A stretch of DNA of 64,000 nucleotides from Leptolyngbya sp. FACHB-8 (lineage in GTDB: Bacteria > Cyanobacteriota > Cyanobacteriia > Elainellales > Elainellaceae). The stretch lies in contig NZ_JACJOO010000087.1 of NCBI RefSeq assembly GCF_014695575.1, forward strand, positions 124,001 through 188,000, written 5' to 3'. The translations under genes and the position numbers were made by a program. The notes below the pieces were generated by a model. The model had not been told where the DNA came from. It searched no databases and was given only the letters and a program-made list of their open reading frames with translations. Positions 1-64,000 of the stretch are shown piece after piece (within the stretch, counting starts at the first letter, position 1; the number at the start of each line of letters is the position of its first letter).

Positions 1-1019
1 GAAGTACCTTAGCCTGGTACCGGACACGGGGCTTACCGCAAGATGAACTGGTGGTGCGGATGGGGCAACTGCGAACCCAGATGCGTACGGATGCTGAACT
101 AGAAACTGTTGGGCAGCGCTTTCGGCAGCGAATTGAGGGAGATCTGATGGATGTGGAGTCGATGCTGGGGGTGCGCAACTGGGAAGCCGCCACAACCCAT
201 CTGGAGTTAGCAGAATCCACCTGGAAGCGGTGGCGTAAGGGGCGGGAAGATTGGCTCCGCCAAATTCAATATTTGCAGATGTTACAACAACAGGTGAAGC
301 AGTCCGCTATGGTGCAGACGGACTATGGCAATCAAGTGCAGGCTGGGCTAGAAGACATAGAACGCCGCATGGCAGAGTTTGATACACCGCAAGTATTACG
401 AGAAACCTTAATTCCGCTACGGGATGGCATCAATCGTTTCCAATCAGGGGAAACGTTGATGATGCATATGGCGCAGTTGGAAACCCGTATAAAGGATGAG
501 GAGCGCCGTCGCTATTGGGCCGCTGAACGTGATCTGTTGGAAGCGGGACTCAACGAGTTGAATCCCCAGAATCCGGATGCTTATGAGCAGTGGAAAAACA
601 GCTTTAAAGAGAAACAACAGGCAATGCAGCAGGATCTCTACGGACAAGAGAATGCAGAATTACGAGGGGGAGAATTGGAGGTGGTAGCGCGAGGAGATTT
701 GGCTCGGATGCAATCCCTGGGATTGCCCCTTGTGCCGGGGGTAGGTTCCTACTCGGGTGAAGGGGCTGCGCGTTCAGCGCGATCGCGTCTTCGCATTTTT
801 CGCCTGGTGAGTCAGGGGGTGGCGATCGCTTTCCTTTCCTGGGCCGGTCTAAATGAGCTATACGAAGGGAATCCCATCTTTGGGGCGTCCCCCGTGGGAG
901 ATTACCTGGCTCTGGCCGCCTGGGGCTTTGGGGCAGAAGTTACCCGTGATTCTATTGTGAAGGCGGTGCAAGAGCTGAACGGCAGTGCTAAAAGTCGAGA
1001 TCAAATGCCAATGACTTAA
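1..1019 (+). CDS. C-terminal part of a membrane-tailed protein (5' end outside window)
   Basis: The reading frame is open from base 3 to the TAA at 1017-1019, so the GTG at 51 is probably internal and the gene begins upstream of the window. About residues 15-200 (counted from base 51) are charged, Glu/Gln/Arg-rich and strongly helical, as in a coiled-coil or helical-bundle linker. The last ~90 residues hold two hydrophobic stretches (around VAIAFLSWAGLNELY and DYLALAAWGFGAEVTRD) that look like a membrane-anchored tail. I recognise this Trp/Gly tail as a recurrent module at the end of large cyanobacterial signalling proteins but cannot name a family. It points the same way as the caspase gene 213 bp downstream and may belong to the same cassette. 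No catalytic motif is visible in the part present. Confidence 0.7.
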   Translation, partial: STLAWYRTRGLPQDELVVRMGQLRTQMRTDAELETVGQRFRQRIEGDLMDVESMLGVRNWEAATTHLELAESTWKRWRKGREDWLRQIQYLQMLQQQVKQSAMVQTDYGNQVQAGLEDIERRMAEFDTPQVLRETLIPLRDGINRFQSGETLMMHMAQLETRIKDEERRRYWAAERDLLEAGLNELNPQNPDAYEQWKNSFKEKQQAMQQDLYGQENAELRGGELEVVARGDLARMQSLGLPLVPGVGSYSGEGAARSARSRLRIFRLVSQGVAIAFLSWAGLNELYEGNPIFGASPVGDYLALAAWGFGAEVTRDSIVKAVQELNGSAKSRDQMPMT

Positions 1020-1232
1020 ATGGAGATGATCTGTTGATGTTATAAATAGTAGGTTTTGTCGCTAATTGAGGATCTACATCCCTCAGGTTGTAGGCCTGAA
1101 AAAGTCTCGATGAATTCTCAAAAACGGTAATTTTTGGGAATGCTCATAAATAGATTTTGGAAGGATTGCACAGGTTTCCCCTGCACAATTCTCCCAAACT
1201 CCTCTACATCGATGTTGAATTGGAAGGGTGCA

Positions 1233-2267
1233 ATGGTAGAAGCGATCGAGAATCGTTGGGCATTTTTAGTTGGCATTAATCATTACCGGGAACGGCAACA
1301 GTTTCCCCCATTAAATTTTTGCGTGAGTGATGTGGAAGCAGTGCAAACGCTGCTCCAACAGGTGGGTTACACAACCGTTTGCTTACACGATGGGTTGGAC
1401 TACTCGGAACCCCGCTTTCCTGAAGCGAAAAACATCCGGGCAGAGTTGCAATCTCTATGCAGTAAGGTTGGCCCTAATGATTTGCTGTTGGTCTACTTTG
1501 CCTGCCACGGTACGCGCCAGGGGGACGGCCAGCCTCGCTTGATTGCCTGGGATACTCGCTCGATCAATTTGGATGAAACCGCTATTAAGGTTCGAGATGT
1601 GGAAGATTGGCTGCGGGCCAGTGCTGCGAAACGCTTGGTACTACTGATTGATGCCTGCCACATTGGTACAGGGAAGGGTGGCCGCAGCCTGGCTGACCAG
1701 GAGTTTGTTCGACAGGTGTATGAGTTGGCGGAGGGATTCCACTTACTGGCAGCGAGTACGGACCAGCAGCAAGCGTGGGAGAAGAGTGGGCATGGAGTGT
1801 TTAGCTATCACCTTCTACAGGGGTTAAGTGGGGCCGCAGATCTGGAGGGCAAGAACTTTGTCAGTGTGAATGATCTGAAGCGCTATGTACAGGGTGGAAT
1901 CGCCCGTTGGAGCGTGGAGTCAGGCTATGAGCAACGCCCGGCAGGTCAGTCAGATGGCGATTTAGGGGATATGATTCTAGTCGATTATCGCCAGCGATCG
2001 CGCCCTGATGTTTCTTCTCTGCTAGGTGTAACTTCTCAGGTGGCAGAGGTGGCGCGTGGTGCTGAAAAGGTTGCTGCAGTAGAGCGACCCATCTCATCCT
2101 CCCAGCGACGGTTCTATCAAAACAGCCTTACCCGTAAACAAGAAGAGCTGGCGGCATTAGAAGGTCAGTTGGGAGCGGAGATCAACGCTATGGATGAATT
2201 GAAACTAACTCGTCAGATTGAAATTCTTTTACAACAGATTGAGAAATTGGAACAGCAATTGAGATAG
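1233..2267 (+). CDS. Caspase-like (C14/metacaspase) cysteine protease with C-terminal adaptor helix pair
   Basis: The caspase-haemoglobinase fold begins at once (WAFLVGINHY) and keeps the His/Cys dyad: His92 in YFACHGT and Cys142 in IDACHIG, each after a hydrophobic strand. The protease part spans roughly residues 1-250. A linker follows, then a charged helical domain at residues ~291-344 (RRFYQNSLTRKQEELAALE and onward) that is clearly homologous to the N-terminus of the next gene's product. I chose the ATG at 1233 because GGAAGG lies 5 bp before it and the fold starts right after it; the longer frame from 1134 adds unconserved residues. In NTPase-controlled conflict systems such caspases are effectors that cleave host proteins once recruited and activated. 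That role is inferred here from the neighbouring MoxR, vWA and STAND-like genes. Confidence 0.92.
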   Translation: MVEAIENRWAFLVGINHYRERQQFPPLNFCVSDVEAVQTLLQQVGYTTVCLHDGLDYSEPRFPEAKNIRAELQSLCSKVGPNDLLLVYFACHGTRQGDGQPRLIAWDTRSINLDETAIKVRDVEDWLRASAAKRLVLLIDACHIGTGKGGRSLADQEFVRQVYELAEGFHLLAASTDQQQAWEKSGHGVFSYHLLQGLSGAADLEGKNFVSVNDLKRYVQGGIARWSVESGYEQRPAGQSDGDLGDMILVDYRQRSRPDVSSLLGVTSQVAEVARGAEKVAAVERPISSSQRRFYQNSLTRKQEELAALEGQLGAEINAMDELKLTRQIEILLQQIEKLEQQLR

Positions 2268-2576
2268 CCAGCTCAATTTTGTAGGCCAATTGTATATAGG
2301 ATAACGCCATATTTTTATGGCGTTAATTTTGCATGCGCGGTAGTTATTAAAATCCCCCCAATAACTGCTGAGAAGTAGTTGAAGCATGAATCCAAAAAGT
2401 GGCTATGAATACTAGAGAAGGAGTCAGACCCCCTGTCCTATTAGCAAGAAGGCACATTAAGCTAAAAGATGAGGAGAATATTTGAAAATCTTTAGAGTAT
2501 TTTTCCGCTTTCTAAGAACTATTTAGAGGGTTTACTACTTCCACTTATCTTCTGACTTCTATTCTTTTAATACCTT
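2268..2576. other. Intergenic gap between caspase and STAND-like genes
   Basis: These 309 bp carry no credible gene. A small hairpin at 2303-2324 follows the caspase stop. The rest is AT-rich, with no clear Shine-Dalgarno before the GTG at 2577, and may hold the promoter of the downstream overlapping genes. Confidence 0.6.
2303..2324 (+). terminator. Hairpin after caspase gene
   Basis: A 9-bp perfect stem (AACGCCATA / TATGGCGTT) encloses a TTTT loop and is followed by AATTTT. It lies 36 bp after the caspase stop and is a plausible weak intrinsic terminator, which would separate the caspase transcript from the next genes. Confidence 0.5.
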
Positions 2577-3584
2577 GTGGTAGTGACCAAGAACCGCAGA
2601 GAATTTTATATCCAGCAGCGAGCTAGAAAGGAGGAAGAGCTCGCCGCCATTGAGTCTCAGTTGGAGGGGACTCTCAGTTCTGTGCATGAAATTAAGCTCA
2701 ATCGGGAAGCAGAAAATATTCTCAAGAAAATTGAGGAGCTGGATGAGAAATTACGAGAATTGGATGCGGGATGCAACAGCAGTGCCAACGTGCGGGAATT
2801 GAATATTGAACGTACGTTTTCAAAAATAGACTTTCATCGAGCTCGAAAGATTGCATCGAATCTTCATTACAACTTGAAGAACGATGGTGGTGCTGTTCTC
2901 TTTTTCATTCAAAAATCTAAGAAGCAGATGGGGCATTATTGTGTTGATGAAGTATTAAATATCATCATGGGAGATCAGGTTATTGATGGACAAATCTACG
3001 GAGATTACCGACGATTTTCTATTGATCTCGGATCAGCTATCTCGGAATACAACGAAGTAGAATTATTGACCCGTTTGGCAAGCTATTTTAATTTGGAGCC
3101 CGTAGCAGATTTAAGTCAGTTAACGGAAGCGCTGCGGCGAGAAATTTGTGCATCCCTGTCGGTGGGATGTACATTATTCTTCGAGATTCGTAGCCTGGAC
3201 GACTTGATTGAGCGAGAAAGTTTTCTTCGGTGGTTTCTAAAGGAGTTCTGGCAGCCTCTAGTCAGTACGCTGGATGCTCTTAAAAGTAAATATCGGAGTA
3301 AGGTAATCGTGGCGGTAATGGCCGATAGTCAAATTCTGTCGGATTGTCCAATGGCTTATTTTTGTGATGAGCAAGACTTTGACCCTGGCAAATTTTTGGA
3401 GTTGCCTGTACCCGATTGGACGATGCAAGATATTCGCGATTGGTTAATTCGATTTGGTAGCGTATTCGATCGCACACGCTCTCTAACAGAGCAGGATATT
3501 GAGCAGATCGCGCGGCGCATTCATCGAGACAGTGAAGGGACGCCAGAAAGTGTTTGTCTAAGATTACGGGAGCGTTTTCTATGA
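2577..3584 (+). CDS. STAND-like regulator lacking a P-loop, with N-terminal adaptor domain
   Basis: Residues ~7-62 form a charged helical domain matching the caspase C-terminus (shared pattern: RK-EELAA(L/I)E-QL, then E(L/I)KL-R, then IE-L). From about residue 80 the pattern resembles a STAND/AAA NTPase core, but where Walker A is expected (LFFIQKSKKQMGHYCVDEV) there is no GxxGxGK[ST], so nucleotide binding is probably lost. A degenerate Walker-B-like strand (KVIVAVMADS) and a winged-helix-like tail follow. This matches the 'inactive STAND' proteins reported with MoxR-vWA conflict systems; that family name is recalled, not searched. GTG 2577 is the only good start, because a TAA precedes it in frame at 2568. 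The 3' end overlaps the MoxR gene by ATGA (3581-3584), implying coupled translation. Confidence 0.8.
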   Translation: MVVTKNRREFYIQQRARKEEELAAIESQLEGTLSSVHEIKLNREAENILKKIEELDEKLRELDAGCNSSANVRELNIERTFSKIDFHRARKIASNLHYNLKNDGGAVLFFIQKSKKQMGHYCVDEVLNIIMGDQVIDGQIYGDYRRFSIDLGSAISEYNEVELLTRLASYFNLEPVADLSQLTEALRREICASLSVGCTLFFEIRSLDDLIERESFLRWFLKEFWQPLVSTLDALKSKYRSKVIVAVMADSQILSDCPMAYFCDEQDFDPGKFLELPVPDWTMQDIRDWLIRFGSVFDRTRSLTEQDIEQIARRIHRDSEGTPESVCLRLRERFL

Positions 3585-4564
3585 CTGTGGTGCAAAAACT
3601 ACTGTTTGAGGGGGATCCGGGGCGACGGCCAACCGATGCCCATCCCCATTCCCCTCAACAACCCGAACCCTATGTGGTTTCACCGGAGTTGAAGGTGGCT
3701 GTGAATCTGGCCATTTACTTACGGCGGCCCTTGTTATTAGAGGGGGATGCAGGCTGCGGCAAGACTCGGTTGGCTTCAGCGATCGCCTACGAACTCGGCT
3801 TGCCGCTCTACCGCTGGGATGTGCGCTCCACTACCAAGGCCCAGGAGGGGTTGTACGAATACGATGCCATTCTGCGGTTGCATGATGTGCAAACTCAAAA
3901 GGTCGTTTCCGAACTTTCCCCTCAATCTCTTCCCGACAACGATGAGGGGCTAGAAATTCCGCACTATCGTGATCCCAGCAATCCCACTCATTACCGTTTA
4001 TTTGGGCCATTAGGGAAAGCTTTCAAGATGCGCGATCGCCCTGCTGTCGTGCTGATTGATGAAATTGACAAGGCAGATCTCGATTTTCCTAATGATTTGC
4101 TGGCTGTTTTGGATGAGCCCTGGCGCTTCACGATTAAAGAGACAGGGGAGACGATCGCCGCTAACCCCGAACATAAACCCATTGTCATCATCACGAGTAA
4201 CAAAGAAAAAGGTAATCTTCCAGCCCCCTTCCTACGTCGTTGCTTATACCATTATGTGGAATTCCCCAACGACCCCAACCGCCTGAAGGAAATTGTGCAG
4301 CAACACTACGCCGTTACCCGAGAAGACCCACCTCCTGACCCATTGACCCATGCCGCTGTAGAGGAGTTTCTTACGGTATGGAATGAGGGGGGGCTGTTCA
4401 AGAAACCGGGCACGAGCGAGTTTTTGGATTGGCTCAAGGCGTTGCATACCTTTGGAGCGGAGCCCTACCCGGCTAAAGTACTGCAACAATCGCCTGTATT
4501 GCCTTATCGGGAATTACTGTTTAAGCTTCAGCAAGATTGGAAGAAATACGCTCGCGCCTCATGA
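3581..4564 (+). CDS. MoxR-family AAA+ ATPase
   Basis: Walker A is GDAGCGKT (about residues 55-62), Walker B is VVLIDEIDKAD (~156), sensor 1 is IITSN (~204), and an arginine-bearing APFLRRC follows, all typical of MoxR ATPases. At 327 residues the length is normal for the family. MoxR proteins act as chaperone-like ATPases with vWA partners, and the next gene encodes one. The ATG at 3581 is preceded by GGGAG about 9 bp upstream and lies inside the stop codon region of the preceding gene; the 3' end overlaps the vWA gene by ATGA at 4561-4564. This double overlap points to a fixed stoichiometric complex of STAND-like, MoxR and vWA proteins. Predicted cytoplasmic. Confidence 0.93.
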   Translation: MTVVQKLLFEGDPGRRPTDAHPHSPQQPEPYVVSPELKVAVNLAIYLRRPLLLEGDAGCGKTRLASAIAYELGLPLYRWDVRSTTKAQEGLYEYDAILRLHDVQTQKVVSELSPQSLPDNDEGLEIPHYRDPSNPTHYRLFGPLGKAFKMRDRPAVVLIDEIDKADLDFPNDLLAVLDEPWRFTIKETGETIAANPEHKPIVIITSNKEKGNLPAPFLRRCLYHYVEFPNDPNRLKEIVQQHYAVTREDPPPDPLTHAAVEEFLTVWNEGGLFKKPGTSEFLDWLKALHTFGAEPYPAKVLQQSPVLPYRELLFKLQQDWKKYARAS

Positions 4565-5652
4565 GTGAAGTGGATGCCCAGGAACTTGTTACCCGTGCCT
4601 TCATGCGGCTCCGCCGTAGCGGCTTCCAACTGGGCATTGGCGAGTATCAGGCAGCGTTGCAGGCACTAGAGGGGGGCTTTGGTGACACGACAGAATCTTT
4701 AATGGAAGTGTTAAAGATTCTCTGGTGTCACTCGCCCGGAGAGCAAAATCAGTTCGAGCCGATCTGGCGATCGCTGCTAACCAGCTTGCCCCAAGCGAAA
4801 GCTGAGATATCGCACCCGACAGCATCCTCTCGCCCCGACATCCGCTCCGAACGCCCGGATGTCCCCTCAGAAGCGGTATCCCCAACACCCAAGCTTCCTC
4901 TAATGGAGCAGCCACCCGATCCTGAACTGGGCTCTGTGCCGGTTCAGGCTCCCTTCCTCCCCAGCAGTGACGATACGACCGCTCTTTATCGCTATTCCCC
5001 CATTAGCCGGCGCTCGATGGTCTACCTGTGGCGTTATCTGCGTCGCCCAGTAGCAGATGGTCCGCAGGATGTGCTGGATATTGATGCTACGGTCACGCAG
5101 GTTACCCACCAGGGATTCTATCTGGCTCCCGTGTATCGCCGTCGAGAACGCAATCGGGCGCACTTGTTGTTACTGATTGATCAAAACGGCTCTATGATGC
5201 CGTTCCATCGTTTTACGCGGGATCTGGCTGAAACTGCGCTGAGGGAAAGCACGCTGCAACCGGAAAACGTGAACACGTTTTATTTCCAAAATGTTCCAGC
5301 TAGCACCCTATATGTCGACCCCTACTTGAAAGAACCTATTCCACGCCAGGAGGTGTTGTCTCTCTGTACCAGCGATACCAGTGTGCTAATCGTCAGTGAT
5401 GCGGGGGCTGCCCGTGGCCATCGTACCCAGGAGCGTATCCGGGCGATGACCCGGTTTTTGTTTCAGCTCAAGCGATACACCAGTCTAATCGCCTGGTTGA
5501 ACCCAATGCCCGAAGACCGTTGGTTAGGTAGCTCTGCAGAAATTATTGCCCAGATGGTGCCCATGTACCAGATGGACAATATCGGTCTGAGCAACGCCGT
5601 GGATATTGTTCGGGGGCAACCCCTGCGCCATCTGCACTCGCCTTTTACATAA
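4561..5652 (+). CDS. vWA-domain partner of MoxR
   Basis: An N-terminal helical domain (~residues 8-75, with RSGFQLGIGEYQAALQAL) leads into a Pro-rich linker and a C-terminal von Willebrand A domain from about residue 195. The MIDAS motif reads DQNGSM at about residue 207, so the usual first Ser of DxSxS is Asn; other metal-site positions (SDAG with Asp near 280) look preserved. The domain ends near the C-terminus at 363 residues. Start ATG 4561 overlaps the MoxR stop. vWA proteins in these cassettes are thought to bring substrates or effectors to the MoxR ring. The 119-bp gap to the FGS gene contains a small imperfect hairpin around 5662-5698. Confidence 0.88.
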   Translation: MSEVDAQELVTRAFMRLRRSGFQLGIGEYQAALQALEGGFGDTTESLMEVLKILWCHSPGEQNQFEPIWRSLLTSLPQAKAEISHPTASSRPDIRSERPDVPSEAVSPTPKLPLMEQPPDPELGSVPVQAPFLPSSDDTTALYRYSPISRRSMVYLWRYLRRPVADGPQDVLDIDATVTQVTHQGFYLAPVYRRRERNRAHLLLLIDQNGSMMPFHRFTRDLAETALRESTLQPENVNTFYFQNVPASTLYVDPYLKEPIPRQEVLSLCTSDTSVLIVSDAGAARGHRTQERIRAMTRFLFQLKRYTSLIAWLNPMPEDRWLGSSAEIIAQMVPMYQMDNIGLSNAVDIVRGQPLRHLHSPFT

Positions 5653-5771
5653 TGGTCTTTCAAGAATGATGTGGGGTGAAACACCACCTACTATTCTTAA
5701 ATCAAGTTTCTAAGTGTCAGGTGCTCAGCACTTAAAAACTGACAAGACACCCGTGAGATTTAGTGAACTGT

Positions 5772-8090
5772 ATGAATGCGATCGCCCATTCTCACCGCTG
5801 GCAGGAACAACGAAACCAGGTGGAGCGCTTTGTCGGTCGCTTTGAAACGTCCTATCGGCTCTTGCTCTACCACGCGGCATTACCCTTGCTGCTGACGCCG
5901 GAGCTACTCAACTACCTGCGAACCCAGTTTTTGCCCCGCGAACAGGTTCCCTGGATTGCAGAAGTTGATCTGTTGCTATCAGACTTGTGCCGTCCTGTTG
6001 GCTATGAGCTGTACGCCATGGATACTGATGTTCGAGCCTATTTGCTGGCCGAGATTCAAAATGATTCTTTCTGGCAGCAACGCATGCGGGAAGTGGCTCA
6101 GGTATTAATCAGCTATGTCAATTACCTCAGTCAAATGCATCCGGGGCAGCGTCAGGCAGAGCTTCAGGCTCAACGTTGGGCTGCCATGGTGTATATGGGC
6201 GATGAATCTTGTCGGGTGGTAGCACGCGAGATGGCCGAGCGCCTCCAGCAGAGCAACCAGGTGGCCGTGCAGGATGTAGGGCGTGAATCCCACATGCGCG
6301 CCGAACTAGCCCGCCTGACGCGAATTGCCAGCGAACTGGAACCCCAACTGCGCCACAACGAGAGCCTGGTGGAATATGCCCATTTAGTACAGCGGGTCCT
6401 GCGAAATCCTGAAAGCGTTAGTGCTGCAGAACTACGGCGCTCTTTTGAGGTAGAAGGAATTGAGTTAAACATTGCCGAACCTTTCTGGCCGGATCTTCTC
6501 CGAACAGACCAGGCTCCCGAAGCGGTAGAGGCGATCGCCGGCTTCCCGCCCCTGAGCACCCTGGAGTTTGAAAGTGCGGCCATTTTAGTGCTCCCTCATT
6601 GGAAACAGGAAATTTTAGATCACCTGCGCAACTGGGGAAACGTCTTCAACCAGCTCAAGAAAACACCTTCTATGCCCCGGCGCATTGCTGCCTATCAAGC
6701 ACAATTTCAGACGTTAATGGCAAGTTTGCAAGATCCGGAAGTGTGCGAATTTTTGGAGGCAGGGCTGTTGGTGCGATCGCGCATTGTGGCCCAACATGCA
6801 GCTAACCTGCAACCGGAGGACTTTCAGCGCACGGGTCAACTGTTGAGTGCGTTTCTGCGGCGGCAGGCGGTTACGATTTTGCCGGCAGAATTATCTCTGT
6901 TTAATCTAGCGATGCCAACGGACGCGCGAGATGGAGCACATCTGCGCGAACAATTACTGACCTTTGCCACGGCGATTGTTGAGCAGCTAGAAGTCACTAA
7001 AAACCTGCCCCGACAAATCAAAACTCAAGCTCGCCATGCCATTGAGCGAGGCTTTTTGCAAACGGTTGGGGGCTTGGCCCTGGTGATTGTCAGTGATTCT
7101 CTTTCGCCTCAAGATGCAACCAAAGCGCTAATTCTAGGTTACTTCCTGGTGTTCCACGGAATGCAGGAGTCGCTGCACCTGGAACTCAATCCGATGGCTG
7201 CACCTCTCACGGCCATTTCCACCTGGGATGAGTCCATTCTGACGAAACTGCAACTGGTTTCCTTTGAAGTCGCCACCCTTCACCGTTTGGGCAACGATTG
7301 GCAGATTCAGCGATCGCCCCACCAGGTGCACCAGTTTTTTGAAGACTTAGGTCAAGGGGTTTCCCTGGCCATGACAGCTATTCCAGCGGGCGAGTTTCTC
7401 ATGGGCTCCCCGGAAGAGGAACCCGAATTGGCAGGTCATGAAGGGCCACAGCATTGGGTGGCCGTACCTGCATTTTTGATGGGCCAGTACCCTGTCAGCC
7501 AGGCTCAATGGCGCAAAGTCTCTCAATTACCTGCTGTGAAACGGGTTCTGCGGCCAAACCCGGCCCCCTTTCAGGGGGATGATTACCCGGTGCGGGAGGT
7601 GACCTGGTATGAAGCGGTGGAGTTTTGCGATCGCCTTGCTCAGGCCACGGGTCGCCCTTACCGCCTGCCCACAGAAGCGGAGTGGGAATATGCCTGCCGC
7701 GCTGGGACGTCAACTCCGTTTCACTTTGGCAATACCATTTCCCCTCAACTCGCGAACTACAATGGCAATCATCCCTATGCGGATGGGCCCGTCGGGGAGT
7801 ATCGTCGGGACACTACACCGAACGGGTATTTTGGGGTTGCCAATGCCTTTGGGTTATATGACATGCATGGCAATGTGCTGGAGTGGTGTCTTGACCACTG
7901 GCACAGCAACTATGAGGGTGCCCCCGAGGATGGCAGCCCCTGGTTTAACGCGCAGGAGCGGCGGCGTATTGTGCGGGGTGGTTGCTGGTTTAGCCCACCT
8001 CAGGCTTGTCTTTCCTACTTTCGTAGCACATTGATGGATGCAGACGAAAGCAACCTCGACGTTGGCTTTCGAGTGGTTTGCGCCCCTTAA
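5772..8090 (+). CDS. Helical conflict-system domain fused to C-terminal formylglycine-synthase-like (FGS) domain
   Basis: Residues 1-~520 are helical and open with a pattern (YHAALPLLLTPELLNYL ... PWIAEVDLLLSDLCRPVG) that I recognise as a recurrent N-terminal domain in cyanobacterial proteins ending in WD40 or FGS domains; its function is unknown. Residues ~530-772 are an FGE-sulfatase domain: IPAGEFLMGSP, RLPTEAEWEYACRAG, MHGNVLEWCLDHW, GFRVV. Of the two copper-binding cysteines of true formylglycine-generating enzymes only the second is present; the first position after RGGCW is Ser. It is therefore more likely a ligand- or protein-binding C-lectin fold than an active enzyme. ATG 5772 is preferred over GTG 5763, though neither has a strong Shine-Dalgarno. 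It is probably a target-sensing or effector arm of the MoxR-vWA cassette. Confidence 0.85.
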   Translation: MNAIAHSHRWQEQRNQVERFVGRFETSYRLLLYHAALPLLLTPELLNYLRTQFLPREQVPWIAEVDLLLSDLCRPVGYELYAMDTDVRAYLLAEIQNDSFWQQRMREVAQVLISYVNYLSQMHPGQRQAELQAQRWAAMVYMGDESCRVVAREMAERLQQSNQVAVQDVGRESHMRAELARLTRIASELEPQLRHNESLVEYAHLVQRVLRNPESVSAAELRRSFEVEGIELNIAEPFWPDLLRTDQAPEAVEAIAGFPPLSTLEFESAAILVLPHWKQEILDHLRNWGNVFNQLKKTPSMPRRIAAYQAQFQTLMASLQDPEVCEFLEAGLLVRSRIVAQHAANLQPEDFQRTGQLLSAFLRRQAVTILPAELSLFNLAMPTDARDGAHLREQLLTFATAIVEQLEVTKNLPRQIKTQARHAIERGFLQTVGGLALVIVSDSLSPQDATKALILGYFLVFHGMQESLHLELNPMAAPLTAISTWDESILTKLQLVSFEVATLHRLGNDWQIQRSPHQVHQFFEDLGQGVSLAMTAIPAGEFLMGSPEEEPELAGHEGPQHWVAVPAFLMGQYPVSQAQWRKVSQLPAVKRVLRPNPAPFQGDDYPVREVTWYEAVEFCDRLAQATGRPYRLPTEAEWEYACRAGTSTPFHFGNTISPQLANYNGNHPYADGPVGEYRRDTTPNGYFGVANAFGLYDMHGNVLEWCLDHWHSNYEGAPEDGSPWFNAQERRRIVRGGCWFSPPQACLSYFRSTLMDADESNLDVGFRVVCAP

Positions 8091-8146
8091 GTTGCATCCT
8101 CCTCGGCTCTATAACCAACTCGCTCCCAACCCAGCAAGGTGCAGTC

Positions 8147-8950
8147 ATGCCAGAACTGATTATTCATCGCCTCAAACGGCAGACCCATTACTACGCTGAA
8201 GACCTGGGAAATGGGGTGGCGCTGGATATGGTGCTGATTCCGGCAGGCACCTTTTCTATGGGTTCTCCGGAAAGTGAGCTGGAGCGAGGGCGATCGGAGG
8301 GACCCTTGCATCCAGTAACAGTGCCCCAATTCTTTATGGGGCGCTATCCCATCACACAGGCACAATGGCTAGCGATCGCTGGCCGGGAAACGATTCACTG
8401 GGATCTTGATCCAGATCCCTCCGGGTTTAGTGGAGACGATCGCCCTGTCGAGCAAATCAACTGGCATGAGGCCGTGGAATTTTGCGATCGCCTCTCCCAG
8501 GCGACAGGCCGTTCTTATCGCTTGCCCTCGGAAGCGGAGTGGGAATATGCTTGCCGCGCCGGAACCACGACCCCTTTTCACTTTGGCGATACGATTGCCA
8601 CCAGTCTCGCCAACTACAACGGTCGCTACGTCTATGGGGACGGCCAGCCTGGCGACTATCGTGAGGAAACCAACGTCGTTACCCTCTTCAACATCGCCAA
8701 CAGCTTTGGCCTCTGCGAAATGCACGGCAACGTGTGGGAGTGGTGTCTTGACCATTGGCACGATAGCTACGAAGGTGCCCCCGCAGACGGTAGCCCCTGG
8801 CTTAAACCCAATGACAGTGCTCCTCGGGTTCAACGAGGCGGCTCCTGGATTGACTACCCGCGCCTTTGCCGCTCGGCCTACCGCCGCTTTGCCGATGCAG
8901 GAAATTACGATTTGGATATTGGCTTCCGAGTGGTGTGTGCGATTGGATAG
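8147..8950 (+). CDS. Stand-alone FGS-domain (FGE-sulfatase-like) protein
   Basis: This 267-residue protein is almost entirely one FGE-sulfatase domain (LGNGVALDMVLIPAG, RLPSEAEWEYACRAG, MHGNVWEWCLDHWH, GFRVVCA). It is a close paralogue of the C-terminal domain of the preceding gene, including the strand before the domain, so the two arose by duplication. After RGGSW the first copper-site Cys is replaced by Asp and only the second Cys remains, which argues against formylglycine synthesis. ATG 8147 has AAGG 7 bp upstream; the longer in-frame start at 8078 would overlap the previous gene by 13 bp. It is likely a diversified binding protein attached to the same system. Confidence 0.88.
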   Translation: MPELIIHRLKRQTHYYAEDLGNGVALDMVLIPAGTFSMGSPESELERGRSEGPLHPVTVPQFFMGRYPITQAQWLAIAGRETIHWDLDPDPSGFSGDDRPVEQINWHEAVEFCDRLSQATGRSYRLPSEAEWEYACRAGTTTPFHFGDTIATSLANYNGRYVYGDGQPGDYREETNVVTLFNIANSFGLCEMHGNVWEWCLDHWHDSYEGAPADGSPWLKPNDSAPRVQRGGSWIDYPRLCRSAYRRFADAGNYDLDIGFRVVCAIG

Positions 8951-8960
8951 AGAGTGGATC

Positions 8961-9007
8961 GCGTTGCGGGAGGGATAAAACGGAGCGTTTTACCCCTTCC
9001 GCAACGC
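8961..9007. repeat. Palindrome after the FGS pair
   Basis: Arms starting GCGTTGCGG and ending CCGCAACGC pair over about 20 bp with one or two mismatches around a GAG loop. There is no T-tract, so this fits the window's intergenic palindrome class better than a classical terminator, although it sits just after the last gene of the cassette. Confidence 0.6.
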
Positions 9008-9065
9008 TGGGCAATGGGCAGACTGCTATACTGCACCCATTTAGTGCCCTTTTGCAGCCTGCCCC

Positions 9066-9989
9066 ATGAAGAAGCCTCTCGTGCTGATGGATCACGATGG
9101 TGCCGTGGATGATTACCTCGCCATGCTGTTGTTGATGACTATGGAGGAGGTAGAACCCTTAGGGGTGGTGGTGACTCCGGCAGATTGCTACATTCAGCCA
9201 GCGCTCAGCATTACCCGAAAAATGCTGGATCTGGTGGGGCGATCGCACCTCCCCGTTGCCGAAAGCACAGTGCGAGGCATTAATCCATTTCCGCCACTTT
9301 ACCGACGCGATTCCCTGGTCATTGACCATCTTCCCATCCTGAATCAGGCGGATGAGATCCAAACTCCTCTGCTGGAGGAGCCAGGGCAAAACTTCATGGT
9401 GCGGGTACTGCGCGATGCTTCAGAGCCCATTACTTTGATGATGACAGGGCCACTCACAACCCTGGCAGTCGCTCTGGATATTGATCCCAGCATTGAGGCG
9501 AAGATTGAGCAGCTGGTTTGGATGGGAGGTGCTCTGGAGGTGCCGGGCAACGTGGCGACTGACCTGGAACCAGGCCAGGATGGGACAGCGGAGTGGAATG
9601 CCTATTGGGATCCTATTGCTGTGGGTCGCGTTTGGCAAACCTCTATCCCTATCGTGATGTGCCCGCTAGATATTACGAATATGGTGCCTGTGACACCGGA
9701 ATTTATCCGCCGCCTCAGTCGCCAGCGTCAGTTTCCTCTCTCAGATCTGGCCGGGCAATGTTATGCCCTGGTCATCCCACAGGATTACTACTTTTGGGAT
9801 GTGTTAGCGACGGCCTATTTGGCTCATCCTGAGTTTTATCAAGTGGTTGAGTGTGAAACTTCGGTTGTTACTCGGGGATTGAGCCAGGGTAGAACCCAGG
9901 TTACAGCGGGAGGTCGTCCTGTGAAGGTATTGCAGAAAGTAGACACGGAGCGTTTTTATGCCTACATTCTGCATCAGTGGGCAAAGTAG
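9066..9989 (+). CDS. Nucleoside hydrolase (IU-NH family)
   Basis: The N-terminus MDHDGAVDDYLAM carries the calcium-binding DxDxxxDD signature of inosine/uridine-preferring nucleoside hydrolases. TGPLTTLAVAL, WMGGAL and a C-terminal DVLATAYLAHPE (the usual D-V/A segment near the active site) follow. Its length of 307 residues is standard. The enzyme hydrolyses the N-glycosidic bond of ribonucleosides, giving base and ribose in purine/pyrimidine salvage; substrate specificity cannot be read from sequence alone. It is a cytoplasmic single gene, with only a short palindrome-containing gap upstream, and is followed 71 bp later by a phosphodiesterase gene on the same strand, possibly co-transcribed. 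Confidence 0.9.
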   Translation: MKKPLVLMDHDGAVDDYLAMLLLMTMEEVEPLGVVVTPADCYIQPALSITRKMLDLVGRSHLPVAESTVRGINPFPPLYRRDSLVIDHLPILNQADEIQTPLLEEPGQNFMVRVLRDASEPITLMMTGPLTTLAVALDIDPSIEAKIEQLVWMGGALEVPGNVATDLEPGQDGTAEWNAYWDPIAVGRVWQTSIPIVMCPLDITNMVPVTPEFIRRLSRQRQFPLSDLAGQCYALVIPQDYYFWDVLATAYLAHPEFYQVVECETSVVTRGLSQGRTQVTAGGRPVKVLQKVDTERFYAYILHQWAK

Positions 9990-10060
9990 CCCCGGGCACA
10001 ATTAACCTGGACACTATGACATGACGTCGCACCGCGTCGGTTCTATGAGGAGTGAACGGT

Positions 10061-10786
10061 ATGAGTCCTAAAATCATCGCCCATCGTGGGGCGTCGGCCT
10101 ACGCGAGGGAGAATACCCTGGAGGCTTTTGAGCGGGCGATCGCTCTGGGAGCTGATATGGTGGAGTTTGATGTACGACGGACACGGGATCGACAGCTCAT
10201 TGTTTACCATGACCCTGAAATTTGTCGTCGTCCGATTCGTAAGCTGACCGTTGCCGAGATTCGTCAACTGGATCCGGCGGTTCCTCTGCTCGAAGAGGTT
10301 CTTGAACTGTGTCAACACCGCATTCAGCTCGATGTGGAGTTGAAGGAGATGGGCTATGAGCCTCAACTGATGCGATTGCTGCTGCGCTATTTTGATCCCG
10401 ATCGCTTTGTGGTGACGTCGTTTCATCCTTTTACCCTGAAGCGCGTGAAGCGCTGCTTCCCCGACACCACAACCGGGTTCTTATTCAGCGAGGTGACAGC
10501 GGATGTTTGCCGCTCGTTGCGTTGGGGGGCTAAAACTGTGCGCGATCGCATCCGCCGGATGAAGGTGGATTTTGTTGCCCCGGACTGGCAATTGTTGGAT
10601 GCCAACGTGCTGGCTCAAGCGTTGGGGGACGATCGCCCCGTCTGGGTGTGGACCGTCAATGATGAAGTTGTGATGCAGTCGTTGATGCAGGATTTACGGA
10701 TCGAAGGCATTATTACTGATCGCCCCGATGTGGGCATGCAAATCCGCAATCAAACTCCTGCGCTTCGGGGTAGCATTGCCTGTTAG
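10061..10786 (+). CDS. Glycerophosphodiester phosphodiesterase
   Basis: IIAHRGAS, then ENTLEAFERAI, GADMVEFDVRRTRD and LIVYHDP reproduce the GDPD active-site order (HR, E-N, E-D and H), and the C-terminal VWTVND is the usual last strand. At 241 residues it is a minimal cytoplasmic GDPD, with no signal peptide. It releases glycerol-3-phosphate and an alcohol from deacylated phospholipids. GAGGAG lies 8 bp before ATG 10061, so the GTG at 10052, which overlaps that Shine-Dalgarno, is rejected as a start. It converges on the glutamine-synthetase-like gene; a hairpin lies between them. Confidence 0.92.
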   Translation: MSPKIIAHRGASAYARENTLEAFERAIALGADMVEFDVRRTRDRQLIVYHDPEICRRPIRKLTVAEIRQLDPAVPLLEEVLELCQHRIQLDVELKEMGYEPQLMRLLLRYFDPDRFVVTSFHPFTLKRVKRCFPDTTTGFLFSEVTADVCRSLRWGAKTVRDRIRRMKVDFVAPDWQLLDANVLAQALGDDRPVWVWTVNDEVVMQSLMQDLRIEGIITDRPDVGMQIRNQTPALRGSIAC

Positions 10787-10806
10787 AACGGGTTGAACAA
10801 CCAAAA

Positions 10807-10844
10807 ATGAAGTGACACGGTGCGCCTATACCGTGCCACTTCAT
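10807..10844 (-). terminator. Terminator of the glutamine-synthetase-like gene
   Basis: Arms ATGAAGTGaCACGGT / ACCGTGcCACTTCAT pair with a single internal mismatch. Read on the minus strand the hairpin is followed by a run of five T, as expected for an intrinsic terminator of the gene ending at 10860. It may also stop the converging GDPD transcript. Confidence 0.7.
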
Positions 10845-10859
10845 AGAATCAGAACTGTC

Positions 10860-12191
10860 CTAATACTTGTCTACCAGGAGCTTGACCTCCTCTTCGAGAG
10901 AGGCCTCCTTTAAAGTTTGCCATTCTGCCTGGCGTACAGCCAGAAATGCCTGGGCTAATGGGGCTCCCATGGCTTCCAGGAGCAATGTGTTTTGTTGGAG
11001 ATGCGCGATCGCCTCTCCCAAACTCTGTGGCAATGGGTCAATTCCCCGTTGTTCTCGTTCGGCATCTGACCAGAGGCCTGGGTCCTGGGCGATCGCCTCC
11101 CCCGGTTCCCATTGATGAATGATGCCATCCAATCCAGCGGCAATAACGGCCCCGAGGGCGAGGTAGGGATTAGCCGAAGCATCCACCGTTTTCAATTCCA
11201 GGTGCGTGGGGCTAGGTGGGACTGGGTTGCCTGGAATTCGTACAGCGGCTTCGCGGTTGTCATAGCCCCAGCAGCGGAAGGCACCGCTCCAGTAGTGCGG
11301 TTTGAGGCGACGATAGGAGTTCGTTGTAGGCGTGGTAATGGCCATTAAAGCGGGGAGGTGATGCAAAATGCCTGCCACAAATTGGCGTGCCAGAGGGGAT
11401 ACTCGGCCCTGAGAGGTGGGAAATAAGTTTTCGTCCTGTCGCCAAAGACTCAGGTGCAGGTGACAGCCACTACCCGCAGCATCCGCGAAAATTTTGGGCA
11501 AAAATGAGGCAACGATCCCGTGACGTAAGGCGATCCCGCGCACCGTTTCCCGATACACAATGTGGCGATCGGCAGCCTGCATTGCGGTGCCATAGCGTAC
11601 GGTAATCTCTTGCTGGCCTGGCCCCGATTCAGGATAATAACGTTCGACGGGTACACCTTGATTGATCAGGGCTTCGGCGATTTCATCAATGACAAGATAG
11701 TGCAAATCCATGGCCTGAGTTGTGGCAAAGGCCGTGGTGTCACCGGGAACGATATTTCCTTCGGGGTTACGACGGAGCAGGTAAAACTCGCTTTCAAAGG
11801 CGGCCTTGACCTGTAAATTCATGGCCTCTGCTCGGGCTACCATCCGTCGCAGAAATGCACGAGGGCAGAGGGGCCAGGGTTCGTTATTGAGGGTCAGGTC
11901 TGCCAAAACTCGGGCATGCCCTGGGGTATAGGGTAGAGCAGCAAGGGTGCTCCAGTCAGGCTTCAGCCAGACCTCACCGACTGGGCCTAATCCCGAATCA
12001 GGAGTTACGGCATCGACGGTGGCGGGAATTCCCTGTTGTCCCATAGAGATGCCAATGCCATGTTCCTGGTGCTCTTCGAACATCCCGGTGTGAAATGCTT
12101 TGCCACGAATTATGTTGCCGTTGTCGCACCAGAGTAGACGAACGAAGCGAATGTGGCGATCGCTCAAATATTTCACGACTGAATCTGTCAT
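10860..12191 (-). CDS. Glutamine-synthetase-family gamma-glutamyl ligase
   Basis: The 443-residue protein has the GS fold order: an N-terminal beta-grasp (VRLLWCDNGNIIRGKAF), then catalytic-domain motifs ESEFYLL, ESGPGQQEI, GSGCHLHLSLW and RCWGYDNREAAVRI. It is shorter and clearly different from the cyanobacterial GSI (GlnA) and GSIII (GlnN) enzymes, so it is more likely a GlnA-like ligase acting on an amine or amino acid other than ammonia, or a diverged GS. The true substrate is unknown. It starts at ATG 12191 and faces a 280-bp upstream gap with a 31-bp perfect palindrome. The neighbouring cyanophycin genes make a nitrogen-storage connection possible but unproven. Confidence 0.85.
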   Translation of the reverse strand: MTDSVVKYLSDRHIRFVRLLWCDNGNIIRGKAFHTGMFEEHQEHGIGISMGQQGIPATVDAVTPDSGLGPVGEVWLKPDWSTLAALPYTPGHARVLADLTLNNEPWPLCPRAFLRRMVARAEAMNLQVKAAFESEFYLLRRNPEGNIVPGDTTAFATTQAMDLHYLVIDEIAEALINQGVPVERYYPESGPGQQEITVRYGTAMQAADRHIVYRETVRGIALRHGIVASFLPKIFADAAGSGCHLHLSLWRQDENLFPTSQGRVSPLARQFVAGILHHLPALMAITTPTTNSYRRLKPHYWSGAFRCWGYDNREAAVRIPGNPVPPSPTHLELKTVDASANPYLALGAVIAAGLDGIIHQWEPGEAIAQDPGLWSDAEREQRGIDPLPQSLGEAIAHLQQNTLLLEAMGAPLAQAFLAVRQAEWQTLKEASLEEEVKLLVDKY

Positions 12192-12363
12192 GCTTGATCC
12201 CCAGGAAACCCTATTTTCAGAACCAATCTTTCAAATTATGGTGGTATGTGTGCAAGACACAACACCATTTTTCCGTTCTGTTTTACAACAGGGTATCCTA
12301 AATTGCCAGCATGAATATTTTCTCTAAAACCCTTGTTTTTGGGTATCGCTAAGGATCCCCTAC

Positions 12364-12432
12364 AGAATCCAACTGGATTTTTGTGGGAGGTGCGACTTAG
12401 CCGCACCTCCCACAAAAATCCAGTTGGATTCT
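12364..12432. repeat. 31-bp perfect palindrome
   Basis: Two 31-bp arms, starting AGAATCCAACTGG and ending CCAGTTGGATTCT, are exactly complementary around a 7-bp ACTTAGC loop. The palindrome lies between the divergent upstream region of the GS-like gene and the 3' end of the oxidase-family gene. There is no T-tract. Such a long perfect stem is too regular for a simple terminator and belongs with the other intergenic palindromes here. Confidence 0.9.
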
Positions 12433-12471
12433 ATTTGCAGTCCTAAACGGAGCTAGGCAATAGGTGATCGG

Positions 12472-13089
12472 CTAGGATTGGCGGGTGGAAGGGAGGCGAT
12501 CGCCTAATAGGGCCTCTAGTTCGGTAATGCGATTTTGTAGTGGTTTAATGATTGATTCTACTTCCTGTGCCGAATAACGGATGGGAATATGTTGGGGACA
12601 GTTTTCACTCGTCGCTTCAACATGGAAGAGAATGGCTCGTTCAATATTTGCAGAATAGCCGGGAACACGCAAGCATTCAATTAATTCGGTATCCCCTTCA
12701 ATGCATTCGGCACGGCCCCAGATCTTGATACGTTTACGATGGCGATAATCCATGAGGAATAGGAATGCTTTGTCATTACCAAAGAGGTTGCCGACGGTTA
12801 AATACTGCACATTTCCTGAAAAGTCAGTAAATCCTAAGGTCTTTTCATCTAATACCTTGAGGAACCCAGGGGGACCACCGCGAAATTGGATGTAGGGATA
12901 GTGATTGGAACTGACAGTACCCAAATAAAAACCATCCAACTGTGCAATAAATTCTGCAATGTTTGCTGTGATGGTGTCGTTGGCTGGACCGTTAGCAATG
13001 TAGCGTTCGTAGGTTTGTCGTGAACCTCGTTGTTCCTGGGCTGCCAGCACCTCAGGGGTAAAAGCGATTTCTCCAAACTTGCGTGACAT
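12472..13089 (-). CDS. Pyridoxamine 5'-phosphate oxidase-family FMN-binding protein
   Basis: A split-barrel flavin-binding domain covers most of the 205 residues: IAEFIAQLDGFYLGTVSSNHYPYIQFRGGPPGFLKVLDEKTLGFTDF is the usual N-terminal half (each hallmark read as a short segment), and AFLFLMDYRHRKRIKIWGRAE the second. The C-terminus (HIPIRYSAQEV) and a short coiled tail are common in this subfamily, where the substrate is unknown and is not necessarily PNP. A clear AGGAGT lies 6-7 bp before ATG 13089. It is transcribed in the same direction as cphB, 200 bp downstream of it and beyond the cphB terminator, so it is probably an independent unit. Cytoplasmic. Confidence 0.85.
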   Translation of the reverse strand: MSRKFGEIAFTPEVLAAQEQRGSRQTYERYIANGPANDTITANIAEFIAQLDGFYLGTVSSNHYPYIQFRGGPPGFLKVLDEKTLGFTDFSGNVQYLTVGNLFGNDKAFLFLMDYRHRKRIKIWGRAECIEGDTELIECLRVPGYSANIERAILFHVEATSENCPQHIPIRYSAQEVESIIKPLQNRITELEALLGDRLPSTRQS

Positions 13090-13242
13090 AGAACACTCCT
13101 GGGTTAAATGGCTGACGTTTCATGTCTATTGCATAAGAAATTCAGCATTTTATGGAACTTTAATTTTGGCTCAAGGATTAGATGACCCAAAATTTTTCAG
13201 CGTGTGATGCAGCAACTTCCAGCAACGCTTTGTCGATAGGCA

Positions 13243-13279
13243 AAAAAGAGAGGGGGTGCTTTGCACCCCCTCTCTTTTT
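13243..13279 (-). terminator. cphB terminator
   Basis: A 17-bp perfect stem (GAGAGGGGGTGC core) with a 3-nt loop is followed on the minus strand by a T-run. It lies directly after the cphB stop, so it is a strong intrinsic terminator. The A/T flanks make it usable in both directions. Confidence 0.88.
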
Positions 13280-13290
13280 ATCAAGTGTAT

Positions 13291-14151
13291 CTACTGGCTA
13301 CAAACGCAGGAGCGACTGTTTAAGTCAAACCGATAACCATTGGGGAGGATGTGCAACATTACACCACAAAGGGCCAGAGGCTCATCCTTCAACAATTCCT
13401 CAACGTTGTTGTGGGTCAGGTTACTGACATCAACAATCGTGACAGAGCCTTCACCAACTACTTCAATTTCACTGCCGTTAACAATGATCGCGGTATTCTC
13501 ATCAATGCCAAAACCCAGGTTAACAGGCTGTTGGGCTACAGCGGACAGAAGCCTTCCCAAACGACCACGCTGAGCAAAGTGCTGGTCAATCACCACACCA
13601 GGCAAGAAGCCCATACCCCGATCCATGTTGACAATTTCGGGACGGGGATTGGTTTCTGATTCCCCTTCCACAATCATATTGTCTGGCATCATGGCGGCCC
13701 CAGCGCTGGTTCCGGCAATCACGATAGCCCCTTGTGAAAATTGTTCATGAAGGGCCGCATCTAATTCAGTATCTTTTATATATTCCGTAATCCGTGCCTG
13801 GTTACCACCTGTAAAGAACACTCCGGTAGCCTGACGGATATTTTCGATCGCCTTCGGATCACTGGCATCTTCTCGACGCGCATTGTCTACAACCCGAACA
13901 TCTTCCACCCCTAAGCGATGAAAAATATCGGTGTATTGTTCGCCAACTTCTCCAGGTAACCCGGTTGCTACAGTCATCACTACGATCCGGGCCTGCAAAC
14001 CTCCTGCACGGCGTACAAATTCCCGGAGGATTTTGCATTCCCCTTCTTTATCTTCGGCTCCGCCGATAATCACAAGTTGTCCATGAGTTTCAGGCAGAGC
14101 TACACTTTGGCTCTCTTCACCTTCCACTGCCCTTTCTTGATTGGCAACCAT
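13291..14151 (-). CDS. cphB: Cyanophycinase
   Basis: This is a peptidase S51 family protein: GQLVIIGGAEDK, FFTGGNQARI, the nucleophile elbow IAGTSAGAAMM with the catalytic Ser, and DRGMGFLPGVVIDQHFAQRGR are all cyanophycinase hallmarks. Its length (286 aa) fits, including an extra ~20-residue hydrophilic N-terminus. The enzyme cleaves the storage polymer cyanophycin to beta-Asp-Arg dipeptides in the cytoplasm. GCAGGAG lies about 6 bp before the ATG. It is divergent from the cphA2 gene about 1.2 kb away, with a 70-aa gene on its own strand between them. Strong terminator downstream. Confidence 0.95.
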   Translation of the reverse strand: MVANQERAVEGEESQSVALPETHGQLVIIGGAEDKEGECKILREFVRRAGGLQARIVVMTVATGLPGEVGEQYTDIFHRLGVEDVRVVDNARREDASDPKAIENIRQATGVFFTGGNQARITEYIKDTELDAALHEQFSQGAIVIAGTSAGAAMMPDNMIVEGESETNPRPEIVNMDRGMGFLPGVVIDQHFAQRGRLGRLLSAVAQQPVNLGFGIDENTAIIVNGSEIEVVGEGSVTIVDVSNLTHNNVEELLKDEPLALCGVMLHILPNGYRFDLNSRSCVCSQ

Positions 14152-14759
14152 ACAGGCTCCTGCAAATTTCTGATGCTAGTTAGCGATAAAATCTCGACGC
14201 TATATATCAATCATTCCTGACATCAGGTCGTTCCAAATCCGTCTGCTGATGGATCTCATCCGAGTCGGAGGATGGCTTTTAACGCGCCTTAAGAAAGATG
14301 TGAGCGATCGCCGACCTGTGACTACAGCTCGTCGCTACAGCAAGCTATATTCAAATTTTATGAGGGCGACAACGCAGCCATATTTGCAGATGGAACGTAC
14401 TACATGACCCATTTACAGCGCTCCGCGCTTGAATCAGCCACAGTTGTTTTTGTGAGAGTCGTATGGAGCGTGGCTTTCATAAAAACAACCAGATTTTAAG
14501 CGTTTGAAAAGCCCTATAGAAGTAGAAGAATCAGCCTTAAGAAGCTTGATTTTATGCCCTTAGAGTACAAAAAATAAACTTTTTGGATGGATTCTTATAG
14601 TAGGTCAATAATACCTTTTCTGTAATGAAAATAGGAATCCTCAATGGTTTTCAGAATCAGAATTGAGAATGAATATAACTACAAAACTTCACTGGTGCAG
14701 TGTAAAACACTACACCAATGAAAGTTGCAGACTTAGACAATCGGAAGTGGTAATACTGT
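14152..14759. other. 608-bp non-coding region upstream of cphB
   Basis: No ORF here is credible. Two imperfect hairpins are visible: 14443-14489 (GTTGTTTTTgTGA / TCAtAAAAACAAC) and 14688-14722 (TTCAcTGGTG / CACCAaTGAA with an AGTGT/ACACT inner stem). The second lies 38 bp beyond the stop of the 70-aa gene and could be its terminator. Confidence 0.6.
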
Positions 14760-14972
14760 CTAAACCTGTGTTTTGCAGCTATTGAGGGAAATAAGAGTAC
14801 TAAGAAATGCTCGGGCCTGCTCTAAAGGCAAATGCCTGGGTTTTCCCTGGTAAACAATTTGATATTGGTCGGCATATTCCCCATCCCCATAGCCAGAGAT
14901 TAAGTGCCGATGGAATGCTTCATTAGCCAAGACGTGGACCTGACTTCGAAGCAACCTATCCGTGATATCCAT
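14760..14972 (-). CDS. Small 70-aa protein in the cyanophycin locus
   Basis: The coding strand has a textbook AAGGAG 6 bp before ATG 14972, which strongly supports translation; the GTG at 14975 would be too close. The product is soluble and mixed helical/charged, with an aromatic-rich centre (YGDGEYADQYQIVYQG) followed by PRHLPLEQARAFL. I do not recognise a named family, though it looks conserved rather than random. It lies between cphB (same strand) and cphA2 (divergent), with 386 bp to cphA2, so its promoter may share regulation with cyanophycin synthesis. A role as a small regulator or partner of cyanophycin enzymes is only a guess from position. Confidence 0.7.
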   Translation of the reverse strand: MDITDRLLRSQVHVLANEAFHRHLISGYGDGEYADQYQIVYQGKPRHLPLEQARAFLSTLISLNSCKTQV

Positions 14973-15361
14973 CACTTGCTCCTTAAACTCATCTACTATT
15001 TATTTAACCAAACTTGTATGCTTGTTTCACCCTGCCAAAGTTGTAACTTGCTCGGTAATTTTAAGACCAAAGCCCTATGCAGATTAGGAGTGCACAACGT
15101 AATCAATCCATTATTTTGAAAGGGTAAAGCTTTTATTAAGGCAATAGTTTCATGTCAGAATCCTTGCATGAAATATATCTGGTCTTTTGTAATCTGTATG
15201 TATAGTAGAGCTTGATTTATAGACATTTAACTAAATAGAAGAAATTACGTTTTTATATAGAAGACCATCACTTGGGTAGAGGAATTATAGGTTCTAATAC
15301 GTTTCAATCGGTCCTGTATGATTTATTGCTGATTGTGCTTCCTCCAACACGGGACTGAGAC
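14973..15361. promoter_or_regulatory. Divergent promoter region between the 70-aa gene and cphA2
   Basis: This 389-bp AT-rich stretch separates two divergent genes and must contain both promoters. I looked for an NtcA palindrome (GTAN8TAC) and found none. No riboswitch-like structure was evident. Confidence 0.5.
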
Positions 15362-17275
15362 ATGGTAGTAGAGCAGGGTTCCGATACCATTCGCGTCAAT
15401 GCTAGAAAAACGGACGCTTTTGACCTTTTTAACTTCCACCATTACGATGGGCCAAATCCCTACTTGAACACAGCGGCCTACGTGTTTGACTTGACGATGA
15501 CGGGGCACACAACCCCGTTGCCCATTGAGGAGTACGTGGAGGTCATTAGCGATCGCTACCCTCACATGGCCGAAGAGACGTACGAAGACTATGCTCACCT
15601 ATTTGCTCGCACAGTAGCCGAGGTGAGCAAGTTAGATATGGAGTTGTATGGTCATTGCTGGAGTGTTCATTCTGGCCCCAATGAACACTTTCGTGTCGCG
15701 GTGCAGTCCATTCATCCACGCACCAGCCGCAACGTCATTTATACCGTCTGGGACTGGATCGAAGCTATTACTGATGACCGTAGCTTTGCCTTAACAGAAC
15801 AAATTACCCTTTTGCAGGATCTCTTTCGAGACTCAGTCTATGGTGGCCCCACGGTCTATGCCTTAATGAAGACCGCCGCCGACCAGGGCATCCCTGCCTT
15901 TTATCTGTGGGATGAGGGACTGATGCAGTATGGCTATGGCCGCAAACAAGTGCGGGGGCAGGCTACAACCTTTGATCCTGATAGCCATCTTGATTCGGAT
16001 TTTACGACCCGTAAGGATGATTGCAAGGCATTTCTCCACACCCTCGGATTTCCCATTCCTCAGGGTGATATTGTTCGTACGCTGGAGGATGCCCTACTGA
16101 CGGCACGGCAGATTGGTTATCCCGTAGCTGTGAAACCCGTAGTGGGTCACAAAGGGATTGGGGTTACCGCCAATGTCCGCACGTCTGATGAGCTAGAGCA
16201 AGCCTATGAGCGGGCATTAGAGGCGATCGCCCCCGACCAGGCCATTCGCATCATTATTGAGCAAAGCATTTCTGGGAAGGATTATCGCTTGCTGTGTGTG
16301 AATGGCAAGTTTGTTGCAGCGACCGAGCGGCGTCCTGCTTCGGTGACAGGGGATGGTGAGTCAACCATTGAAGAATTGATTGACCGAGAAAACCAGATGC
16401 CTGCGCGATCGGATACACCGACCTCGCCCATGGGTAAGATCAAAACCGATGATGCCATGCGGTTTTATCTAAAGGAACAGGGCCTGTCCCTGGACAGCGT
16501 TTTAGATGCAGGCGAAACGGTGTTCCTGCGTAAGGTGGCGAACCTGTCTGCTGGGGGTTTGAGTATTGATGCAACGCCTAATGTTCATTCCGATAATGTG
16601 ATTTTGGCGCAGGATATTGCTCAGCATTTCCGGTTAACCTGTCTAGGCATCGATGTGATTGCCTCTGATCTGTCAAAATCCTGGCGCGATGGGAACTTCG
16701 GCATTCTGGAAATCAATGCGGCTCCCGGCATTTTTATGCATCTAAAGCCTGCAGTTGGGGATAGTGTTGATGTTCCCTCCCACATCTTAAAAACGTTTTT
16801 TGCGTCTAGTCAGGATGCACGGATTCCGATCATCAGTGTGAACCGGATTGATGAGAGAGATTTGTTGGAGCTGATTGACCATATTTTGTTTCAACATCCT
16901 AACTGTTCGGTTGGGGCTGTATGCCGTCAGGGAGTTTTCGTTAACCGATCGCGCAAAGTTTTTCATTCCAATTACAACGTGAATGTGCAAAACCTGTTGC
17001 GTAATCCGAAGTTAGATCTGTTGATTGTGGAGTATCCAGAGGATGTTCTTGAACGGGAAGGGATGTTCTACTACGGTAGCGATCTCGTCGTTTTAGACAA
17101 TCCCACGGATATTGAAAACGTTCTCACCCGTGATGTCTTTGATACATCAACGGTGGTGGTCAGACAGCACGAGACAATCTCCATTCAGCGGAAGGGATTG
17201 ATGGAACGGTATCAGCTAGGACCTGATGAACCCTTTAGCCGGGTTTATCTGAAGGAATTGTCTACAGTTCTGTAG
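15362..17275 (+). CDS. cphA2: Cyanophycin synthetase 2 (CphA2-type)
   Basis: An N-terminal domain (~residues 1-200) is followed by an ATP-grasp domain (GYPVAVKPVVGHKGIG, IIIEQSISGKDYR, GDGESTIEELI, FGILEINAAPGI). The C-terminal Mur-ligase-like third is shortened and lacks the GTNGKTT nucleotide-binding loop: the expected site reads IPIISVNRIDERD. At 637 residues it is far shorter than CphA1 (about 870). These are the known features of CphA2, which polymerises beta-Asp-Arg dipeptides using one ATP site and so recycles cyanophycinase products. That fits with cphB alongside. No cphA1 is in the window. The Shine-Dalgarno is weak (GGGACTGAG). A small hairpin at 17298-17324 follows the stop. Confidence 0.88.
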   Translation: MVVEQGSDTIRVNARKTDAFDLFNFHHYDGPNPYLNTAAYVFDLTMTGHTTPLPIEEYVEVISDRYPHMAEETYEDYAHLFARTVAEVSKLDMELYGHCWSVHSGPNEHFRVAVQSIHPRTSRNVIYTVWDWIEAITDDRSFALTEQITLLQDLFRDSVYGGPTVYALMKTAADQGIPAFYLWDEGLMQYGYGRKQVRGQATTFDPDSHLDSDFTTRKDDCKAFLHTLGFPIPQGDIVRTLEDALLTARQIGYPVAVKPVVGHKGIGVTANVRTSDELEQAYERALEAIAPDQAIRIIIEQSISGKDYRLLCVNGKFVAATERRPASVTGDGESTIEELIDRENQMPARSDTPTSPMGKIKTDDAMRFYLKEQGLSLDSVLDAGETVFLRKVANLSAGGLSIDATPNVHSDNVILAQDIAQHFRLTCLGIDVIASDLSKSWRDGNFGILEINAAPGIFMHLKPAVGDSVDVPSHILKTFFASSQDARIPIISVNRIDERDLLELIDHILFQHPNCSVGAVCRQGVFVNRSRKVFHSNYNVNVQNLLRNPKLDLLIVEYPEDVLEREGMFYYGSDLVVLDNPTDIENVLTRDVFDTSTVVVRQHETISIQRKGLMERYQLGPDEPFSRVYLKELSTVL

Positions 17276-17727
17276 TCTGTTTATATGCATTTCAAACGAG
17301 GATGAGTGCTTTGCGCTCATCCTCTGGTGCATTATTGTTAACCTCAGTTCGGGTTAAGGGCTTTTTCGAGTGCCGCGCGAAGCGCGGCACTCGAAAAAGC
17401 CCATTATTGCGTGCGCGTCGCGCACGCGATATAGCAATGTGCAAGTGCGTGAAGTACAGCAACGGTGGTGTGGGGCACGAAGTGCCCCACACCACCGTAC
17501 TTAATCAACCCGCACAGCGCTATAATAGACGGTTCGGCTTATCCCGAACTGACGTTATTGTTATGTGTGGCGAAGCCCACTACACACAACAATAAGGAGA
17601 TTTCCAGTAATGAAATTACCCCCAGGATGTTGGTGCTTTGCCCGCTTCGCGGGCAAAGCACCAACATCCTGGGTAAATTCTTATGCAGAAACCTCCTAAA
17701 TGTATAAGTCCTGTTGAAATAGCGTTG
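17276..17727. repeat. Cluster of at least five intergenic palindromes
   Basis: This 452-bp gap is almost wholly palindromic. Hairpins: 17298-17324 (12-bp stem, TTT loop), 17358-17402 (21-bp perfect stem, GAA loop), 17409-17427 (8 bp, GC-rich), 17462-17498 (17-bp perfect stem, GAA loop), 17555-17595 (imperfect, GAA loop) and 17621-17673 (25-bp perfect stem, TTC loop). An outer inverted repeat, CAGTTCGGG near 17346 and CCCGAACTG near 17543, brackets three of them. Short ORFs across it are artefacts of the repeats. Confidence 0.88.
17593..17699 (+). repeat. Palindromic element, family 1, copy A
   Basis: The left flank TAAGGAGATTTCCAG and right flank GAAACCTCCTAA surround a 25-bp perfect stem (17621-17645 / 17649-17673) with a TTC triloop. 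It is near-identical, in inverse orientation, to the element at 31721-31826 and related to that at 29716-29822. The element lies just past the 3' end of the hydrolase gene. Confidence 0.9.
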
Positions 17728-19317
17728 TTATTGGGGGAGCGATCGCACCAGGCTAAACCGATAGGGCTCTTCGGTCAGTACCTGAGTGTAGTCCTGTTGC
17801 AACAGGGTGCGGTAACGCTCATCTTCTCGAATGTAAGTCTCAAAGAAGGCGATCGCCATAGCCTCCTGATAGGTCTGGGTGACATCGCGCAAGCGAGGCC
17901 ACTCATCCGGGATGGGGGTCAATTGACGTAGTACATCCAGGGTTAGACGAGCGTGAGGTAACCCTCGGGAAATGGCAAGATAGCGATCCTCAGCGGTGAT
18001 CCATCCGTAGGTAGGGAGGTGTTCCTCTAACAGGGGTGTCAGGATATCGAGATCGGTTGCCTGCCAGAATAGAGGAATTTGTACCTTGGCCATTCCGTCG
18101 GGGCCAAACAGGCTACGACCGAACGGAAAAAACAGATAAATGGCTGTGACGCGTTCATCGGCTAAGGGCATGGCCAATTGCTCAGGGGAGAGTTCTAGAG
18201 CACGACACTGATAGAGCAATGAGATATTGAAGATGGCGCTACGAGTATCGCAATCCCTTTGCAAATGCACGGGGTCGATGGTGGCTCCGGCCAGAGAGAG
18301 GGCTGTAACGCCGCCAAAGGAGTAGCCAAAAACGCCAACCTGGGAGAGATTGAGGCGATCGCCATAGCCCTGCCGTTGCAACTCGTCCAGCAAAAAGCTG
18401 AGGTCGTGGGGCCGTTCGATGAAATCCGCCGAGTCAAAGTTTTCTCGATAAAGCCCGGCATTGAAATCCTGCAGACGCTGGCGATCGCTTCCGGGATGAT
18501 CGGGAATCACCACAGCAAACCCGTGGGATGCCAGGTGAGCGCCCAGGTCTGCAAAACGAGTACGCCTTGCTCCCAGTCCATTGGAGACGAGAATGACCGG
18601 GATGGGGCCAGCACCCTCAGGAAGGTAGAGATCGGTAAGGAGAGTGCGATCGCGACGCGCATCATAAAACTGAATGGTTTGCTTCGTAAAGGAAGTGCTG
18701 CCTTCGGCCCGAGGGTCGGGAAGGGCCTCTAACGATAAGGGTATTCCCGGCGTGCTGGTTTTCGCCTGGGTTTCGATGGCTGAGACGGCAGTATCAGTTT
18801 CCTGTAAGAATTGACGGACTCGCTGCCCCTGGCTGAGCAATGCTGCCAGATCAATGCGCATGTCAGTAGGCAGGTTTTTCAGAAAGTTTAGGGGAGTTAC
18901 TCCATCGGGACTCGTGGCGGTGAGCAACATGGCCGCTCGCAAGCTCTGAAAGCCATTTTGCCCAGACTCCGTGCGAATTAACTCGCCGACTTCCGTCAGT
19001 AGTTGTTCACCGGGGCGAGTGTAGGTGAACTGAGAAAGCACGATTGGGTCGATTCCCTCTAACTTCCCTATTAGGGCTTGTTGGGCCTTTTGCTGCTGCT
19101 CAGGGCTGAATCGTTGCAACACAAAACCGGCTTCATTTTGCAACTCCCCTTTTTCGGCAAAGGCTTCCAGATCGGCTACGGCAATACGGCGCTCTATGGG
19201 GCCGAACGTGACAACCAGATTTTCGGCTGCGACAGCAGGCAAGGCATTGCAAAGGACGCTGGTGGCTACTACCCCACAGAGCCGCAGAATAAAGGTTTTT
19301 ACAGGAACGCGAGGCAT
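17728..19317 (-). CDS. Exported alpha/beta hydrolase with N-terminal DUF1400
   Basis: A signal peptide (hydrophobic core around residues 9-28, cleavage near AVAA) implies export to the periplasm. Residues ~30-200 match the cyanobacterial DUF1400 region (VTFGPIERRIAVADLEAFA, LTTVG-like spacing). The alpha/beta-hydrolase half begins at about residue 225, with the oxyanion segment VILVSNGLGARRT, PDHPGSDRQRL, and nucleophile elbow GVFGYSFGG; a His-containing SRGLPHARLTL lies late. The length (529 aa) is typical for these two-part proteins. The natural substrate is unknown; an esterase or lipase-like role is the family expectation. The next gene upstream (fatty acyl-AMP ligase) is on the same strand 78 bp away, so co-transcription and a lipid link are possible. 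Confidence 0.88.
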   Translation of the reverse strand: MPRVPVKTFILRLCGVVATSVLCNALPAVAAENLVVTFGPIERRIAVADLEAFAEKGELQNEAGFVLQRFSPEQQQKAQQALIGKLEGIDPIVLSQFTYTRPGEQLLTEVGELIRTESGQNGFQSLRAAMLLTATSPDGVTPLNFLKNLPTDMRIDLAALLSQGQRVRQFLQETDTAVSAIETQAKTSTPGIPLSLEALPDPRAEGSTSFTKQTIQFYDARRDRTLLTDLYLPEGAGPIPVILVSNGLGARRTRFADLGAHLASHGFAVVIPDHPGSDRQRLQDFNAGLYRENFDSADFIERPHDLSFLLDELQRQGYGDRLNLSQVGVFGYSFGGVTALSLAGATIDPVHLQRDCDTRSAIFNISLLYQCRALELSPEQLAMPLADERVTAIYLFFPFGRSLFGPDGMAKVQIPLFWQATDLDILTPLLEEHLPTYGWITAEDRYLAISRGLPHARLTLDVLRQLTPIPDEWPRLRDVTQTYQEAMAIAFFETYIREDERYRTLLQQDYTQVLTEEPYRFSLVRSLPQ

Positions 19318-19397
19318 ACAGAAGAAACGTATGAAATAGTGACGATACTGGATGATTGAACGTAACGTTTGAGTCTGAGGAGGATGGTAACGGCGTA

Positions 19398-21296
19398 CTA
19401 GGCTATCTCAGAGGCTGAAAAGCCAGACAGCAGCCGCCTCAGCCGCCCAGCCGCAGTGCTGGAGAAGCGGCGCAGGTGCGTCATCGGGTTGAGGTAGCGT
19501 TCGAGCATGCCTGTCATATCGCTGCGCTCGTCTTTGGGCGATCGCCACTCCCCCAGGGTTTCCCACTCCCCTTTTAAGAAAAGCTCTCGACACCGACGCC
19601 GCTGAATCTTACCGCTGGAGGTCAGTGGTAGATCGCCCGGTTTCAGCAGCACAATACCATAGACATCAATAAAATGCTCCTGAAACACCTCCCACCGGAT
19701 AGGTTCAATGACTTCGTCCAGGGTGAGCTGTTTGATGAACTGCCGCTCCACTTCCTGAGCGATCACCAGGCGGGGAACGCCGTCTACCTCGACCGAAAAT
19801 GCCGCAGCACGGTTGGGGCGGAAAGCGGGATGGCACGCTGTCACCGTGGCTTCAATGTGGTGAGGATAGTGATTCAGTCCCCAAAACACCAGGACATCGT
19901 GAAGCCGCCCTGTAATGTAGAGCTGGCCATCTTGCAAAAAGCCCAGGTCACCCGTTCGTAGAAAGGGACCTTCTCCAGTGTCCTTCAGATGGGCGTTGAA
20001 GGTGCGATCGCTCATTTCTTCCATATTCCAGTATCCAACCCCCAGGCCGGAGCCCGATACCCAAATTTCGCCGACTTGGTTGGGCGCACAACGGGCCAGA
20101 TTCTCTGGGTCAGCAATGACAATTTGTCCATCTAGCCAGGGGGTGCCGCAGCTAATCAGGGTGCGAGCCCGCTCGGACAATGGTTCAGTCGGGACAACAC
20201 GATTTTCCTCCAGGGCATCATCGGCCACGGTAGAGAATCGGGGCGCTTGGCCTGATCGCCCACCTGCGATAAATAAGGTCGCTTCAGCCATGCCGTAGCA
20301 AGGGTAAAAAGCGGAGGAACGAAAGCCACAATCGGCAAAAGTCCTCGTGAATCGCTCCAGAGTATCGGTCAACACGGGTTCTGCACCAGAAAAAGCAACC
20401 TGCCAGCAGCTCAGGTCGAGCTCGGCCCGTTGGGCCTCGGTGACGCGGTTACATAAGAGGTCATAAGCGAAGTTGGGGCCACCGCTGGTGGTGCCCCGAT
20501 AGTGAGAAATCATTTGTAACCAACGCACCGGCTTCTGCACAAAATCGATGGGAGACATCAGCACGCTGTAGCTGCCCAGGTAGAGAACCTGTAGCACGTT
20601 GCCAATGAGACCCATATCGTGAAATAGGGGTAGCCAGCCAACGCCAATGGTGCGATCGCTATGCCCAAAAGCCGCTTCAATCATCTGCTGGTTTTGCAGA
20701 ATGGAACGGTGGGTGACCATCACGCCTTTAGGTTTTCCGGTGGAGCCGGAGGTGTACTGCAAAAACGCTAGAGTCTCAGGCTGGAGGGACGGAGCGATCC
20801 AGGCGGTAGGGTCAGTGGCCACTGGAGTATCGGTTGCCAAACCCGGTAGTGAGGCCGCCAGGCTTGCAGCGTCGGTGTTTTGAAGCTGAGGCTTGAGTTT
20901 GGGGAGGAGATTGGCGGTACTGAGCAGAATTTTGGCACCGGAGGAAGCGAGGCGATCGCCCAGATCAATCCAACCTGAGCGGTTGCGTGGTGCGGCGCAG
21001 GGAACAGCAACCACCCCAGCATATAAGCAGCCCAAGAACCCCGTAATAAAGGCTTGTGCAGCTTCATAAGGATAGACAAGCAAGGCCCGTTCTCCGGGGG
21101 CAAGGAAGGCCTGGAGTTGGACGGCGATCGCCTTAGCCCGTTGCTCTAGTTCTCCGTAGCTCAGGCGGCCAGATTCTGTCTCGCCATTCTTGAGGAAAAC
21201 AAAAGCCGTCTGCTCTGGCTGTTGTTGGACGCGCTCCTGCAATAGTTCAACAAAGGCCTGAAAGCGGGTTTTTGGCAGGGGCATGGATCTATCCAT
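19398..21296 (-). CDS. Fatty acyl-AMP ligase (FAAL)
   Basis: An ANL-superfamily adenylating enzyme: FLQYTSGSTGKPKGV (AMP-binding P-loop), GWLPLFHDMGLIG (characteristic of fatty acyl-AMP ligases), YGMAEATLF, LRTGDLGFLQDGQLYITGR and a C-terminal SSGKIQRRRCRELF. FAALs activate fatty acids as acyl-adenylates for transfer to acyl carrier proteins of polyketide, lipopeptide or hydrocarbon pathways. The protein ends about 50 residues after the catalytic core with a basic tail and no carrier domain, and no PKS/NRPS gene is in the window, so the acyl acceptor must be encoded elsewhere. ATG 21296 is chosen; ATG 21284 (MPLPKTRFQAF) is also possible. An acyl-CoA synthetase would lack the FHDMG insertion pattern. 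Confidence 0.92.
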   Translation of the reverse strand: MDRSMPLPKTRFQAFVELLQERVQQQPEQTAFVFLKNGETESGRLSYGELEQRAKAIAVQLQAFLAPGERALLVYPYEAAQAFITGFLGCLYAGVVAVPCAAPRNRSGWIDLGDRLASSGAKILLSTANLLPKLKPQLQNTDAASLAASLPGLATDTPVATDPTAWIAPSLQPETLAFLQYTSGSTGKPKGVMVTHRSILQNQQMIEAAFGHSDRTIGVGWLPLFHDMGLIGNVLQVLYLGSYSVLMSPIDFVQKPVRWLQMISHYRGTTSGGPNFAYDLLCNRVTEAQRAELDLSCWQVAFSGAEPVLTDTLERFTRTFADCGFRSSAFYPCYGMAEATLFIAGGRSGQAPRFSTVADDALEENRVVPTEPLSERARTLISCGTPWLDGQIVIADPENLARCAPNQVGEIWVSGSGLGVGYWNMEEMSDRTFNAHLKDTGEGPFLRTGDLGFLQDGQLYITGRLHDVLVFWGLNHYPHHIEATVTACHPAFRPNRAAAFSVEVDGVPRLVIAQEVERQFIKQLTLDEVIEPIRWEVFQEHFIDVYGIVLLKPGDLPLTSSGKIQRRRCRELFLKGEWETLGEWRSPKDERSDMTGMLERYLNPMTHLRRFSSTAAGRLRRLLSGFSASEIA

Positions 21297-21472
21297 CAAC
21301 CGTTAGAGAACTCTGCTTCATCTAACGGCTTTGCGTAATTCCTGTCAAGTCAATATTATTTCTTTGGATATATAGTATTTTTCCATCCGATGAGGTAAGA
21401 GAGGGAACGTGAAACGAAGCCCCACAGCCTCTCTCGTACCTCATCAAATAGGAAAGGGGTTAAGAAATCTCC

Positions 21473-22456
21473 TTAACTGAGATGGCTATGCGTATAGAAT
21501 TGTCTGCGTTGGTTCTTGTTCTGGTACATTGCTTTGTCAGCTTGCTCCAATGCTTCCTGTAATCGGGCTGTGGGCGATCGCATAGCCCAACCCAGAGAAG
21601 CGCTGATTTGAGCGCGGGCAAGGTTATGTTGAATTCGTTGTACAACCCTCTCGCTGTCTTCGCGGGATGATTCCACAATGAGAATGGCAAACTCATCCCC
21701 GCCGATGCGAGAGACAATATCGCAGGGGCGAACGTTGGTCTGGAGAGTGTAGGCAGTGCGTTGCAAAAGGCGATCGCCTGCGGCGTGCCCCTGTTGATCG
21801 TTCGTTTGTTTCAAATTGTCCAGGTCGATGACGACAATCCCGGCGGTCAGGCCATAGCGCGAACAGCGCATTTCTTCAGCTTCTAATAAGTAATGCCAGC
21901 CTCGACGGTTATAAATCCCGGTTAGAATATCTAGTTGCGCCTCAGCTTCGGCCTTTTGTTTAAGGCGTAAGTTTTCCTGAGCTTGTAACTCCTGGTGTAA
22001 CAAACTGGAGAGGAGCAATACCAGAAGTTCCAGCATGGCGAGCTCGGTTTGCAGGTGTTCTGACTGCGGGTTGGGGTCAATGGCGCACAGCGTGCCAAAT
22101 AACGACCCATCGGGAGAGTAAAGGGGAAGTCCAACATAAGCTCCGATAGGAATTTTTCTACCAATAGGAGCCGATGCATAAGCTGGAATTAATTGACAAC
22201 GGGGGGCAATGTTAGGGCCATTGCCTTCCACCATCCGAGAACAGAAAGAATCAGACCACTGAAACACGTCGCCAGGCTTAACATCATAACCATGGTCGTT
22301 GGCAGACAGCACAATCCAATCATTGCCCTGGGTACGGGTCAGCATCCATAATTGAAAGCCCATACGCCTATGCAGAAACTGCAGGACGCGCTGTACTGCT
22401 GACTCAAAACTGGAAGATGCGATCGCGTTAATAGAAACCAGATCCAGATCACTCAT
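21473..22456 (-). CDS. GAF-GGDEF diguanylate cyclase
   Basis: Residues ~10-150 form a GAF domain (FLHRRMGFQLWMLTR, SFCSRMVEGNGPNIAPRC, YVGLPLYSPDGSLFGTLCAIDP). A short helix then leads to a GGDEF domain with DILTGIYNRRGW, VVIDLDNLKQTND and an intact IGGDEFAI catalytic loop. RPCD lies five residues before GGDEF, the spacing of an inhibitory I-site (RxxD), so product feedback is predicted. It makes cyclic di-GMP from two GTP; the GAF ligand is not evident and no chromophore Cys pattern of a phytochrome is clear. ATG 22456 (MSDLDL) is preferred because the upstream extension to 22522 is Cys/Arg-rich and non-domain. Cytoplasmic. Divergent from rsmI. Confidence 0.92.
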   Translation of the reverse strand: MSDLDLVSINAIASSSFESAVQRVLQFLHRRMGFQLWMLTRTQGNDWIVLSANDHGYDVKPGDVFQWSDSFCSRMVEGNGPNIAPRCQLIPAYASAPIGRKIPIGAYVGLPLYSPDGSLFGTLCAIDPNPQSEHLQTELAMLELLVLLLSSLLHQELQAQENLRLKQKAEAEAQLDILTGIYNRRGWHYLLEAEEMRCSRYGLTAGIVVIDLDNLKQTNDQQGHAAGDRLLQRTAYTLQTNVRPCDIVSRIGGDEFAILIVESSREDSERVVQRIQHNLARAQISASLGWAMRSPTARLQEALEQADKAMYQNKNQRRQFYTHSHLS

Positions 22457-22857
22457 AGCCCACAGGAACCCACAAGGAAGCACACAACGAACCCGAAAGC
22501 AATGTGCCCTTGAAGGTGACAATTTAAGCCATGTAGTGTGAGCGAGGTGATCAAACTTTACATGGGATGCAAGTGTGCAACAGGACTGTTAACTTTCGGA
22601 AGAGACATTATTACAAGAGTTTTTTACCGTTAAAATCTACAGGAATCGACTCAGTTAATACCTTCTGACAGGGAAATCAAGATAGGTTTAAATGCCAAGG
22701 GATTGCCTGCAAGATAAGTATTGTGAGTGCTTCTTCCTCCGTTTACACACGCTCCATAAGATGAGATTAACCTTGAAGGAAAAGGCAGTCTACCGGGTAA
22801 ATTCGGTATTTTGACCCTGGTTAATTTCGCAAGAACTCGTTCCAAATAACATTTCTT
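22457..22857. promoter_or_regulatory. Divergent promoter region between cyclase gene and rsmI
   Basis: These 401 bp separate divergent genes and should carry both promoters. There is no credible ORF on either strand and no strong hairpin; the long minus-strand frame here is a shadow of rsmI. Confidence 0.5.
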
Positions 22858-23700
22858 ATGCTCGGTACGCTGTACGTTGTTGCTACCCCTATTGGGAACC
22901 TGGAAGATATGACCTTCCGGGCAATTCGGGTGTTGCAAACGGTTGATGTGATTGCTGCTGAAGACACGCGACATACGGGTAAGCTGCTGCAACACTTTCA
23001 AATTAAGACACCTCAAGTGAGCTACCACGAGCACAATCGGACGCAACGTTTACCCGAATTGTTGGCACAGTTGCAACGAGGGCAGTCAGTTGCTGTGGTT
23101 ACCGATGCTGGAGTGCCGGGGATTTCCGATCCCGGATACGAGCTGGTTAGTGCTTGTGCGGATGCAGGAATTACAGTGGTGCCGGTGCCAGGAGCCAGTG
23201 CAGTAATTACGGCTCTGATTGCTTCAGGACTACCGAGCGATCGCTTTACCTTTGAAGGCTTCCTGCCAACTAAGGGGAAGGAGCGGCGCGATCGCTTAGA
23301 AGCTCTTGCTTTGGAAAGCCGAACCATGGTGCTATATGAAGCTCCCCATCGGGTCCTGCAAACCTTAGAGGATTTGTCTCAGACCCTATCACCGGAGCGA
23401 TCGATTGTGGCGGCGCGCGAACTTACCAAGATGCATGAGGAGTTTTGGCGTGGGACGATTGCGGAGGCGATGAAGGAGTTTGGCGATCGCCAACCCCAGG
23501 GAGAATTTACCCTGGTGGTTGCAGGGGCCCATGTAGAGCAACCGATTCTTTCCGAAACCGCTATTCTGGCGGAGTTGACGGATTTATTACGTCAGGGGCT
23601 TTCGCGATCGAGTGCCAGTCGTCAGTTGGCGGAGCGTACGGCATTGCCCCGTCGTCAAATCTATCAATTGGCTCTGAGTATTCCTGAGCAGGAGACTTAG
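22858..23700 (+). CDS. rsmI: 16S rRNA (cytidine(1402)-2'-O)-methyltransferase
   Basis: The start LYVVATPIGNLEDMTFRA, then AAEDTRHTGKLL, VTDAGVPGISDPGYELV and VPGASAVITALIASGLP are the tetrapyrrole-methylase-fold motifs specific to RsmI. The length of 280 aa is standard, with the usual C-terminal helical domain (SSASRQLAERTALPRRQIYQLAL). It methylates the 2'-O of C1402 in the decoding centre of 16S rRNA using S-adenosylmethionine. It is a housekeeping single gene; no Shine-Dalgarno is obvious before ATG 22858, which is common in cyanobacteria. A palindrome of family 2 (23736-23774) lies immediately downstream, between the converging rsmI and HEAT genes. Confidence 0.96.
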   Translation: MLGTLYVVATPIGNLEDMTFRAIRVLQTVDVIAAEDTRHTGKLLQHFQIKTPQVSYHEHNRTQRLPELLAQLQRGQSVAVVTDAGVPGISDPGYELVSACADAGITVVPVPGASAVITALIASGLPSDRFTFEGFLPTKGKERRDRLEALALESRTMVLYEAPHRVLQTLEDLSQTLSPERSIVAARELTKMHEEFWRGTIAEAMKEFGDRQPQGEFTLVVAGAHVEQPILSETAILAELTDLLRQGLSRSSASRQLAERTALPRRQIYQLALSIPEQET

Positions 23701-23735
23701 TTCAGGCCTTACGCAAGTCCGCCAGCTGTAGTGCA

Positions 23736-23774
23736 TTGTTGTGGGTGGGGTGCGGAGCATCCCACCCACAACAA
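23736..23774. repeat. Palindrome, family 2, copy A
   Basis: Arms of 18 bp (TTGTTGTGGGTGGG core, one mismatch) pair around a GGA triloop. The right flank ACGTAAGTCCTA recurs, inverted, beside the palindrome at 25021 and, changed in one or two bases, beside that at 46933. Confidence 0.85.
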
Positions 23775-23812
23775 CACGTAAGTCCTATTAATTGCTAGGC
23801 GAAATAGAATTC

Positions 23813-25000
23813 TCAGCGTACTAGTTTTTTGAGGACAGCGATGACACCCGCACGAATTGTGGCATTTGAATTTTCTAGGGCACTCTGTAATGTTTTAAAG
23901 CTGATAGTGTTTTGAAGTAGGCGGGGAGAGGCTTTGGTGATGTCAAACGTTTCCAAAGCAGCGGCGGCAGCAGCTCCCAGCTCCTCACGGGGCCATTCGT
24001 CGTATAGATACACAAGTTGTACCAATCGAGGAATGGCCTCAACACCGCCTAATTTTCCTAGCGCCTGTCCTACACTCATGATGACAGAGGGATCTCGGAT
24101 TTCAAGCGCTTTGACCAAACTCGGAATCGCTTCGGTCTGGCCCAACTCCCCCAATACCTGAGCTGACTCAACCGTGAATGGTCTCGATTCAAGTGCTGTG
24201 GTTAGGTGAGGAAGCGCTTCAACACGCCCCATTTTCCCTAATGCAAGAGCTGCATTCCAGCGTGCAGATTGGATGGGGTCTTCAAGAACGGCCAGTAACT
24301 CGGGAATCGCTTCAATGCAACCCAAGTTTCCTAATATTCGTGCAACATAGCTCCGCACAGCAGGATTCTCATGATGAAGTGCTTGCAGGAGAATAGGCGA
24401 AACAGTCTCACGGTTTAATGCCTCCAGCGCAGATGCAGCACTGCGACAGATATGGGGATTTTGATCTGCCAAAACTTGAAGCAGGTCAGAAATTGCTTCG
24501 ACACAGCCCAACGCCCCCAACGCCCAAACTGCTGCCTCACGGACAGAAAAGGCTGGATCTTCCAGGGCACAGCGTAACCCCGGAATTGCCTCGACACTGC
24601 CCAAAGCTTTTAAGGCTCGGATTGTGCTCCTGCGTACCCTCTCATTTGGATCCTCCAGGGCAGTTAATAGCCCTGGAATTGCTTTGCGGCTGTCCAATTG
24701 TCCTAGAACCTCAGCGGCTTGAACCCTTACGAGGAAATTGGGATGGGTCAGGGCCTGTAGCAAGCCCGGAACGGCTTCGGTACTCCCCAGTTTCACTAAA
24801 GCCTCCAAAGCAAATCGTCGAATGCGCGATCGCTCATCTACAAAGGCTTTCAGTAAACCCGGGATGACTTCAACTCCCCCCAATTGCCCTAAAGCTTCAG
24901 TGGCTTTCATTCGGCTAGAGGCATCTGGGGACTCAAGAGCGCGAAGCAGTTCGGCGATCGGCTCTCCAGCGTAACTTTGCTGCCCAGAGGATGTTTCCAT
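23813..25000 (-). CDS. HEAT-repeat (PBS-lyase-like) protein
   Basis: Beginning around residue 15 there are about 11 consecutive ~31-residue repeats with the pattern (E-A-(I/V)-P-L-L-AL-D----VR--A--ALG-LG), the degenerate HEAT/armadillo form seen in phycobilin lyase subunits and many cyanobacterial scaffold proteins. There is no catalytic domain and no targeting signal. The last repeats are more divergent. Such proteins act as protein-binding scaffolds; no phycobiliprotein gene is nearby, so lyase function is not supported. ATG 25000 is chosen because the frame's 63-bp extension to 25063 runs into a palindrome (25021-25067) that looks like an inserted repeat. No Shine-Dalgarno is visible. Confidence 0.85.
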   Translation of the reverse strand: METSSGQQSYAGEPIAELLRALESPDASSRMKATEALGQLGGVEVIPGLLKAFVDERSRIRRFALEALVKLGSTEAVPGLLQALTHPNFLVRVQAAEVLGQLDSRKAIPGLLTALEDPNERVRRSTIRALKALGSVEAIPGLRCALEDPAFSVREAAVWALGALGCVEAISDLLQVLADQNPHICRSAASALEALNRETVSPILLQALHHENPAVRSYVARILGNLGCIEAIPELLAVLEDPIQSARWNAALALGKMGRVEALPHLTTALESRPFTVESAQVLGELGQTEAIPSLVKALEIRDPSVIMSVGQALGKLGGVEAIPRLVQLVYLYDEWPREELGAAAAAALETFDITKASPRLLQNTISFKTLQSALENSNATIRAGVIAVLKKLVR

Positions 25001-25020
25001 GGAGGATTTAGGACTTACGT

Positions 25021-25067
25021 ATTTATGTTGTGTGTAGGATGCGAAGCACCCCACACATAACATAAAT
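25021..25067. repeat. Palindrome, family 2, copy B
   Basis: Arms of 22 bp with a few mismatches pair around a GAA triloop. The left flank TAGGACTTACGT is the inverse of the right flank of the copy at 23736-23774. It lies just upstream of the HEAT gene start and after the flv1 stop. Confidence 0.8.
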
Positions 25068-25105
25068 ACTCTAGACAGGGCGGAATTGCCCCAGCCCTGT
25101 TGCTA

Positions 25106-26827
25106 TTAATGGTAAGCCCCTGATTTACGGTGCTGAACCGCTGTGACCCCGACAGGTTCGAGGACTTTACCATTTTCTACAGTGGCGTAGACAATCCAGT
25201 GGTCGTTGCATTCCATCCGGTTCTGGACACGGCATTCCAGGTAGGCCAGGGCATCGTCCAACACCAAACAGCCGTTGCTCGCTTCGTGGGTGGGAAGTTC
25301 GGCAAAGCGATTTTCGCCGGGGGCGATCGCCCGCTGGAATACCCGCCGCACGTTCCGTCCCTCCTTCAGAATATTGAGGACAAAAGGAGCGTCGTTGTGG
25401 GGGAGCAATTCCTCGGCCTGCTCGCGGCTCAGGGCGATGGTAAGGCCGGGAGGGTTGAAGGTCGCCTGGGAGACCCAGGAGGTGAGCAGACCCGTATGGG
25501 TGTTGTCATTGTTAAGAGCCATGACACAGAGAGAGCCCACAATACGCCCAACGGCCTGTTCAGTGCGATCGCTCTGGGAATCCATCCCCGGTTGACGTGA
25601 TGCGCGGGTTTTCTTCATCTTCCGTAGATTTTGGGCGAATTCTGCGCCTGCCGCTTCGCATTGCTCCAAAACTTCATCGGAAGGGGTGAACTTGACGCGC
25701 AGGGTGTCAAACCCGAGGGCAAAGCCTGCATCCTGTAAGCGGCTTTCCAGCAGATCCACCGCTTCACCGCTCCAGCCATAGGAGCCGAACACTCCGGCTA
25801 GCTTGGTTTTGGCAGCAGAAGAGAGCACCAGTCCCAGGGCTGTTTGAATCTGCGTAGGTGGGTGTCCAGCCAGGGTAGGCGAGCCAAGGATGAAGCCGTC
25901 GCTTTTTTCAACCGCCTGGGTGATTTCAGTGGAGTCAGCAAATTCGCAGTTGATGGACTCTACCGCGACCCCGGCTTTTGTGAGGCCCCGGGCGATCGCT
26001 CCTGCCATTGCCGCTGTATTGCCATAGGCCGAGGCATACAACAGCGTTACGTTCGCTTCCTGGGTCTTTTGCTGCTCACACCATTCACGGTAGTCAAAGG
26101 TAAAGCGGCTGAGGCTGAAGCGTACCAGAGGACCGTGGCCCGGTGCATAGATCTTGGGTTTGAAGACTGAGAGGCGATCCAGCGCAGTTTCAACCTGCTT
26201 CGACTGCGAGGCATGGATGCAATCGAAGTAGTAGCGGCGGTCTTCTGCTAAGGCTTTCCAGTTTTCGTCGAATATAGGGTCATCGCATAGATGAGTACTG
26301 AAGAGCTTGTCGGTGTAGAGAATTCGGGTGACCGGGTCAAATGTGACCAGGGCGTCGGGGTGGCGGGGAGTGGGCACGAAAGCGAATTGCAGAGTATGCC
26401 CCTCGCCCAGATCCAACACTTCTTCAACCCGTACGGCCAGGATGCGAATGTCCTGGTTGGGGAAGAGGGATTTGAGGGCGATCGCCCCCGTTTTCGAGCA
26501 TACAAAGGTAATTTGTGGTGCCCTTTCCAGCAATGCTTTTAATGTCGCGGCCCGGTTGGGGTTAACGTGACCCAGGATGACGTAGTTAATTTTTTGCAGA
26601 TAGGCCTGCTGTGCCAATTGCTCTAGAAAAATCTGTGTGAAGGATTCTCCCGGCGGATCAATCAGGGCAATTTTTTCGGCTTGAATTAGATAGGTGTTGG
26701 CGGTGGTCCCCTTCTGACGGGCGTATTCCACCTCAAACTTGAGCCGATCCCAGGTGCGCGATCGCAGCACTAATGTAGCGGCGCCTACTTCCGCCACCTG
26801 CACATCCCGTGGCCTGCTATCCGCCAT
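25106..26827 (-). CDS. flv1: Flavodiiron protein, Flv1-like (non-canonical metal ligands)
   Basis: Architecture: N-terminal metallo-beta-lactamase-like diiron domain, flavodoxin domain (VTLLYASAYGNTAAMA, ~residue 260) and C-terminal flavin-reductase-like domain (~430-573), i.e. cyanobacterial class C. The diiron ligand motif HxExDH is replaced by GHVNPNRA, as known for Flv1/Flv2-type subunits that pair with a canonical partner. The partner gene flv3 lies directly upstream on the same strand. Flv1/Flv3 heteromers reduce O2 to water using photosynthetic electrons downstream of photosystem I. TAGGAG precedes the ATG by about 7 bp. Assignment as Flv1 rather than Flv2 rests on the two-gene arrangement without the sll0218-type gene normally found between flv4 and flv2. 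Confidence 0.85.
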   Translation of the reverse strand: MADSRPRDVQVAEVGAATLVLRSRTWDRLKFEVEYARQKGTTANTYLIQAEKIALIDPPGESFTQIFLEQLAQQAYLQKINYVILGHVNPNRAATLKALLERAPQITFVCSKTGAIALKSLFPNQDIRILAVRVEEVLDLGEGHTLQFAFVPTPRHPDALVTFDPVTRILYTDKLFSTHLCDDPIFDENWKALAEDRRYYFDCIHASQSKQVETALDRLSVFKPKIYAPGHGPLVRFSLSRFTFDYREWCEQQKTQEANVTLLYASAYGNTAAMAGAIARGLTKAGVAVESINCEFADSTEITQAVEKSDGFILGSPTLAGHPPTQIQTALGLVLSSAAKTKLAGVFGSYGWSGEAVDLLESRLQDAGFALGFDTLRVKFTPSDEVLEQCEAAGAEFAQNLRKMKKTRASRQPGMDSQSDRTEQAVGRIVGSLCVMALNNDNTHTGLLTSWVSQATFNPPGLTIALSREQAEELLPHNDAPFVLNILKEGRNVRRVFQRAIAPGENRFAELPTHEASNGCLVLDDALAYLECRVQNRMECNDHWIVYATVENGKVLEPVGVTAVQHRKSGAYH

Positions 26828-27000
26828 AACGTTACTCCTAGATGAATTGAGGTATCAATGGTTTGATGGGCAAACCATGAGCCGGGTTAAAGGTTTAAGT
26901 TGCAGTTCGAGGATTTGCGAATACAAACCCTGAACCGAGTTTAAGGATGAATGGGGTCGTTCAAGGTTTGCAGCAACAATCTGCAAACCTTGAACGAGGT
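26828..27000. repeat. Repeat-filled flv3-flv1 spacer
   Basis: The 173-bp spacer contains hairpins at 26858-26878 (8-bp stem) and 26958-26996 (16-bp perfect stem CGTTCAAGGTTTGCAG, 7-bp loop). Two related blocks, around 26923-26945 and 26984-27004 (CAAACC-TGAAC-GAG-TTTA), suggest an old ~60-bp duplication. A transcript from flv3 into flv1 would have to cross these hairpins. Confidence 0.7.
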
Positions 27001-28731
27001 TTAGTAGTGGTTCCCAACTTTGCGGTGGTGTACGGCCGTCAGGGCATCAGGGTTAGACACCCGTCCAGCATCCACGATGCTATACACGATCCAGTGGTCA
27101 CTGCATTCCATCCGACTGACTACTTCGCACTCCAGATAGGCCAGGGCGTCACCCAGAATGGGGGAACCATTGCTAGCGGAGTAAGTTTTGATGCCCGCAA
27201 AGCGATCGGCCCCCGGTGCGAACCGCTTCAGGAAGTGCTTCATCAAAGGCTGGTAGTTGCCTTCTTCCAGCACATTCAGAACGAAGTGATCGCCTGCGTG
27301 CATAAATGACTCAATGGCCCGGTCTTTCGCGACCGCAATGGTGATGCCCAACGGCTCAAGGCTGGCCTGAGTGACCCAGGAGGCTAACATCGCGCTAGAG
27401 GTTTCCCCTTTGCGAGCGGTGATAATGTAAAGCCCGCCGCTGATACGACCCAGGGCTTTGTCCAGGTCGCTGTTGAGGGCCTTCATTTGCTTGACCGTGC
27501 GATCGCGGGTCAGCCACTGCCCCAGGTCGGTACCCGCCTCATCACACAGCTGGTAGATAGAATCTTCAGGGGTTTGCTTGATCAGAATGGGCGGGAAGGA
27601 TTCTACTGCGCCCAATTCTTGCATCTGGTTGCGGAGGGGATAGACGGATTCGTCGTCGCCGCCGCCGCTCTCAAACAGGCCTACCGCTTGCTTCGCGTGA
27701 ACGGAGGCCAGGATCGTGCTGAGGGCGGTGTGAGTTTGATTGGCGCGATCGCCCGTCTGCGGCGGCATCCCAATGACAACTCCAGAGGACAGGACAACGG
27801 CTTCTCGAATCTCCTGAGGGTCAGCGGTGAACAGGTCTACCAGATCAACCTGCACATCGGTTTTGCGGATGCCTCGGGCGATCGCCTCTGCCAGGTGGTC
27901 ACTGTAGCCGTAGCCTGCGGCATAGAACACTGCAACAATTTTCTCGGTTTTGACCTGATCTTCACTCCAGGTGCGGTACCGTCCTACGAGTTCCGGCAGG
28001 TTGAACCGCAACAGGGGGCCGTGGCCGGTGGCAATGGTACTAGGAGCCGTGGGCAGTGCTTCCATCCGCTTCAGGGCAGACAAGACCGAGCGGGCATTTG
28101 GCCCCATCAAGCAGTCGTAGTAAAGCTTATAGTCGGGCTCGATCAGCTCCAGGTCTTCGTCGTACACGGACTCATCGCAGTAGTGCATGCCGAAGGCATC
28201 GCAGGTGAACAGCGTATTCGTGCCGTGGTCGTAGGTGAAGATGGTGTCAGGCCAGTGAAGGTTGGGAGCCGAAAGGAATTCCAGCTCATGACCGTTGCCC
28301 AGATCAAGCTTGTCTCCCTGCTTCACCTGCAAGCGATTGTAGGGCTGATGCACCAACTCATCAAGGAATTGCAAGGCAACCTTAGCGGCCACAACAGTGA
28401 TGTTGGGGTTAAGGGCCAGGACATCCTTGACCAGCCCACTGTGGTCGGGCTCGGTGTGGCTGACGATGAGGTAATCAATTTCCTGAGGGTCGATGAGGTC
28501 GGTTAACTCAGCCAGATAGAGATCCTGAAACTTTGCGTGGGAGGTATCGATCAGGGCAACTTTCTCGCCACGAATCAGGAAGGAGTTGTAAGTGGTGCCG
28601 TTCTGGAGTTCAAATTCGATGTCGAAGCGATCGCGATCCCAATCTTGAGATCGAATGGTAGTGGTATCGGGGGCGATTTCGGCTTGCTGTAGTGTCAGCC
28701 GTTTCTGAGTGCGCTCTGTCAGGGCAACCAT
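27001..28731 (-). CDS. flv3: Flavodiiron protein, Flv3-like (canonical diiron site)
   Basis: Same three-domain class C architecture as its neighbour. Here the diiron motif is intact (SHTEPDHSG), with further ligands in HWPDTIF, CDAFG and GHGP; a flavodoxin domain (FYAAGYGYSDHLAEA) and C-terminal flavin-reductase domain (ALGRISGGLYIITA, SMLASWVTQASLEP-like) follow. It is the catalytic partner in O2 photoreduction. AGGAGGTG lies about 7 bp before ATG 28731, so the seven-residue longer frame to 28752 is rejected. It is the first gene of the flv3-flv1 pair, with an upstream 442-bp region that must hold the promoter. Flv4 is the alternative name but would be expected with flv2 and its intervening gene. 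Confidence 0.87.
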   Translation of the reverse strand: MVALTERTQKRLTLQQAEIAPDTTTIRSQDWDRDRFDIEFELQNGTTYNSFLIRGEKVALIDTSHAKFQDLYLAELTDLIDPQEIDYLIVSHTEPDHSGLVKDVLALNPNITVVAAKVALQFLDELVHQPYNRLQVKQGDKLDLGNGHELEFLSAPNLHWPDTIFTYDHGTNTLFTCDAFGMHYCDESVYDEDLELIEPDYKLYYDCLMGPNARSVLSALKRMEALPTAPSTIATGHGPLLRFNLPELVGRYRTWSEDQVKTEKIVAVFYAAGYGYSDHLAEAIARGIRKTDVQVDLVDLFTADPQEIREAVVLSSGVVIGMPPQTGDRANQTHTALSTILASVHAKQAVGLFESGGGDDESVYPLRNQMQELGAVESFPPILIKQTPEDSIYQLCDEAGTDLGQWLTRDRTVKQMKALNSDLDKALGRISGGLYIITARKGETSSAMLASWVTQASLEPLGITIAVAKDRAIESFMHAGDHFVLNVLEEGNYQPLMKHFLKRFAPGADRFAGIKTYSASNGSPILGDALAYLECEVVSRMECSDHWIVYSIVDAGRVSNPDALTAVHHRKVGNHY

Positions 28732-29173
28732 TACCACACCTCCTAAAGCCATGAATGGTTTCTATGCTTTATTATCGCCCTAAAGAAGGGTATTTTGTAA
28801 AGTTTTGATAAGTAAAGTTACCTATTAGCCAGAATTATAGGTTCTGCCTTTTTACTTAGGTCAGACAAATAGAAGATTTTCTAGTAAAAGCATCGAAAAT
28901 AACAGACCTATAACTCACGCTTACCGGATGAAGGTTTCTCAGCGTCAGATTTCTCAAAAAACTGAATTACAAAAACTAGAAAGTCTATCAAACCACGAAC
29001 ACGACCTCTATAGGCCAATGTTCGGAGTTTGATAGGCAAAATTAGCCTGAAGGCCAATTAAAAGAAGAGGGGCTTTCCACCCCTGGAAGGCCCCATCCCG
29101 CACTCAATTGACGTTTCTCTTCTCTAGGAGGTTGTCTTGTAGCTATTAGCTATCGAAGACGGAGACTTTAGTG
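28732..29173. promoter_or_regulatory. flv3 upstream region
   Basis: The 442-bp gap holds no gene. It should contain the flv3 promoter and the terminator of the DUF1232 gene (29069-29094). I see no recognisable operator. Confidence 0.5.
29069..29094 (-). terminator. Terminator of the DUF1232 gene
   Basis: A 10-bp stem (GGGGCTTTCC / GGAAGGCCCC, one wobble) is followed on the minus strand by TCTTCTTTT. It lies about 80 bp after the DUF1232 stop. Confidence 0.65.
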
Positions 29174-29473
29174 TTAGTCGAGGGGAACAGCCTTGACTTC
29201 TACTTCTTCAGCAACAGTGGTATCGGCTTTGTCGTCCGTACGGTTCACTTTCTTGTTCGAGACGCGATCGATCAGAACTTGTGATACTTCAGCAACGAGC
29301 AAGGAAACCAGCAGGGCATCATCCAACTGACCAAAGAGGGGCAGGAAATCGGGAACTACATCGAAGGGCATGACTAGATAGGCCAGGGTTCCCAAAATAA
29401 CCCACCAGCGGTATTTCGGATTGCGAAGCGTTTGACGATACCAGTTGTAGAGACCTTGCAGTGGAGATGTCAT
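29174..29473 (-). CDS. DUF1232 (YkvA-like) small membrane protein
   Basis: The 99-residue product has the DUF1232 core: NPKYRWWVILGTLAYLVMPFDVVPDFLPLFGQLDDALLV, recognisable as the family's YL--PIDL-PDF-P--G--DD pattern (given here in segments), with one or two membrane helices. An acidic, Glu/Val-rich C-terminal tail follows. The biochemical role is unknown; family members are small membrane-associated proteins. ATG 29473 has AAGGAA 5 bp upstream and is preferred over the frame start at 29494. It is a single gene, with its promoter probably in the 29474-29715 gap shared with repeat material. Confidence 0.85.
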   Translation of the reverse strand: MTSPLQGLYNWYRQTLRNPKYRWWVILGTLAYLVMPFDVVPDFLPLFGQLDDALLVSLLVAEVSQVLIDRVSNKKVNRTDDKADTTVAEEVEVKAVPLD

Positions 29474-29954
29474 GGCGGTTCCTTCACTCAACATCCCTAT
29501 TGTTCCAAATCTGCCCTGGGTTGGTCAGAGGCGAAAACCGTCAGATTTTAGGGGTGTAAACCTCACTGTAAATTACCGCATTAAGACTCCCTGCCTATGT
29601 GATGAATGTTTCGCTTGCGATACGCACAAAACATTGGGTGCAGCCCACTTTTGCAAATCTAGAAACCCACTTTTGAAAATGGGATGCACCCCAAAACATT
29701 AGCTTCATAAGTACCTAAGGAGATTTCTGAGAAACAATATCCCCATTATTTGGAAAAAAGGCGCGGCTTCGCCGCGCCTTTTTTCCAAATAATGGGGAAG
29801 TTCTTATCTGGAAATCTCCTAAGAGGCTGATTTTCTATGTCCAAAAGCACGAATATGTCCGAGGGGCACAGAAAATCAACCTTTTCAAGCGAGTTCTAAC
29901 GGCTCGGCCTCTTAATTTGCTATAAAGAATCGAGTTCTCAGCGGGGCGGGGGGT
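29474..29954. other. Gap with family-1 palindrome before the PMT gene
   Basis: These 481 bp contain the palindromic element at 29716-29822 and otherwise no credible gene. The divergent promoters of the DUF1232 and PMT genes should lie here. Confidence 0.6.
29716..29822. repeat. Palindromic element, family 1, copy C
   Basis: TAAGGAGATTTC at the left and GAAATCTCCTAA at the right enclose a 27-bp perfect stem (29741-29767 / 29771-29797) with a TTC triloop. The flanks match copies A and B, but the stem sequence is entirely different, so the ends are the conserved part. Confidence 0.88.
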
Positions 29955-31496
29955 ATGAGCCGCGTCTTTTCATTCGAAAAAATGTCACTTAAAGGAGCGT
30001 TTCCCTGGTTTGGTGCGGGGATGGCGTTGCTGTTTTTCATTTCCCTAGGATTGCGGTTTTGGGGATTGGGCCGGTTTAATGCCCTGGTCTTTGATGAGGT
30101 CTATTACGCCAACTTTGCCAGAGGTTTTTTGCAGGGTAAGCAGGAATTTGGCGGTCACCCGCCCCTCAGTAGCTATTTCATTGCTTTTGGCATTTGGGTG
30201 GGTGAGCGTATGGGTTGGGGCGCTGACAACACCCGTAATACGCTGACAGGGATGTTTCTCTCGACCGTGAGTTACCGTTGGATGAATGCCCTGATAGGGG
30301 CGTTTTTCCCGCTCGTGGTGGGGGCGATCGCCCTACAACTGACCCATCGCCGCCTTTATGCCATCATTGCGACGTTCCTGGCAGCCCTGGATGGTCTGTT
30401 CCTGGTGGAATCGCGTTATGCCCTCAACAACATTTACCTGGTGTTGCTCGGCTTGCTGGGACAGTTGTTTCTGTTGCTAGCGTTGAACCACTTGAGGCAA
30501 AGGGCTTTAGCCCGAGAATCAGGGCTGCCACGGCCACAATCATTATTCCTGTGGTTGTGGCTCGTGTTAGCGGGCGTGGGGTTTGGTGGAGCGATCGCTA
30601 TTAAATGGAACGGTGCAGCGTTTTTGCTGGGAGCGATCGCCCTCTGGGTTCTGGCCTGGGCAGTTGCATTGTTGAACCGGATATTATCCCCCGCTCGGCA
30701 AATTAACCTGGGTTCTGCCTCGCCTCTTGCTTATTTGAGCCGGCTGCATTTAGGACATGGGGCGATCGCCTTTGGGCTCATTCCTGCCCTCACCTATTGG
30801 ATGAGTTGGTGGCCTTACCTGAATCTGGGGCCAAACTATAGCTTTTGGTCTTGGCAAAAGGAAATCTTGAGCTACCACAGCCGGGTTGGTGGCTTTGATG
30901 CTCATCAATATTGCTCTCACTGGTACACCTGGCCTTTGATGCAGCGTCCGGTTGCCTATTTTTATCAAACCGTTACTGTCGGGCAAACACCTCCACCGGA
31001 ATTGAACGTAGTCCCCCCACCGCAATTAGCGGAGGCTATTTATGATGTTCATGCGATGGGGAATCCAATTCTCTGGTGGTTTGCAACGTTGGGAATCGTC
31101 TTATCCATAGGGGCGTTGGTGTATTTCTTGTGGCAACAGGTGCGGGTTTCTGCCAGGGAGCCCGGTGAAACTTTGGTGATGAATCCCTGGCAGTTGGATG
31201 CATGGCCGTTGCTATTTCTGGTGGTGAACTGGGGGGCTAATTTGCTGCCCTGGGTTAAGGTGACCCGTTGTACGTTCATCTATCACTACATGGGGGCGTT
31301 GGTGTTTACACTGCTGGCCATCGCCCTATGGATTGAGCGCGCCTTCTACAGCCCTTCGGTCTGGCATCGACGGTTTGCGATCGCCACTTTGATATTGATA
31401 GGGATGGGCTTCCTTTTCTGGTTGCCGCTATTTCTGGGGTTGCCCCTATCCCCCGCAGAAATCCAGATGCGTCGCTGGTTCATGAGTTGGATCTAA
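29955..31496 (+). CDS. PMT-type (GT39) membrane glycosyltransferase
   Basis: A 513-residue polytopic protein with roughly ten membrane helices. Just after the first helix it has FNALVFDEVYYANFARGF, the conserved Asp-Glu of protein O-mannosyltransferases, followed by HPPLSSYFI and later TLTGMFLSTVSYRWMNALIG. In the family this enzyme transfers a sugar from a lipid-phosphate carrier (polyprenyl-phosphate-sugar) to proteins at the outer face of the plasma membrane. GATPases or other glycosylation genes are not adjacent, so the acceptor is unknown. ATG 29955 starts a short cytoplasmic leader; MSLKGAF twelve codons later is an alternative. A substrate-loop region between helices 7 and 8 (YCSHWYTWPLMQRP) is rich in aromatic residues. 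Confidence 0.88.
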   Translation: MSRVFSFEKMSLKGAFPWFGAGMALLFFISLGLRFWGLGRFNALVFDEVYYANFARGFLQGKQEFGGHPPLSSYFIAFGIWVGERMGWGADNTRNTLTGMFLSTVSYRWMNALIGAFFPLVVGAIALQLTHRRLYAIIATFLAALDGLFLVESRYALNNIYLVLLGLLGQLFLLLALNHLRQRALARESGLPRPQSLFLWLWLVLAGVGFGGAIAIKWNGAAFLLGAIALWVLAWAVALLNRILSPARQINLGSASPLAYLSRLHLGHGAIAFGLIPALTYWMSWWPYLNLGPNYSFWSWQKEILSYHSRVGGFDAHQYCSHWYTWPLMQRPVAYFYQTVTVGQTPPPELNVVPPPQLAEAIYDVHAMGNPILWWFATLGIVLSIGALVYFLWQQVRVSAREPGETLVMNPWQLDAWPLLFLVVNWGANLLPWVKVTRCTFIYHYMGALVFTLLAIALWIERAFYSPSVWHRRFAIATLILIGMGFLFWLPLFLGLPLSPAEIQMRRWFMSWI

Positions 31497-31665
31497 GAAA
31501 TCTTGGCTCTGATGGGCGATCGCCTCAGTTTGTCGAAGTTAGGAGGTGGGGGTGAATTCTCCCTCACCTTGAAACACTACTGTGTATACGCAAGTTAGTA
31601 AGTTAGTCGCTCTGGCGATCAGCCTCTAACCCACACCCTAGTACGCTGAGGCGGAAATCCATCAC

Positions 31666-31710
31666 CTATGTTTTTGTGTGGGGTGCTTCGCACCCCACAC
31701 AAAAACATAG
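31666..31710. repeat. 21-bp perfect palindrome with TTC loop
   Basis: Arms of 21 bp (CTATGTTTTTGTGTGGGGTGC and its exact complement, read as two segments) flank a TTC triloop, i.e. GAA on the other strand. It sits 10 bp from the family-1 element. Confidence 0.9.
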
Positions 31711-31720
31711 TATGTAAACT

Positions 31721-31826
31721 TAGGAGGTTTCTGCATAAGAATTTACCCAGAATGTTAGTGCTTTGCCCGCGAAGCGGGCAAAGCACTAACATTCTGGGGG
31801 TAATTTCATTACTGGAAATCTCCTTA
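31721..31826 (-). repeat. Palindromic element, family 1, copy B
   Basis: This is the inverse-orientation copy of the element at 17593-17699: same flanks, same 25-bp stem length and same GCCCGC-GAA-GCGGGC tip. Two stem positions differ from copy A and both are changed in both arms, so pairing is kept (31746-31770 with 31774-31798). Confidence 0.92.
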
Positions 31827-32696
31827 GGCCGCAGCCTACTAGCCCCTTTCCAGGGAAAGGGGGAGACTGAGCCAGAGAGCCGGTTTTTGCCTAGAGTAGG
31901 CCCATTTTCCAGTTCCCCCTCGTTTGAAAAAGGAGGTTGGGAGACTTTTCCGTACAGCCAGGCACTTGTGTATGTACAATGGACCCTTAAACATAGAGTA
32001 ATTTCTATTGCTTAACGCTAAGTTTGTGTATACAAGTTACACACAAACTTAAGGTTTTTAAAAATCACCTCGTATATTCTTCTGCAATAATTCTAAATAA
32101 TCTAAAGATATTTCTAAAGTCTAATTTTTCAGAGCTAAAGCAAAGACAAGTTAGCAGAATTTCTATAAGAAACTCAAGTTAATACTTAAGGAATTCAAAA
32201 GAATAACAGATTGATATTTACCGGTCTTTCAATTGATAGAGGCGGGAAATTTTAGTTGACTTGTATAATGCTGCTTGATTTTTGCCGTTGCCTATGATCC
32301 CCATTTCTCATGCCTCGGAGCGATTTGATTCGTTAAATTTGTAAAAAATTAAAGATCTATCATTGGGCAGGTTTAGTATTCGGTAGCACTGGCAATTCCT
32401 TCGAAATCGGCTTAGATTGTCACCAGAAAACCCGGGTTTTTGCCCTGGCTGATGCTTCATGAGATTCTATTCTCTCTGTTCGGCATAATTGCGCCGTCAT
32501 CTCCCATAAAATCCTCAAATTTCGACTTGCGATTTCAATGGATTCACACGATTAAGTCCGGCCAGATCTTTCGAACCGATGTGGCTATTGGGTAAGTGTT
32601 CATCCAGGGAAGTCGGTTTTACACACCGTCAGTCCCTTGCCTGATAGCCATGACATCGATATTCACAGCACAGTTGTCGTTGAGAGCAAACAGAAT

Positions 32697-35123
32697 ATGG
32701 TAGCTACTCCTGAGAGACCTACTCTTACTGGAAATCCTCTTTCTGAGGAAGAATTGCGCAAGACCCATGCCTACTGGCGAGCCTGCAATTACCTGGCCCT
32801 GGGCATGATCTATCTGAAAGGTAACCCGTTGCTGCGGGAGCCGTTGAAGGCTGAGCATGTGAAGAAGCGGTTGTTGGGACACTGGGGATCGAGCCCAGGC
32901 CTCAGCTTTATCTATGTCCATGCCAATCGCTTGATCAAAAAGTATGACCAGAACATGGTCTATGTGGCTGGTCCGGGGCACGGTGCTCCTGGATTTCTAG
33001 CTCCGGTTTATATGGAAGGCTCCTACTCGGAGATTTACCCGGATAAGAGCGAAGATATTGAAGGCATGTACAAGTTCTTCAAACAGTTCTCGTTCCCCGG
33101 TGGAATTGGAAGCCATGCTACTCCTGAAACTCCGGGCTCAATTCACGAAGGGGGGGAACTGGGGTACAGCCTCTCCCATTCCTATGGGATTGCGCTTGAT
33201 AACCCCGATCTCATTGTTCTGGGGGTTGTTGGAGATGGGGAAGCCGAAACGGGGCCGCTAGCAACCTCCTGGCATTCCAACAAGTTTATTAACCCAGCTC
33301 GGGATGGGGCTGTATTGCCGATCCTGCACTTAAACGGTTACAAGATTGCGAACCCCACGATCCTGGCGCGAATTAGCCATGATGAACTGGAGAGCTTGTT
33401 CCGGGGCTATGGCTACAAGCCTTATTTTGTAGAAGGTTCAGATCCGCAATACATGCACCAGGCAATGGCTGCGGCGATGGAATCGGCGGTGCAGGATATT
33501 CATGCTATTTGGCGTGAGGCTCGTTCTGAAGGGGTAACGCGTCGTCCTGAGTGGCCGATGATTATTCTGCGATCGCCCAAGGGCTGGACGGCTCCTGCTG
33601 AAATTGATGGACGGAAAGTGGAAGGGTTCTGGCGATCGCACCAGGTGCCCATGGCGGATCTGCAAACCAACCCGGCCCATGTGCAGGTATTGGAACAATG
33701 GTTACGCAGTTACGGACCGGAGGAACTGTTTGACCAGAACGGGACACTCATTCCGGAATTGAAGGATTTGGCTCCCGTAGGTCATCGCCGCATGGGCTCC
33801 AACCCCATTACCAATGGCGGCCTGGTGCGCAAAGAGCTACGAATGCCGAACTTCCGTGACTATGCCGTGGATGTGCCGAGCCCTGGCACCGTCGAGGCGG
33901 AGAATACAAAGCCTCTGGGGATCTTCCTGCGTGACATCATGAAGAACAACCCCACTAATTTCCGGATGATGGGGCCGGATGAAACGGCGTCGAATCGCCT
34001 GACAGCACCCTATGAGGTGACGAAGAAGACGTGGATGGCGGAGATGCTGCCGGAAGATTTGGATGGCAGTGAGCTAGCTCAAGATGGCCGCGTGATGGAG
34101 ATGTTGAGTGAGCATACCCTGGTGGGGTGGCTGGAAGGCTATCTGCTGTCAGGACGGCATGGCTTCTTCCATACCTACGAGGCGTTTGCCCATGTAATTA
34201 GTTCAATGTTCAACCAGCATGCGAAGTGGTTGGATATTTGCAAGCACCATGTGCCCTGGCGAGCTCCGGTGTCATCGTGGAACGTGTTGTTGTCGTCGAC
34301 GGTGTGGCGGCAGGATCACAACGGTTTCTCGCACCAGGATCCAGGTTTTGTGGATGTGGTGACGAATAAGGATCCCAGTGTGGTGCGGATCTATTTCCCG
34401 CCGGATGCGAACTGCTTGCTGTCGGTTGCTGATCACTGTTTCCGCAGTACCAATTACACAAATGTGATCGTGTCGGATAAGCAGAAGCACATGCAGTACC
34501 TCGATATTGAGCAGGCAATCAAGCACTGCACGAAGGGTGTGGGTATATGGGACTGGGCCTGCAATGATGATTGTGGAACTGAGCCTGATGAACCTGAGGT
34601 AGTAATGGCTTGCTGCGGAGATGTGCCGACTCGTGAGTCTCTTGCTGCGACAGGAATTTTGCGGGACGAGTTTCCTTACTTGAAGGTGCGATTTATTAAT
34701 GTGGTGGATTTGCTCACGTTGATGCCACAGGAGGAGCATCCGCACGGAATGTCGGAGCGGGAGTTTGATGCGTTGTTTACGCCGGATAAGCCGGTTATCT
34801 TTAACTTCCACGGGTACCCCTGGTTAATCCACAAGCTGACGTATCGGCGCACAAATCAGGATCGAATTCATGTGCGCGGTTATAAGGAGAAGGGGAATAT
34901 CAACACGCCGTTGGAGTTGGCGATTCGGAATAATGTCGATCGCTTTAGCCTGGTGATTGATGTGATCGATCGGGTGCCGAGTCTGGGATCGCGGGCGGCC
35001 CATGTGCGGGAACGCATGAAGAATGAGATCATCGATAACCTGAACTACGCCCATGAGTATGGGGCAGATAAGGATGAGATCACGCATTGGACGTGGCCGC
35101 ATGGCTCGTCGGCTTGCCCATAG
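32697..35123 (+). CDS. xfp: Phosphoketolase
   Basis: This thiamine-diphosphate enzyme splits xylulose-5-phosphate and/or fructose-6-phosphate to acetyl-phosphate plus glyceraldehyde-3-phosphate or erythrose-4-phosphate. Motifs: [39 protein letters not shown], the ThDP-binding [19 protein letters not shown], and the C-terminal WTWPHG. At 808 residues from ATG 32697 the length is normal; the frame's TTG-initiated extension to 32637 is not supported by a Shine-Dalgarno. In cyanobacteria the enzyme feeds acetyl-CoA and fermentation and bypasses decarboxylation by pyruvate dehydrogenase. The D-lactate dehydrogenase downstream supports a fermentative or overflow context. Followed by a 14-bp hairpin and a dispersed repeat. 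Confidence 0.96.
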
Positions 35124-35133
35124 GGTGGGTTTA

Positions 35134-35165
35134 GGCACCCGGTGTTTCTAAAAACACCGGGTGCC
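35134..35165. terminator. Hairpin after phosphoketolase
   Basis: A 14-bp perfect stem with a CTAA loop lies 10 bp after the stop codon. No T-tract follows on the + strand, so termination is likely but not certain. Confidence 0.55.
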
Positions 35166-35198
35166 TGGAGTTTAGATAAGGGTTTTTTGATGCCCTGC

Positions 35199-35345
35199 TT
35201 GGGGGTGCGTCGCCCCTCACCCCCCTGACTAGGGGACGGGGTGACCCTCCCCTAGATCCCTTAGGTAAAAGGGGTTCTGCATGGGATGCGTTAGACCGCT
35301 TCGCATCGGTGGGGTTTTTGATCAGGTTTGGGTGGGGTAGGTGGG
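35199..35345 (-). repeat. Dispersed repeat Z, copy 1
   Basis: On the minus strand it reads ACCCCACCGATGCGAAGCGG, then a C/G-run-rich middle, then GGGGCGACG. It is alignable over about 130 bp with 46718-46850 and, more distantly, 49612-49745. Confidence 0.8.
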
Positions 35346-35598
35346 TGGCGATGATGGGGTGCCGTCTGGAAATGATGCATGGCAGAGGCACGCTAATTTC
35401 CGGAGAGGTGGCAATTTTGATGTAGGGGTGGGTTTAGCAGAGGTTCTTGGGTCACAGCAGCTATCTTTTGGCAAAACCCGCCCTTTTAGCCCGCCCTTTT
35501 AGATTTAGGCAGTAACAACAAAATTCCTACAAAGCGCTCTGTAGGATGCTTTTAGAAAGTGTTTAGAGATCTATTTACTTATACTTGGAGGTATTTTT

Positions 35599-36630
35599 AT
35601 GCGGGTCGCGTTCTTTAGTACTAAGCGGTACGATCGCATCTCTTTTGAATCTGCAAATACTAACCTCGGCCATGAGTTCACCTTTTTTGAACCCCGTTTA
35701 ACGAGCCAAACCGCTGCACTGGCGGCAGGCTTTCCCTGTGTCTGTGTCTTTATTAATGATGTGTTGGATGCCGAGGTGCTACGCATTCTGGCAGCGAATG
35801 GGACAAAGTTGATTGCGCTGCGGTCGGCGGGTTTTAATCACGTTGACCTGGAGGTAGCGGGGGAGTTGGGGCTTCATGTGGTGCGGGTACCGGCCTATTC
35901 ACCCTATGCGGTGGCGGAACATGCCGCAGGCTTGGTGCTAATGCTGAACCGTAAGCTGTATCGGGCTTATAACCGGGTGCGAGAGGATAATTTTTCACTG
36001 GATGGGTTATTAGGATTTGATTTGAATGGCAGCACCGTTGGGGTGATTGGTACGGGCAAAATTGGTCAGATTTTTGCTCGCATTATGCATGGGTTTGGTT
36101 GCCATTTGCTGGGCTATGATGCCTATCCTACAGACGCATTTAGTTCAATTGGAGATGCCCGGTATGTAGATCTGCCGGAGTTACTGGCAAATTCAGATAT
36201 CATTTCTCTGCATTGTCCACTGTTGCCGTCTACGCATCACATCATTCGGGCGGAGACGATCGCCCAAATGAAGCCAGGTATGATGCTGATCAACACGAGT
36301 CGGGGAGCGCTGGTCAACACGCGGGATGTGATTGATGGGATTAAGTCGGGGCAAATTGGCTACCTGGGTACCGATGTGTACGAGGAGGAAGCTGAATTAT
36401 TTTTTGAAGATTTGTCCGATACAGTTATCAAGGATGATACTTTCCAGTTGTTGCAGTCCTATTCCAATGTGGTGATTACGGCCCACCAGGCCTTTTTTAC
36501 CCGGAATGCGGTGGAGGCGATCGCCAATACCACTCTGCAAAATGTCACCGATATCGAACAGGGTCGCTCCTGTGCGAATGAGGTGAAGGCTGAGATGATC
36601 CCGGTTCCCATTTCAGCTTCCAAAGGGTAA
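35599..36630 (+). CDS. ddh: D-lactate dehydrogenase (2-hydroxyacid dehydrogenase family)
   Basis: The 343-residue protein carries the Rossmann motif [14 protein letters not shown] and the catalytic Arg ([11 protein letters not shown]), Glu (LGTDVYEEE) and His (TAHQAFFT) of D-2-hydroxyacid dehydrogenases, plus the N-terminal [10 protein letters not shown] typical of D-LDH. It reduces pyruvate to D-lactate with NAD(P)H. TTGGAGG lies about 7 bp before ATG 35599. Only 43 bp separate it from the large PstS-like/pseudo-phosphorylase gene downstream, so the genes from here through pgi may form one transcript. A role in dark fermentation fits the neighbouring phosphoketolase and glycogen genes. Confidence 0.92.
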
Positions 36631-36673
36631 GGGTCTACAACGTTATCTTTAATCTCCTCGACGGGTACGTGTC

Positions 36674-39600
36674 ATGCTTTCATTGCCCCCTCTTCTGCTT
36701 GTCCTGCTGGCGCTTTTGCTCGCAGGAATTGTGGCGATCGCCCCCTTTTCCCCTGCTGCTGCTCAGGAAGAGCTCGCTGAACCGCCTACAGTGATTTTCC
36801 CGATGCCCTCGGCGGTGACGAATAGCACCACTGTGCGCATCGGCGGTTCGCCTCTGATGGCTCCTATCAATAAATCCTTAAAGCGCCAGTTTGAGGAGCA
36901 GTTTCCTGGCACGGAAGTGCAGATAGAGGACGGCCCCGACACAAGTACGGCCCTGCAGGCTGTACTCAATGGCGACCTGGATCTGGCGGCCATTAGTCGC
37001 CCGCTGACGGCTGAGGAGAAGGCTCAGGGGTTGCGCGTGATCCCGGTGAGCCAGGATAAAGTTGCCATTCTGATCAGCCAGGACAACCCTTTTAACGGCA
37101 GCCTGACCCTGGAGCAACTGGCCCAGGTTTTTCGGGGTGAGATTACAGATTGGGCGGAACTGGGCCGAGAACCGGGGTTGATTCGCATTGTGGATCGTCC
37201 TCCCATTAGCGAGACCCGTCTTGCTCTGGAGCGCTACAAGCTGTTTCCGGAGGGTGAGCTGCCCATAACTCTTAACCGGGTGCAGCTTGAACAAGATGAC
37301 ACTCAGGAGATGATCCGGGAGTTGGGGCGGAATGACATTGGCTATGCGATCGCCAATCAGGTTCGCAACCAACCCGCCGTTAAACCCATCAAAATTGCCA
37401 TTCTGCAAACGACGCTTCCGGGCGATGCCCTTTACCCCTACTCTCAAGTGCGGGGCTATGCCTATCGCGATGAGACCGATTCCAATGTGAAGTCGTTCCT
37501 GGGCTTCACCTCGACAGATGTGGGGCGAGATGCGATCGCCACGGCCCGTAAAGAAGAGGCCCGTGTGGCAACCCGTCCGGTGGTTGCTCCGGTAGCGGAA
37601 GCTCCTAACGAAGACGTAGCCACGCTTCCCCCGAGCGAACCGGCACCCGGCTTTTCTTTAGAAAAGGTTCCCGTGTGGGTCTGGTTCCTGGTTCCCGTTT
37701 TTCCACTCTTCCTTTTCCTGGCAGGTCTGTTACGGAGGCGGCCCCGTCGCACGCCCCAGCGGCCTCCAATAACCCGAAGAGCGGCCCAGGAGCGCACCCC
37801 TGTAGCAACCCCCGTTGAAGACGACGACATTCTGGACAACTGGGAAGAAGACGAGGCTCCTGCTACGGCTGAGGCTGTAGTGGATGAGGATTTAGAAGAC
37901 TGGGAAGAAGCCCAAATGGAGCCTTCGACCTCGGTTGAGGCTGCCGTAGATGAGGATTGGGAAAATTGGGAGGAATCCGAGGTTTTGGAACCTTCGGTTA
38001 CGGTTGAGGCTGCCGTGGATGAGGGTTCAGGCGGTCGGGAGGATGAAGAAGCTCCGGAACCTGTTGTCGTGCTGGAAGATATGCCGGCGGCCCCAGGTTT
38101 ATCTGTAACGTCAGAAACTCCATCGGTAGCAGAGGTAATGGGAGCTATTCCGGGCCTTTTCTCGCAGGGGATGGAGCTGTTTGAGGGCGATCGCTTTGAA
38201 GAAGCCCTGCCCTATTTCCAGCAAATCACTGAGCAGCAGCCCGATCGATCTGATGCCTGGGTGCTTCAGGGTCAAATTCTCCTGGCCCTGGAGCGGCTAC
38301 CCGAAGCTCTCGATGCCTTTGAGCAAAGCCTGGGGTTAGATCTGTCTCTGGAAGCTGCCTGGATTGGCAAGGGAGATGTCCTGACGCGCCTGGGTCGGAC
38401 TGAAGAAGCTCAGGCCAGTTATCAGCAAGCTGCAGAATTGGAAGCCGTACTGACGGAACCCAGCGAAGGGGAAGCTGTGGAGGCGATCGCCCCAACTCCC
38501 GAAGCTCCAGCTTCGCCTGTTCTCCACGACGCGATTGAAACAGCCGAACCCGCGTTGGCTCCCTCTGCTAAGGTGACAGAATTACTGACCGAAGAACCAT
38601 CCCCAAGCACTGAATCATTAACAGAACCAGTGGATGGCGTCTCAGAGCCAGCCATTCCTGAAGCGGTTGTTGAAGAACTCGTATCGACAATTGAATCAAC
38701 GACGGTCGAGGAATCATTGCCGACCCCCGACCCCATCGTGGTGGAGGCGAGCCAGCCTGAGGGGACGCCCATGATTTCGGAGCCTATGGCTGCCCCGAAA
38801 ATTCCTGAACCTGTAGTTGAGGAGCCTGCTGCTGAGCCTGTAACCCTTTTACCGGTTGATTCAGAAGTGATCGCGGCGTCTGAAATCCCAGAGTCTGGGG
38901 TTGAAGAAGCAACTCCTGAAGCGGTTGTCGAAGAACTGGTATCGACGATTGAGTCAACGACGGTCGAAGAACCATTGCCGATCCCTGAACCCATTGTGGT
39001 AGAGGCGAGCCAACCAGAAGGGACGCCCATTATTTCGGAGCCCATGGCTGCCCCAGAAATTCCTGAACCTGTGGTCGAGGAGCCTGCTGCTGAGCCTGTA
39101 ACCCTTTTACCCATTGATTCAGAAGTGATCGCGGCGTCTGAGATCTCAGAGCCTGGGGTTGAAGAAGCCGTTCCTGTGTGGGCGGCTGAAGCGATCGCCC
39201 CAGTTGCCCCAGCACCCCTAGAAGCAACCACGCTGCCCTCGCCAATCACAGCCGATGCGCTCAAACAGGCATTTCAGGAGCGGTTAAGAACCTATGGCAA
39301 AACCGTTCAGGGGGCTACTCCCAATGAGGCGTACCTGGCTCTGGCATCGGTTCTTTGCGATCACTTGCTAGAGCGCCGTACCCCTGAGGCTACGTTAATA
39401 GCGACCGATGGACGGCTGATTGCTCAACTCTCGGCAGAATACTTGCCCGGTCCTCATTTAAGAAATGCTCTCGTTAGTCTGGAATGTCTGGAAACCACCG
39501 AGCACGTTCTGGAAGACCTGGGGCTGCATCTAACCTCCCTGCTGCAACAGGAAGAAGAACCTGGCTTGGGGCGTGGCAACTTGGGACGGCTGATGATGGA

Positions 39601-41629
39601 TTACCTGGATTCTCTGGCAACTCAGGACGTTCCTGCCATTGGTTATGGCCTGCGCTACGAGTACGGCATTTTTGACCAGGAAATCCGGGATGGTTGGCAG
39701 GTTGAGGTGCCGGACAACTGGCTGCTATACGGCAACCCCTGGGAGGTGGAGCGGGGCGATCGCACCCTTACCATCCAATTCGGGGGCTACACCCAGTCCT
39801 ACACCGATGAACAGGGCCGTTATCGCGTCCGTTGGGTGGCCGCTCAGACGGTACAGGCCCAATGCTTCGATACGCCTGTTCCTGGTTATGCGACCGATAC
39901 CGTAAACCTGCTGCGTCTATGGCGAGCCAACACCGACGATAGCCTCTGCAAAGTTCTCTATCCTGTGAATGGAGAGGATCATGGTGCAAATTTGCGCTTG
40001 CGGCAGCAGTTCTTCCTGGTGTCCTGTGCAGTGCAGGATTTGCTGCGGATGCATCAGGAGAGCGGCCAACCCTGGGATGCATTACCCGATCGCCTTGCAC
40101 TTCATTTGAACGACACCGATACGTTGCTGGCGATTGCTGAACTGATGCGCCTCCTGGTGGACGTGCATGAGCTGGAGTGGGAGGCTGCCTGGGATCTCAC
40201 TCAACGTACCCTGACCTACAGCAACCACAGCCTCTTGCCCGAAGCTCTGGATGATTTCTGGTCGGTGGCGTTGTTTGAGGCGGAGTTACCCCGGCACTTG
40301 CAAATTATTTATGAGATCAATGCACGCTTTCTGGATGGGCTGCGATCGCAATTCTTCGATAATGCAAAAATTCAGCGCATGTCTTTGATTGGGGATGGGG
40401 CTGAACAACGGATTCGTCTCACTAATTTGGCCTGTATCGGTACGCATGCCGTCAATGGCGTCTCTCGTTTCCACACCCAGTTGTTAGAGCAACGGATCCT
40501 ACCAGATTTTTACAGTTACACCCCCGATCGCTTCCACACCATCACCAATGGCATGAGTCAACGGCGATTTTTGGCCGTAACCAACCCGCTGCTTGCGGAG
40601 CTGATTACGCGGGCGATCGGTCAGGATTGGTTGCGCAACCCTGAAGCATTGAGCCAGTTGGAGCCTCTGGCCAATGACGATGCTTTTTGTGCCCAGTGGC
40701 AACAGGTGAAACGAACCGGTAAGGAGAACCTGGCCGGTTGGATTCAGGAGCGTCTGGGACAGACCGTGAATCCAGATACTCTGTTTGATGGGCAGGCTAC
40801 GGTGATTCACGAATATAAGCGGCAACATCTGAATGTGCTGCATATCCTGACCCTCTACCATCGGCTCAAGACGGACCCTAATTTAGACATTCTGCCGCGC
40901 ACATTCCTGTTCAGTGGAAAAGCTTCCCCGGACTACACCATTGCCAAGTTGATGATCAAACTGATCACCACCGTGGCCGAGCGGATCAATACAGATCCAG
41001 ATGTAGCGGGACGGCTAACAGTACTATTCCTGCCCGACTTTACCCAAAAACTGGTTGAGGTCATTTATCCAGCGCTGGATCTATCCGAGCATCTCTCCCT
41101 GGCGGGAACAGAAGCGGCAGATACGGCCAACATGGCAGCGGTTCTTAATGGGGCATTGCTTATTGGTACCCCCGACGGCTCCAACCTGGAGCTTCAGGAG
41201 ATCCTGGGAGAAGGCAGTTTCTTCCCATTCGGTCTAACGGAGCCGGAAGCCCAGATGTTACAGGAGGAGGGCTATCGACCCTGGGAGATTTATGAGCGCA
41301 ATACCGAACTGAAAGCCGCAATTGATGCCTTTGTAGATGGCTCGCTAACGCCCTCTGATCCGCAACTATTCCGCCCTCTGGTAAGTCAGCTCCTGTCTCA
41401 AGATCCCTATCGGGTACTGGCAGACTACACCGCCTATACCGCTGCTCAAGAGCAGGTTGGCGATCTCTACCGCCAGCCCCTGACCTGGACTCGCCAATCG
41501 ATTCGAGCCGTGGCACGGATGGGTCGCTTCTCCAGCGATCGCGCCATCCAAACTTACCAACAAACCCTGTGGCAGGTGCAGCCTCGGGGCGATCGCCTGC
41601 ACCTGCTTACCTCCCCCCCTTATGGCTGA
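36674..41629 (+). CDS. PstS-like domain / membrane / TPR / inactive glycogen phosphorylase fusion
   Basis: Domains of the 1651-aa product: signal or anchor (1-31); PstS-like type 2 periplasmic-binding domain (~45-300; GSPLMAPINKSLKRQF, DLDLAAISRPL, VFRGEITDWAELG); transmembrane helix (~332-350) followed by Arg; three acidic D-x(4)-WEE repeats (~384-455); two to three TPRs (~491-592); an 86-residue Glu/Pro/Val repeat in two copies (~662-833); and a glycogen phosphorylase domain (~860-1651). The last aligns end to end with the intact GlgP at 47067, but the PLP lysine of NMKF is Ala1488 (NMAA) and GTGN is DTAN, NDTHPS is NDTDTL, NGGLGRL is RGNLGRL. It should bind rather than degrade glucan. Topology places the PstS part outside and the rest in the cytoplasm. 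A role in sensing phosphate or another ligand and glucan is inferred. The frame continues past its TGA (see next entry). Confidence 0.85.
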   Translation: MLSLPPLLLVLLALLLAGIVAIAPFSPAAAQEELAEPPTVIFPMPSAVTNSTTVRIGGSPLMAPINKSLKRQFEEQFPGTEVQIEDGPDTSTALQAVLNGDLDLAAISRPLTAEEKAQGLRVIPVSQDKVAILISQDNPFNGSLTLEQLAQVFRGEITDWAELGREPGLIRIVDRPPISETRLALERYKLFPEGELPITLNRVQLEQDDTQEMIRELGRNDIGYAIANQVRNQPAVKPIKIAILQTTLPGDALYPYSQVRGYAYRDETDSNVKSFLGFTSTDVGRDAIATARKEEARVATRPVVAPVAEAPNEDVATLPPSEPAPGFSLEKVPVWVWFLVPVFPLFLFLAGLLRRRPRRTPQRPPITRRAAQERTPVATPVEDDDILDNWEEDEAPATAEAVVDEDLEDWEEAQMEPSTSVEAAVDEDWENWEESEVLEPSVTVEAAVDEGSGGREDEEAPEPVVVLEDMPAAPGLSVTSETPSVAEVMGAIPGLFSQGMELFEGDRFEEALPYFQQITEQQPDRSDAWVLQGQILLALERLPEALDAFEQSLGLDLSLEAAWIGKGDVLTRLGRTEEAQASYQQAAELEAVLTEPSEGEAVEAIAPTPEAPASPVLHDAIETAEPALAPSAKVTELLTEEPSPSTESLTEPVDGVSEPAIPEAVVEELVSTIESTTVEESLPTPDPIVVEASQPEGTPMISEPMAAPKIPEPVVEEPAAEPVTLLPVDSEVIAASEIPESGVEEATPEAVVEELVSTIESTTVEEPLPIPEPIVVEASQPEGTPIISEPMAAPEIPEPVVEEPAAEPVTLLPIDSEVIAASEISEPGVEEAVPVWAAEAIAPVAPAPLEATTLPSPITADALKQAFQERLRTYGKTVQGATPNEAYLALASVLCDHLLERRTPEATLIATDGRLIAQLSAEYLPGPHLRNALVSLECLETTEHVLEDLGLHLTSLLQQEEEPGLGRGNLGRLMMDYLDSLATQDVPAIGYGLRYEYGIFDQEIRDGWQVEVPDNWLLYGNPWEVERGDRTLTIQFGGYTQSYTDEQGRYRVRWVAAQTVQAQCFDTPVPGYATDTVNLLRLWRANTDDSLCKVLYPVNGEDHGANLRLRQQFFLVSCAVQDLLRMHQESGQPWDALPDRLALHLNDTDTLLAIAELMRLLVDVHELEWEAAWDLTQRTLTYSNHSLLPEALDDFWSVALFEAELPRHLQIIYEINARFLDGLRSQFFDNAKIQRMSLIGDGAEQRIRLTNLACIGTHAVNGVSRFHTQLLEQRILPDFYSYTPDRFHTITNGMSQRRFLAVTNPLLAELITRAIGQDWLRNPEALSQLEPLANDDAFCAQWQQVKRTGKENLAGWIQERLGQTVNPDTLFDGQATVIHEYKRQHLNVLHILTLYHRLKTDPNLDILPRTFLFSGKASPDYTIAKLMIKLITTVAERINTDPDVAGRLTVLFLPDFTQKLVEVIYPALDLSEHLSLAGTEAADTANMAAVLNGALLIGTPDGSNLELQEILGEGSFFPFGLTEPEAQMLQEEGYRPWEIYERNTELKAAIDAFVDGSLTPSDPQLFRPLVSQLLSQDPYRVLADYTAYTAAQEQVGDLYRQPLTWTRQSIRAVARMGRFSSDRAIQTYQQTLWQVQPRGDRLHLLTSPPYG
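38657..39172 (+). repeat. 258-bp direct tandem duplication inside the fusion gene
   Basis: Two adjacent 258-bp units (38657-38914 and 38915-39172), highly similar in nucleotides, encode 86-residue Glu/Pro-rich copies starting PEAVVEELVSTIESTT. The repeat preserves frame and lies in the linker before the phosphorylase domain. Confidence 0.9.
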
Positions 41630-42106
41630 CTGGCAGAACCCCCCGCCCCCAAGGCACAACCGGCAGACGTTGCTGATACTCCCCTGCCCCTGCTCGAACC
41701 CCTTCCAGTAGAACCAACCCCGGCTTCTCCACCCTCTACACGCCTGACGATTAACAGTCAACAAAACTGCTACGTTCTAGAACCTGACCTGATGCAGCAG
41801 TTAGAACAAACTGCTGTATCCAAAAACCTATCTTCGGGCCGTTACCAAATCCGCATTCATGGTGGAGGGTTTGGGTATCGGGCTGGGGAAGCAAGCGAAC
41901 CCATCGTGATGCTCTGGATCTATGGGGGGCGCTTTGTGAATCAGGATACGGGGGTTGAAGTGGAGGCTACCTGGGTTACCCTCAACGGCTATGACGATAC
42001 ACTTACCCTGGAGGTTCTGGAATCTATTACTGTCGCGGCCTTTTTCTTTGATGTTCATCGGGAGGATAATGAGGGCGAACTGACATTGGCCTTCACCCGG
42101 CTGTAG
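41630..42106 (+). pseudogene. In-frame continuation of the preceding gene beyond one TGA: shared C-terminal domain
   Basis: The TGA at 41627-41629 is followed, in the same frame and without another stop, by 158 codons to TAG 42106. After a Pro/Ala linker this part encodes a domain (LMQQLEQTAVSKNLSSGRYQ, VMLWIYGGRFVNQ, TWVTLNGYDDTLTLEVLE, DNEGELTLAFT) that is homologous to the C-terminus of the next gene. Without the TGA the gene would run 36674-42106 (about 1810 residues). It is therefore a nonsense-split gene, a readthrough product or a sequencing error. A start at ATG 41792 without a Shine-Dalgarno would give only the isolated domain. The domain's function is unknown; the pattern suggests a beta-sandwich. 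Confidence 0.8.
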
Positions 42107-42195
42107 CGGTCTGTCAAGAATATTGGGTGGTCTTCGATCTACATGTTCTGAGAAGTTTGAGAAGGCGTTAGTCTTACCTGGGCACCCCTCGCGCT

Positions 42196-45078
42196 ATGAA
42201 ATCTCGTTCACTGATTGGTGTGTTTCCCCTGTTGATGACGTTGGCGATCGCCCCTGAACCGATGGGGTTTGCGCTGCAACGGGAATTCACCATTGCCCAT
42301 GCCACCCGCAGTACCCCTGCTCCTGCACCCTTTCCGCCCCCCCAGGAGGTTCCCGAGGGGACAATCCTGGAAGTTGACGGCTCCCGCAGCCTGATTTTGC
42401 TGAACGAAACCTTGCGACGGCAGTTTGAAGAAGCATTTCCTGGCACAACTTTGAGGATGGCCGCTGACGGAACCCCGGATGCCCTGAATCGATTGCAGCA
42501 GGGAGGCGTAGATCTGGTGGCGATTGGACGGCCTCTGTCTTCGCAAGAAAAGGCCGAGGGATTGGCGGAAGTGCCCCTACGGCGAGAAAAGATTGCTCTG
42601 ATTGTGAGTAAAGACAATCCGTTTCAGGGGCAGATTAGCTTTGATCAATTCGCCCGTATTGTTTGGGGTGAAATTACGAACTGGGAGCAACTGGGTGGCT
42701 CCGATCGCCCTGTACGCTTTATCGATCGCCCGGAAACTAGCGATACCCGTCAATCTCTCCGCTATTACGATATTTTCGCGGGCAAGGTGAGAACTGGGAA
42801 AACGGCGGTTCCGGTTGATGGGGATGAAACGGCCGGGGTGATCGAGGCCTTGGGGAAAGATGGCATCGGGTACGCCCTTTATAGCCAGGTGAAGGACAAC
42901 CCGGATGTCCGAATTGTGAAGATGCATGGGGTTTCTGCCGATAGTTCCCTCTACCCCTATTCGCAGTCTCAGGGATATGTGTATCGCAAAGAGAATGTGA
43001 GCGAGGGGGCTCAGGCGTTTTTGGGATGGGCCACCTCAGATCCTGGGAAGGCAGCGGTGACAGCGGCACGGAATGTGACCTGGAGTCAGCTTCCGGCTGA
43101 GGTACTGGCGGCGAATGCGGCCCAGTCTTCGGGTGGCCCCAGAACCGCTGGCACAACAACGGCTAATTCTCCTCAGGGCACCGGCAGCGAGCCTGCCGTT
43201 ACTGGTGCAGCCTCTTCCTCAGACCGCCCCGCCGAACCGTCTGGGGCTTTCACTACCACCGCCCCTAGAGGAGCGACCACAACCGAGCCTACAGCTCCCT
43301 CCTCCAACACTGAGGGGCCGGATGCGGCTTTCCCCTGGTGGATTTTCCTGATTCCGCTGTTGCTGGCCGGTGTGTTGTTGTTACTGCGCCGTCGCCATGA
43401 AGCCAGTGCACCGCCACCTCGCTCGCGGGCGATCGCCTCTCCACCTCCACCCGAAGCTTTGCCGGGCGCAACGGAGCCTGCTGTTAGCTTTGCTCCCAAG
43501 TCTGAGCCGCAGCCCTTGCCAGAAGTCAATCCATCAGCAGGAAATACCTTAAATACAGCAGAGCCACCTCTCCACAATAATGGGGCCGCTTTGCCAGGGG
43601 CGGCGATCGCCGGGCTGGCGGGAACGGCTATTCCCCGAAAGGCTCCCAAACCAGTTACTCCCTCCCCTCGGCGTTCCAACCCTGTCATTCCAGATCCCTG
43701 GGAAACGCCTTCATCGGTTGCCGCTGATGCTTCAGCCCCTGTGGCGGAGTCATCGGCTGCTGAGACGGGGCCTCCCGTTGAGGCAGGAGACGCAACGGCG
43801 GATCCGGCAGAGTCTGTGCGTGAGCAACCCGCAGCAGTTGTTCCAGATTCGGTCGATGCTGATCCCGCAGTGGAAGGCCCTCCGGTGGAGGCTGCACCAT
43901 CTGAATTCATGGATGATGCCGCCGTTTTAACGGGAGCAGGAGCGATCGCTGCAGCCGTCATTGCAACTTCCCTTGCCTCTCAAGCGGGTACCCCTCGAAC
44001 CCCTGGGGAGGGATCTGGTGCTCCCCTGTCAGAACCCAGCGAGGAGGCCGGAGGAGAGGAGCCGGAGGTGGTTCCTGCTGAAGTAGTACCTTCTATAGGA
44101 GCTTCGACTGAGAGCCCTTTGCCTGCTCCTGAGGCTGAAGTTGTGACAGCCGTGGCTGATGTGGCTGGCTACGAGGAAAACCACCTTCCTGTCGATGGGG
44201 ATGCACTTGATGCCGCTGAACCCGTTCCAGAACCGTTGGATGATGCAGCCGATTTGACAGAAACCGCTGCCCTGGCTGGAGCGGCGATCGCCGCAAATGC
44301 GACAGAACCGACACCCGAAACGATGGTAGAGTTGCCATCGGAAGAGGAGGCGATCGCCCATCCCTCCCATGAAGAATTACCGCTCGTTCCGGCTGATGAG
44401 TCTGGTAATCCTATGGAGGAGCAGGATGCAAACCCAGCGCTTGCAACGGGTGCTACTGCGGCTGCATTAGCGGGGCTGGCAATTGCGGCTCAGTCCTCCG
44501 ATGAAACTGAGACGGAGCCCTCTCACTCGGTTGAAGTGGCAGCAGAACGGCAGCGGGATGAGGACAGCTCGACGGAGGCCGATTTCATTCCCATGGATGA
44601 GGCACCCGAACCGCTAGAGCATGAGGATAGACTGCATCTGGTTCCGCTAGAAGCGGATGCTTCTGGTATACCAGAGCCCGCGACCGAATACCTCACCGTT
44701 GATAACCGGGCCCACTCCTTTGTGCTGGATCCTTTGCGGATGCAGCAGATGCAAGAGGTGGCCGTTCGGTACCCATTAGACTCTGGCCATTACAAAATCT
44801 TCATTGAAAGCGGAAACTTTCATTATCAGGCCGCTTCAGGTCATCCAGGTGAACCCTGGGTACTGCTATGGATTTATGGTGGAAGATTTATCAACCAGAA
44901 AACCCGTGTGCCAGTGTCGGCTACGTGGTCTACTTTGAATGGTTATCACGACAGCCTGACCCTGGAAGTGTTAGAGCCGACTACGCTCGCTGCGTTGTTC
45001 ATCGACACTTATAAGGGAGACAACGAAGGAGAACTGACCCTGTCTATTGAGCAGCTCTCCCCTCCAGAAACCCCCTGA
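42196..45078 (+). CDS. PstS-like membrane protein with shared C-terminal domain
   Basis: A 960-residue protein with signal peptide (~1-27), PstS-like domain (~50-300; LNETLRRQFEEAFPG, DLVAIGRPLSSQEKAEG, IVWGEITNWEQLGG), transmembrane helix (~378-397, FPWWIFLIPLLLAGVLLLL), a long Pro/Glu/Ala linker and a C-terminal domain (~835-960; VLLWIYGGRFINQ, TWSTLNGYHDSLTLEVLE, DNEGELTLSIEQL). The linker contains four Ala/Gly-rich hydrophobic patches (~463, ~575, ~690, ~748) such as GAGAIAAAVIAT, which may self-associate or touch the membrane. It lacks the phosphorylase part but otherwise mirrors the preceding gene, so the two look like paralogues, perhaps partners. It is 36 bp before pgi and probably co-transcribed. 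The ligand and the C-terminal domain's function are unknown. Confidence 0.85.
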   Translation: MKSRSLIGVFPLLMTLAIAPEPMGFALQREFTIAHATRSTPAPAPFPPPQEVPEGTILEVDGSRSLILLNETLRRQFEEAFPGTTLRMAADGTPDALNRLQQGGVDLVAIGRPLSSQEKAEGLAEVPLRREKIALIVSKDNPFQGQISFDQFARIVWGEITNWEQLGGSDRPVRFIDRPETSDTRQSLRYYDIFAGKVRTGKTAVPVDGDETAGVIEALGKDGIGYALYSQVKDNPDVRIVKMHGVSADSSLYPYSQSQGYVYRKENVSEGAQAFLGWATSDPGKAAVTAARNVTWSQLPAEVLAANAAQSSGGPRTAGTTTANSPQGTGSEPAVTGAASSSDRPAEPSGAFTTTAPRGATTTEPTAPSSNTEGPDAAFPWWIFLIPLLLAGVLLLLRRRHEASAPPPRSRAIASPPPPEALPGATEPAVSFAPKSEPQPLPEVNPSAGNTLNTAEPPLHNNGAALPGAAIAGLAGTAIPRKAPKPVTPSPRRSNPVIPDPWETPSSVAADASAPVAESSAAETGPPVEAGDATADPAESVREQPAAVVPDSVDADPAVEGPPVEAAPSEFMDDAAVLTGAGAIAAAVIATSLASQAGTPRTPGEGSGAPLSEPSEEAGGEEPEVVPAEVVPSIGASTESPLPAPEAEVVTAVADVAGYEENHLPVDGDALDAAEPVPEPLDDAADLTETAALAGAAIAANATEPTPETMVELPSEEEAIAHPSHEELPLVPADESGNPMEEQDANPALATGATAAALAGLAIAAQSSDETETEPSHSVEVAAERQRDEDSSTEADFIPMDEAPEPLEHEDRLHLVPLEADASGIPEPATEYLTVDNRAHSFVLDPLRMQQMQEVAVRYPLDSGHYKIFIESGNFHYQAASGHPGEPWVLLWIYGGRFINQKTRVPVSATWSTLNGYHDSLTLEVLEPTTLAALFIDTYKGDNEGELTLSIEQLSPPETP

Positions 45079-45114
45079 ACAGCCGTCAGGCTCGCATACA
45101 TGATGAGGTGACTT

Positions 45115-46701
45115 ATGGACCCAACCCAACTGTGGCAACGTTACCAGGACTGGCTCTACTATCATTCCGGCCTGGGCATATACCTGGACATCAGCCGGAT
45201 GCGGTTTGATGCCTCCCTGGTCGAGTCCCTCACGCCTAAATTTGAGAAAGCCTTCGCAGATATGGAGGCACTAGAGGCAGGGGCGATCGCCAACCCCGAC
45301 GAAGAGCGTATGGTTGGCCACTACTGGCTGCGGGATTCTGACCGCGCCCCCTCTCCTGAGCTAAAGCAGGCGATTGAAGACGGCCTTATTCAAATCGAGG
45401 AATTTGCCCGCAAAGTTCACAGCGGCGAGATCAAGCCCCCCGAAGCCGATCGCTTCACCGATTTGCTCTCGGTGGGTATTGGTGGCTCGGCTCTGGGCCC
45501 TGAGTTCGTTGCGGAAGCCCTGGCTCCCCTGAACGCTCCCATGCGGGTTCACTTTATCGATAACACCGACCCCGCCGGGATCGATCGGGTCATGACCCTG
45601 TTAAAGGATCAGCTCAAGAGCACCCTGGTACTCGTAACCACCAAATCTGGCGGCACCCCCGAGACGCGGAACGGCATGTTGGAGGTCAAGAACGTCTTTG
45701 ACCAGGCCGGGCTTAACTTCCCAGCCCATGCGATCGCCGTCACCATGCAGGGCAGCACGATGGACAAGTTCGCCAGCGATCAGCGCTGGTTGGCGGAGTT
45801 TCCCATGTTTGATTGGGTAGGCGGTCGCACCTCCGAAATGTCTGCTGTGGGTCTGCTTCCCGCCGTCCTCCAGGGTATCGACATCCGCACCATGCTGGCC
45901 GGGGCCGCCGAGATGGACGAAGCCACCCGCGCCAAAGACCTGAAGCAAAACCCTGCCGCTCTGCTGGCTTTGGCCTGGTATGCCTCCGGCAATGGCAAAG
46001 GGGAAAAGGACATGGTGATTCTGCCCTACAAAGACAGCTTGTTGCTCTTCAGCCGCTATCTCCAGCAGTTGATCATGGAATCCCTGGGCAAAGAGCTGGA
46101 TCTGGACGGTAACAAGGTCTACCAGGGCATCGCCGTCTATGGCAACAAAGGCTCCACCGACCAACACGCCTACGTGCAGCAACTCCGGGAAGGCGTTCCT
46201 AACTTCTTCGCCACCTTCATCGAAGTGCTCGAAGACCGCGACGGCCCCTCCATCGAAGTGGAGACCGGAGCCACCTCCGGCGATTTCCTCTCTGGCTTCT
46301 ATCAGGGCACGCGTCAAGCCCTCTACGAGAATGGCCGGGGCTCCGTCACCATCACCATTCCCACCGTCAACCCCCGCATCGTGGGCGCATTGATCGCTCT
46401 ATACGAACGGGCCGTGGGCTTCTACGCTTCCCTGGTCAACATCAACGCCTACCACCAACCCGGTGTAGAAGCCGGCAAGAAAGCCGCTGCCTCTATCCTC
46501 GACTTACAGCGCAAAGTCGTAGACGTTGTGAAAGCGACTGGGCAACCCCTCGATCTGGCTACCCTGGCTGAGAAAGTGGGCGCAGGCGATCGCATCGAAT
46601 CCATCTACCTGATTCTGCGACACCTGGAGGCTAACAAGCGCGGCGTGGTATTAGAGGGCGATCGCGCCAAACCCGCTACCCTAACCGTTAGTGCCGGTTA
46701 G
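45115..46701 (+). CDS. pgi: Glucose-6-phosphate isomerase
   Basis: [36 protein letters not shown], the catalytic Glu segment [12 protein letters not shown]-like region, [11 protein letters not shown] and a Lys-containing C-terminal region identify Pgi. The length of 528 residues fits cyanobacterial enzymes. It interconverts glucose-6-phosphate and fructose-6-phosphate and links glycogen breakdown to glycolysis and the oxidative pentose-phosphate pathway. GAGGTG lies 5 bp before ATG 45115. Position directly after the PstS-like gene (36 bp) suggests it is the last gene of an operon running from D-LDH. It is followed by dispersed repeat Z and a palindrome. Confidence 0.97.
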
Positions 46702-46717
46702 CCGCACAGCCTACCTG

Positions 46718-46850
46718 CATCACCCAAACCTGATCCAAACCCCACCGATGCGAAGCGGCCTGACATCCTCATGCAAAACCCCTTATGCCCAAGGGGGTCT
46801 GGGGAAGGGGCAGCCCGTCCCCCAGTCGGGGGGTTTGGGGGCGACGTGCC
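46718..46850 (+). repeat. Dispersed repeat Z, copy 2
   Basis: Starts near CACCCAAACCTGATC, contains ACCCCACCGATGCGAAGCGG and a run-rich centre, and ends GGGGGCGACG. It is the direct counterpart of the minus-strand copy at 35199-35345. Confidence 0.82.
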
Positions 46851-46932
46851 TTCAATTCAAGCCTCCGCCAAAAACACTTTTCTCCAACCACCTCAACTTC
46901 CAGGGTTTACATAAACCCACTCTCACTGGAGT

Positions 46933-46975
46933 ATTTGTGTTGTGGGGTGAGCAAAGCCTACCCCACAACACAAAT
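46933..46975. repeat. Palindrome, family 2-like
   Basis: Arms ATTTGTGTTGTGGGGT / ACCCCACAACACAAAT pair perfectly, then a mismatched tip with an AAA loop. It is followed by GCGTAAGTTCTA, a one- or two-base variant of the family-2 flank CGTAAGTCCTA. Confidence 0.8.
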
Positions 46976-47066
46976 GCGTAAGTTCTAATTCCCCTTTCGG
47001 ATCGCAAAACAATCGAATTCGCTTTGGCTGACGGCCTTGCCCACGTCCATTCCAGAGGAACCCCCG

Positions 47067-49571
47067 ATGACCGCATCCATCAACCCCTCCACCCTCACCA
47101 CCGCTGGCATCCAAGACGATCGCACCGGCCTCCACACGGAAACCCTCAAACGCGCCTTTCTAGACAATCTTTACTACATCCAGGGCAAACTCTCCTCCGA
47201 CGCCACCCCCATCGATCACTACTTGGCCCTCGCCTATACTGTGCGCGATCGCCTCATTCAACGCTGGCTCAGCACTGGCCAAACCATGTGCCGCTCCACT
47301 ACCAAAATTGTTGGCTACCTCTCCGCTGAATTCCTCGTCGGCCCCCACCTCGCCAACAACCTGATCAACCTCGATATCTACGATCCCGTCAAGCAGGCGA
47401 TCGAAGAACTGGGGCTAAGCCTGAAAGAAATCATCAACACCGAAGAAGAACCCGGCCTCGGCAACGGCGGATTGGGACGCCTCGCCGCCTGCTATATGGA
47501 CTCCCTCTCCACCCTCCAAGTCCCCGCCATTGGCTATGGCATTCGCTACGAATTCGGCATCTTCGACCAGGAAATTAAGGACGGTTGGCAGGTCGAAATC
47601 ACCGACAAGTGGTTGAAATACGGCAACCCCTGGGAGATCGCCCGCCCCCAGGAAGCCATTGAAGTTAAATTAGGCGGCTATACCGAAAGCTACACTGACG
47701 AGCAGCAACGCTACCGGGTGCGCTGGGTTCCAAAACTCACCGTCGCGGGCATTCCTTACGACACCCCCATTCTGGGCTACAAAGTCAACACCGCCAACAC
47801 TCTGCGCCTCTGGAAAGCTGAATCTCCTGAAGCCTTTGACTTTAGAGCCTTTAACCAGGGAGATTACTGGGGAGCCGTTCACGCTAAAGTCATTTCAGAA
47901 AACATTACCAAGGTGCTGTACCCCAACGATGAGCAAATTCAGGGGAAACAACTGCGCCTGGAACAACAATTCTTCTTCGTCTCCTGCTCCCTGCAAGATG
48001 TAATCCGAAGGCATTTGAACTGTGGGCGCACCCTCGACACCCTGCCCGACAAATTTGCCTTGCAGATGAACGACACTCACCCGTCGATCGCCGTTGCCGA
48101 ACTGATGCGGCTTCTGGTGGACGAGCACCTGATGAATTGGGACGCTGCCTGGGACATTACCACCCGTACCCTCGGCTTTACCAACCACACCCTGCTACCC
48201 GAAGCCCTGGAAAAGTGGCCCGTTGCCCTGTTTGGAGAAATGCTGCCCCGGCATCTGGAAATTATCTATGAAATTAACCGCCGCTTCCTGGATCAGGTGC
48301 GTATGAAGTATCCCGGCGACGTTGGGAAGGTCATGCACGTCTCCTTAATTGATGAAAGTGGCCCCCGTTACGTGCGTATGGCTAACCTCGCCTGTGTGGG
48401 CAGCCATGCTATCAACGGCGTTGCTGCCCTTCACTCGGAACTGCTCAAGAAAACGGTTCTGCACGACTTCTACGACCTGATGCCAGAGAAGTTTAGCAAC
48501 AAAACCAATGGTGTCACCCCCCGTCGCTGGATTGCCGAGAGCAATCCCGGTCTGGCTCGTTTACTAACCCGTCAGATGGGGAGCGATCGCTGGCTCACCC
48601 ATCTCAGCGACTTGCGCCAGATGGAGGGCTCTGCCGATGACCCTGGTTTTCGCAACGAATGGCGCGGAGTTAAACGTGACCTGAAGCAAAATCTGGCTGG
48701 CTACATTGCACAGCGTACTGGCATTGCCGTTAATCCTGACTCGATGTTCGACGTTCAGGTGAAACGCCTCCACGAGTACAAGCGGCAACACCTGAATGTG
48801 CTGCATATTATTACGCTCTATACCCGTCTCAAAGACAATCCCAATATGGAGATGACGCCGCGCACCTGTATTTTTGGTGGCAAAGCGGCTCCAGGTTATG
48901 CCATGGCAAAGCTGATCATCCGGCTTATTAATGCTGTTGGGGAAGTGGTGAATCGCGATCCGGATGTGGGCGATCGCCTCAAAGTCGTCTTCATTCCTGA
49001 CTATAACGTCAGTTTAGGCCAACGTATTTATCCGGCTGCTGACCTCTCCGAACAAATCTCCCTGGCTGGTCTGGAGGCCTCTGGCACTGGCAACATGAAG
49101 TTCTCGATGAATGGCGCACTCACTATTGGCACTCTAGATGGAGCCAATGTAGAAATTCGCGAAGAAGTGGGCGAAGATAACTTCTTCTTGTTTGGCATGA
49201 AAATTGAGGAAGTCGCTGCTCTCCGGGCCCAGGGCTACCGTCCTCAGGACTATTACACCAGCAACCCTATACTGAAACGGGTTATTGATTTAATTGCCAC
49301 TGGCCACTTCTCTCAGGGAGATAGCAGTCTGTTTCGTCCGCTAGTGGATAATTTACTCTCATCCGACCCTTATATGCTTTTGGCAGATTACCAGTCCTAT
49401 ATTGAGTGTCAGGATCGGGTTAGCGCCGCTTACTTGAATAACGACGACTGGACACGGATGTCAATCTTGAACACAACACGGATGGGTAAGTTTTCGAGCG
49501 ATCGCTCCATCCAGGAATATTGTCATGACATCTGGAAAGCCTCTCCAGTCCCCGTCGAACTACACGACTGA
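47067..49571 (+). CDS. glgP: Glycogen phosphorylase
   Basis: An intact 834-residue GT35 enzyme: PGLGNGGLGRLAACYMDSL, QMNDTHPSIAVAELMRLL, KTNGVTPRRW, VKRLHEYKRQHLN, GGKAAPGYAMAK and the PLP-lysine site GTGNMKFSMNGALTIGT (Lys678). It phosphorolyses alpha-1,4-glucan to glucose-1-phosphate. AGAGGAA precedes ATG 47067 by about 7 bp; the extension to 47037 is not needed. No N-terminal phosphorylation or allosteric extension is visible. It follows pgi on the same strand and precedes phosphoglycerate mutase, giving a block for glycogen catabolism. It is the catalytic counterpart of the inactive domain encoded at 36674-41629, and the two probably share ancestry by duplication. Confidence 0.97.
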   Translation: MTASINPSTLTTAGIQDDRTGLHTETLKRAFLDNLYYIQGKLSSDATPIDHYLALAYTVRDRLIQRWLSTGQTMCRSTTKIVGYLSAEFLVGPHLANNLINLDIYDPVKQAIEELGLSLKEIINTEEEPGLGNGGLGRLAACYMDSLSTLQVPAIGYGIRYEFGIFDQEIKDGWQVEITDKWLKYGNPWEIARPQEAIEVKLGGYTESYTDEQQRYRVRWVPKLTVAGIPYDTPILGYKVNTANTLRLWKAESPEAFDFRAFNQGDYWGAVHAKVISENITKVLYPNDEQIQGKQLRLEQQFFFVSCSLQDVIRRHLNCGRTLDTLPDKFALQMNDTHPSIAVAELMRLLVDEHLMNWDAAWDITTRTLGFTNHTLLPEALEKWPVALFGEMLPRHLEIIYEINRRFLDQVRMKYPGDVGKVMHVSLIDESGPRYVRMANLACVGSHAINGVAALHSELLKKTVLHDFYDLMPEKFSNKTNGVTPRRWIAESNPGLARLLTRQMGSDRWLTHLSDLRQMEGSADDPGFRNEWRGVKRDLKQNLAGYIAQRTGIAVNPDSMFDVQVKRLHEYKRQHLNVLHIITLYTRLKDNPNMEMTPRTCIFGGKAAPGYAMAKLIIRLINAVGEVVNRDPDVGDRLKVVFIPDYNVSLGQRIYPAADLSEQISLAGLEASGTGNMKFSMNGALTIGTLDGANVEIREEVGEDNFFLFGMKIEEVAALRAQGYRPQDYYTSNPILKRVIDLIATGHFSQGDSSLFRPLVDNLLSSDPYMLLADYQSYIECQDRVSAAYLNNDDWTRMSILNTTRMGKFSSDRSIQEYCHDIWKASPVPVELHD

Positions 49572-49611
49572 ACAAGTTCTACTCAACGTATCTACACGAT
49601 AGCCCTCATAA

Positions 49612-49745
49612 ACCAGATCCTTACCGACCGATGCGAAGCGCCACATTCACCTCCTACCGATAACCCCTTACGGAGGGTGCTGGGGACGCGTTTTGTCCTC
49701 AGTCAGGGGTTCTTGGGGCGCTTCGCCCCCAAGCAGAGCCTCCAA
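49612..49745 (+). repeat. Dispersed repeat Z, copy 3 (diverged)
   Basis: ACCGACCGATGCGAAGCG, then CCCCTTACGGAGGG and CAGTCAGGGGTTCTTGGGG follow the same order as in the two other copies. It lies in the 204-bp glgP to phosphoglycerate mutase gap and ends shortly before the mutase Shine-Dalgarno. Confidence 0.7.
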
Positions 49746-49775
49746 GACCCAACCCCAGAGCCAAAGGAACCCACC

Positions 49776-50474
49776 ATGTCAACTCTCATCTTGACTCGTC
49801 ATGGCCAAAGCTTGTGGAATGCCGCTAACAGATTCACTGGATGGGTTGATGTACCCCTGAGTGAACGTGGCCGTGCTGAAGCAACAATTGCCTCTACCAA
49901 GCTCCGGAACTATCGTGTCAACGTTTGTTTTACCAGTAAGTTGATAAGGGCGATCGAAACTGCGATCATCATCTTGACGGAATGTGATGACGTCTGTGGT
50001 GGCAAAATTCCTATTATCAAACATGAGGACGATGATTCTGATTGGCACGGCTGGGATAAATATGAAGGTGACCACCAACAAGAACTTCCCATCTATACCC
50101 ATGCCTTTCTAGACGAGCGCTACTACGGCAAGCTACAAGGTAAAAACAAAGCTGAAACCGTTGCTATTTATGGTGCCGAACAGGTGCAACTCTGGCGTCG
50201 CTCCTATGATGAAGCTCCTCCCGGTGGCGAAAGCCTGGAAGATACCCAAGAACGGGTTGTTCCCTGTTTTAAGAGCCGCATTATGCCTCACCTGATGCAA
50301 GGCGATAATGTTTTAATTTCGGCTCATGGTAATTCCTTGCGAGCCATCATTATGCATCTAGATCAACTGACTCCAGAAGAAGTTGTTCAGCTTGAGCTCG
50401 GTACAGGAATTCCAATTGTTTATGAATTTAATCCTGACGGCTCTATTCAGGGCAAACAAATTTTGGTTGCCTAA
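49776..50474 (+). CDS. gpmA: 2,3-bisphosphoglycerate-dependent phosphoglycerate mutase
   Basis: LTRHGQSLWNAANRFTGWVD (phosphohistidine RHG), LSERG, LDERYYGKLQGKNK and the second active-site His in LISAHGNSLRA define a cofactor-dependent mutase; 232 residues is the usual length. It interconverts 3- and 2-phosphoglycerate in glycolysis. AAAGGAA lies about 7 bp before ATG 49776; the frame start at 49677 falls in repeat Z and is rejected. Base composition is more AT-rich than in glgP (shorter GC-rich third positions), which may signal separate acquisition. Cyanobacteria usually also have a cofactor-independent enzyme, so this could be a conditional isoform. Confidence 0.93.
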   Translation: MSTLILTRHGQSLWNAANRFTGWVDVPLSERGRAEATIASTKLRNYRVNVCFTSKLIRAIETAIIILTECDDVCGGKIPIIKHEDDDSDWHGWDKYEGDHQQELPIYTHAFLDERYYGKLQGKNKAETVAIYGAEQVQLWRRSYDEAPPGGESLEDTQERVVPCFKSRIMPHLMQGDNVLISAHGNSLRAIIMHLDQLTPEEVVQLELGTGIPIVYEFNPDGSIQGKQILVA

Positions 50475-50636
50475 AACATCCTCCTGCATAAATGGCAGCG
50501 CTGTGAAGCCAAATGCTGGATATTAACCTTGGGATATATGAAGTCGTTTGTCCTGTGATAGAACCTTAACAAATTTGAATCGCACACTATGGAGACAAGT
50601 TCTGCTTAAGCAAGGGAAAGCTAGGTGTGATTTGTA

Positions 50637-50822
50637 ATGAAACGCCCAGAAGGATTTGAAACAAGATACATCGCCTTATTTACTGCCGATAGCAACGATG
50701 TTCGTGAACGGTTAAATAGCCTGAATCAGAAGCTTCAATCAGTTGTCGAAACGATTCCCCCTTCATGGCTTGAATCTTTCTCGATGCAGGCAATCGAGCC
50801 AAGCCAACAGACGATTGAGTAG
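50637..50822 (+). CDS. Possible 61-aa small protein
   Basis: A short ORF (MKRPEGFETRYIALFTADSN onward) with helical, charged content and an AGGTGTG about 8 bp before the ATG. It lies in the gap after phosphoglycerate mutase and ends just before the 50844-50914 palindrome. I recognise no family. Codon use looks ordinary, but the evidence is only length, start context and amino-acid composition, so it may be spurious. Confidence 0.35.
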   Translation: MKRPEGFETRYIALFTADSNDVRERLNSLNQKLQSVVETIPPSWLESFSMQAIEPSQQTIE

Positions 50823-50843
50823 CTATCATCTTGCACCTTTTTG

Positions 50844-50914
50844 GAGCCAAAACCCGGAAGGGCGATTTTTCTGTTTCTTCGCGACAGAAAAATCGCCCTT
50901 CCGGGTTTTGGCTC
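50844..50914. repeat. 31-bp perfect palindrome
   Basis: Two exact 31-bp arms (GAGCCAAAACCCGGAAGG at the start) enclose a 9-bp loop containing TTCTTCGCG. There is no T-tract. It lies between the small ORF and the end of the pentapeptide gene, where both transcripts converge. Confidence 0.92.
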
Positions 50915-50961
50915 TAGAGCTGAGGATACGTGGAGACACGAAAAACTAATACTTCCAACAG

Positions 50962-51495
50962 TTATGGAGATCCCTCATCCAAAATTGTGCCCTCCGTATT
51001 AGCCTTCTCCAGGTTAGTACCGCTCAGATTTGCCTGGTTCAGTTCTGCTGCTTGTAGGTTGGCTTGGGAAAGATCGGCAATGGATAGGTTGGCGCCACTC
51101 AAGTCAGCGTGTTCTAGATTAGCTGCACGTAGATCGGCCTGGCTCAAATCGGCTTCATTCAGACTGGCTTCGGTTATATCAGCTAGAGCCATTTCGGAAT
51201 GGCTCAGGTTGGTATTGTCCAATACGGCACCATGCAAAATAGCTCCATCTAAAATGGCGTCCTGTAAGTCTGCGCCCCGCAAATTGGCGTTGGTTAGATC
51301 AGCACCATTGAGGTCAGCATGGTGTAAACGAGCATTGCTGAGGTTGGCGTAACTCAAGTTGGCTCCATTCAAATCCGCCTCATCCAAGATGATGCCACTT
51401 AAATTGGCTCCTACTAAGCTGGCTTCGCTCAGGTTAATACCACTAAAGTCTCTTCTGCCTTTGGAATATTCATCCAGAATTTCTATGAGTTCCAT
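50962..51495 (-). CDS. Pentapeptide-repeat protein
   Basis: After ~20 residues, nearly the whole 177-aa chain follows A(D/N)LxxA-type five-residue repeats (about 28 copies, e.g. LNGANLSYANLSNARL), which fold as a right-handed quadrilateral beta-helix. No signal peptide or other domain is present. Cytoplasmic pentapeptide proteins are common in cyanobacteria and mostly of unknown function; a gyrase-mimic role is not supported without further features. The gene start overlaps the 3' end of the small upstream ORF by 13 bp, suggesting coupled translation. Confidence 0.92.
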   Translation of the reverse strand: MELIEILDEYSKGRRDFSGINLSEASLVGANLSGIILDEADLNGANLSYANLSNARLHHADLNGADLTNANLRGADLQDAILDGAILHGAVLDNTNLSHSEMALADITEASLNEADLSQADLRAANLEHADLSGANLSIADLSQANLQAAELNQANLSGTNLEKANTEGTILDEGSP

Positions 51496-51695
51496 GAATG
51501 AGTTTCCTTAATCTCTGTGCGTATAGCTCTATAGCAAAAACCTCTGGGCGTCTGTCCTTGTTTCGACTCCAGAGGTTTATGCATTTCGTACTCCTCACAC
51601 CTCTTCATCATCCACCGAATTTCTTCCAAAAACCATATTCCTTGTGGCAGATCATAAACTGGTCGAGGCTTATCTCTCTCCCGCTTAAGGCTCAT
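51483..51695 (-). CDS. Possible 70-aa protein overlapping the pentapeptide gene
   Basis: The product is basic and aromatic (RDKPRPVYDLPQGIWFLEEI, then RWMMKRCEEYEMHKPLE), looks like a real small globular or helical protein, and its stop lies 13 bp inside the start of the pentapeptide gene on the same strand. The overlap is what one sees in translationally coupled pairs. No family is recognised, and a Shine-Dalgarno is not clear, so it could also be a chance ORF. Confidence 0.45.
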   Translation of the reverse strand: MSLKRERDKPRPVYDLPQGIWFLEEIRWMMKRCEEYEMHKPLESKQGQTPRGFCYRAIRTEIKETHSWNS

Positions 51696-52273
51696 AAATA
51701 GGAAGTAACCACAGTAATCCTAAGTAATTTTTGAAAAGAAGGGTAAGCACAGCACTATTCCGATTTAATCTTTGCTTGGGCTGAGAGCACGAAGCACCTG
51801 CAGCTTGGATGCTTCAGCTTTGCAACTCATACAGGAATGCTGTCAAGCTCTACTATTGTTTATCTTCCAAAACTCAGGGGAGTGTTTTTTATTCCGCTAT
51901 AGACAAAATAATTCTCTTCAAGTGGTGGACGGCAAGTTGGTTAAGTAAGTATTTGGCGGATGAGCTTGAGATTGGCGATCGCCACATTAACAGCCTTCCT
52001 AGGAAGACGGGGCTTTCGACGCGCCCAGGTTATGAGTAGGATACTATAACTTTCAGCGTTACCCATTACGTCCAATCGCGTGATTGTTGGCGATCCTGCA
52101 ATGGGACAGCGATCGCTGTCCCATACTGCCGTTATTGCGGATTGGAGGGGTTATGTATGACTGTTACAACTGATAGTTTTACTTAAAGATGCCGAAGAGG
52201 CCGATAGTATCCCCTCGCAATTTTTTGAGTTAGTCACAGCGCACTGTCTTGCGCTGTTTGATAACAAGTAAGG

Positions 52274-52338
52274 TTAAATACCGATGATAAAAGTGGTACG
52301 ACGATTTGCATCGCGCCACTTTTATCATCGGTATTTAA
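52274..52338. repeat. 23-bp perfect palindrome
   Basis: Exact 23-bp arms (TTAAATACCGATGATAAAAG at the start) enclose a 19-bp loop that can itself partly pair (CGACGATTTGCATCGCG). Confidence 0.88.
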
Positions 52339-52481
52339 TCCGGCATGCTATGAGGTGTTGATTGTGTCGATCTTGCTCCAAGTATTCGGTTTGGAGACGG
52401 CCTTAAGGTTTTGCTACAGGGTGTGCGTTTACTTGCAGTAAGCTAACCTACTTGTCAGTTTATATACATCGTCATTTGAAT

Positions 52482-52544
52482 TGACTCAGTGTAGGAGTTG
52501 GTATGTGGCACCTGGCGCCATATACTAACTCCTACACTGAGTCA
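52482..52544. repeat. Palindrome with G-U compatible mismatches
   Basis: Arms of about 28 bp beginning TGACTCAGTGTAGGAGTT pair except at two positions. Both of these are G opposite T when read on the + strand, so an RNA from the + strand could pair throughout. Confidence 0.8.
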
Positions 52545-52903
52545 GTTTAGATACCAATATAGATAGAAATTAACGTTTAGATTGGCTCCATAAGAAGGTA
52601 AATAATGCAATTGTATAGTTTTGTATATATTTGCGTTCTAGATAGTTTTGTCTTTGAAGTATGTCCTATGAAACTGACATGAACTGATAACCGTTCTTGC
52701 ACTTCATGCACGTCTAATTTTGTCGCTGTTTTAGTTGATTACTGGTGCTTAGTTGTAATTGAATCTAGCTGCTCTAATCGGCTCTATTACTGGCTTGCAT
52801 CTAAAGGTAAACCTTAAATAGAGACTCAAGGATTCGTGCTGTCTGAATTTCTTTAGGTTACGTTTTCTCGGTTTTAAAGCTACTGAAAACTGTTTCTTCA
52901 GGG

Positions 52904-54127
52904 ATGAAATCTATGACAGAACCTAATGACACCCTTCTTGAATCAAGTGCCGCTGAACTGACTTTGGAGACCCCCTTTGTCTCTATTACTGAAACTATTG
53001 GGGACAATGCCAATGCTGATCTTGATGTTGATATCTTTCAGGTTACTTTGAATGCAGGAGATCGGTTAACGATTGATATTGATACCTTTGGTTATCCAGA
53101 AGATCTAACCGATTCTGTTTTAAGGCTGTTTGATGAGAATGGAGTCGAAGTGGCATTCAGCGATGATGGCGCGGCTCCTGATGAGCTTTGGTCATATGAT
53201 TCATTCATTAACTTTGTTGCCACTACATCAGGTACCTACTACATTGGCGTGAGTGGCTATGGCAATAGTTGGTATGACCCCGTTACTGGAGCAAGTGGTA
53301 CAAGCGGTGCCACGGGTAATTACACCCTTGATATGACTCTCTCAGTCGATGCACCCATCATTGGTACGCCCGAAGCTGATAGCCTGACTGGAACAGAGTT
53401 TGATGACACAATTTCGGGTTTGGCTGGTGCTGACCTCATTGCCGCTCTCGGTGGCGGTGATGAGGTAAATGCGGGTGAAGGTAACGATGTAGTAAGTGGT
53501 GGGCTAGGAAACGATTCGATTGACGGTGGGCAAGGGAATGACCAACTCCTGGGAGAGAGCGGGGATGACACGATCTCCGGGGGAAGTGGTGCCGACCTGA
53601 TCATCGGTGACGAAGACGAAAACTACGATTTTGGTTATGACCAATTATTTGGTGGAGGTGGTAGTGACACAATCTTTGGTGGAGACGCTGATGATTGGCT
53701 TACTGGCGGTGAAGGAGATGACCAGCTTGATGGAGGGTATGCCTCTGACTATCTCGAAGGGGGAAATGGAAATGACCTTCTACGGGGATGGGGGGGATAT
53801 TACGAAATCGATTATTTAACCGGGGGGAACGGAAGAGATACGTTCATACTGGGAGACGAAGAAAGCGCTTTCTATGATGATGGAGATCCTTCCTCGACGG
53901 GCGATCTTGACTATGCTCTCATTACAGATTTCAACGTTTTGAGGGACACAATTCAACTACATGGCTCAGCCGATTCTTATACTCTGGATTACTTTGTTGA
54001 TTACTCGGGAATCCAAAGCGCGGCTCTTGTTCTGGATGGGGCTAGCGGTAGAGCTGAAACGATCGCCATCCTCCAAAACGTTGTAGGTGCTCTTGATCTG
54101 ACCAGCTCAGCGTTTCAGTACGTTTAG
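52904..54127 (+). CDS. RTX calcium-binding repeat protein with PPC-like domain
   Basis: Residues ~40-145 form a bacterial pre-peptidase C-terminal (PPC)-like beta-sandwich (DVDIFQVTLNAGDRLTIDID, GTYYIGVSGYGN). Residues ~155-310 carry about a dozen GGxGxDxUx nonapeptide RTX repeats (GNDSIDGGQGNDQLLGESGDD), which fold as calcium-binding beta-rolls. A C-terminal beta-rich tail (DYALITDFNVLRDTIQLHG) is typical of type I-secreted RTX proteins. No N-terminal signal peptide is present, consistent with type I (TolC-dependent) secretion, though no transporter gene is nearby. Start ATG 52904 or 52913 (AGGGA before the latter). No enzymatic domain is seen; a surface or extracellular binding role is likely. 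Confidence 0.9.
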   Translation: MKSMTEPNDTLLESSAAELTLETPFVSITETIGDNANADLDVDIFQVTLNAGDRLTIDIDTFGYPEDLTDSVLRLFDENGVEVAFSDDGAAPDELWSYDSFINFVATTSGTYYIGVSGYGNSWYDPVTGASGTSGATGNYTLDMTLSVDAPIIGTPEADSLTGTEFDDTISGLAGADLIAALGGGDEVNAGEGNDVVSGGLGNDSIDGGQGNDQLLGESGDDTISGGSGADLIIGDEDENYDFGYDQLFGGGGSDTIFGGDADDWLTGGEGDDQLDGGYASDYLEGGNGNDLLRGWGGYYEIDYLTGGNGRDTFILGDEESAFYDDGDPSSTGDLDYALITDFNVLRDTIQLHGSADSYTLDYFVDYSGIQSAALVLDGASGRAETIAILQNVVGALDLTSSAFQYV

Positions 54128-54150
54128 ATATTCGTGATCATCTCTTGAAC

Positions 54151-54187
54151 AAAAGAGAGCATTGGGCTAATCCCAATGCTCTCTTTT
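54151..54187. terminator. Bidirectional terminator between the RTX and BON genes
   Basis: A 16-bp perfect stem (AAAAGAGAGCATTGGG / CCCAATGCTCTCTTTT) with a 5-nt loop has A/T tails on both sides and lies 24 bp after one stop and 23 bp before the other, so it can end both converging transcripts. Confidence 0.9.
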
Positions 54188-54209
54188 AAGCCAATGCGCT
54201 GTTTTCTGA

Positions 54210-54716
54210 TTAACCGACTGGAACGGTTGGATCTGCTGGTTTTTCGCTGTTACTACCGTCAGGTTGAGCAGGAGCTACGGTGGCATTGACCGTTACATCC
54301 TTTACTCCCTTAATCTCTCGGGCCAGTGGATCAATGCGGTCGAACTGGGGCAGTGTCGGAACCGTTCCTGAAATCGTCACAATTCCATCCTGCGAGTCTA
54401 CCGTTAACTGGCTGGCCGGCAAATTGGCTTCCAGTTTACTGCGAACCTCGCTCTCAAGATCTGCATCGGCCCGCTCGGTATCGCCGCCTGTGGCATTGTT
54501 CCGCTGCTCTCGGGCACGGATGTCAGACTCCAACTGCCGACGGCGGAGATCGCTCATGCCATCCCCTTCAATTTTCTGCGCTTCATTTGTTTCAGGTGGC
54601 TGACCAAGCTGGGAGGTTTGGTCAGGAGCATCCGGGGCTGTTTGAGCTGTGTTGCTACAGGCGACACCACCCAGTAGCAGGGTGCTACTTAATAACAACA
54701 TCGGTAATGCTTTCAT
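54210..54716 (-). CDS. BON-domain lipoprotein
   Basis: The 168-aa precursor has a lipoprotein signal (MKALPMLLLSSTLLLGGVAC with Cys at residue ~20). A low-complexity, Gln/Asp/Glu-rich spacer follows, then a BON domain (~residues 85-150; LESEVRSKLEANLPASQLTV, VTISGTVPTLPQ, VKDVTVNA), a fold that binds phospholipid or helps envelope integrity in OsmY-like proteins. AAGGAGTC lies about 6 bp before ATG 54716, so the longer frame to 54767 is rejected. It is transcribed in the same direction as, and downstream of, the two stress-module paralogues, suggesting an envelope-stress theme. Confidence 0.88.
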   Translation of the reverse strand: MKALPMLLLSSTLLLGGVACSNTAQTAPDAPDQTSQLGQPPETNEAQKIEGDGMSDLRRRQLESDIRAREQRNNATGGDTERADADLESEVRSKLEANLPASQLTVDSQDGIVTISGTVPTLPQFDRIDPLAREIKGVKDVTVNATVAPAQPDGSNSEKPADPTVPVG

Positions 54717-54749
54717 GGTGACTCCTTGAATGAATACGGATTGTTCAAA

Positions 54750-54840
54750 TAACGCGATGGGCAACATTGCCGATCTTTCTGGGAGTAGCCTTTCCTGCCT
54801 GGCTCCAAGGCGGTAGCCTCATGCGTTGCCCATCGCGTTA
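54750..54840. repeat. Long hairpin between the BON and stress-module genes
   Basis: Outer arms TAACGCGATGGGCAAC / GTTGCCCATCGCGTTA pair perfectly over 16 bp; the 59-bp interior has smaller complementary patches. It sits between the 3' end of the 54880-57180 gene and the BON start, so it may end that transcript. Confidence 0.8.
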
Positions 54841-54879
54841 ATGAGAGTTGGGCTGAGCGGCTGCCCGAACACCGTTCTC

Positions 54880-57180
54880 CTATCCCTGCCGAGGATCCTG
54901 TCGGTTGTCCACAATGATCACCTCAGGATCTGTGTTGGGTCGGATGTTTTTCTGCTGTGTGCGATCGCGCCGTTCCGTAACGCTTCGTTCATCACGAATG
55001 CCCAACCGATCGCTTTCTCGGGCGGGAGGGCGCTCGACTACAGTACCGTCCCGGCGAACACCAGGGGTTGTTGCTCCATGGGTTTGCACTTTTGTAGCCT
55101 CAAAGCTTTCCCATTCGTGAATGTGGTGCCGCTTCAGAATCGGTTCTGCACGACGAATATCCGCCTCGTTACCATCGATGATGATCAGATCATCACCGCG
55201 ATGAAATCGCTCATTGTAAATGCGAGCTCGATGTTCAGGAATACCCAGGCCAACCAGAGCCCCAACAATTCCCCCAGCGGCAGCACCAATTGCGCTGCCT
55301 GCCAGGGCAGTGACGATCGCCGTTGCGACAGCGCCCCCCTTAACAACCGGCCCGATGCCTGGAATGGCAAGGGCTCCCAGGCCCACTAGAAAACCTCCTA
55401 AGCCACCTACAGCAGCGCCCGTCGTGGCACCAGCCTTGGCACCTTCATCGGCTTTGTTGCCTGCGTGCTGGTTGATATCTACCCCGGCCACACTAGAGCC
55501 TCGGCCTGTATCCCGGGCCAGGATAGAAACCTGATCCATGGAGAAGCCGGAATTTTTCAGTTCAGAGAGGGCTGCTTCTGTATGTTGCCGTTTCGTAAAT
55601 AGGCCAATAGCCCGGTAATGTTGGGACGGGCGAGCCGCAGCAGGCGACGGGTTCGCCGTAGAAGGTGGGGGTGGAACGGGTGCTGAGGATGACATAGCCG
55701 TTACGGGCGGCGGTGGAACGGGTGCTGAGGATGACATGGCCGTCACGGGTGGCGGCGGAACGGGTGCTGAGGATGATACAGGCGTAACTGGCGACGGTGG
55801 GACGGGCGAGGATGACACGGGTGCCGCAGGAGGTGGCGGGACAGGGGAGGATGACCTAACTGTTGGGGACGGCACAGGTGTCGAAGATGATGCCATCGCC
55901 GCGGGAGGTGGCGGAGGAGCAGGCTTACTAGCCGGTGGTAAGGGGCTAGTACCTGCCACACTGACAGGCGGCTGATCGACGACCGTATCTGGCTTGGATG
56001 GCCCTGTAGCCGGATGCTCAACGGTTGAGTCAAAAACATCCCAGGAGGTCATGCCACAGGTTGCCAGAATGGCGGCTGCACGGTGAATTTCTTCTTCAGT
56101 ACCGCTGACAGCAACCAGATAATCTCCTCGATCTAATCGCTCATCATAGACGTGAGTGCGATTGCCTGGAATGTTGTAACGGGCTGCTTCTAAGCGATCG
56201 CGCAGATCCAACCCAGAAAATGCGTCTCGGTGCTCGATGCGTCGTGCAATCAAGGAAACACCGCTAAGGGGGAAGTTGGCATGACGCAGCCGAGTGATGG
56301 CCTCTTCTGCATTGTGGCGATTGGCGTAGCTGGCGATCGCGCGCTGCCTCACGCCAGTTCCTGAAGCCTCTGGCACTGGCACTGGCACTGGCACTGGTGC
56401 CCCAGTAACAACAGGTTGGTGAACCCCAGGGTGGCTATGGCGAGAACGCCGATAGAAGGGCTCCTCCAATGACCGGATTGGGAGAGACTCGTCATGAACA
56501 TGAACGTCATGGGGGCCTGGTGTCTCATGCACAACCACAGAAGACCCAGCCATAGGATGATGGTTGGCGTGGTGATGGCGGGAGTGACGGTAGTATGGTT
56601 CCTCCAGAGTACGGGTTCCGGTATCGGGCGCGTCGTATACGTTGTAAGCATCAATCCTGCGATGGTGCAGAGCCTGCTCGACGCGGGCGATTTCGTCATC
56701 GGAACCATCTACGACCAGCAGGTATTCTCCCCGCATAATGCGATCGTGGTAGTGCCGCGCATCCCGTTCAGGAATACCTAAACCAATCAGAGCACCCAAG
56801 AGCCCGCCAGCAACGGCCCCAATTCCAGTGCCTGCGAGAGTGGTGGCGACAGCGGTTGCTATTGCCCCAGCCAACATGATCGGCCCTACCCCTGGAATGG
56901 CTAACGTGCCCAGGCCTACCAGTAACCCCGTTAGAGTTCCGAGTAGACCTCCGGTTATAGCGCCCGATATGGCTCCTTCATCCGATTTGTTGCCGACGTG
57001 GCTTGTATGGGCTCTCTCCTCCCGGGGCTGTGGACCTCGGGCAACGATAGAAACCCGCTCCATGGGAAAACCGGAAGCTCGCAGGTCGCTCAGAGCCTCC
57101 TCGGCCGCACGCTGGTTCGGAAATGCTCCAATCGCACGCCGATGTCTACCCATACCCGAATCAGAATGACCAAATACCAT
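54880..57180 (-). CDS. Triple-module YflT-like stress protein A with Pro-rich linker
   Basis: Three modules, each a YflT/general-stress-17M-like alpha/beta domain: module 1 (RRAIGAFPNQRAAEEALSDL ...) plus a Gly-zipper membrane-like segment (GALTG-/GLLVGLGTLAIPGVGP) and a C-terminal strand pair (RGEYLLVVDGSDDEI); module 2 the same without the Gly segment; module 3 complete. A linker of about 130 residues is rich in (S/A)PVPPPP, with about three near-identical ~42-bp DNA repeats near 55660-55800. AGAGGTGG lies ~5 bp before ATG 57180. Family members are induced by heat or salt; the Gly-zipper could insert into or self-associate at a membrane. There is no signal peptide. It is a paralogue of the next gene. 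Confidence 0.82.
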   Translation of the reverse strand: MVFGHSDSGMGRHRRAIGAFPNQRAAEEALSDLRASGFPMERVSIVARGPQPREERAHTSHVGNKSDEGAISGAITGGLLGTLTGLLVGLGTLAIPGVGPIMLAGAIATAVATTLAGTGIGAVAGGLLGALIGLGIPERDARHYHDRIMRGEYLLVVDGSDDEIARVEQALHHRRIDAYNVYDAPDTGTRTLEEPYYRHSRHHHANHHPMAGSSVVVHETPGPHDVHVHDESLPIRSLEEPFYRRSRHSHPGVHQPVVTGAPVPVPVPVPEASGTGVRQRAIASYANRHNAEEAITRLRHANFPLSGVSLIARRIEHRDAFSGLDLRDRLEAARYNIPGNRTHVYDERLDRGDYLVAVSGTEEEIHRAAAILATCGMTSWDVFDSTVEHPATGPSKPDTVVDQPPVSVAGTSPLPPASKPAPPPPPAAMASSSTPVPSPTVRSSSPVPPPPAAPVSSSPVPPSPVTPVSSSAPVPPPPVTAMSSSAPVPPPPVTAMSSSAPVPPPPSTANPSPAAARPSQHYRAIGLFTKRQHTEAALSELKNSGFSMDQVSILARDTGRGSSVAGVDINQHAGNKADEGAKAGATTGAAVGGLGGFLVGLGALAIPGIGPVVKGGAVATAIVTALAGSAIGAAAGGIVGALVGLGIPEHRARIYNERFHRGDDLIIIDGNEADIRRAEPILKRHHIHEWESFEATKVQTHGATTPGVRRDGTVVERPPARESDRLGIRDERSVTERRDRTQQKNIRPNTDPEVIIVDNRQDPRQG

Positions 57181-57782
57181 GTTTTCCACCTCTGCAATAA
57201 CTACAAATTCATCTGGTGCTAAAAAATTAATGATTAACTTCTAAAATTGCTGTTCTGATGGGTTCGTGGGTCCAATCCATCGAGACGGGATAATGCTTGT
57301 TCAGCTTTTATGCGTTGTTTATAGCTATATGGAGTCTCCCCCTGCCGGTTTTCATTCCTGTAACCGATGTATGCAACCTGAGAGCCAACTTCTCGACCGC
57401 TACTGGCAAAAACGTCTGTAAGCCATAGAGGCCGATTGATGACATTGCATAACGCTTTGTTCAATAACAGCTCTTTTATGGCTGACCCTGCTTGTATTTT
57501 GTTGTACCTCTTTTAAGCTATCGGCTCAAATAGTTGTAATCCTCTATCTTTCGGGCTGTTTGGGGTGTTGGAGAGGTACGCCTCAAAAGGTGTTTAATAG
57601 AACAGTCCTTGAGAATCTGAACTATCTATTAGCCTTTCTGAGCTGGTGAGGTATGGGAAATGGATGTGGATTTTGTTCCACACCCATCCCTCACGGGAGC
57701 GGAAAATGCTGTATTTTCCCGTTTGTAAAGTGCTTGCAGAAACAAACGTTCTAAAGTGAACAAGCCAGATTTGCAACAGCCC
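57181..57782. other. 602-bp gap between the two stress-module paralogues
   Basis: Contains the leader of gene A, a 76-aa minus-strand ORF at 57234-57464 without convincing support, and a small hairpin around 57698-57721 (GGAAAATgctgtATTTTCC). No other feature is clear. Confidence 0.5.
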
Positions 57783-59819
57783 TTATTGAGCTTGATTTCG
57801 ATGATCAATCATGATTACTTCTGGCATAGGAGTAATCACTTTTTTGACTGTTTGAGGGCGATCGCCCTGATCATTCCAGTATGATTCACTCCCATCAATG
57901 CCCCGGACAGACTGAGCTCGTTCCTCAATACCGAGACGTTTATTACTATAGGGCTCAGGATGCTGGGGAAGCAGTCCATCTGGGTTTGCTTCCGAAGGTG
58001 GCATCACATTAGTACGAGGATAATTTGCGCCAAACGTTTCCCATGTATGAACATGGTGCTGTTTCAGAATGGCTTCTGCGCGCAGGATACTTGCATCACT
58101 TCCATCAATAATGACGAGAGCATTTCCTTTGTGGAAGCGATCGCCATACACCCGTGCAAAGTTCTCAGGGACCCCTTCCTGCATCAAGGCTTTAACCAAA
58201 CTTTCATCCCCGTTGCCGATAGTACTGGTACTGACCAGAGTTGCAGCGATCGCCATAGCCGTCGCGCCTCCTGCAATAACAGGCCCGATTCCAGGAATGG
58301 TTAGAGTTCCCATTCCCACCAGAAGGGTGTCCAAACTTGGGGTTGCTGAATTTGTTCGAGTGTTTCTACTGGCTCTACTGCCTTTTTGGGGTTGAGAGTC
58401 AACATCGACACTCTGGGATGAACGGTTTTTCTCCTTCACAAGCAGAGAAACCTGTTCCATGGGAAAGCCTATAGTCCGCAGTTCTGACAAAGCGCTTTCC
58501 ATTCCTCGCCGTTGATAAAAGACCCCCACAGCTCGATAGTGTTGCGGTTGTGTAGAGACTGGAGGTAGAACAACCCCAGCAGGAGGCGGAGGCGGAGCCG
58601 GTTTCGCGATAGCTGTATAGATGACTTCGATGGTTGGAATTGTGCGTTTTGAATGTACAGTTTCACTTTGAACTTCAGTAGGAGTTGGTAGCACTGGAGG
58701 CACTGGTGGGGGCACTGGTGGCACCGGGGGCATATTTGTAACAGGCTCTACCTCGGCAACAGCAGGTTGGGGGCGCTCAACCCTAGCATCTCCTCCCAGT
58801 GTTGCCGTTGAGTTAATCCGCATGGGGTCAAAGACCTGCCACGAAGTCACTCCATAGGCCGCCAAAACGTCGGCAGCATACTGGATCTCCTGCTCCCCTC
58901 CGCTGACAATCACCAGGCACTCTCCCCGCTCCAATTGCTCGTCATATTGTTGAGCGCGATCGGTAGGGACTCCGTAGCGAGCTGTTTCGAAGCGATCGCG
59001 CAAGTCAACTCCTACAAACAAATTGGGGTACTCTACCCGGCGTGTAATCACCGACAGGTTCGTTAGAGGAAACCCAGCTTGTCCCAGGGCTGCGATCGCT
59101 CCTCCCGCTATCTGATCATTTGGAAACGTGGTAATTCCATGCTTGCTACGGCCAACAGCAATGGTGCCATACCGCTGTATGGGTCTGGGCAGAAACGGTT
59201 GGGTTTGCATAGAGTGATGCTGTACCGGTGCTGTTACGGCGGGTGTGGTCGAGGCAGCCGCAGAGGCAGGCATGTCATAAATTCGATAGGCAGCTATCCC
59301 ACGGCGATGCAGAATGTACTCGGCTTGGGCAATTTCGCGATCGGTTCCCTCTACCATGATGAGGTATTCGCCTCGCACGATGCGATCGTGATAGTCTTTC
59401 GCCTCTTCTTCCGGAATCCCTAAACCAACCAGTGCTCCCAACAAACTGCCGGTTACTGCTCCAATGGCCGTGCCTGCCAGAGTTGTGGCGATCGTCGTTG
59501 CTGTTGCCCCTGCCAGCATTACAGGGCCAATTCCCGGAATAGCTAGGCTACCCAGACCTACTAACAAGCCTGCAAGCGTTCCCAATGCACCACCGGCGGC
59601 AGCACCCAGAGCTGCGCCGTCATCCGCCTTCGTCTCGTGGGCAATTTCGCTGAGCTTTCCTTTGCGATCGCGATCGCGCGTAATGATGGAAACCCGCTCC
59701 ATAGGAAAGCCGGAGTCTCGCAGTTCATGCAGAGCTTGCGTTGCTATGCGGCGGTTTGGAAACGTTCCAATGGCCCGACGATGTCTGTTACTAGTTGTAT
59801 GGGAACGGCTGGCTACCAT
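57783..59819 (-). CDS. Triple-module YflT-like stress protein B
   Basis: The 678-aa protein has the same order as its neighbour. Module 1 (RRAIGTFPNRRIATQALHEL, then Gly-zipper GALGTLAGLLVGLGSLAIPG and RGEYLIMVEGTDREI) is complete, module 2 lacks the Gly segment, and a Pro-rich stretch (PPVPPVPPPVPP) follows. Module 3 (HYRAVGVFYQRRGMESALSEL) has an eroded Gly-zipper with a Ser/Arg/Asn-rich insert in place of the N-terminal half. AGAGGT precedes ATG 59819 by about 9 bp, much like gene A. The pair probably arose by tandem duplication and is expressed from separate promoters. Role presumably in envelope or osmotic stress, by family only. Confidence 0.82.
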   Translation of the reverse strand: MVASRSHTTSNRHRRAIGTFPNRRIATQALHELRDSGFPMERVSIITRDRDRKGKLSEIAHETKADDGAALGAAAGGALGTLAGLLVGLGSLAIPGIGPVMLAGATATTIATTLAGTAIGAVTGSLLGALVGLGIPEEEAKDYHDRIVRGEYLIMVEGTDREIAQAEYILHRRGIAAYRIYDMPASAAASTTPAVTAPVQHHSMQTQPFLPRPIQRYGTIAVGRSKHGITTFPNDQIAGGAIAALGQAGFPLTNLSVITRRVEYPNLFVGVDLRDRFETARYGVPTDRAQQYDEQLERGECLVIVSGGEQEIQYAADVLAAYGVTSWQVFDPMRINSTATLGGDARVERPQPAVAEVEPVTNMPPVPPVPPPVPPVLPTPTEVQSETVHSKRTIPTIEVIYTAIAKPAPPPPPAGVVLPPVSTQPQHYRAVGVFYQRRGMESALSELRTIGFPMEQVSLLVKEKNRSSQSVDVDSQPQKGSRASRNTRTNSATPSLDTLLVGMGTLTIPGIGPVIAGGATAMAIAATLVSTSTIGNGDESLVKALMQEGVPENFARVYGDRFHKGNALVIIDGSDASILRAEAILKQHHVHTWETFGANYPRTNVMPPSEANPDGLLPQHPEPYSNKRLGIEERAQSVRGIDGSESYWNDQGDRPQTVKKVITPMPEVIMIDHRNQAQ

Positions 59820-60371
59820 CGCGAATTACCTCTGCAATCACACCTAATTTCAAAAACTTAAAGGCTTTTCTATTACCTGTTTACCCAATAAGCCTGTTAT
59901 CCGGGTTTACTTACAAGCTCAAACAAAATAAATTGAGGTAGTTATTTCAATCTGCTACGACCCAAAAATTACAGTAATAAACTGCAAAACAGAGCAAATC
60001 AGAAATAGAAAATACCTCTGATTGATAAACTCTCACAGAGTCGACACTATGACTTTTCCTTGCCCACTCTCTATTCCATAGACCTGTCCTGAATGGGATG
60101 ATGCCTATTACTAGAAAACTTCAGTCTTTATAAATTATCGATTCAATCTGTTTTCATCCTCTACCTTTTGAGCCGTTTGCTAATTAGTAAATCTGTACCT
60201 GATGGATACACAGAATTTCGTACTCGACGGTTGAAGTTTGCCCATGAAGGTGTATGGGGCGAAGTATTTCCTACATGGGTAAACTTAAGCTGCTTATTGC
60301 TGAGTAAAGAGGGCATGACGATCGCCCATCCCGATGCCATAGTAGAAAAAACGTTGTGAGAGTCAGCAACA
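59820..60371. promoter_or_regulatory. Divergent region between stress protein B and HEAT gene
   Basis: The 552 bp separate divergent genes and so include both promoters. A 63-codon ORF (60168-60359) in the frame of the HEAT gene ends with TGA 12 bp before it; it shows no NTPase motif. No strong hairpins are present. Confidence 0.5.
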
Positions 60372-62609
60372 ATGGTGGATTGGTTGGCGCTTTTGGGGAT
60401 GAAGCGAACAGCAGAAGTGGTATTCCAACCAATCCCAGGAGACCTGGCAAAGGCATCTCCTCGACAGTTGCATCATGAGATTTTTGGTAAGCACTGGCAG
60501 GATGAAGCCTGGCATGACGCCCTGGGAGTTACCGCCGGTCTGATTGATGCCAGGTTGGCGGGAAAAATGATTGAGTTTCTGCTAACCCAAAACGTTAATA
60601 GAAGCCAGTTTTTAAAGCAACATGACTATTTGGAAAAAGCGGGACTTAGCCATCTGCTTCTAGCTGCAAGATGTTTTGCTGAAGTAAAGGATAAGACAGC
60701 GATCGCTCAGACCTCCATACGGTTGCGCAAAACCTTACAACGCGAAGTTGAACTAGAGTATCCCTACCCGTTCGATGCTGAGTTGGCGGCGACACTCGTA
60801 ACAACCATTGCGGCCCTATGGAAGGATGATCCCGAAACATTACCCTGGCTGAAAGAGTGTTTCCGGTTTGATTATTTGTCATATATTCCGACAGCAGCGG
60901 TGCAGGCGATCGCTCAAACCTGGAAAGATGACCCACAGACCTTACCCTGGCTCAAAACCTGTGCCCAATTCCATGAGAGTTGGGCTGTGCAGAGTGCGGC
61001 AGTTCGGGAGTTAGCGCAAGGCTGGAGAGATGACCCAGACGTTTTACCCATTCTCGAAAGCTGCGTTCAATTCCATCAGAAGTGGGAAGTGCGAAGTGTA
61101 GCTGTGCAGGAGCTAGCGCGAGGCTGGAGAAATGACTTTCGCATCCTACTCTGGCTTAAGACTTATGCCCAAGCCCATGGTGAACCCAGGCTGCGGGGTA
61201 CGGTGCTACAAGAGTTGGCCCAAGGTTGGAGAACTGACCTGGAGGTTTTAGCCATTCTCAAACGTGCCTGTTCTGATAGTGAACCCGTTGTGCGGGTTGT
61301 AGCAGTGCAGGAATTAGCACGAGGTTGGAGACACAGCCCGGAAGTTTTAGCCATGCTCAAAAGCTACGCTCAATCCAATGAGCATATGTATGTACGACTC
61401 GTGTTGCAGGAGCTAGCGCGAGGCTGGCAAGATGACCCAGAGGTTTTAGCCATTCTCAAAAAACACATCCAAACGGGTGAGGATGGAGCCGTTCGGATTG
61501 TGGCAATACAGGAGTTAGCACGAGGCTGGAGAAATGACCCAGAGACCCTAACCCTGATCAAAAACAGTATCCATACCGATGAGCGTGGTCTTCAGCATAC
61601 CGTGGTGCAGGAGATCGTGCGAGGTTGGAAAGATGACCCAGATACGCTCCTCTGGCTCAAAAAACTGGCTCAATCCCATGAAGATAGGATTGCGCAGATT
61701 GAAGCAATCAAGGGTATAGCGCAAGGCTGGAGGAATGATCCAGAGATTTTATCCTGGCTCAAAAAACTGGTCCAACTGGACCAACGTGATTGGCAAAATG
61801 ATTTCCCTTCAACCACTGTGGTGCAAGAGATAGCACGAGGCTGGGGAGACCGTTTGGAGACTTTATCCTGGCTTAAAAAGCTGACCCAGACCCGTTTCTG
61901 GACTGTGCGGTCTACCGCGATTCGGGAACTTGCTCAAGGCTGGAAAGACGACCCAAAAACCTTGGCTATTCTTAAAAGGTGTGTTCAGTTTGATGAAGAT
62001 TCATTTGTACGGAATACAGCAGTGAGAGAGCTAGCGCGAGGCTGGAATGATGACCCAGAGGCCCTAGCAATTATCAAAAAACACGTTCAAGCCGATCAGG
62101 ATAAGGTCATGCGGCATGTGGTTGTGGAGGGATTAGTACGAAGTAAGAGAAAAGACTTAGAAACCTTAGCAATCTTCAAAAACCTTGCTCAATCCGATGA
62201 AGATGTGTTTGTGAAATGCGAGGCACTTCAAGGAATGGCGCGAGGCTGGAGAGCCGATCCAGAAACCCTGGCGATTCTCAAAAAACTAGCCCAGTTTGAT
62301 GAGCATGGGACTGTACGATGTGCGGCAATTGATGAGTTGGTGCGGGGTTGGAACACCGCCTCTGAGATGTTTGAGTTGTTATGCGATCGCGCCCAAGATG
62401 ATCCCTTTGAGCCTAGACATAAGTGGCAAGAAAATCCTCGGAAAGCCGCCCTGAAAGCACTCGTCCATTATTACGTCAATCATCCTCAGACATGGGAATT
62501 ATTGCGCGATCGCGCCCAGAATGATCCCCATGAACAAGTTCGAGAATACGCCACAAAACAATTAGCCGAGTTAGAACTAATACCTTCGCCATTCTTCTCA
62601 AGCCTTTGA
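60372..62609 (+). CDS. Orphan HEAT-repeat protein resembling the sensor half of a NACHT-HEAT NTPase
   Basis: After ~30 unmatched residues the chain has LHHEIFGKHWQDEAWHDALGV and LLLAARCFAEVKD, the helical segment that in cyanobacterial NACHT proteins directly follows the NTPase and precedes the repeats. About 17 ~32-residue HEAT repeats follow (~150-735), of the form VQELARGWRDDPEVLAILKK. There is no Walker A, Walker B or other NTPase motif, and none upstream. It is therefore either the C-terminal half of a broken NACHT protein or a free-standing sensor arm. The last nine codons and the stop lie in the left arm of a perfect palindrome (62586-62660), so the original C-terminus may have been replaced. 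Confidence 0.82.
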   Translation: MVDWLALLGMKRTAEVVFQPIPGDLAKASPRQLHHEIFGKHWQDEAWHDALGVTAGLIDARLAGKMIEFLLTQNVNRSQFLKQHDYLEKAGLSHLLLAARCFAEVKDKTAIAQTSIRLRKTLQREVELEYPYPFDAELAATLVTTIAALWKDDPETLPWLKECFRFDYLSYIPTAAVQAIAQTWKDDPQTLPWLKTCAQFHESWAVQSAAVRELAQGWRDDPDVLPILESCVQFHQKWEVRSVAVQELARGWRNDFRILLWLKTYAQAHGEPRLRGTVLQELAQGWRTDLEVLAILKRACSDSEPVVRVVAVQELARGWRHSPEVLAMLKSYAQSNEHMYVRLVLQELARGWQDDPEVLAILKKHIQTGEDGAVRIVAIQELARGWRNDPETLTLIKNSIHTDERGLQHTVVQEIVRGWKDDPDTLLWLKKLAQSHEDRIAQIEAIKGIAQGWRNDPEILSWLKKLVQLDQRDWQNDFPSTTVVQEIARGWGDRLETLSWLKKLTQTRFWTVRSTAIRELAQGWKDDPKTLAILKRCVQFDEDSFVRNTAVRELARGWNDDPEALAIIKKHVQADQDKVMRHVVVEGLVRSKRKDLETLAIFKNLAQSDEDVFVKCEALQGMARGWRADPETLAILKKLAQFDEHGTVRCAAIDELVRGWNTASEMFELLCDRAQDDPFEPRHKWQENPRKAALKALVHYYVNHPQTWELLRDRAQNDPHEQVREYATKQLAELELIPSPFFSSL

Positions 62610-62660
62610 TTTTGCATGGGCGACGTGCACGCAAAATCAAAGGCTTGAGAAGAATGGCGA
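62586..62660. repeat. 30-bp perfect palindrome overlapping the HEAT gene end
   Basis: Exact 30-bp arms (TCGCCATTCTTCTCAAGCC at the start) surround a 15-bp loop. The left arm encodes the final residues and the stop TGA of the HEAT protein. Only 18 bp separate the right arm from the next start codon. No T-tract. Confidence 0.92.
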
Positions 62661-62678
62661 GCATGTTTAATCAGGAAC

Positions 62679-63368
62679 ATGACTACTCCCCCATCGCCAA
62701 GGCTTGATAAGGTTGTAATTACCCCAGTCGATTACTTCATGAAATACTACCGCCAGCAAGCCAACGTCTTTCCCGAAGGCTACCTCACCACCCTTCGTGG
62801 CGAAGTCTCTGCTTGCTCCTACTTTGCCACCAATAACCTCAACCGCGATTTTGTCAGCACCAAAGGCTTCTCGGTTGTGTTTCTGCGATCGCATATCCCC
62901 GAAGTTGAGCGGCGCTTTCCTTACTTCAAACCCTACCTCGATCAAGCTTTGTTGCCCGACTGCAACGCCTTTTATCTCAATCCCTTGCAACTCACCCAGG
63001 GTTCTCGCGTTGACCCCCACATCGATCGCTCCCTGCGCTCCTATTGCAAAACCATCGATCCACCCCAGGTTGTGAGCGTGTTGTATGTCACGGTGCCGTC
63101 TAATCTGCAAGGCGGGGAGTTAGTGTTGCAGCGCGATCGCCAATCCATCGCCCAAATCAAACCTCGCCCCAACACCTTGCTTTACTTCCAGGGAGACCTG
63201 ACTCATTCCGTGAATGCGGTTACTTCCTCCGGCAGCCGTTTGAGTCTTGTTTGTGAGCAATACCATCTCAGTGACACTGAATTGCATCAAATTCCGGCCT
63301 TTACCATCGAATCCCGAGCCAGCCAGGGCAAGCCGGCCTCTACAAAACATCCCTCTCGGGGTAGGTAA
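62679..63368 (+). CDS. 2-oxoglutarate/Fe(II)-dependent oxygenase
   Basis: The jelly-roll iron ligands are visible: PHIDRS (HxD) near residue 111, DLTHSVNAV (distal His) near 178, and the Arg in SRLSLVCEQY that usually binds 2-oxoglutarate. The 229-aa length is that of a small stand-alone enzyme, with ~100 residues ahead of the core (SYFATNNLNRDFVSTKGFS) and a basic tail. It likely hydroxylates a small molecule or a peptide side chain; no neighbour names the substrate. ATG 62679 is chosen because the frame opens there, but a Shine-Dalgarno is not obvious. The palindrome ending 18 bp upstream could affect its expression. Confidence 0.87.
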   Translation: MTTPPSPRLDKVVITPVDYFMKYYRQQANVFPEGYLTTLRGEVSACSYFATNNLNRDFVSTKGFSVVFLRSHIPEVERRFPYFKPYLDQALLPDCNAFYLNPLQLTQGSRVDPHIDRSLRSYCKTIDPPQVVSVLYVTVPSNLQGGELVLQRDRQSIAQIKPRPNTLLYFQGDLTHSVNAVTSSGSRLSLVCEQYHLSDTELHQIPAFTIESRASQGKPASTKHPSRGR

Positions 63369-63503
63369 CGATATCAGCCTTACTCGGCATAATCGAAAGG
63401 CATATTACTGGAGCAGCATCCCACCTGCGGAAATTATCCTATCTACCCTAAGGGAACTCTGTGCGGATGTTGCCGTAGTCTTGCCCCTCTATACCAACAG
63501 CCC

Positions 63504-64000
63504 ATGGTTGAGCAGTGGAATAAAAATAATCCAGTTCAACCCGAGGTCGACGGGTGGGGAGTTGAGGTGGCTCCTGTCCTGTCGTCGTATCCATCTCCGC
63601 CAGAACTGGCGCAGCAATGGGAGGGGCAAATTCATGCCCAATCTGAGGTTTTAGAGGCTATTCTTGCCGCCTCTGTCGACCATATTTATGTATTTGACCG
63701 TGCCGGTCGCTACCAGTATGTGAGTCAGGGCGGTGCGGAGATTATGGGCTATGACCCAGAAGAGTTGTTGGGCAAAACTTGGGGGGAAGCTGGGCTGCCC
63801 GTGGACCAGATGCACCGGGTTGATGCTCAACGGGAAACCGTCATGGCAACGGGGCAGCCGATCAAGGCCGAAATTCAATACACAGGAATCCACGGAACCC
63901 ACGACTACGAGTACATTCTCACTCCCTGGCGCACCTCTGATCAGAGAACAGTGGGCGTCATTGCCATTTCCCGCGATGTGACTGATCGCAAGCGTGCAGA
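63504..64000 (+). CDS. PAS-domain protein, start only (3' end outside window)
   Basis: The frame is open from ATG 63504 to the window edge (about 165 codons). Residues ~45-165 are a PAS domain of the S-box/PAC type (LEAILAASVDHIYVFDRAG, GGAEIMGYDPEELLGKTW, then GVIAISRDVTDRKRA). The terminal VIAISRDVTDRKRA is the PAC end that normally precedes a coiled coil and another PAS, GAF, kinase or GGDEF domain, so this is probably a sensory histidine kinase or cyclase. No upstream start is available before the in-frame TAA at 63390 except non-standard codons. No Shine-Dalgarno is visible. Its partner module cannot be seen. Confidence 0.85.
   Translation, partial: MVEQWNKNNPVQPEVDGWGVEVAPVLSSYPSPPELAQQWEGQIHAQSEVLEAILAASVDHIYVFDRAGRYQYVSQGGAEIMGYDPEELLGKTWGEAGLPVDQMHRVDAQRETVMATGQPIKAEIQYTGIHGTHDYEYILTPWRTSDQRTVGVIAISRDVTDRKRA

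Follow-up and report, generated by a model that had tools for sequence, protein, structure and literature searches.

A membrane-anchored PstS-like protein fused to a predicted pseudo-phosphorylase in Leptolyngbya and other cyanobacteria

Introduction

Binding-protein-fused receptors and receptor pseudoenzymes are known types of membrane protein, as exemplified by the BvgS-type Venus-flytrap sensor kinases and the pseudokinase receptors, respectively. Among binding proteins, Escherichia coli PstS contacts phosphate through T10, F11, S38, D56, R135, S139, G140 and T141 (PMC10846223). In muscle phosphorylase, residues 248-260 form the 250' loop and residues 261-276 the tower helix, with antiparallel tower helices providing one of two dimer contacts (PMC10116597). 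The DNA analysed here (the window) is a 64,000-nucleotide stretch of Leptolyngbya sp. FACHB-8 (contig NZ_JACJOO010000087.1, positions 124,001 to 188,000). An earlier sequence-only reading of this stretch had noted a gene in which a PstS-like domain is joined through a membrane helix to an inactive glycogen phosphorylase, and had known of no earlier description of such a fusion. Neither a catalytically dead glycogen phosphorylase nor one joined to a membrane receptor turned up in a literature search of incomplete coverage.

Results

Architecture of the fusion protein

Translation of the fusion gene (Table 1) revealed no internal stop. The presence of a PstS-like domain, a membrane helix, acidic repeats, TPRs and a phosphorylase domain in one reading frame, as originally proposed, was confirmed by Pfam and hydropathy analyses. 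The order of the parts is signal peptide, PstS-like domain, transmembrane (TM) helix, acidic linker, TPRs, acidic repeats and pseudo-phosphorylase. A PBP_like_2 match covered residues 49-279 (9.8e-27). Homology to GT35 was evident from scores of 851 bits for Phosphorylase (PF00343; cut-off 27) and 884 bits for TIGR02093 (cut-off 552.9). Six basic residues occur on the C-terminal side of the TM helix, so that the C-terminal part is predicted to be cytoplasmic and the PstS-like domain to lie outside. TPRs were detected in the window's fusion but not, at Pfam thresholds, in the orthologues at four other loci (i.e. L035, L036, L038 and L119), and are hence not a constant part of the architecture.

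Table 1. Positions in the window of the fusion gene, its parts and neighbouring genes
Feature	Position	Strand	Basis
Phosphoketolase gene xfp	32637..35123	+	Pfam
D-2-hydroxyacid (lactate-type) dehydrogenase gene (ldh), 44 bp upstream of the fusion	35599..36630	+	Pfam
Fusion gene, 1651 aa	36674..41629	+	ORF, translation; orthologues known
Signal peptide, residues 1-30	36674..36763	+	Hydropathy (7-25), sequence
PstS-like extracytoplasmic domain, residues 49-291	36818..37546	+	Pfam, homology, model
Single TM helix, residues 334-352	37673..37729	+	Hydropathy
TPR repeats, residues about 498-590	38165..38443	+	Pfam
Acidic/proline-rich linker with duplicated segment	38444..39238	+	Sequence
Pseudo-phosphorylase domain, residues 861-1635, GT35, TIGR02093	39254..41578	+	Pfam, NCBIfam, alignment
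Deletion point of ~20 residues, near residue 1087	39929..39937	+	Alignment with rabbit sequence
Catalytic Lys568-Arg569 position, Thr1376-Val1377	40799..40804	+	Alignment
PLP-lysine (Lys680) position, Ala1488	41135..41137	+	Alignment
Small beta-domain protein	41633..42106	+	Sequence, model
Second PstS-like, TM, disordered, beta-domain protein, 960 aa	42196..45078	+	Pfam, sequence
Glucose-6-phosphate isomerase gene pgi	45115..46701	+	Named from sequence, no domain scan
Intact glgP, Lys680 kept	47037..49571	+	Pfam, NCBIfam, alignment

Distribution and origin of the fusion

Fusions were called by score, reading frame and context among 390 sampled cyanobacterial genomes and were found in 16 of these, the window's own included, in two families. 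The orthologues in the 15 other genomes are about 1220-1620 aa in length and derive from the same family and a second family; carriers include Filamentous cyanobacterium LEGE 07170, Tildeniella nuda, Pegethrix bostrychoides, Cyanobacteria bacterium RM1_2_2 and an Oscillatoriophycideae groundwater MAG. A search of other cyanobacteria had been suggested by the sequence-only reading, for which absence from all relatives would have pointed to an assembly artefact; the orthologous fusions in 15 further genomes rule out that explanation. A tree built from 107 GlgP and 16 fusion sequences placed the latter in one clade (support 1.0) nested among the GlgPs. Two of the 16 fusion rows in the alignment come from the window's own gene, in pieces; 15 fusions were used for the column comparison. 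Three candidates from other bacteria were rejected: the match in a Gammaproteobacteria MAG (L083) is a standalone GlgP with xfp on its contig, and two long open frames from Acidobacteria (L095 and L110) keep Lys680 and are not such fusions.

Loss of catalytic and dimer-contact residues

The PLP lysine was replaced by Ala, Met or Ile in 16/16 aligned fusions and was present in 107/107 GlgPs; the assignment of Ala1488 to this position in the window's protein was borne out by the alignment. In the column comparison, Lys568 was lost from 15/15 and Arg569 from 13/15 fusions, with Lys574 being kept in 14/15. His341 was replaced by Asp and Asn133 by Arg or Lys in all 15, fixed derived states that fit a new role rather than decay. 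A region equivalent to rabbit residues of about 251-270, comprising the greater part of the 250' loop and of the tower helix, was absent from 15/15 fusions, so that the earlier description of a complete phosphorylase domain was wrong. Out of 223 columns with at least 97% conservation in GlgP, 146 were kept in at least 90% of the fusions and 22 were lost, many of the latter being PLP/phosphate positions or part of the tower helix. Of the features that mark an active GT35 enzyme, the window's fusion lacks Lys680, Lys568/Arg569 and the tower helix/250' loop. Pairwise dN/dS values for this domain were 0.08-0.12 among the fusions; a value of about 0.1 indicates purifying selection and, with the loss being common to the whole clade, rules out a recent pseudogene. 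Judged from these alignments, the phosphorylase domain is a maintained pseudoenzyme whose loss of catalytic residues is family-wide and ancient.

Retention was also observed at the sugar site. E88, L136, D339, H377, N484 and E672 were invariant in 15/15 fusions (column comparison), and of these His377, Asn484 and Glu672 keep the glucosyl unit in place in muscle phosphorylase. At the rabbit sugar site, Asn284 was not kept, Tyr573 varied and Ser674/Gly675 were often changed, indicating that the site is not intact. This residue pattern fits a domain in which sugar may still be held and phosphorolysis is impossible. PLP-free catalysis by the fusion domain, i.e. hydrolysis or transfer on glucan, could draw on the invariant Glu672, Asp339 and His377 and on the Asp at position 341 as a fixed new acid; however, the PLP phosphate is required for GT35 chemistry, Lys568 has been lost, as has Arg569 in most cases, and no precedent is known to us, making such an activity very improbable.

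Regulation through heterodimerisation is a frequent role of dead paralogues of oligomeric enzymes. Heterodimerisation of the pseudoenzyme with GlgP would conform to this common role, and GlgP is also present in nearly all of the fusion genomes searched. The tower helix, however, which makes up one of the two principal contacts of the dimer (PMC10116597), is deleted in all fusions examined, making a simple heterodimer with GlgP less likely. Additionally, no GlgP was detected in the near-complete (99%) genome G025 (locus L122), where the fusion was the only phosphorylase homologue found; this argues against an obligate GlgP partner, with an assembly gap being possible. A GlgP heterodimer is, on both counts, quite unlikely. 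The sequence-only reading had the pseudoenzyme binding either glucan or GlgP: several retained sugar-site residues are compatible with the former, whereas the latter is weakened by the deleted tower helix and by G025.

The outer domain and its ligand

The nearest solved relative of the outer domain was Sll0540 of Synechocystis (PDB 9l8j; E 4.5e-42), whose entry is titled as a putative phosphate-binding protein. A model of the outer domain (pLDDT 78) matched PstS structures with Z-scores of 15-25 (25.1 for 9l8j), consistent with a PstS fold. Scores of the fusion against the NCBIfam PstS models fell below the cut-offs (68.5 versus 206.6 bits for TIGR02136 and 15.2 versus 205 bits for TIGR00975). 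The SGT phosphate loop reads S-Glu-T in the window's fusion (DRPPISETR), and Asp or Glu replaces the Gly (i.e. Gly140) in every membrane-anchored PstS-like member examined; the ordinary PstS of the same genome keeps SGT. A motif scan of the fetched loci yielded 59 examples and none with Gly, a count that is biased by the R-P motif required and by overlapping loci that repeat genes. With an acidic side chain in the anion loop, phosphate becomes a less likely ligand. The outer domain contains many invariant residues, has dN/dS values of about 0.12-0.21 and keeps the Arg, Ser and Thr of the former ligand site, suggesting that the pocket is still selected. Any ligand of the outer domain is probably other than phosphate. 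In the fusion of G025, the PstS-like domain seems to be truncated at the N-terminus. The literature on Sll0540 and DUF4912, a domain of related proteins described below, gave no functional lead.

These observations bear on the model of the sequence-only reading, in which phosphate was the obvious candidate ligand and a phosphate sensor tuned GlgP. The predicted PstS fold accords with this model, as do the use of phosphate by GlgP and the encoding of an active GlgP nearby in the window. Structure prediction upheld the PstS fold of the outer domain. Against the model, the Gly of the phosphate loop is replaced, and the L121/L122 lineage was the only one in which canonical PstS-like genes adjoined the fusion. 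A phosphate sensor is improbable given the altered loop.

A wider family of membrane-anchored PstS-like proteins

In this cyanobacterial group, many genomes encode several proteins of the PstS-like type (600-1700 aa). The same outer domain was combined with DUF4912 repeats at seven loci (i.e. L139, L221, L222, L225, L227, L229 and L232), with WD40 repeats also occurring in one, and with a long coiled coil containing helix-hairpin-helix motifs at an eighth (L223). Other members of the family end in low-complexity tails. The fusion has the features of this family (i.e. an S-Asp/Glu-T loop, one TM helix and a variable cytoplasmic part) and is one member of a modular set of predicted membrane-anchored PstS-like proteins.

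A pure scaffold, in which the outer domain would have given up ligand binding and serve only as an anchor while the dead phosphorylase, TPRs or linkers and beta domains bring fermentation enzymes and glycogen together at the membrane, is possible though unlikely. The phosphate loop is altered across the membrane-anchored family, the cytoplasmic parts of paralogues resemble adaptors (i.e. DUF4912 arrays and a coiled coil with helix-hairpin-helix motifs) and the presence of TPRs is variable, all of which a scaffold would accommodate; the many invariant residues, low dN/dS and retained Arg, Ser and Thr of the outer domain count against a mere anchor.

Operon partners and the beta domain

The fusion gene, the small beta-domain gene and the second PstS-like gene form a three-gene unit that was absent from the sequence-only reading; the beta domain of the small protein recurs at the end of the second PstS-like protein. 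The same order was observed at six other loci (i.e. L117, L119, L123, L125, L217 and L218), and the fusion usually heads an operon with the small beta and PstS-TM-beta genes. The first ATG of the small beta gene is at 41792, whereas its conserved N-terminus is encoded ahead of this ATG (41740-41791) and has no standard start codon; a rare start codon, a frameshift or an error in sequencing within 41622-41800 of the window may account for this. The frame of this gene is that of the fusion continued past the TGA at 41627-41629. An ATG at 41622 overlaps the fusion stop in another frame and is followed by a C-rich run.

The beta domain (about 115 aa) was present in 50/390 cyanobacteria, mostly as a small/long pair and often without the fusion. 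No family for this domain was found in Pfam or NCBIfam; its model was all beta (pLDDT 85) and had no PDB match above Z 7. A tandem pair of beta domains was also seen in long coiled-coil-like proteins that are repetitive and have no PstS domain (L213:2089-5508 and L214:11704-14241).

Metabolic neighbourhood

The three-gene unit of the window is flanked by xfp and ldh upstream and by pgi, glgP and gpm downstream, all in the same orientation. The glgP gene begins 5.4 kb downstream of the fusion, as the sequence-only reading had it, and is intact. The arrangement xfp-ldh-fusion-beta is kept in LEGE 07170 (L115). Genes for transaldolase (tal) and acetate kinase (ackA) adjoin the fusion in Tildeniella (L037), and ackA adjoins the fusion in genome G309 (L216), with an aldolase gene (fba) some 8 kb on. 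The Tildeniella transaldolase carries C-terminal EF hands (L037:14613-15791). In G171 (L219), a genome of another family, the order is xfp, PstS/TM (383 aa), PstS/TM/DUF4912/beta, ldh and glgP; a PstS/TM protein without the dead phosphorylase here occupies the place of the fusion in the same neighbourhood. The beta pair (L206 and L207) has glgC and a GH1 gene adjoining it in G170 and an alpha-amylase gene within about 4 kb in G182. Among the loci examined, only some have carbohydrate genes next to them, other lineages being without such neighbours, and the neighbour set was picked after viewing the loci, so that this evidence is supportive only. With this proviso, the proposed link to glycogen and sugar-phosphate genes is supported by the neighbours in the window and in several lineages.

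Discussion

The reading that we favour, with a probability of roughly 0.4, is that the fusion spans the membrane once and serves as a receptor or scaffold, its dead phosphorylase holding alpha-glucan. The two-lobed PstS-like domain would bind a small ligand, probably not phosphate, in the periplasm or lumen. On the inner side, the dead phosphorylase, having kept part of its glucan-holding side without PLP, the catalytic and phosphate-binding residues or the tower helix, would act as a non-catalytic binding module for alpha-glucan or malto-oligosaccharide. The receptor and its beta-domain partners would thereby be connected with glycogen and with the enzymes channelling it into phosphoketolase, lactate and glycolysis, and an outside cue, or the membrane alone, would be coupled to fermentation and the breakdown of glycogen. 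For the fusion, the binding of glucan, the binding of a ligand and any regulatory output are what we infer. A phosphate sensor, a GlgP heterodimer and residual catalysis are all less likely than this receptor or scaffold. A more far-reaching proposal, tentative and rather unlikely, is that of a cyanobacterial transmembrane receptor family with a PLP-free, tower-less glucan sensor derived from a glycogen phosphorylase, in which an external signal and the glycogen state would be read in one molecule and passed to phosphoketolase and fermentation enzymes.

Binding of glucan by the dead domain, if it occurs, would link an outside cue directly, at the molecular level, to the main carbon store of these cyanobacteria, and such a link, if true, would bear on the control of glycogen breakdown and dark fermentation. 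The sequence features of the fusion suggest that an enzyme has been repurposed to sense stored sugar or to serve as a docking module for it. Members of the large membrane-anchored PstS-like family to which the fusion belongs are likely to be taken for phosphate-transporter parts despite the changed phosphate loop.

Cyanobacterial GlgP (GT35, PDB 9wvu) and muscle phosphorylase share homology with the fusion over the whole domain and several sugar-site residues, and the fusion is nested in the GlgP tree; unlike GlgP, however, the fusion has no PLP lysine, no Lys568 and usually no Arg569, has Asp in place of His341, lacks the tower helix and is tethered to the membrane. Sll0540 (9l8j) and PstS resemble the outer domain in fold and sequence, whereas the fusion has an S-Asp/Glu-T loop rather than SGT and continues into a TM helix and cytoplasmic domains. 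The PstS-TM-DUF4912 proteins (e.g. L139, 1094 aa, C95 in the window's own genome) share the S-Asp/Glu-T loop, one TM helix and a proline-rich linker, but their cytoplasmic part consists of DUF4912 repeats where the fusion has a phosphorylase. As in BvgS-type and pseudokinase receptors, a domain of the binding-protein type is coupled across the membrane to an enzyme-derived domain; unlike these receptors, the fusion contains no kinase or cyclase, its inner part being a dead glucan phosphorylase.

Follow-up and report, generated by a model that had tools for sequence, protein, structure and literature searches.

RESULTS

Genes and features of the locus

The window, by which we mean the whole stretch of 64,000 nucleotides of Leptolyngbya sp. 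FACHB-8 DNA that was analysed, carries a run of genes in the order phosphoketolase, dehydrogenase, pseudo-phosphorylase, small C-terminal domain (CTD), large PstS-like/CTD membrane protein, pgi and glgP (Table 1); the phosphoketolase, the dehydrogenase and pgi were named by eye. The open reading frame of the large protein is genuine and encodes 960 aa from an ATG. GlgP, encoded two genes downstream, keeps the PLP lysine of GTGNMK and all other catalytic motifs. Another genome of the same genus, G001, keeps both halves of the window gene order, on two contigs.

Table 1. Coordinates of the features of the locus (window positions unless a locus is named)
Feature	Position	Strand	Basis
Neighbour, PstS-like + TM + TPR + pseudo-glycogen-phosphorylase, 1651 aa	36674..41629	+	domain scans
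Pseudo-phosphorylase domain	39251..41620	+	family profile, motif reading
Pseudo-phosphorylase, 23-residue deletion	39911-39970		
Pseudo-phosphorylase, NDTHP changed to NDTDT	40109-40123		
Pseudo-phosphorylase, PLP lysine replaced (TANMA)	41123-41137		
TGA stop between pseudo-phosphorylase ORF and in-frame CTD stretch	41627..41629	+	translation; layout repeated in same-genus genome
158-codon in-frame open stretch with second CTD (domain 41744-42103)	41630..42106	+	counterpart of relatives' small CTD gene
Large PstS-like/CTD membrane protein, 960 aa	42196..45078	+	ORF and translation, domain scan
PstS-like (PBP_like_2) ectodomain, residues 58-282	42367..43041	+	PF12849, E 6.9e-25
TM helix FPWWIFLIPLLLAGVLLLL followed by RRR, residues 379-397	43330..43386	+	hydropathy
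Ala/Gly patch 1, residues 468-479	43597..43632	+	uncharged Ala/Gly-rich run
Ala/Gly patch 2, residues 575-595	43918..43980	+	uncharged Ala/Gly-rich run
Ala/Gly patch 3, residues 690-700	44263..44295	+	uncharged Ala/Gly-rich run
Ala/Gly patch 4, residues 748-765	44437..44490	+	uncharged Ala/Gly-rich run
CTD of large protein, residues 833-954, 120 aa	44692..45057	+	CTD profile match
Glucose-6-phosphate isomerase gene pgi	45115..46701	+	by eye and 81% match to same-genus copy, not family scan
Glycogen phosphorylase gene glgP, catalytic motifs intact	47037..49571	+	PF00343, TIGR02093
VRTIVRREEEIVLIRRVRKVEEID-type motif	L037 6013-7257, L039 1457-2566, L129 9621-9926, L136 10923-11225, L138 11188-11517		

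The large membrane protein

The large protein consists of a PstS-like ectodomain preceded by a hydrophobic, signal-like stretch, one TM helix, a linker of 426 aa and the CTD. An original prediction, made from the letters of the window, had placed a PstS-like domain at its N terminus, which the Pfam scan recovers, and had listed the CTD motifs WIYGGRF, LNGYxDxLTLEVLE and DNEGELTL as common to two copies in the window, and all of these are present. By the positive-inside rule, the CTD-bearing tail would be expected to lie in the cytoplasm. Pfam and NCBIfam scans of the large protein and its neighbour (P0001 and P0002) recognised no histidine kinase or other catalytic output domain.

The linker is disordered and rich in Ala, Pro and Glu. 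The four Ala/Gly segments that had been noticed in it exceed what composition alone yields, as at least four uncharged runs of 11 residues or longer arose in 3 of 5000 shuffles of the linker (mean 0.36 runs per shuffle), but their spacing, which had been called even, is only roughly so, and the two weaker patches are lost when hydropathy is cut more strictly over 19 residues. Counted from the hydropathy table, 36 of the 46 PstS-CTD ORFs have one or more hydrophobic, Ala/Gly-rich segments besides the TM helix. The patch is therefore a recurrent linker element, which may self-associate, as had been suggested, or touch membranes. Eight such segments, ~170 residues apart, lie in the linker of a 2292-aa Okeania protein, together with ten DUF4912 domains. 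DUF4912 (PF16258) likewise occurs in the linker of 36 of the 46 ORFs, with 1 to 10 copies each; Pfam backs these calls in 10/10 cases of one set and in 4/6 CTD-bearing ones of another. The 960-aa protein gives no DUF4912 match at E 0.1 and is among the ten ORFs without any, so that it looks like a family member in which the patches were kept and DUF4912 was lost. The predicted model of DUF4912 (pLDDT 85.2) is similar to FN3 domains (Z 9.4, rmsd 3.1, 89 residues aligned); we found no solved structure of this domain, and no function for it in the literature searched.

The ectodomain is alike in fold and sequence to phosphate-binding proteins of the PstS, SphX and Sll0540 types. Unlike these proteins, it continues into a TM helix and cytoplasmic domains, its phosphate motifs are altered, and it scores under the cut-off of the NCBIfam PstS model TIGR02136 (64.7 versus 206.6 bits). 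Among solved structures Sll0540 (9l8j; E 5.8e-49) is closest to it; this protein appears in a list of potential phosphate-binding proteins (PMC3610870). A consensus built from 43 large and 7 pseudo-phosphorylase-fused copies reads DRPxxSDTR and GRPLT at the positions of TDSGT and ASRGI in the genome's own PstS. The consensus does not keep the SGT and ASR motifs of PstS, which we take to be the phosphate-contacting residues, and has SDTR and IGRP instead. Because both motifs are changed across the ectodomain family, the ligand has probably been altered.

A candidate family of C-terminal domains

The two CTD copies of the window are ~53% identical. A profile made from a 24-row alignment (A1) found the CTD in 48 of the 388 genomes sampled from the cyanobacterial class; a larger alignment (A2) has 122 rows, and W70, W89 and L92 in its numbering are invariant. 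A collection of 84,980 species gave 86 matches, 80 of which were kept; they amount to 74 distinct loci, each with a cyanobacterial title, and the hosts include Leptolyngbya-like strains, Okeania, Lyngbya, Nodosilinea, Spirulina, Scytonema, Nostoc and Fischerella. A search of this kind had been proposed as a check, with attention to fusion partners; the contexts of the CTD include PstS-like, DUF4912 and coiled-coil-like ones. The 122 members of A2 have no consistent match in Pfam or NCBIfam (the best NCBIfam model matches 11/122 at E 0.028), and the CTD of the large protein itself matches no curated family. The CTD profile matched no solved structure among PDB sequences, and no relatives were found in PHROGs, PADLOC or viral structures. 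The prediction of a candidate new family thus stands on the absence of a consistent family match or solved structure and on the cyanobacterial origin of all 74 loci.

AlphaFold2 predicts a helix and then a beta sandwich for the CTD (mean pLDDT 90.5). Its structural neighbours are mixed jelly-roll folds, the best of which (Z 6.4, rmsd 3.0, 77 residues aligned) is tied with unrelated folds, and Foldseek gave 0 matches at E 0.001 or better. In overall arrangement the predicted domain is like jelly-roll or cupin-like beta sandwiches such as the Clp1 N-terminal domain, TM1112 and GOLD; as no structural match is significant, the likeness may be one of common arrangement only. We rejected a relation to DUF4912, to which profile comparison gives a probability of 0.1%. 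Cyclic-nucleotide-binding and cupin chains are among the structural neighbours at Z ~5 to 6, not above background. We predict a jelly-roll-like beta sandwich for the CTD and regard the domain as a new family whose type of fold is a common one.

CTDs also occur in large proteins without a PstS-like domain, which carry two of them (L122 4963-9756, L191 9695-12238, L190, L192 and L193). In L122 and L191 the two CTDs are followed by long coiled-coil-like repeats, and L122 also has an N terminus that looks vWA-like by eye; a Pfam scan of these two-CTD proteins gave no family over the cut-off. Because the domain is found in proteins as different as L191 and L122, the CTD as such is not bound to a glycogen role. 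A conserved short motif of the VRTIVRREEEIVLIRRVRKVEEID type precedes CTDs within one protein or lies in a gene near CTD genes (Table 1).

The small and large genes form a conserved pair

The CTD of the named loci is found in two settings, as a small gene of ~130-145 aa, in many cases beginning with MEGC, and as the last part of the PstS-like membrane protein. Fifty-three large genes were in view, and 50 could be assessed after three that start near a contig edge were left out. The small CTD gene lies directly upstream on the same strand at 45 of the 50, in a set that was retrieved by CTD match and is therefore biased to CTD loci, though not to adjacency; the gap is <400 bp in 42 of the 45 pairs. 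Three of the five exceptions (L085, L116 and L118) are an extra large copy followed by another small-large pair, the L085 copy having TPRs in its middle. At L099 two CTDs lie within the large protein, and at L114 (genome G022) the small CTD gene is found elsewhere, behind the pseudo-phosphorylase. The idea that two-CTD large proteins replace the small gene, in the manner of a Rosetta stone, was rejected, being true only for L099; the proteins of G280, G084, G117 and G234 have the PstS-free architecture with two CTDs towards the N terminus.

In a tree of CTDs, one clade (support 0.892) holds 56 of 72 small CTDs and one of 60 large ones, with the qualification that a few truncated large copies (e.g. 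L055) are labelled small and that the copies of the window genus are too diverged to place. Since the tree separates them with a single large intruder, the small and large types are probably old. Two large membrane proteins had originally been described as paired; what is conserved is a small CTD-only gene paired with a PstS-CTD gene, not two large proteins. The 960-aa ORF is the large member of this conserved cyanobacterial two-gene unit.

Two side observations concern the large gene. The genome of the window also encodes a PstS-like paralogue with two DUF4912 domains and no CTD (L066 7449-10742, G000:C95). At L076, L081, L084, L099, L119, L123 and L124 the large gene is closely followed by one for a short protein whose N terminus is similar to MFFEVLSAINDPNQQAS; the L084 copy of this gene has no NCBIfam match.

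The second CTD of the window follows an in-frame TGA

The neighbour had been thought to share the C-terminal domain of the large protein. A second CTD does follow in frame, but the neighbour ORF stops at a TGA before it, and because the domain lies behind this stop the two proteins share no CTD strictly as annotated genes. None of the first 54 codons of the 158-codon stretch is ATG, GTG or TTG, and residue 55 already lies inside the CTD. The same GGC-TGA-CTG stop precedes an in-frame CTD in both genomes of the genus (at L056 838-840 in the second), and a GGAGGTGA-like site is present upstream of the CTD in G001, with none seen by eye in the window. A promoter scan gave fewer sites than in shuffles. 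Of 11 loci, 5 have the CTD in the reading frame of the phosphorylase, close to the 1 in 3 that chance would give, so that phase statistics do not favour read-through. In the comparison of the window with G001, a single pair whose high dS makes the values rough, dN/dS is ~0.23 for the small CTD domain and ~0.17 for the large CTD end; the linker behind the TGA, at 0.67 over 32 codons, is under little constraint. Read-through, a rare start codon and decay all fit the in-frame TGA.

The neighbouring phosphorylase is a pseudoenzyme

The last 790 residues of the neighbour are like glycogen phosphorylase (GT35, PF00343), scoring 884 bits against TIGR02093 (cut-off 552.9). Unlike that enzyme, the neighbour is fused to a PstS-like domain and a TM helix, lacks the PLP lysine, has NDTHP changed to NDTDx and is missing 23-24 residues. 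We could read 14 PstS-fused homologues, namely those of the window, 11 further genomes of the host family, L067 and L068 (L105 is a fragment and was left out). The PLP-binding lysine of GTGNMK is kept in none of the 14, which have A, M or I in its place, and NDTHP is changed in all of them. In 13/13 that cover that part, 23-24 residues before LYPND are missing. We presume that these are the tower helix of the phosphorylase dimer, and their probable removal argues against a simple heterodimer with GlgP. As judged from these motifs, the neighbour phosphorylase is catalytically dead, a pseudoenzyme, and it is under purifying selection despite the lost lysine, with a dN/dS of ~0.12 beside 0.07 for GlgP in the same rough single-pair comparison. 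Two-component sensing with one active partner had been suggested; this fails, since each of the 14 readable homologues is a pseudoenzyme.

A PstS-fused pseudo-phosphorylase is present in 12 of 36 host-family genomes, and all 12 are within the 20 that have the CTD. The hypergeometric probability of this co-occurrence is 1e-4 by genome and 0.017 by genus, both ignoring kinship in the tree. In G012, G025 and G031 pseudo-phosphorylase and CTD are on separate contigs. There is also a second, more degenerate phosphorylase-like family in which nearly all catalytic motifs are gone (L208 and L209 in G003, L210 in G020, and L098 2573-4546 in G033); this type and the double-CTD protein without PstS occur in the same three genomes, and the two genes adjoin in G033.

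As to other glycogen genes, glgC follows the small-large pair in seven Nodosilinea-type loci (4/7 confirmed by family scan), which count as one event because they come from one lineage. In most lineages outside the host family and the Nodosilinea group, no glycogen gene directly adjoins the pair among the neighbours that were listed and named by eye. At L129 the second gene after a solitary CTD gene encodes a GH13 enzyme. A tblastn search of plasmids gave matches in the PstS-like part only, among the best 10 of 14.

DISCUSSION

The occurrence of the small-large pair next to a dead phosphorylase in some cyanobacteria suggests a membrane-bound regulator of sugar storage. We tentatively prefer to see the unit as a scaffold or sensor that is tethered to the membrane and linked to glycogen metabolism, in which the CTD would serve for coupling. 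In such a device, the ectodomain would read an extracytoplasmic small ligand other than plain phosphate and the cytoplasmic tail of the large protein would act as a scaffold. Binding between the small and large CTDs, or of both to a shared partner, would couple the tail to soluble factors. In the host family the coupled factor would include the dead glycogen phosphorylase, which has its own PstS-like domain and TM helix. This would place the unit at the membrane in the vicinity of the glycogen enzymes, where it would retain or read glycogen or glucose-phosphates. The reading is weakened by the lack of a CTD in the paralogue with two DUF4912 domains, by the neighbours of the pair in most other lineages, by the presumed loss of the tower helix and by the quite different proteins, L191 and L122, that carry CTDs. 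No description of a system combining the CTD, the PstS-like domain and the pseudo-phosphorylase was found in the literature searched.

A somewhat unlikely alternative is a periplasmic sensor of phosphate or another anion with a general scaffold tail, for which the link to glycogen would be incidental and the pseudo-phosphorylase a lineage-specific add-on that senses glucose-phosphates. The PstS-like domain clearly has the fold of a periplasmic binding protein, and the pair lacks the pseudo-phosphorylase in most lineages, both as such a sensor would predict; the family-wide change of the two presumed phosphate-contacting motifs, with an acidic residue brought in where SGT becomes SDT, speaks against it. 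We consider it improbable that the unit is a purely structural scaffold of the envelope or thylakoid that does no sensing, with the PstS-like domain outside, an arm of Ala/Gly patches and FN3-like DUF4912 domains inside, and the CTD as a polymerising end. The range of DUF4912 numbers from 0 to 10, the recurrence of the patches, the FN3-like model and the association of CTDs with coiled-coil-like repeats would all suit a scaffold of this kind, which leaves the co-occurrence with the pseudo-phosphorylase unexplained. That the system is merely falling apart in the genus of the window is very improbable, for although the large protein has no DUF4912 and the small CTD has a TGA in frame and no usual start codon, the small CTD, the CTD of the large protein and the pseudo-phosphorylase are all under purifying selection relative to the same-genus genome, and the TGA layout is identical in both genomes of the genus.

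The glycogen-tied scaffold or sensor that we prefer can be given a more specific form, which we regard as highly doubtful. Here the unit would be a transmembrane glycogen regulator, in which the dead phosphorylase is a reader of glucan or glucose-phosphate controlled by a repurposed periplasmic binding domain and coupled by the new domain family; in the genus of the window, the CTD would be joined to it solely by read-through of GGC-TGA-CTG, giving two isoforms.

The CTD, so far seen in cyanobacteria only, is a candidate new Pfam family, for which there is a confidently predicted model and a number of fusion contexts. To our knowledge, little has been learnt about how cyanobacteria control glycogen turnover at their membranes. 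A fusion of periplasmic binding domain, TM helix and pseudo-phosphorylase that stays under selection after the loss of its lysine would, together with this new cyanobacterial domain family, offer a direct genetic handle on glycogen turnover.
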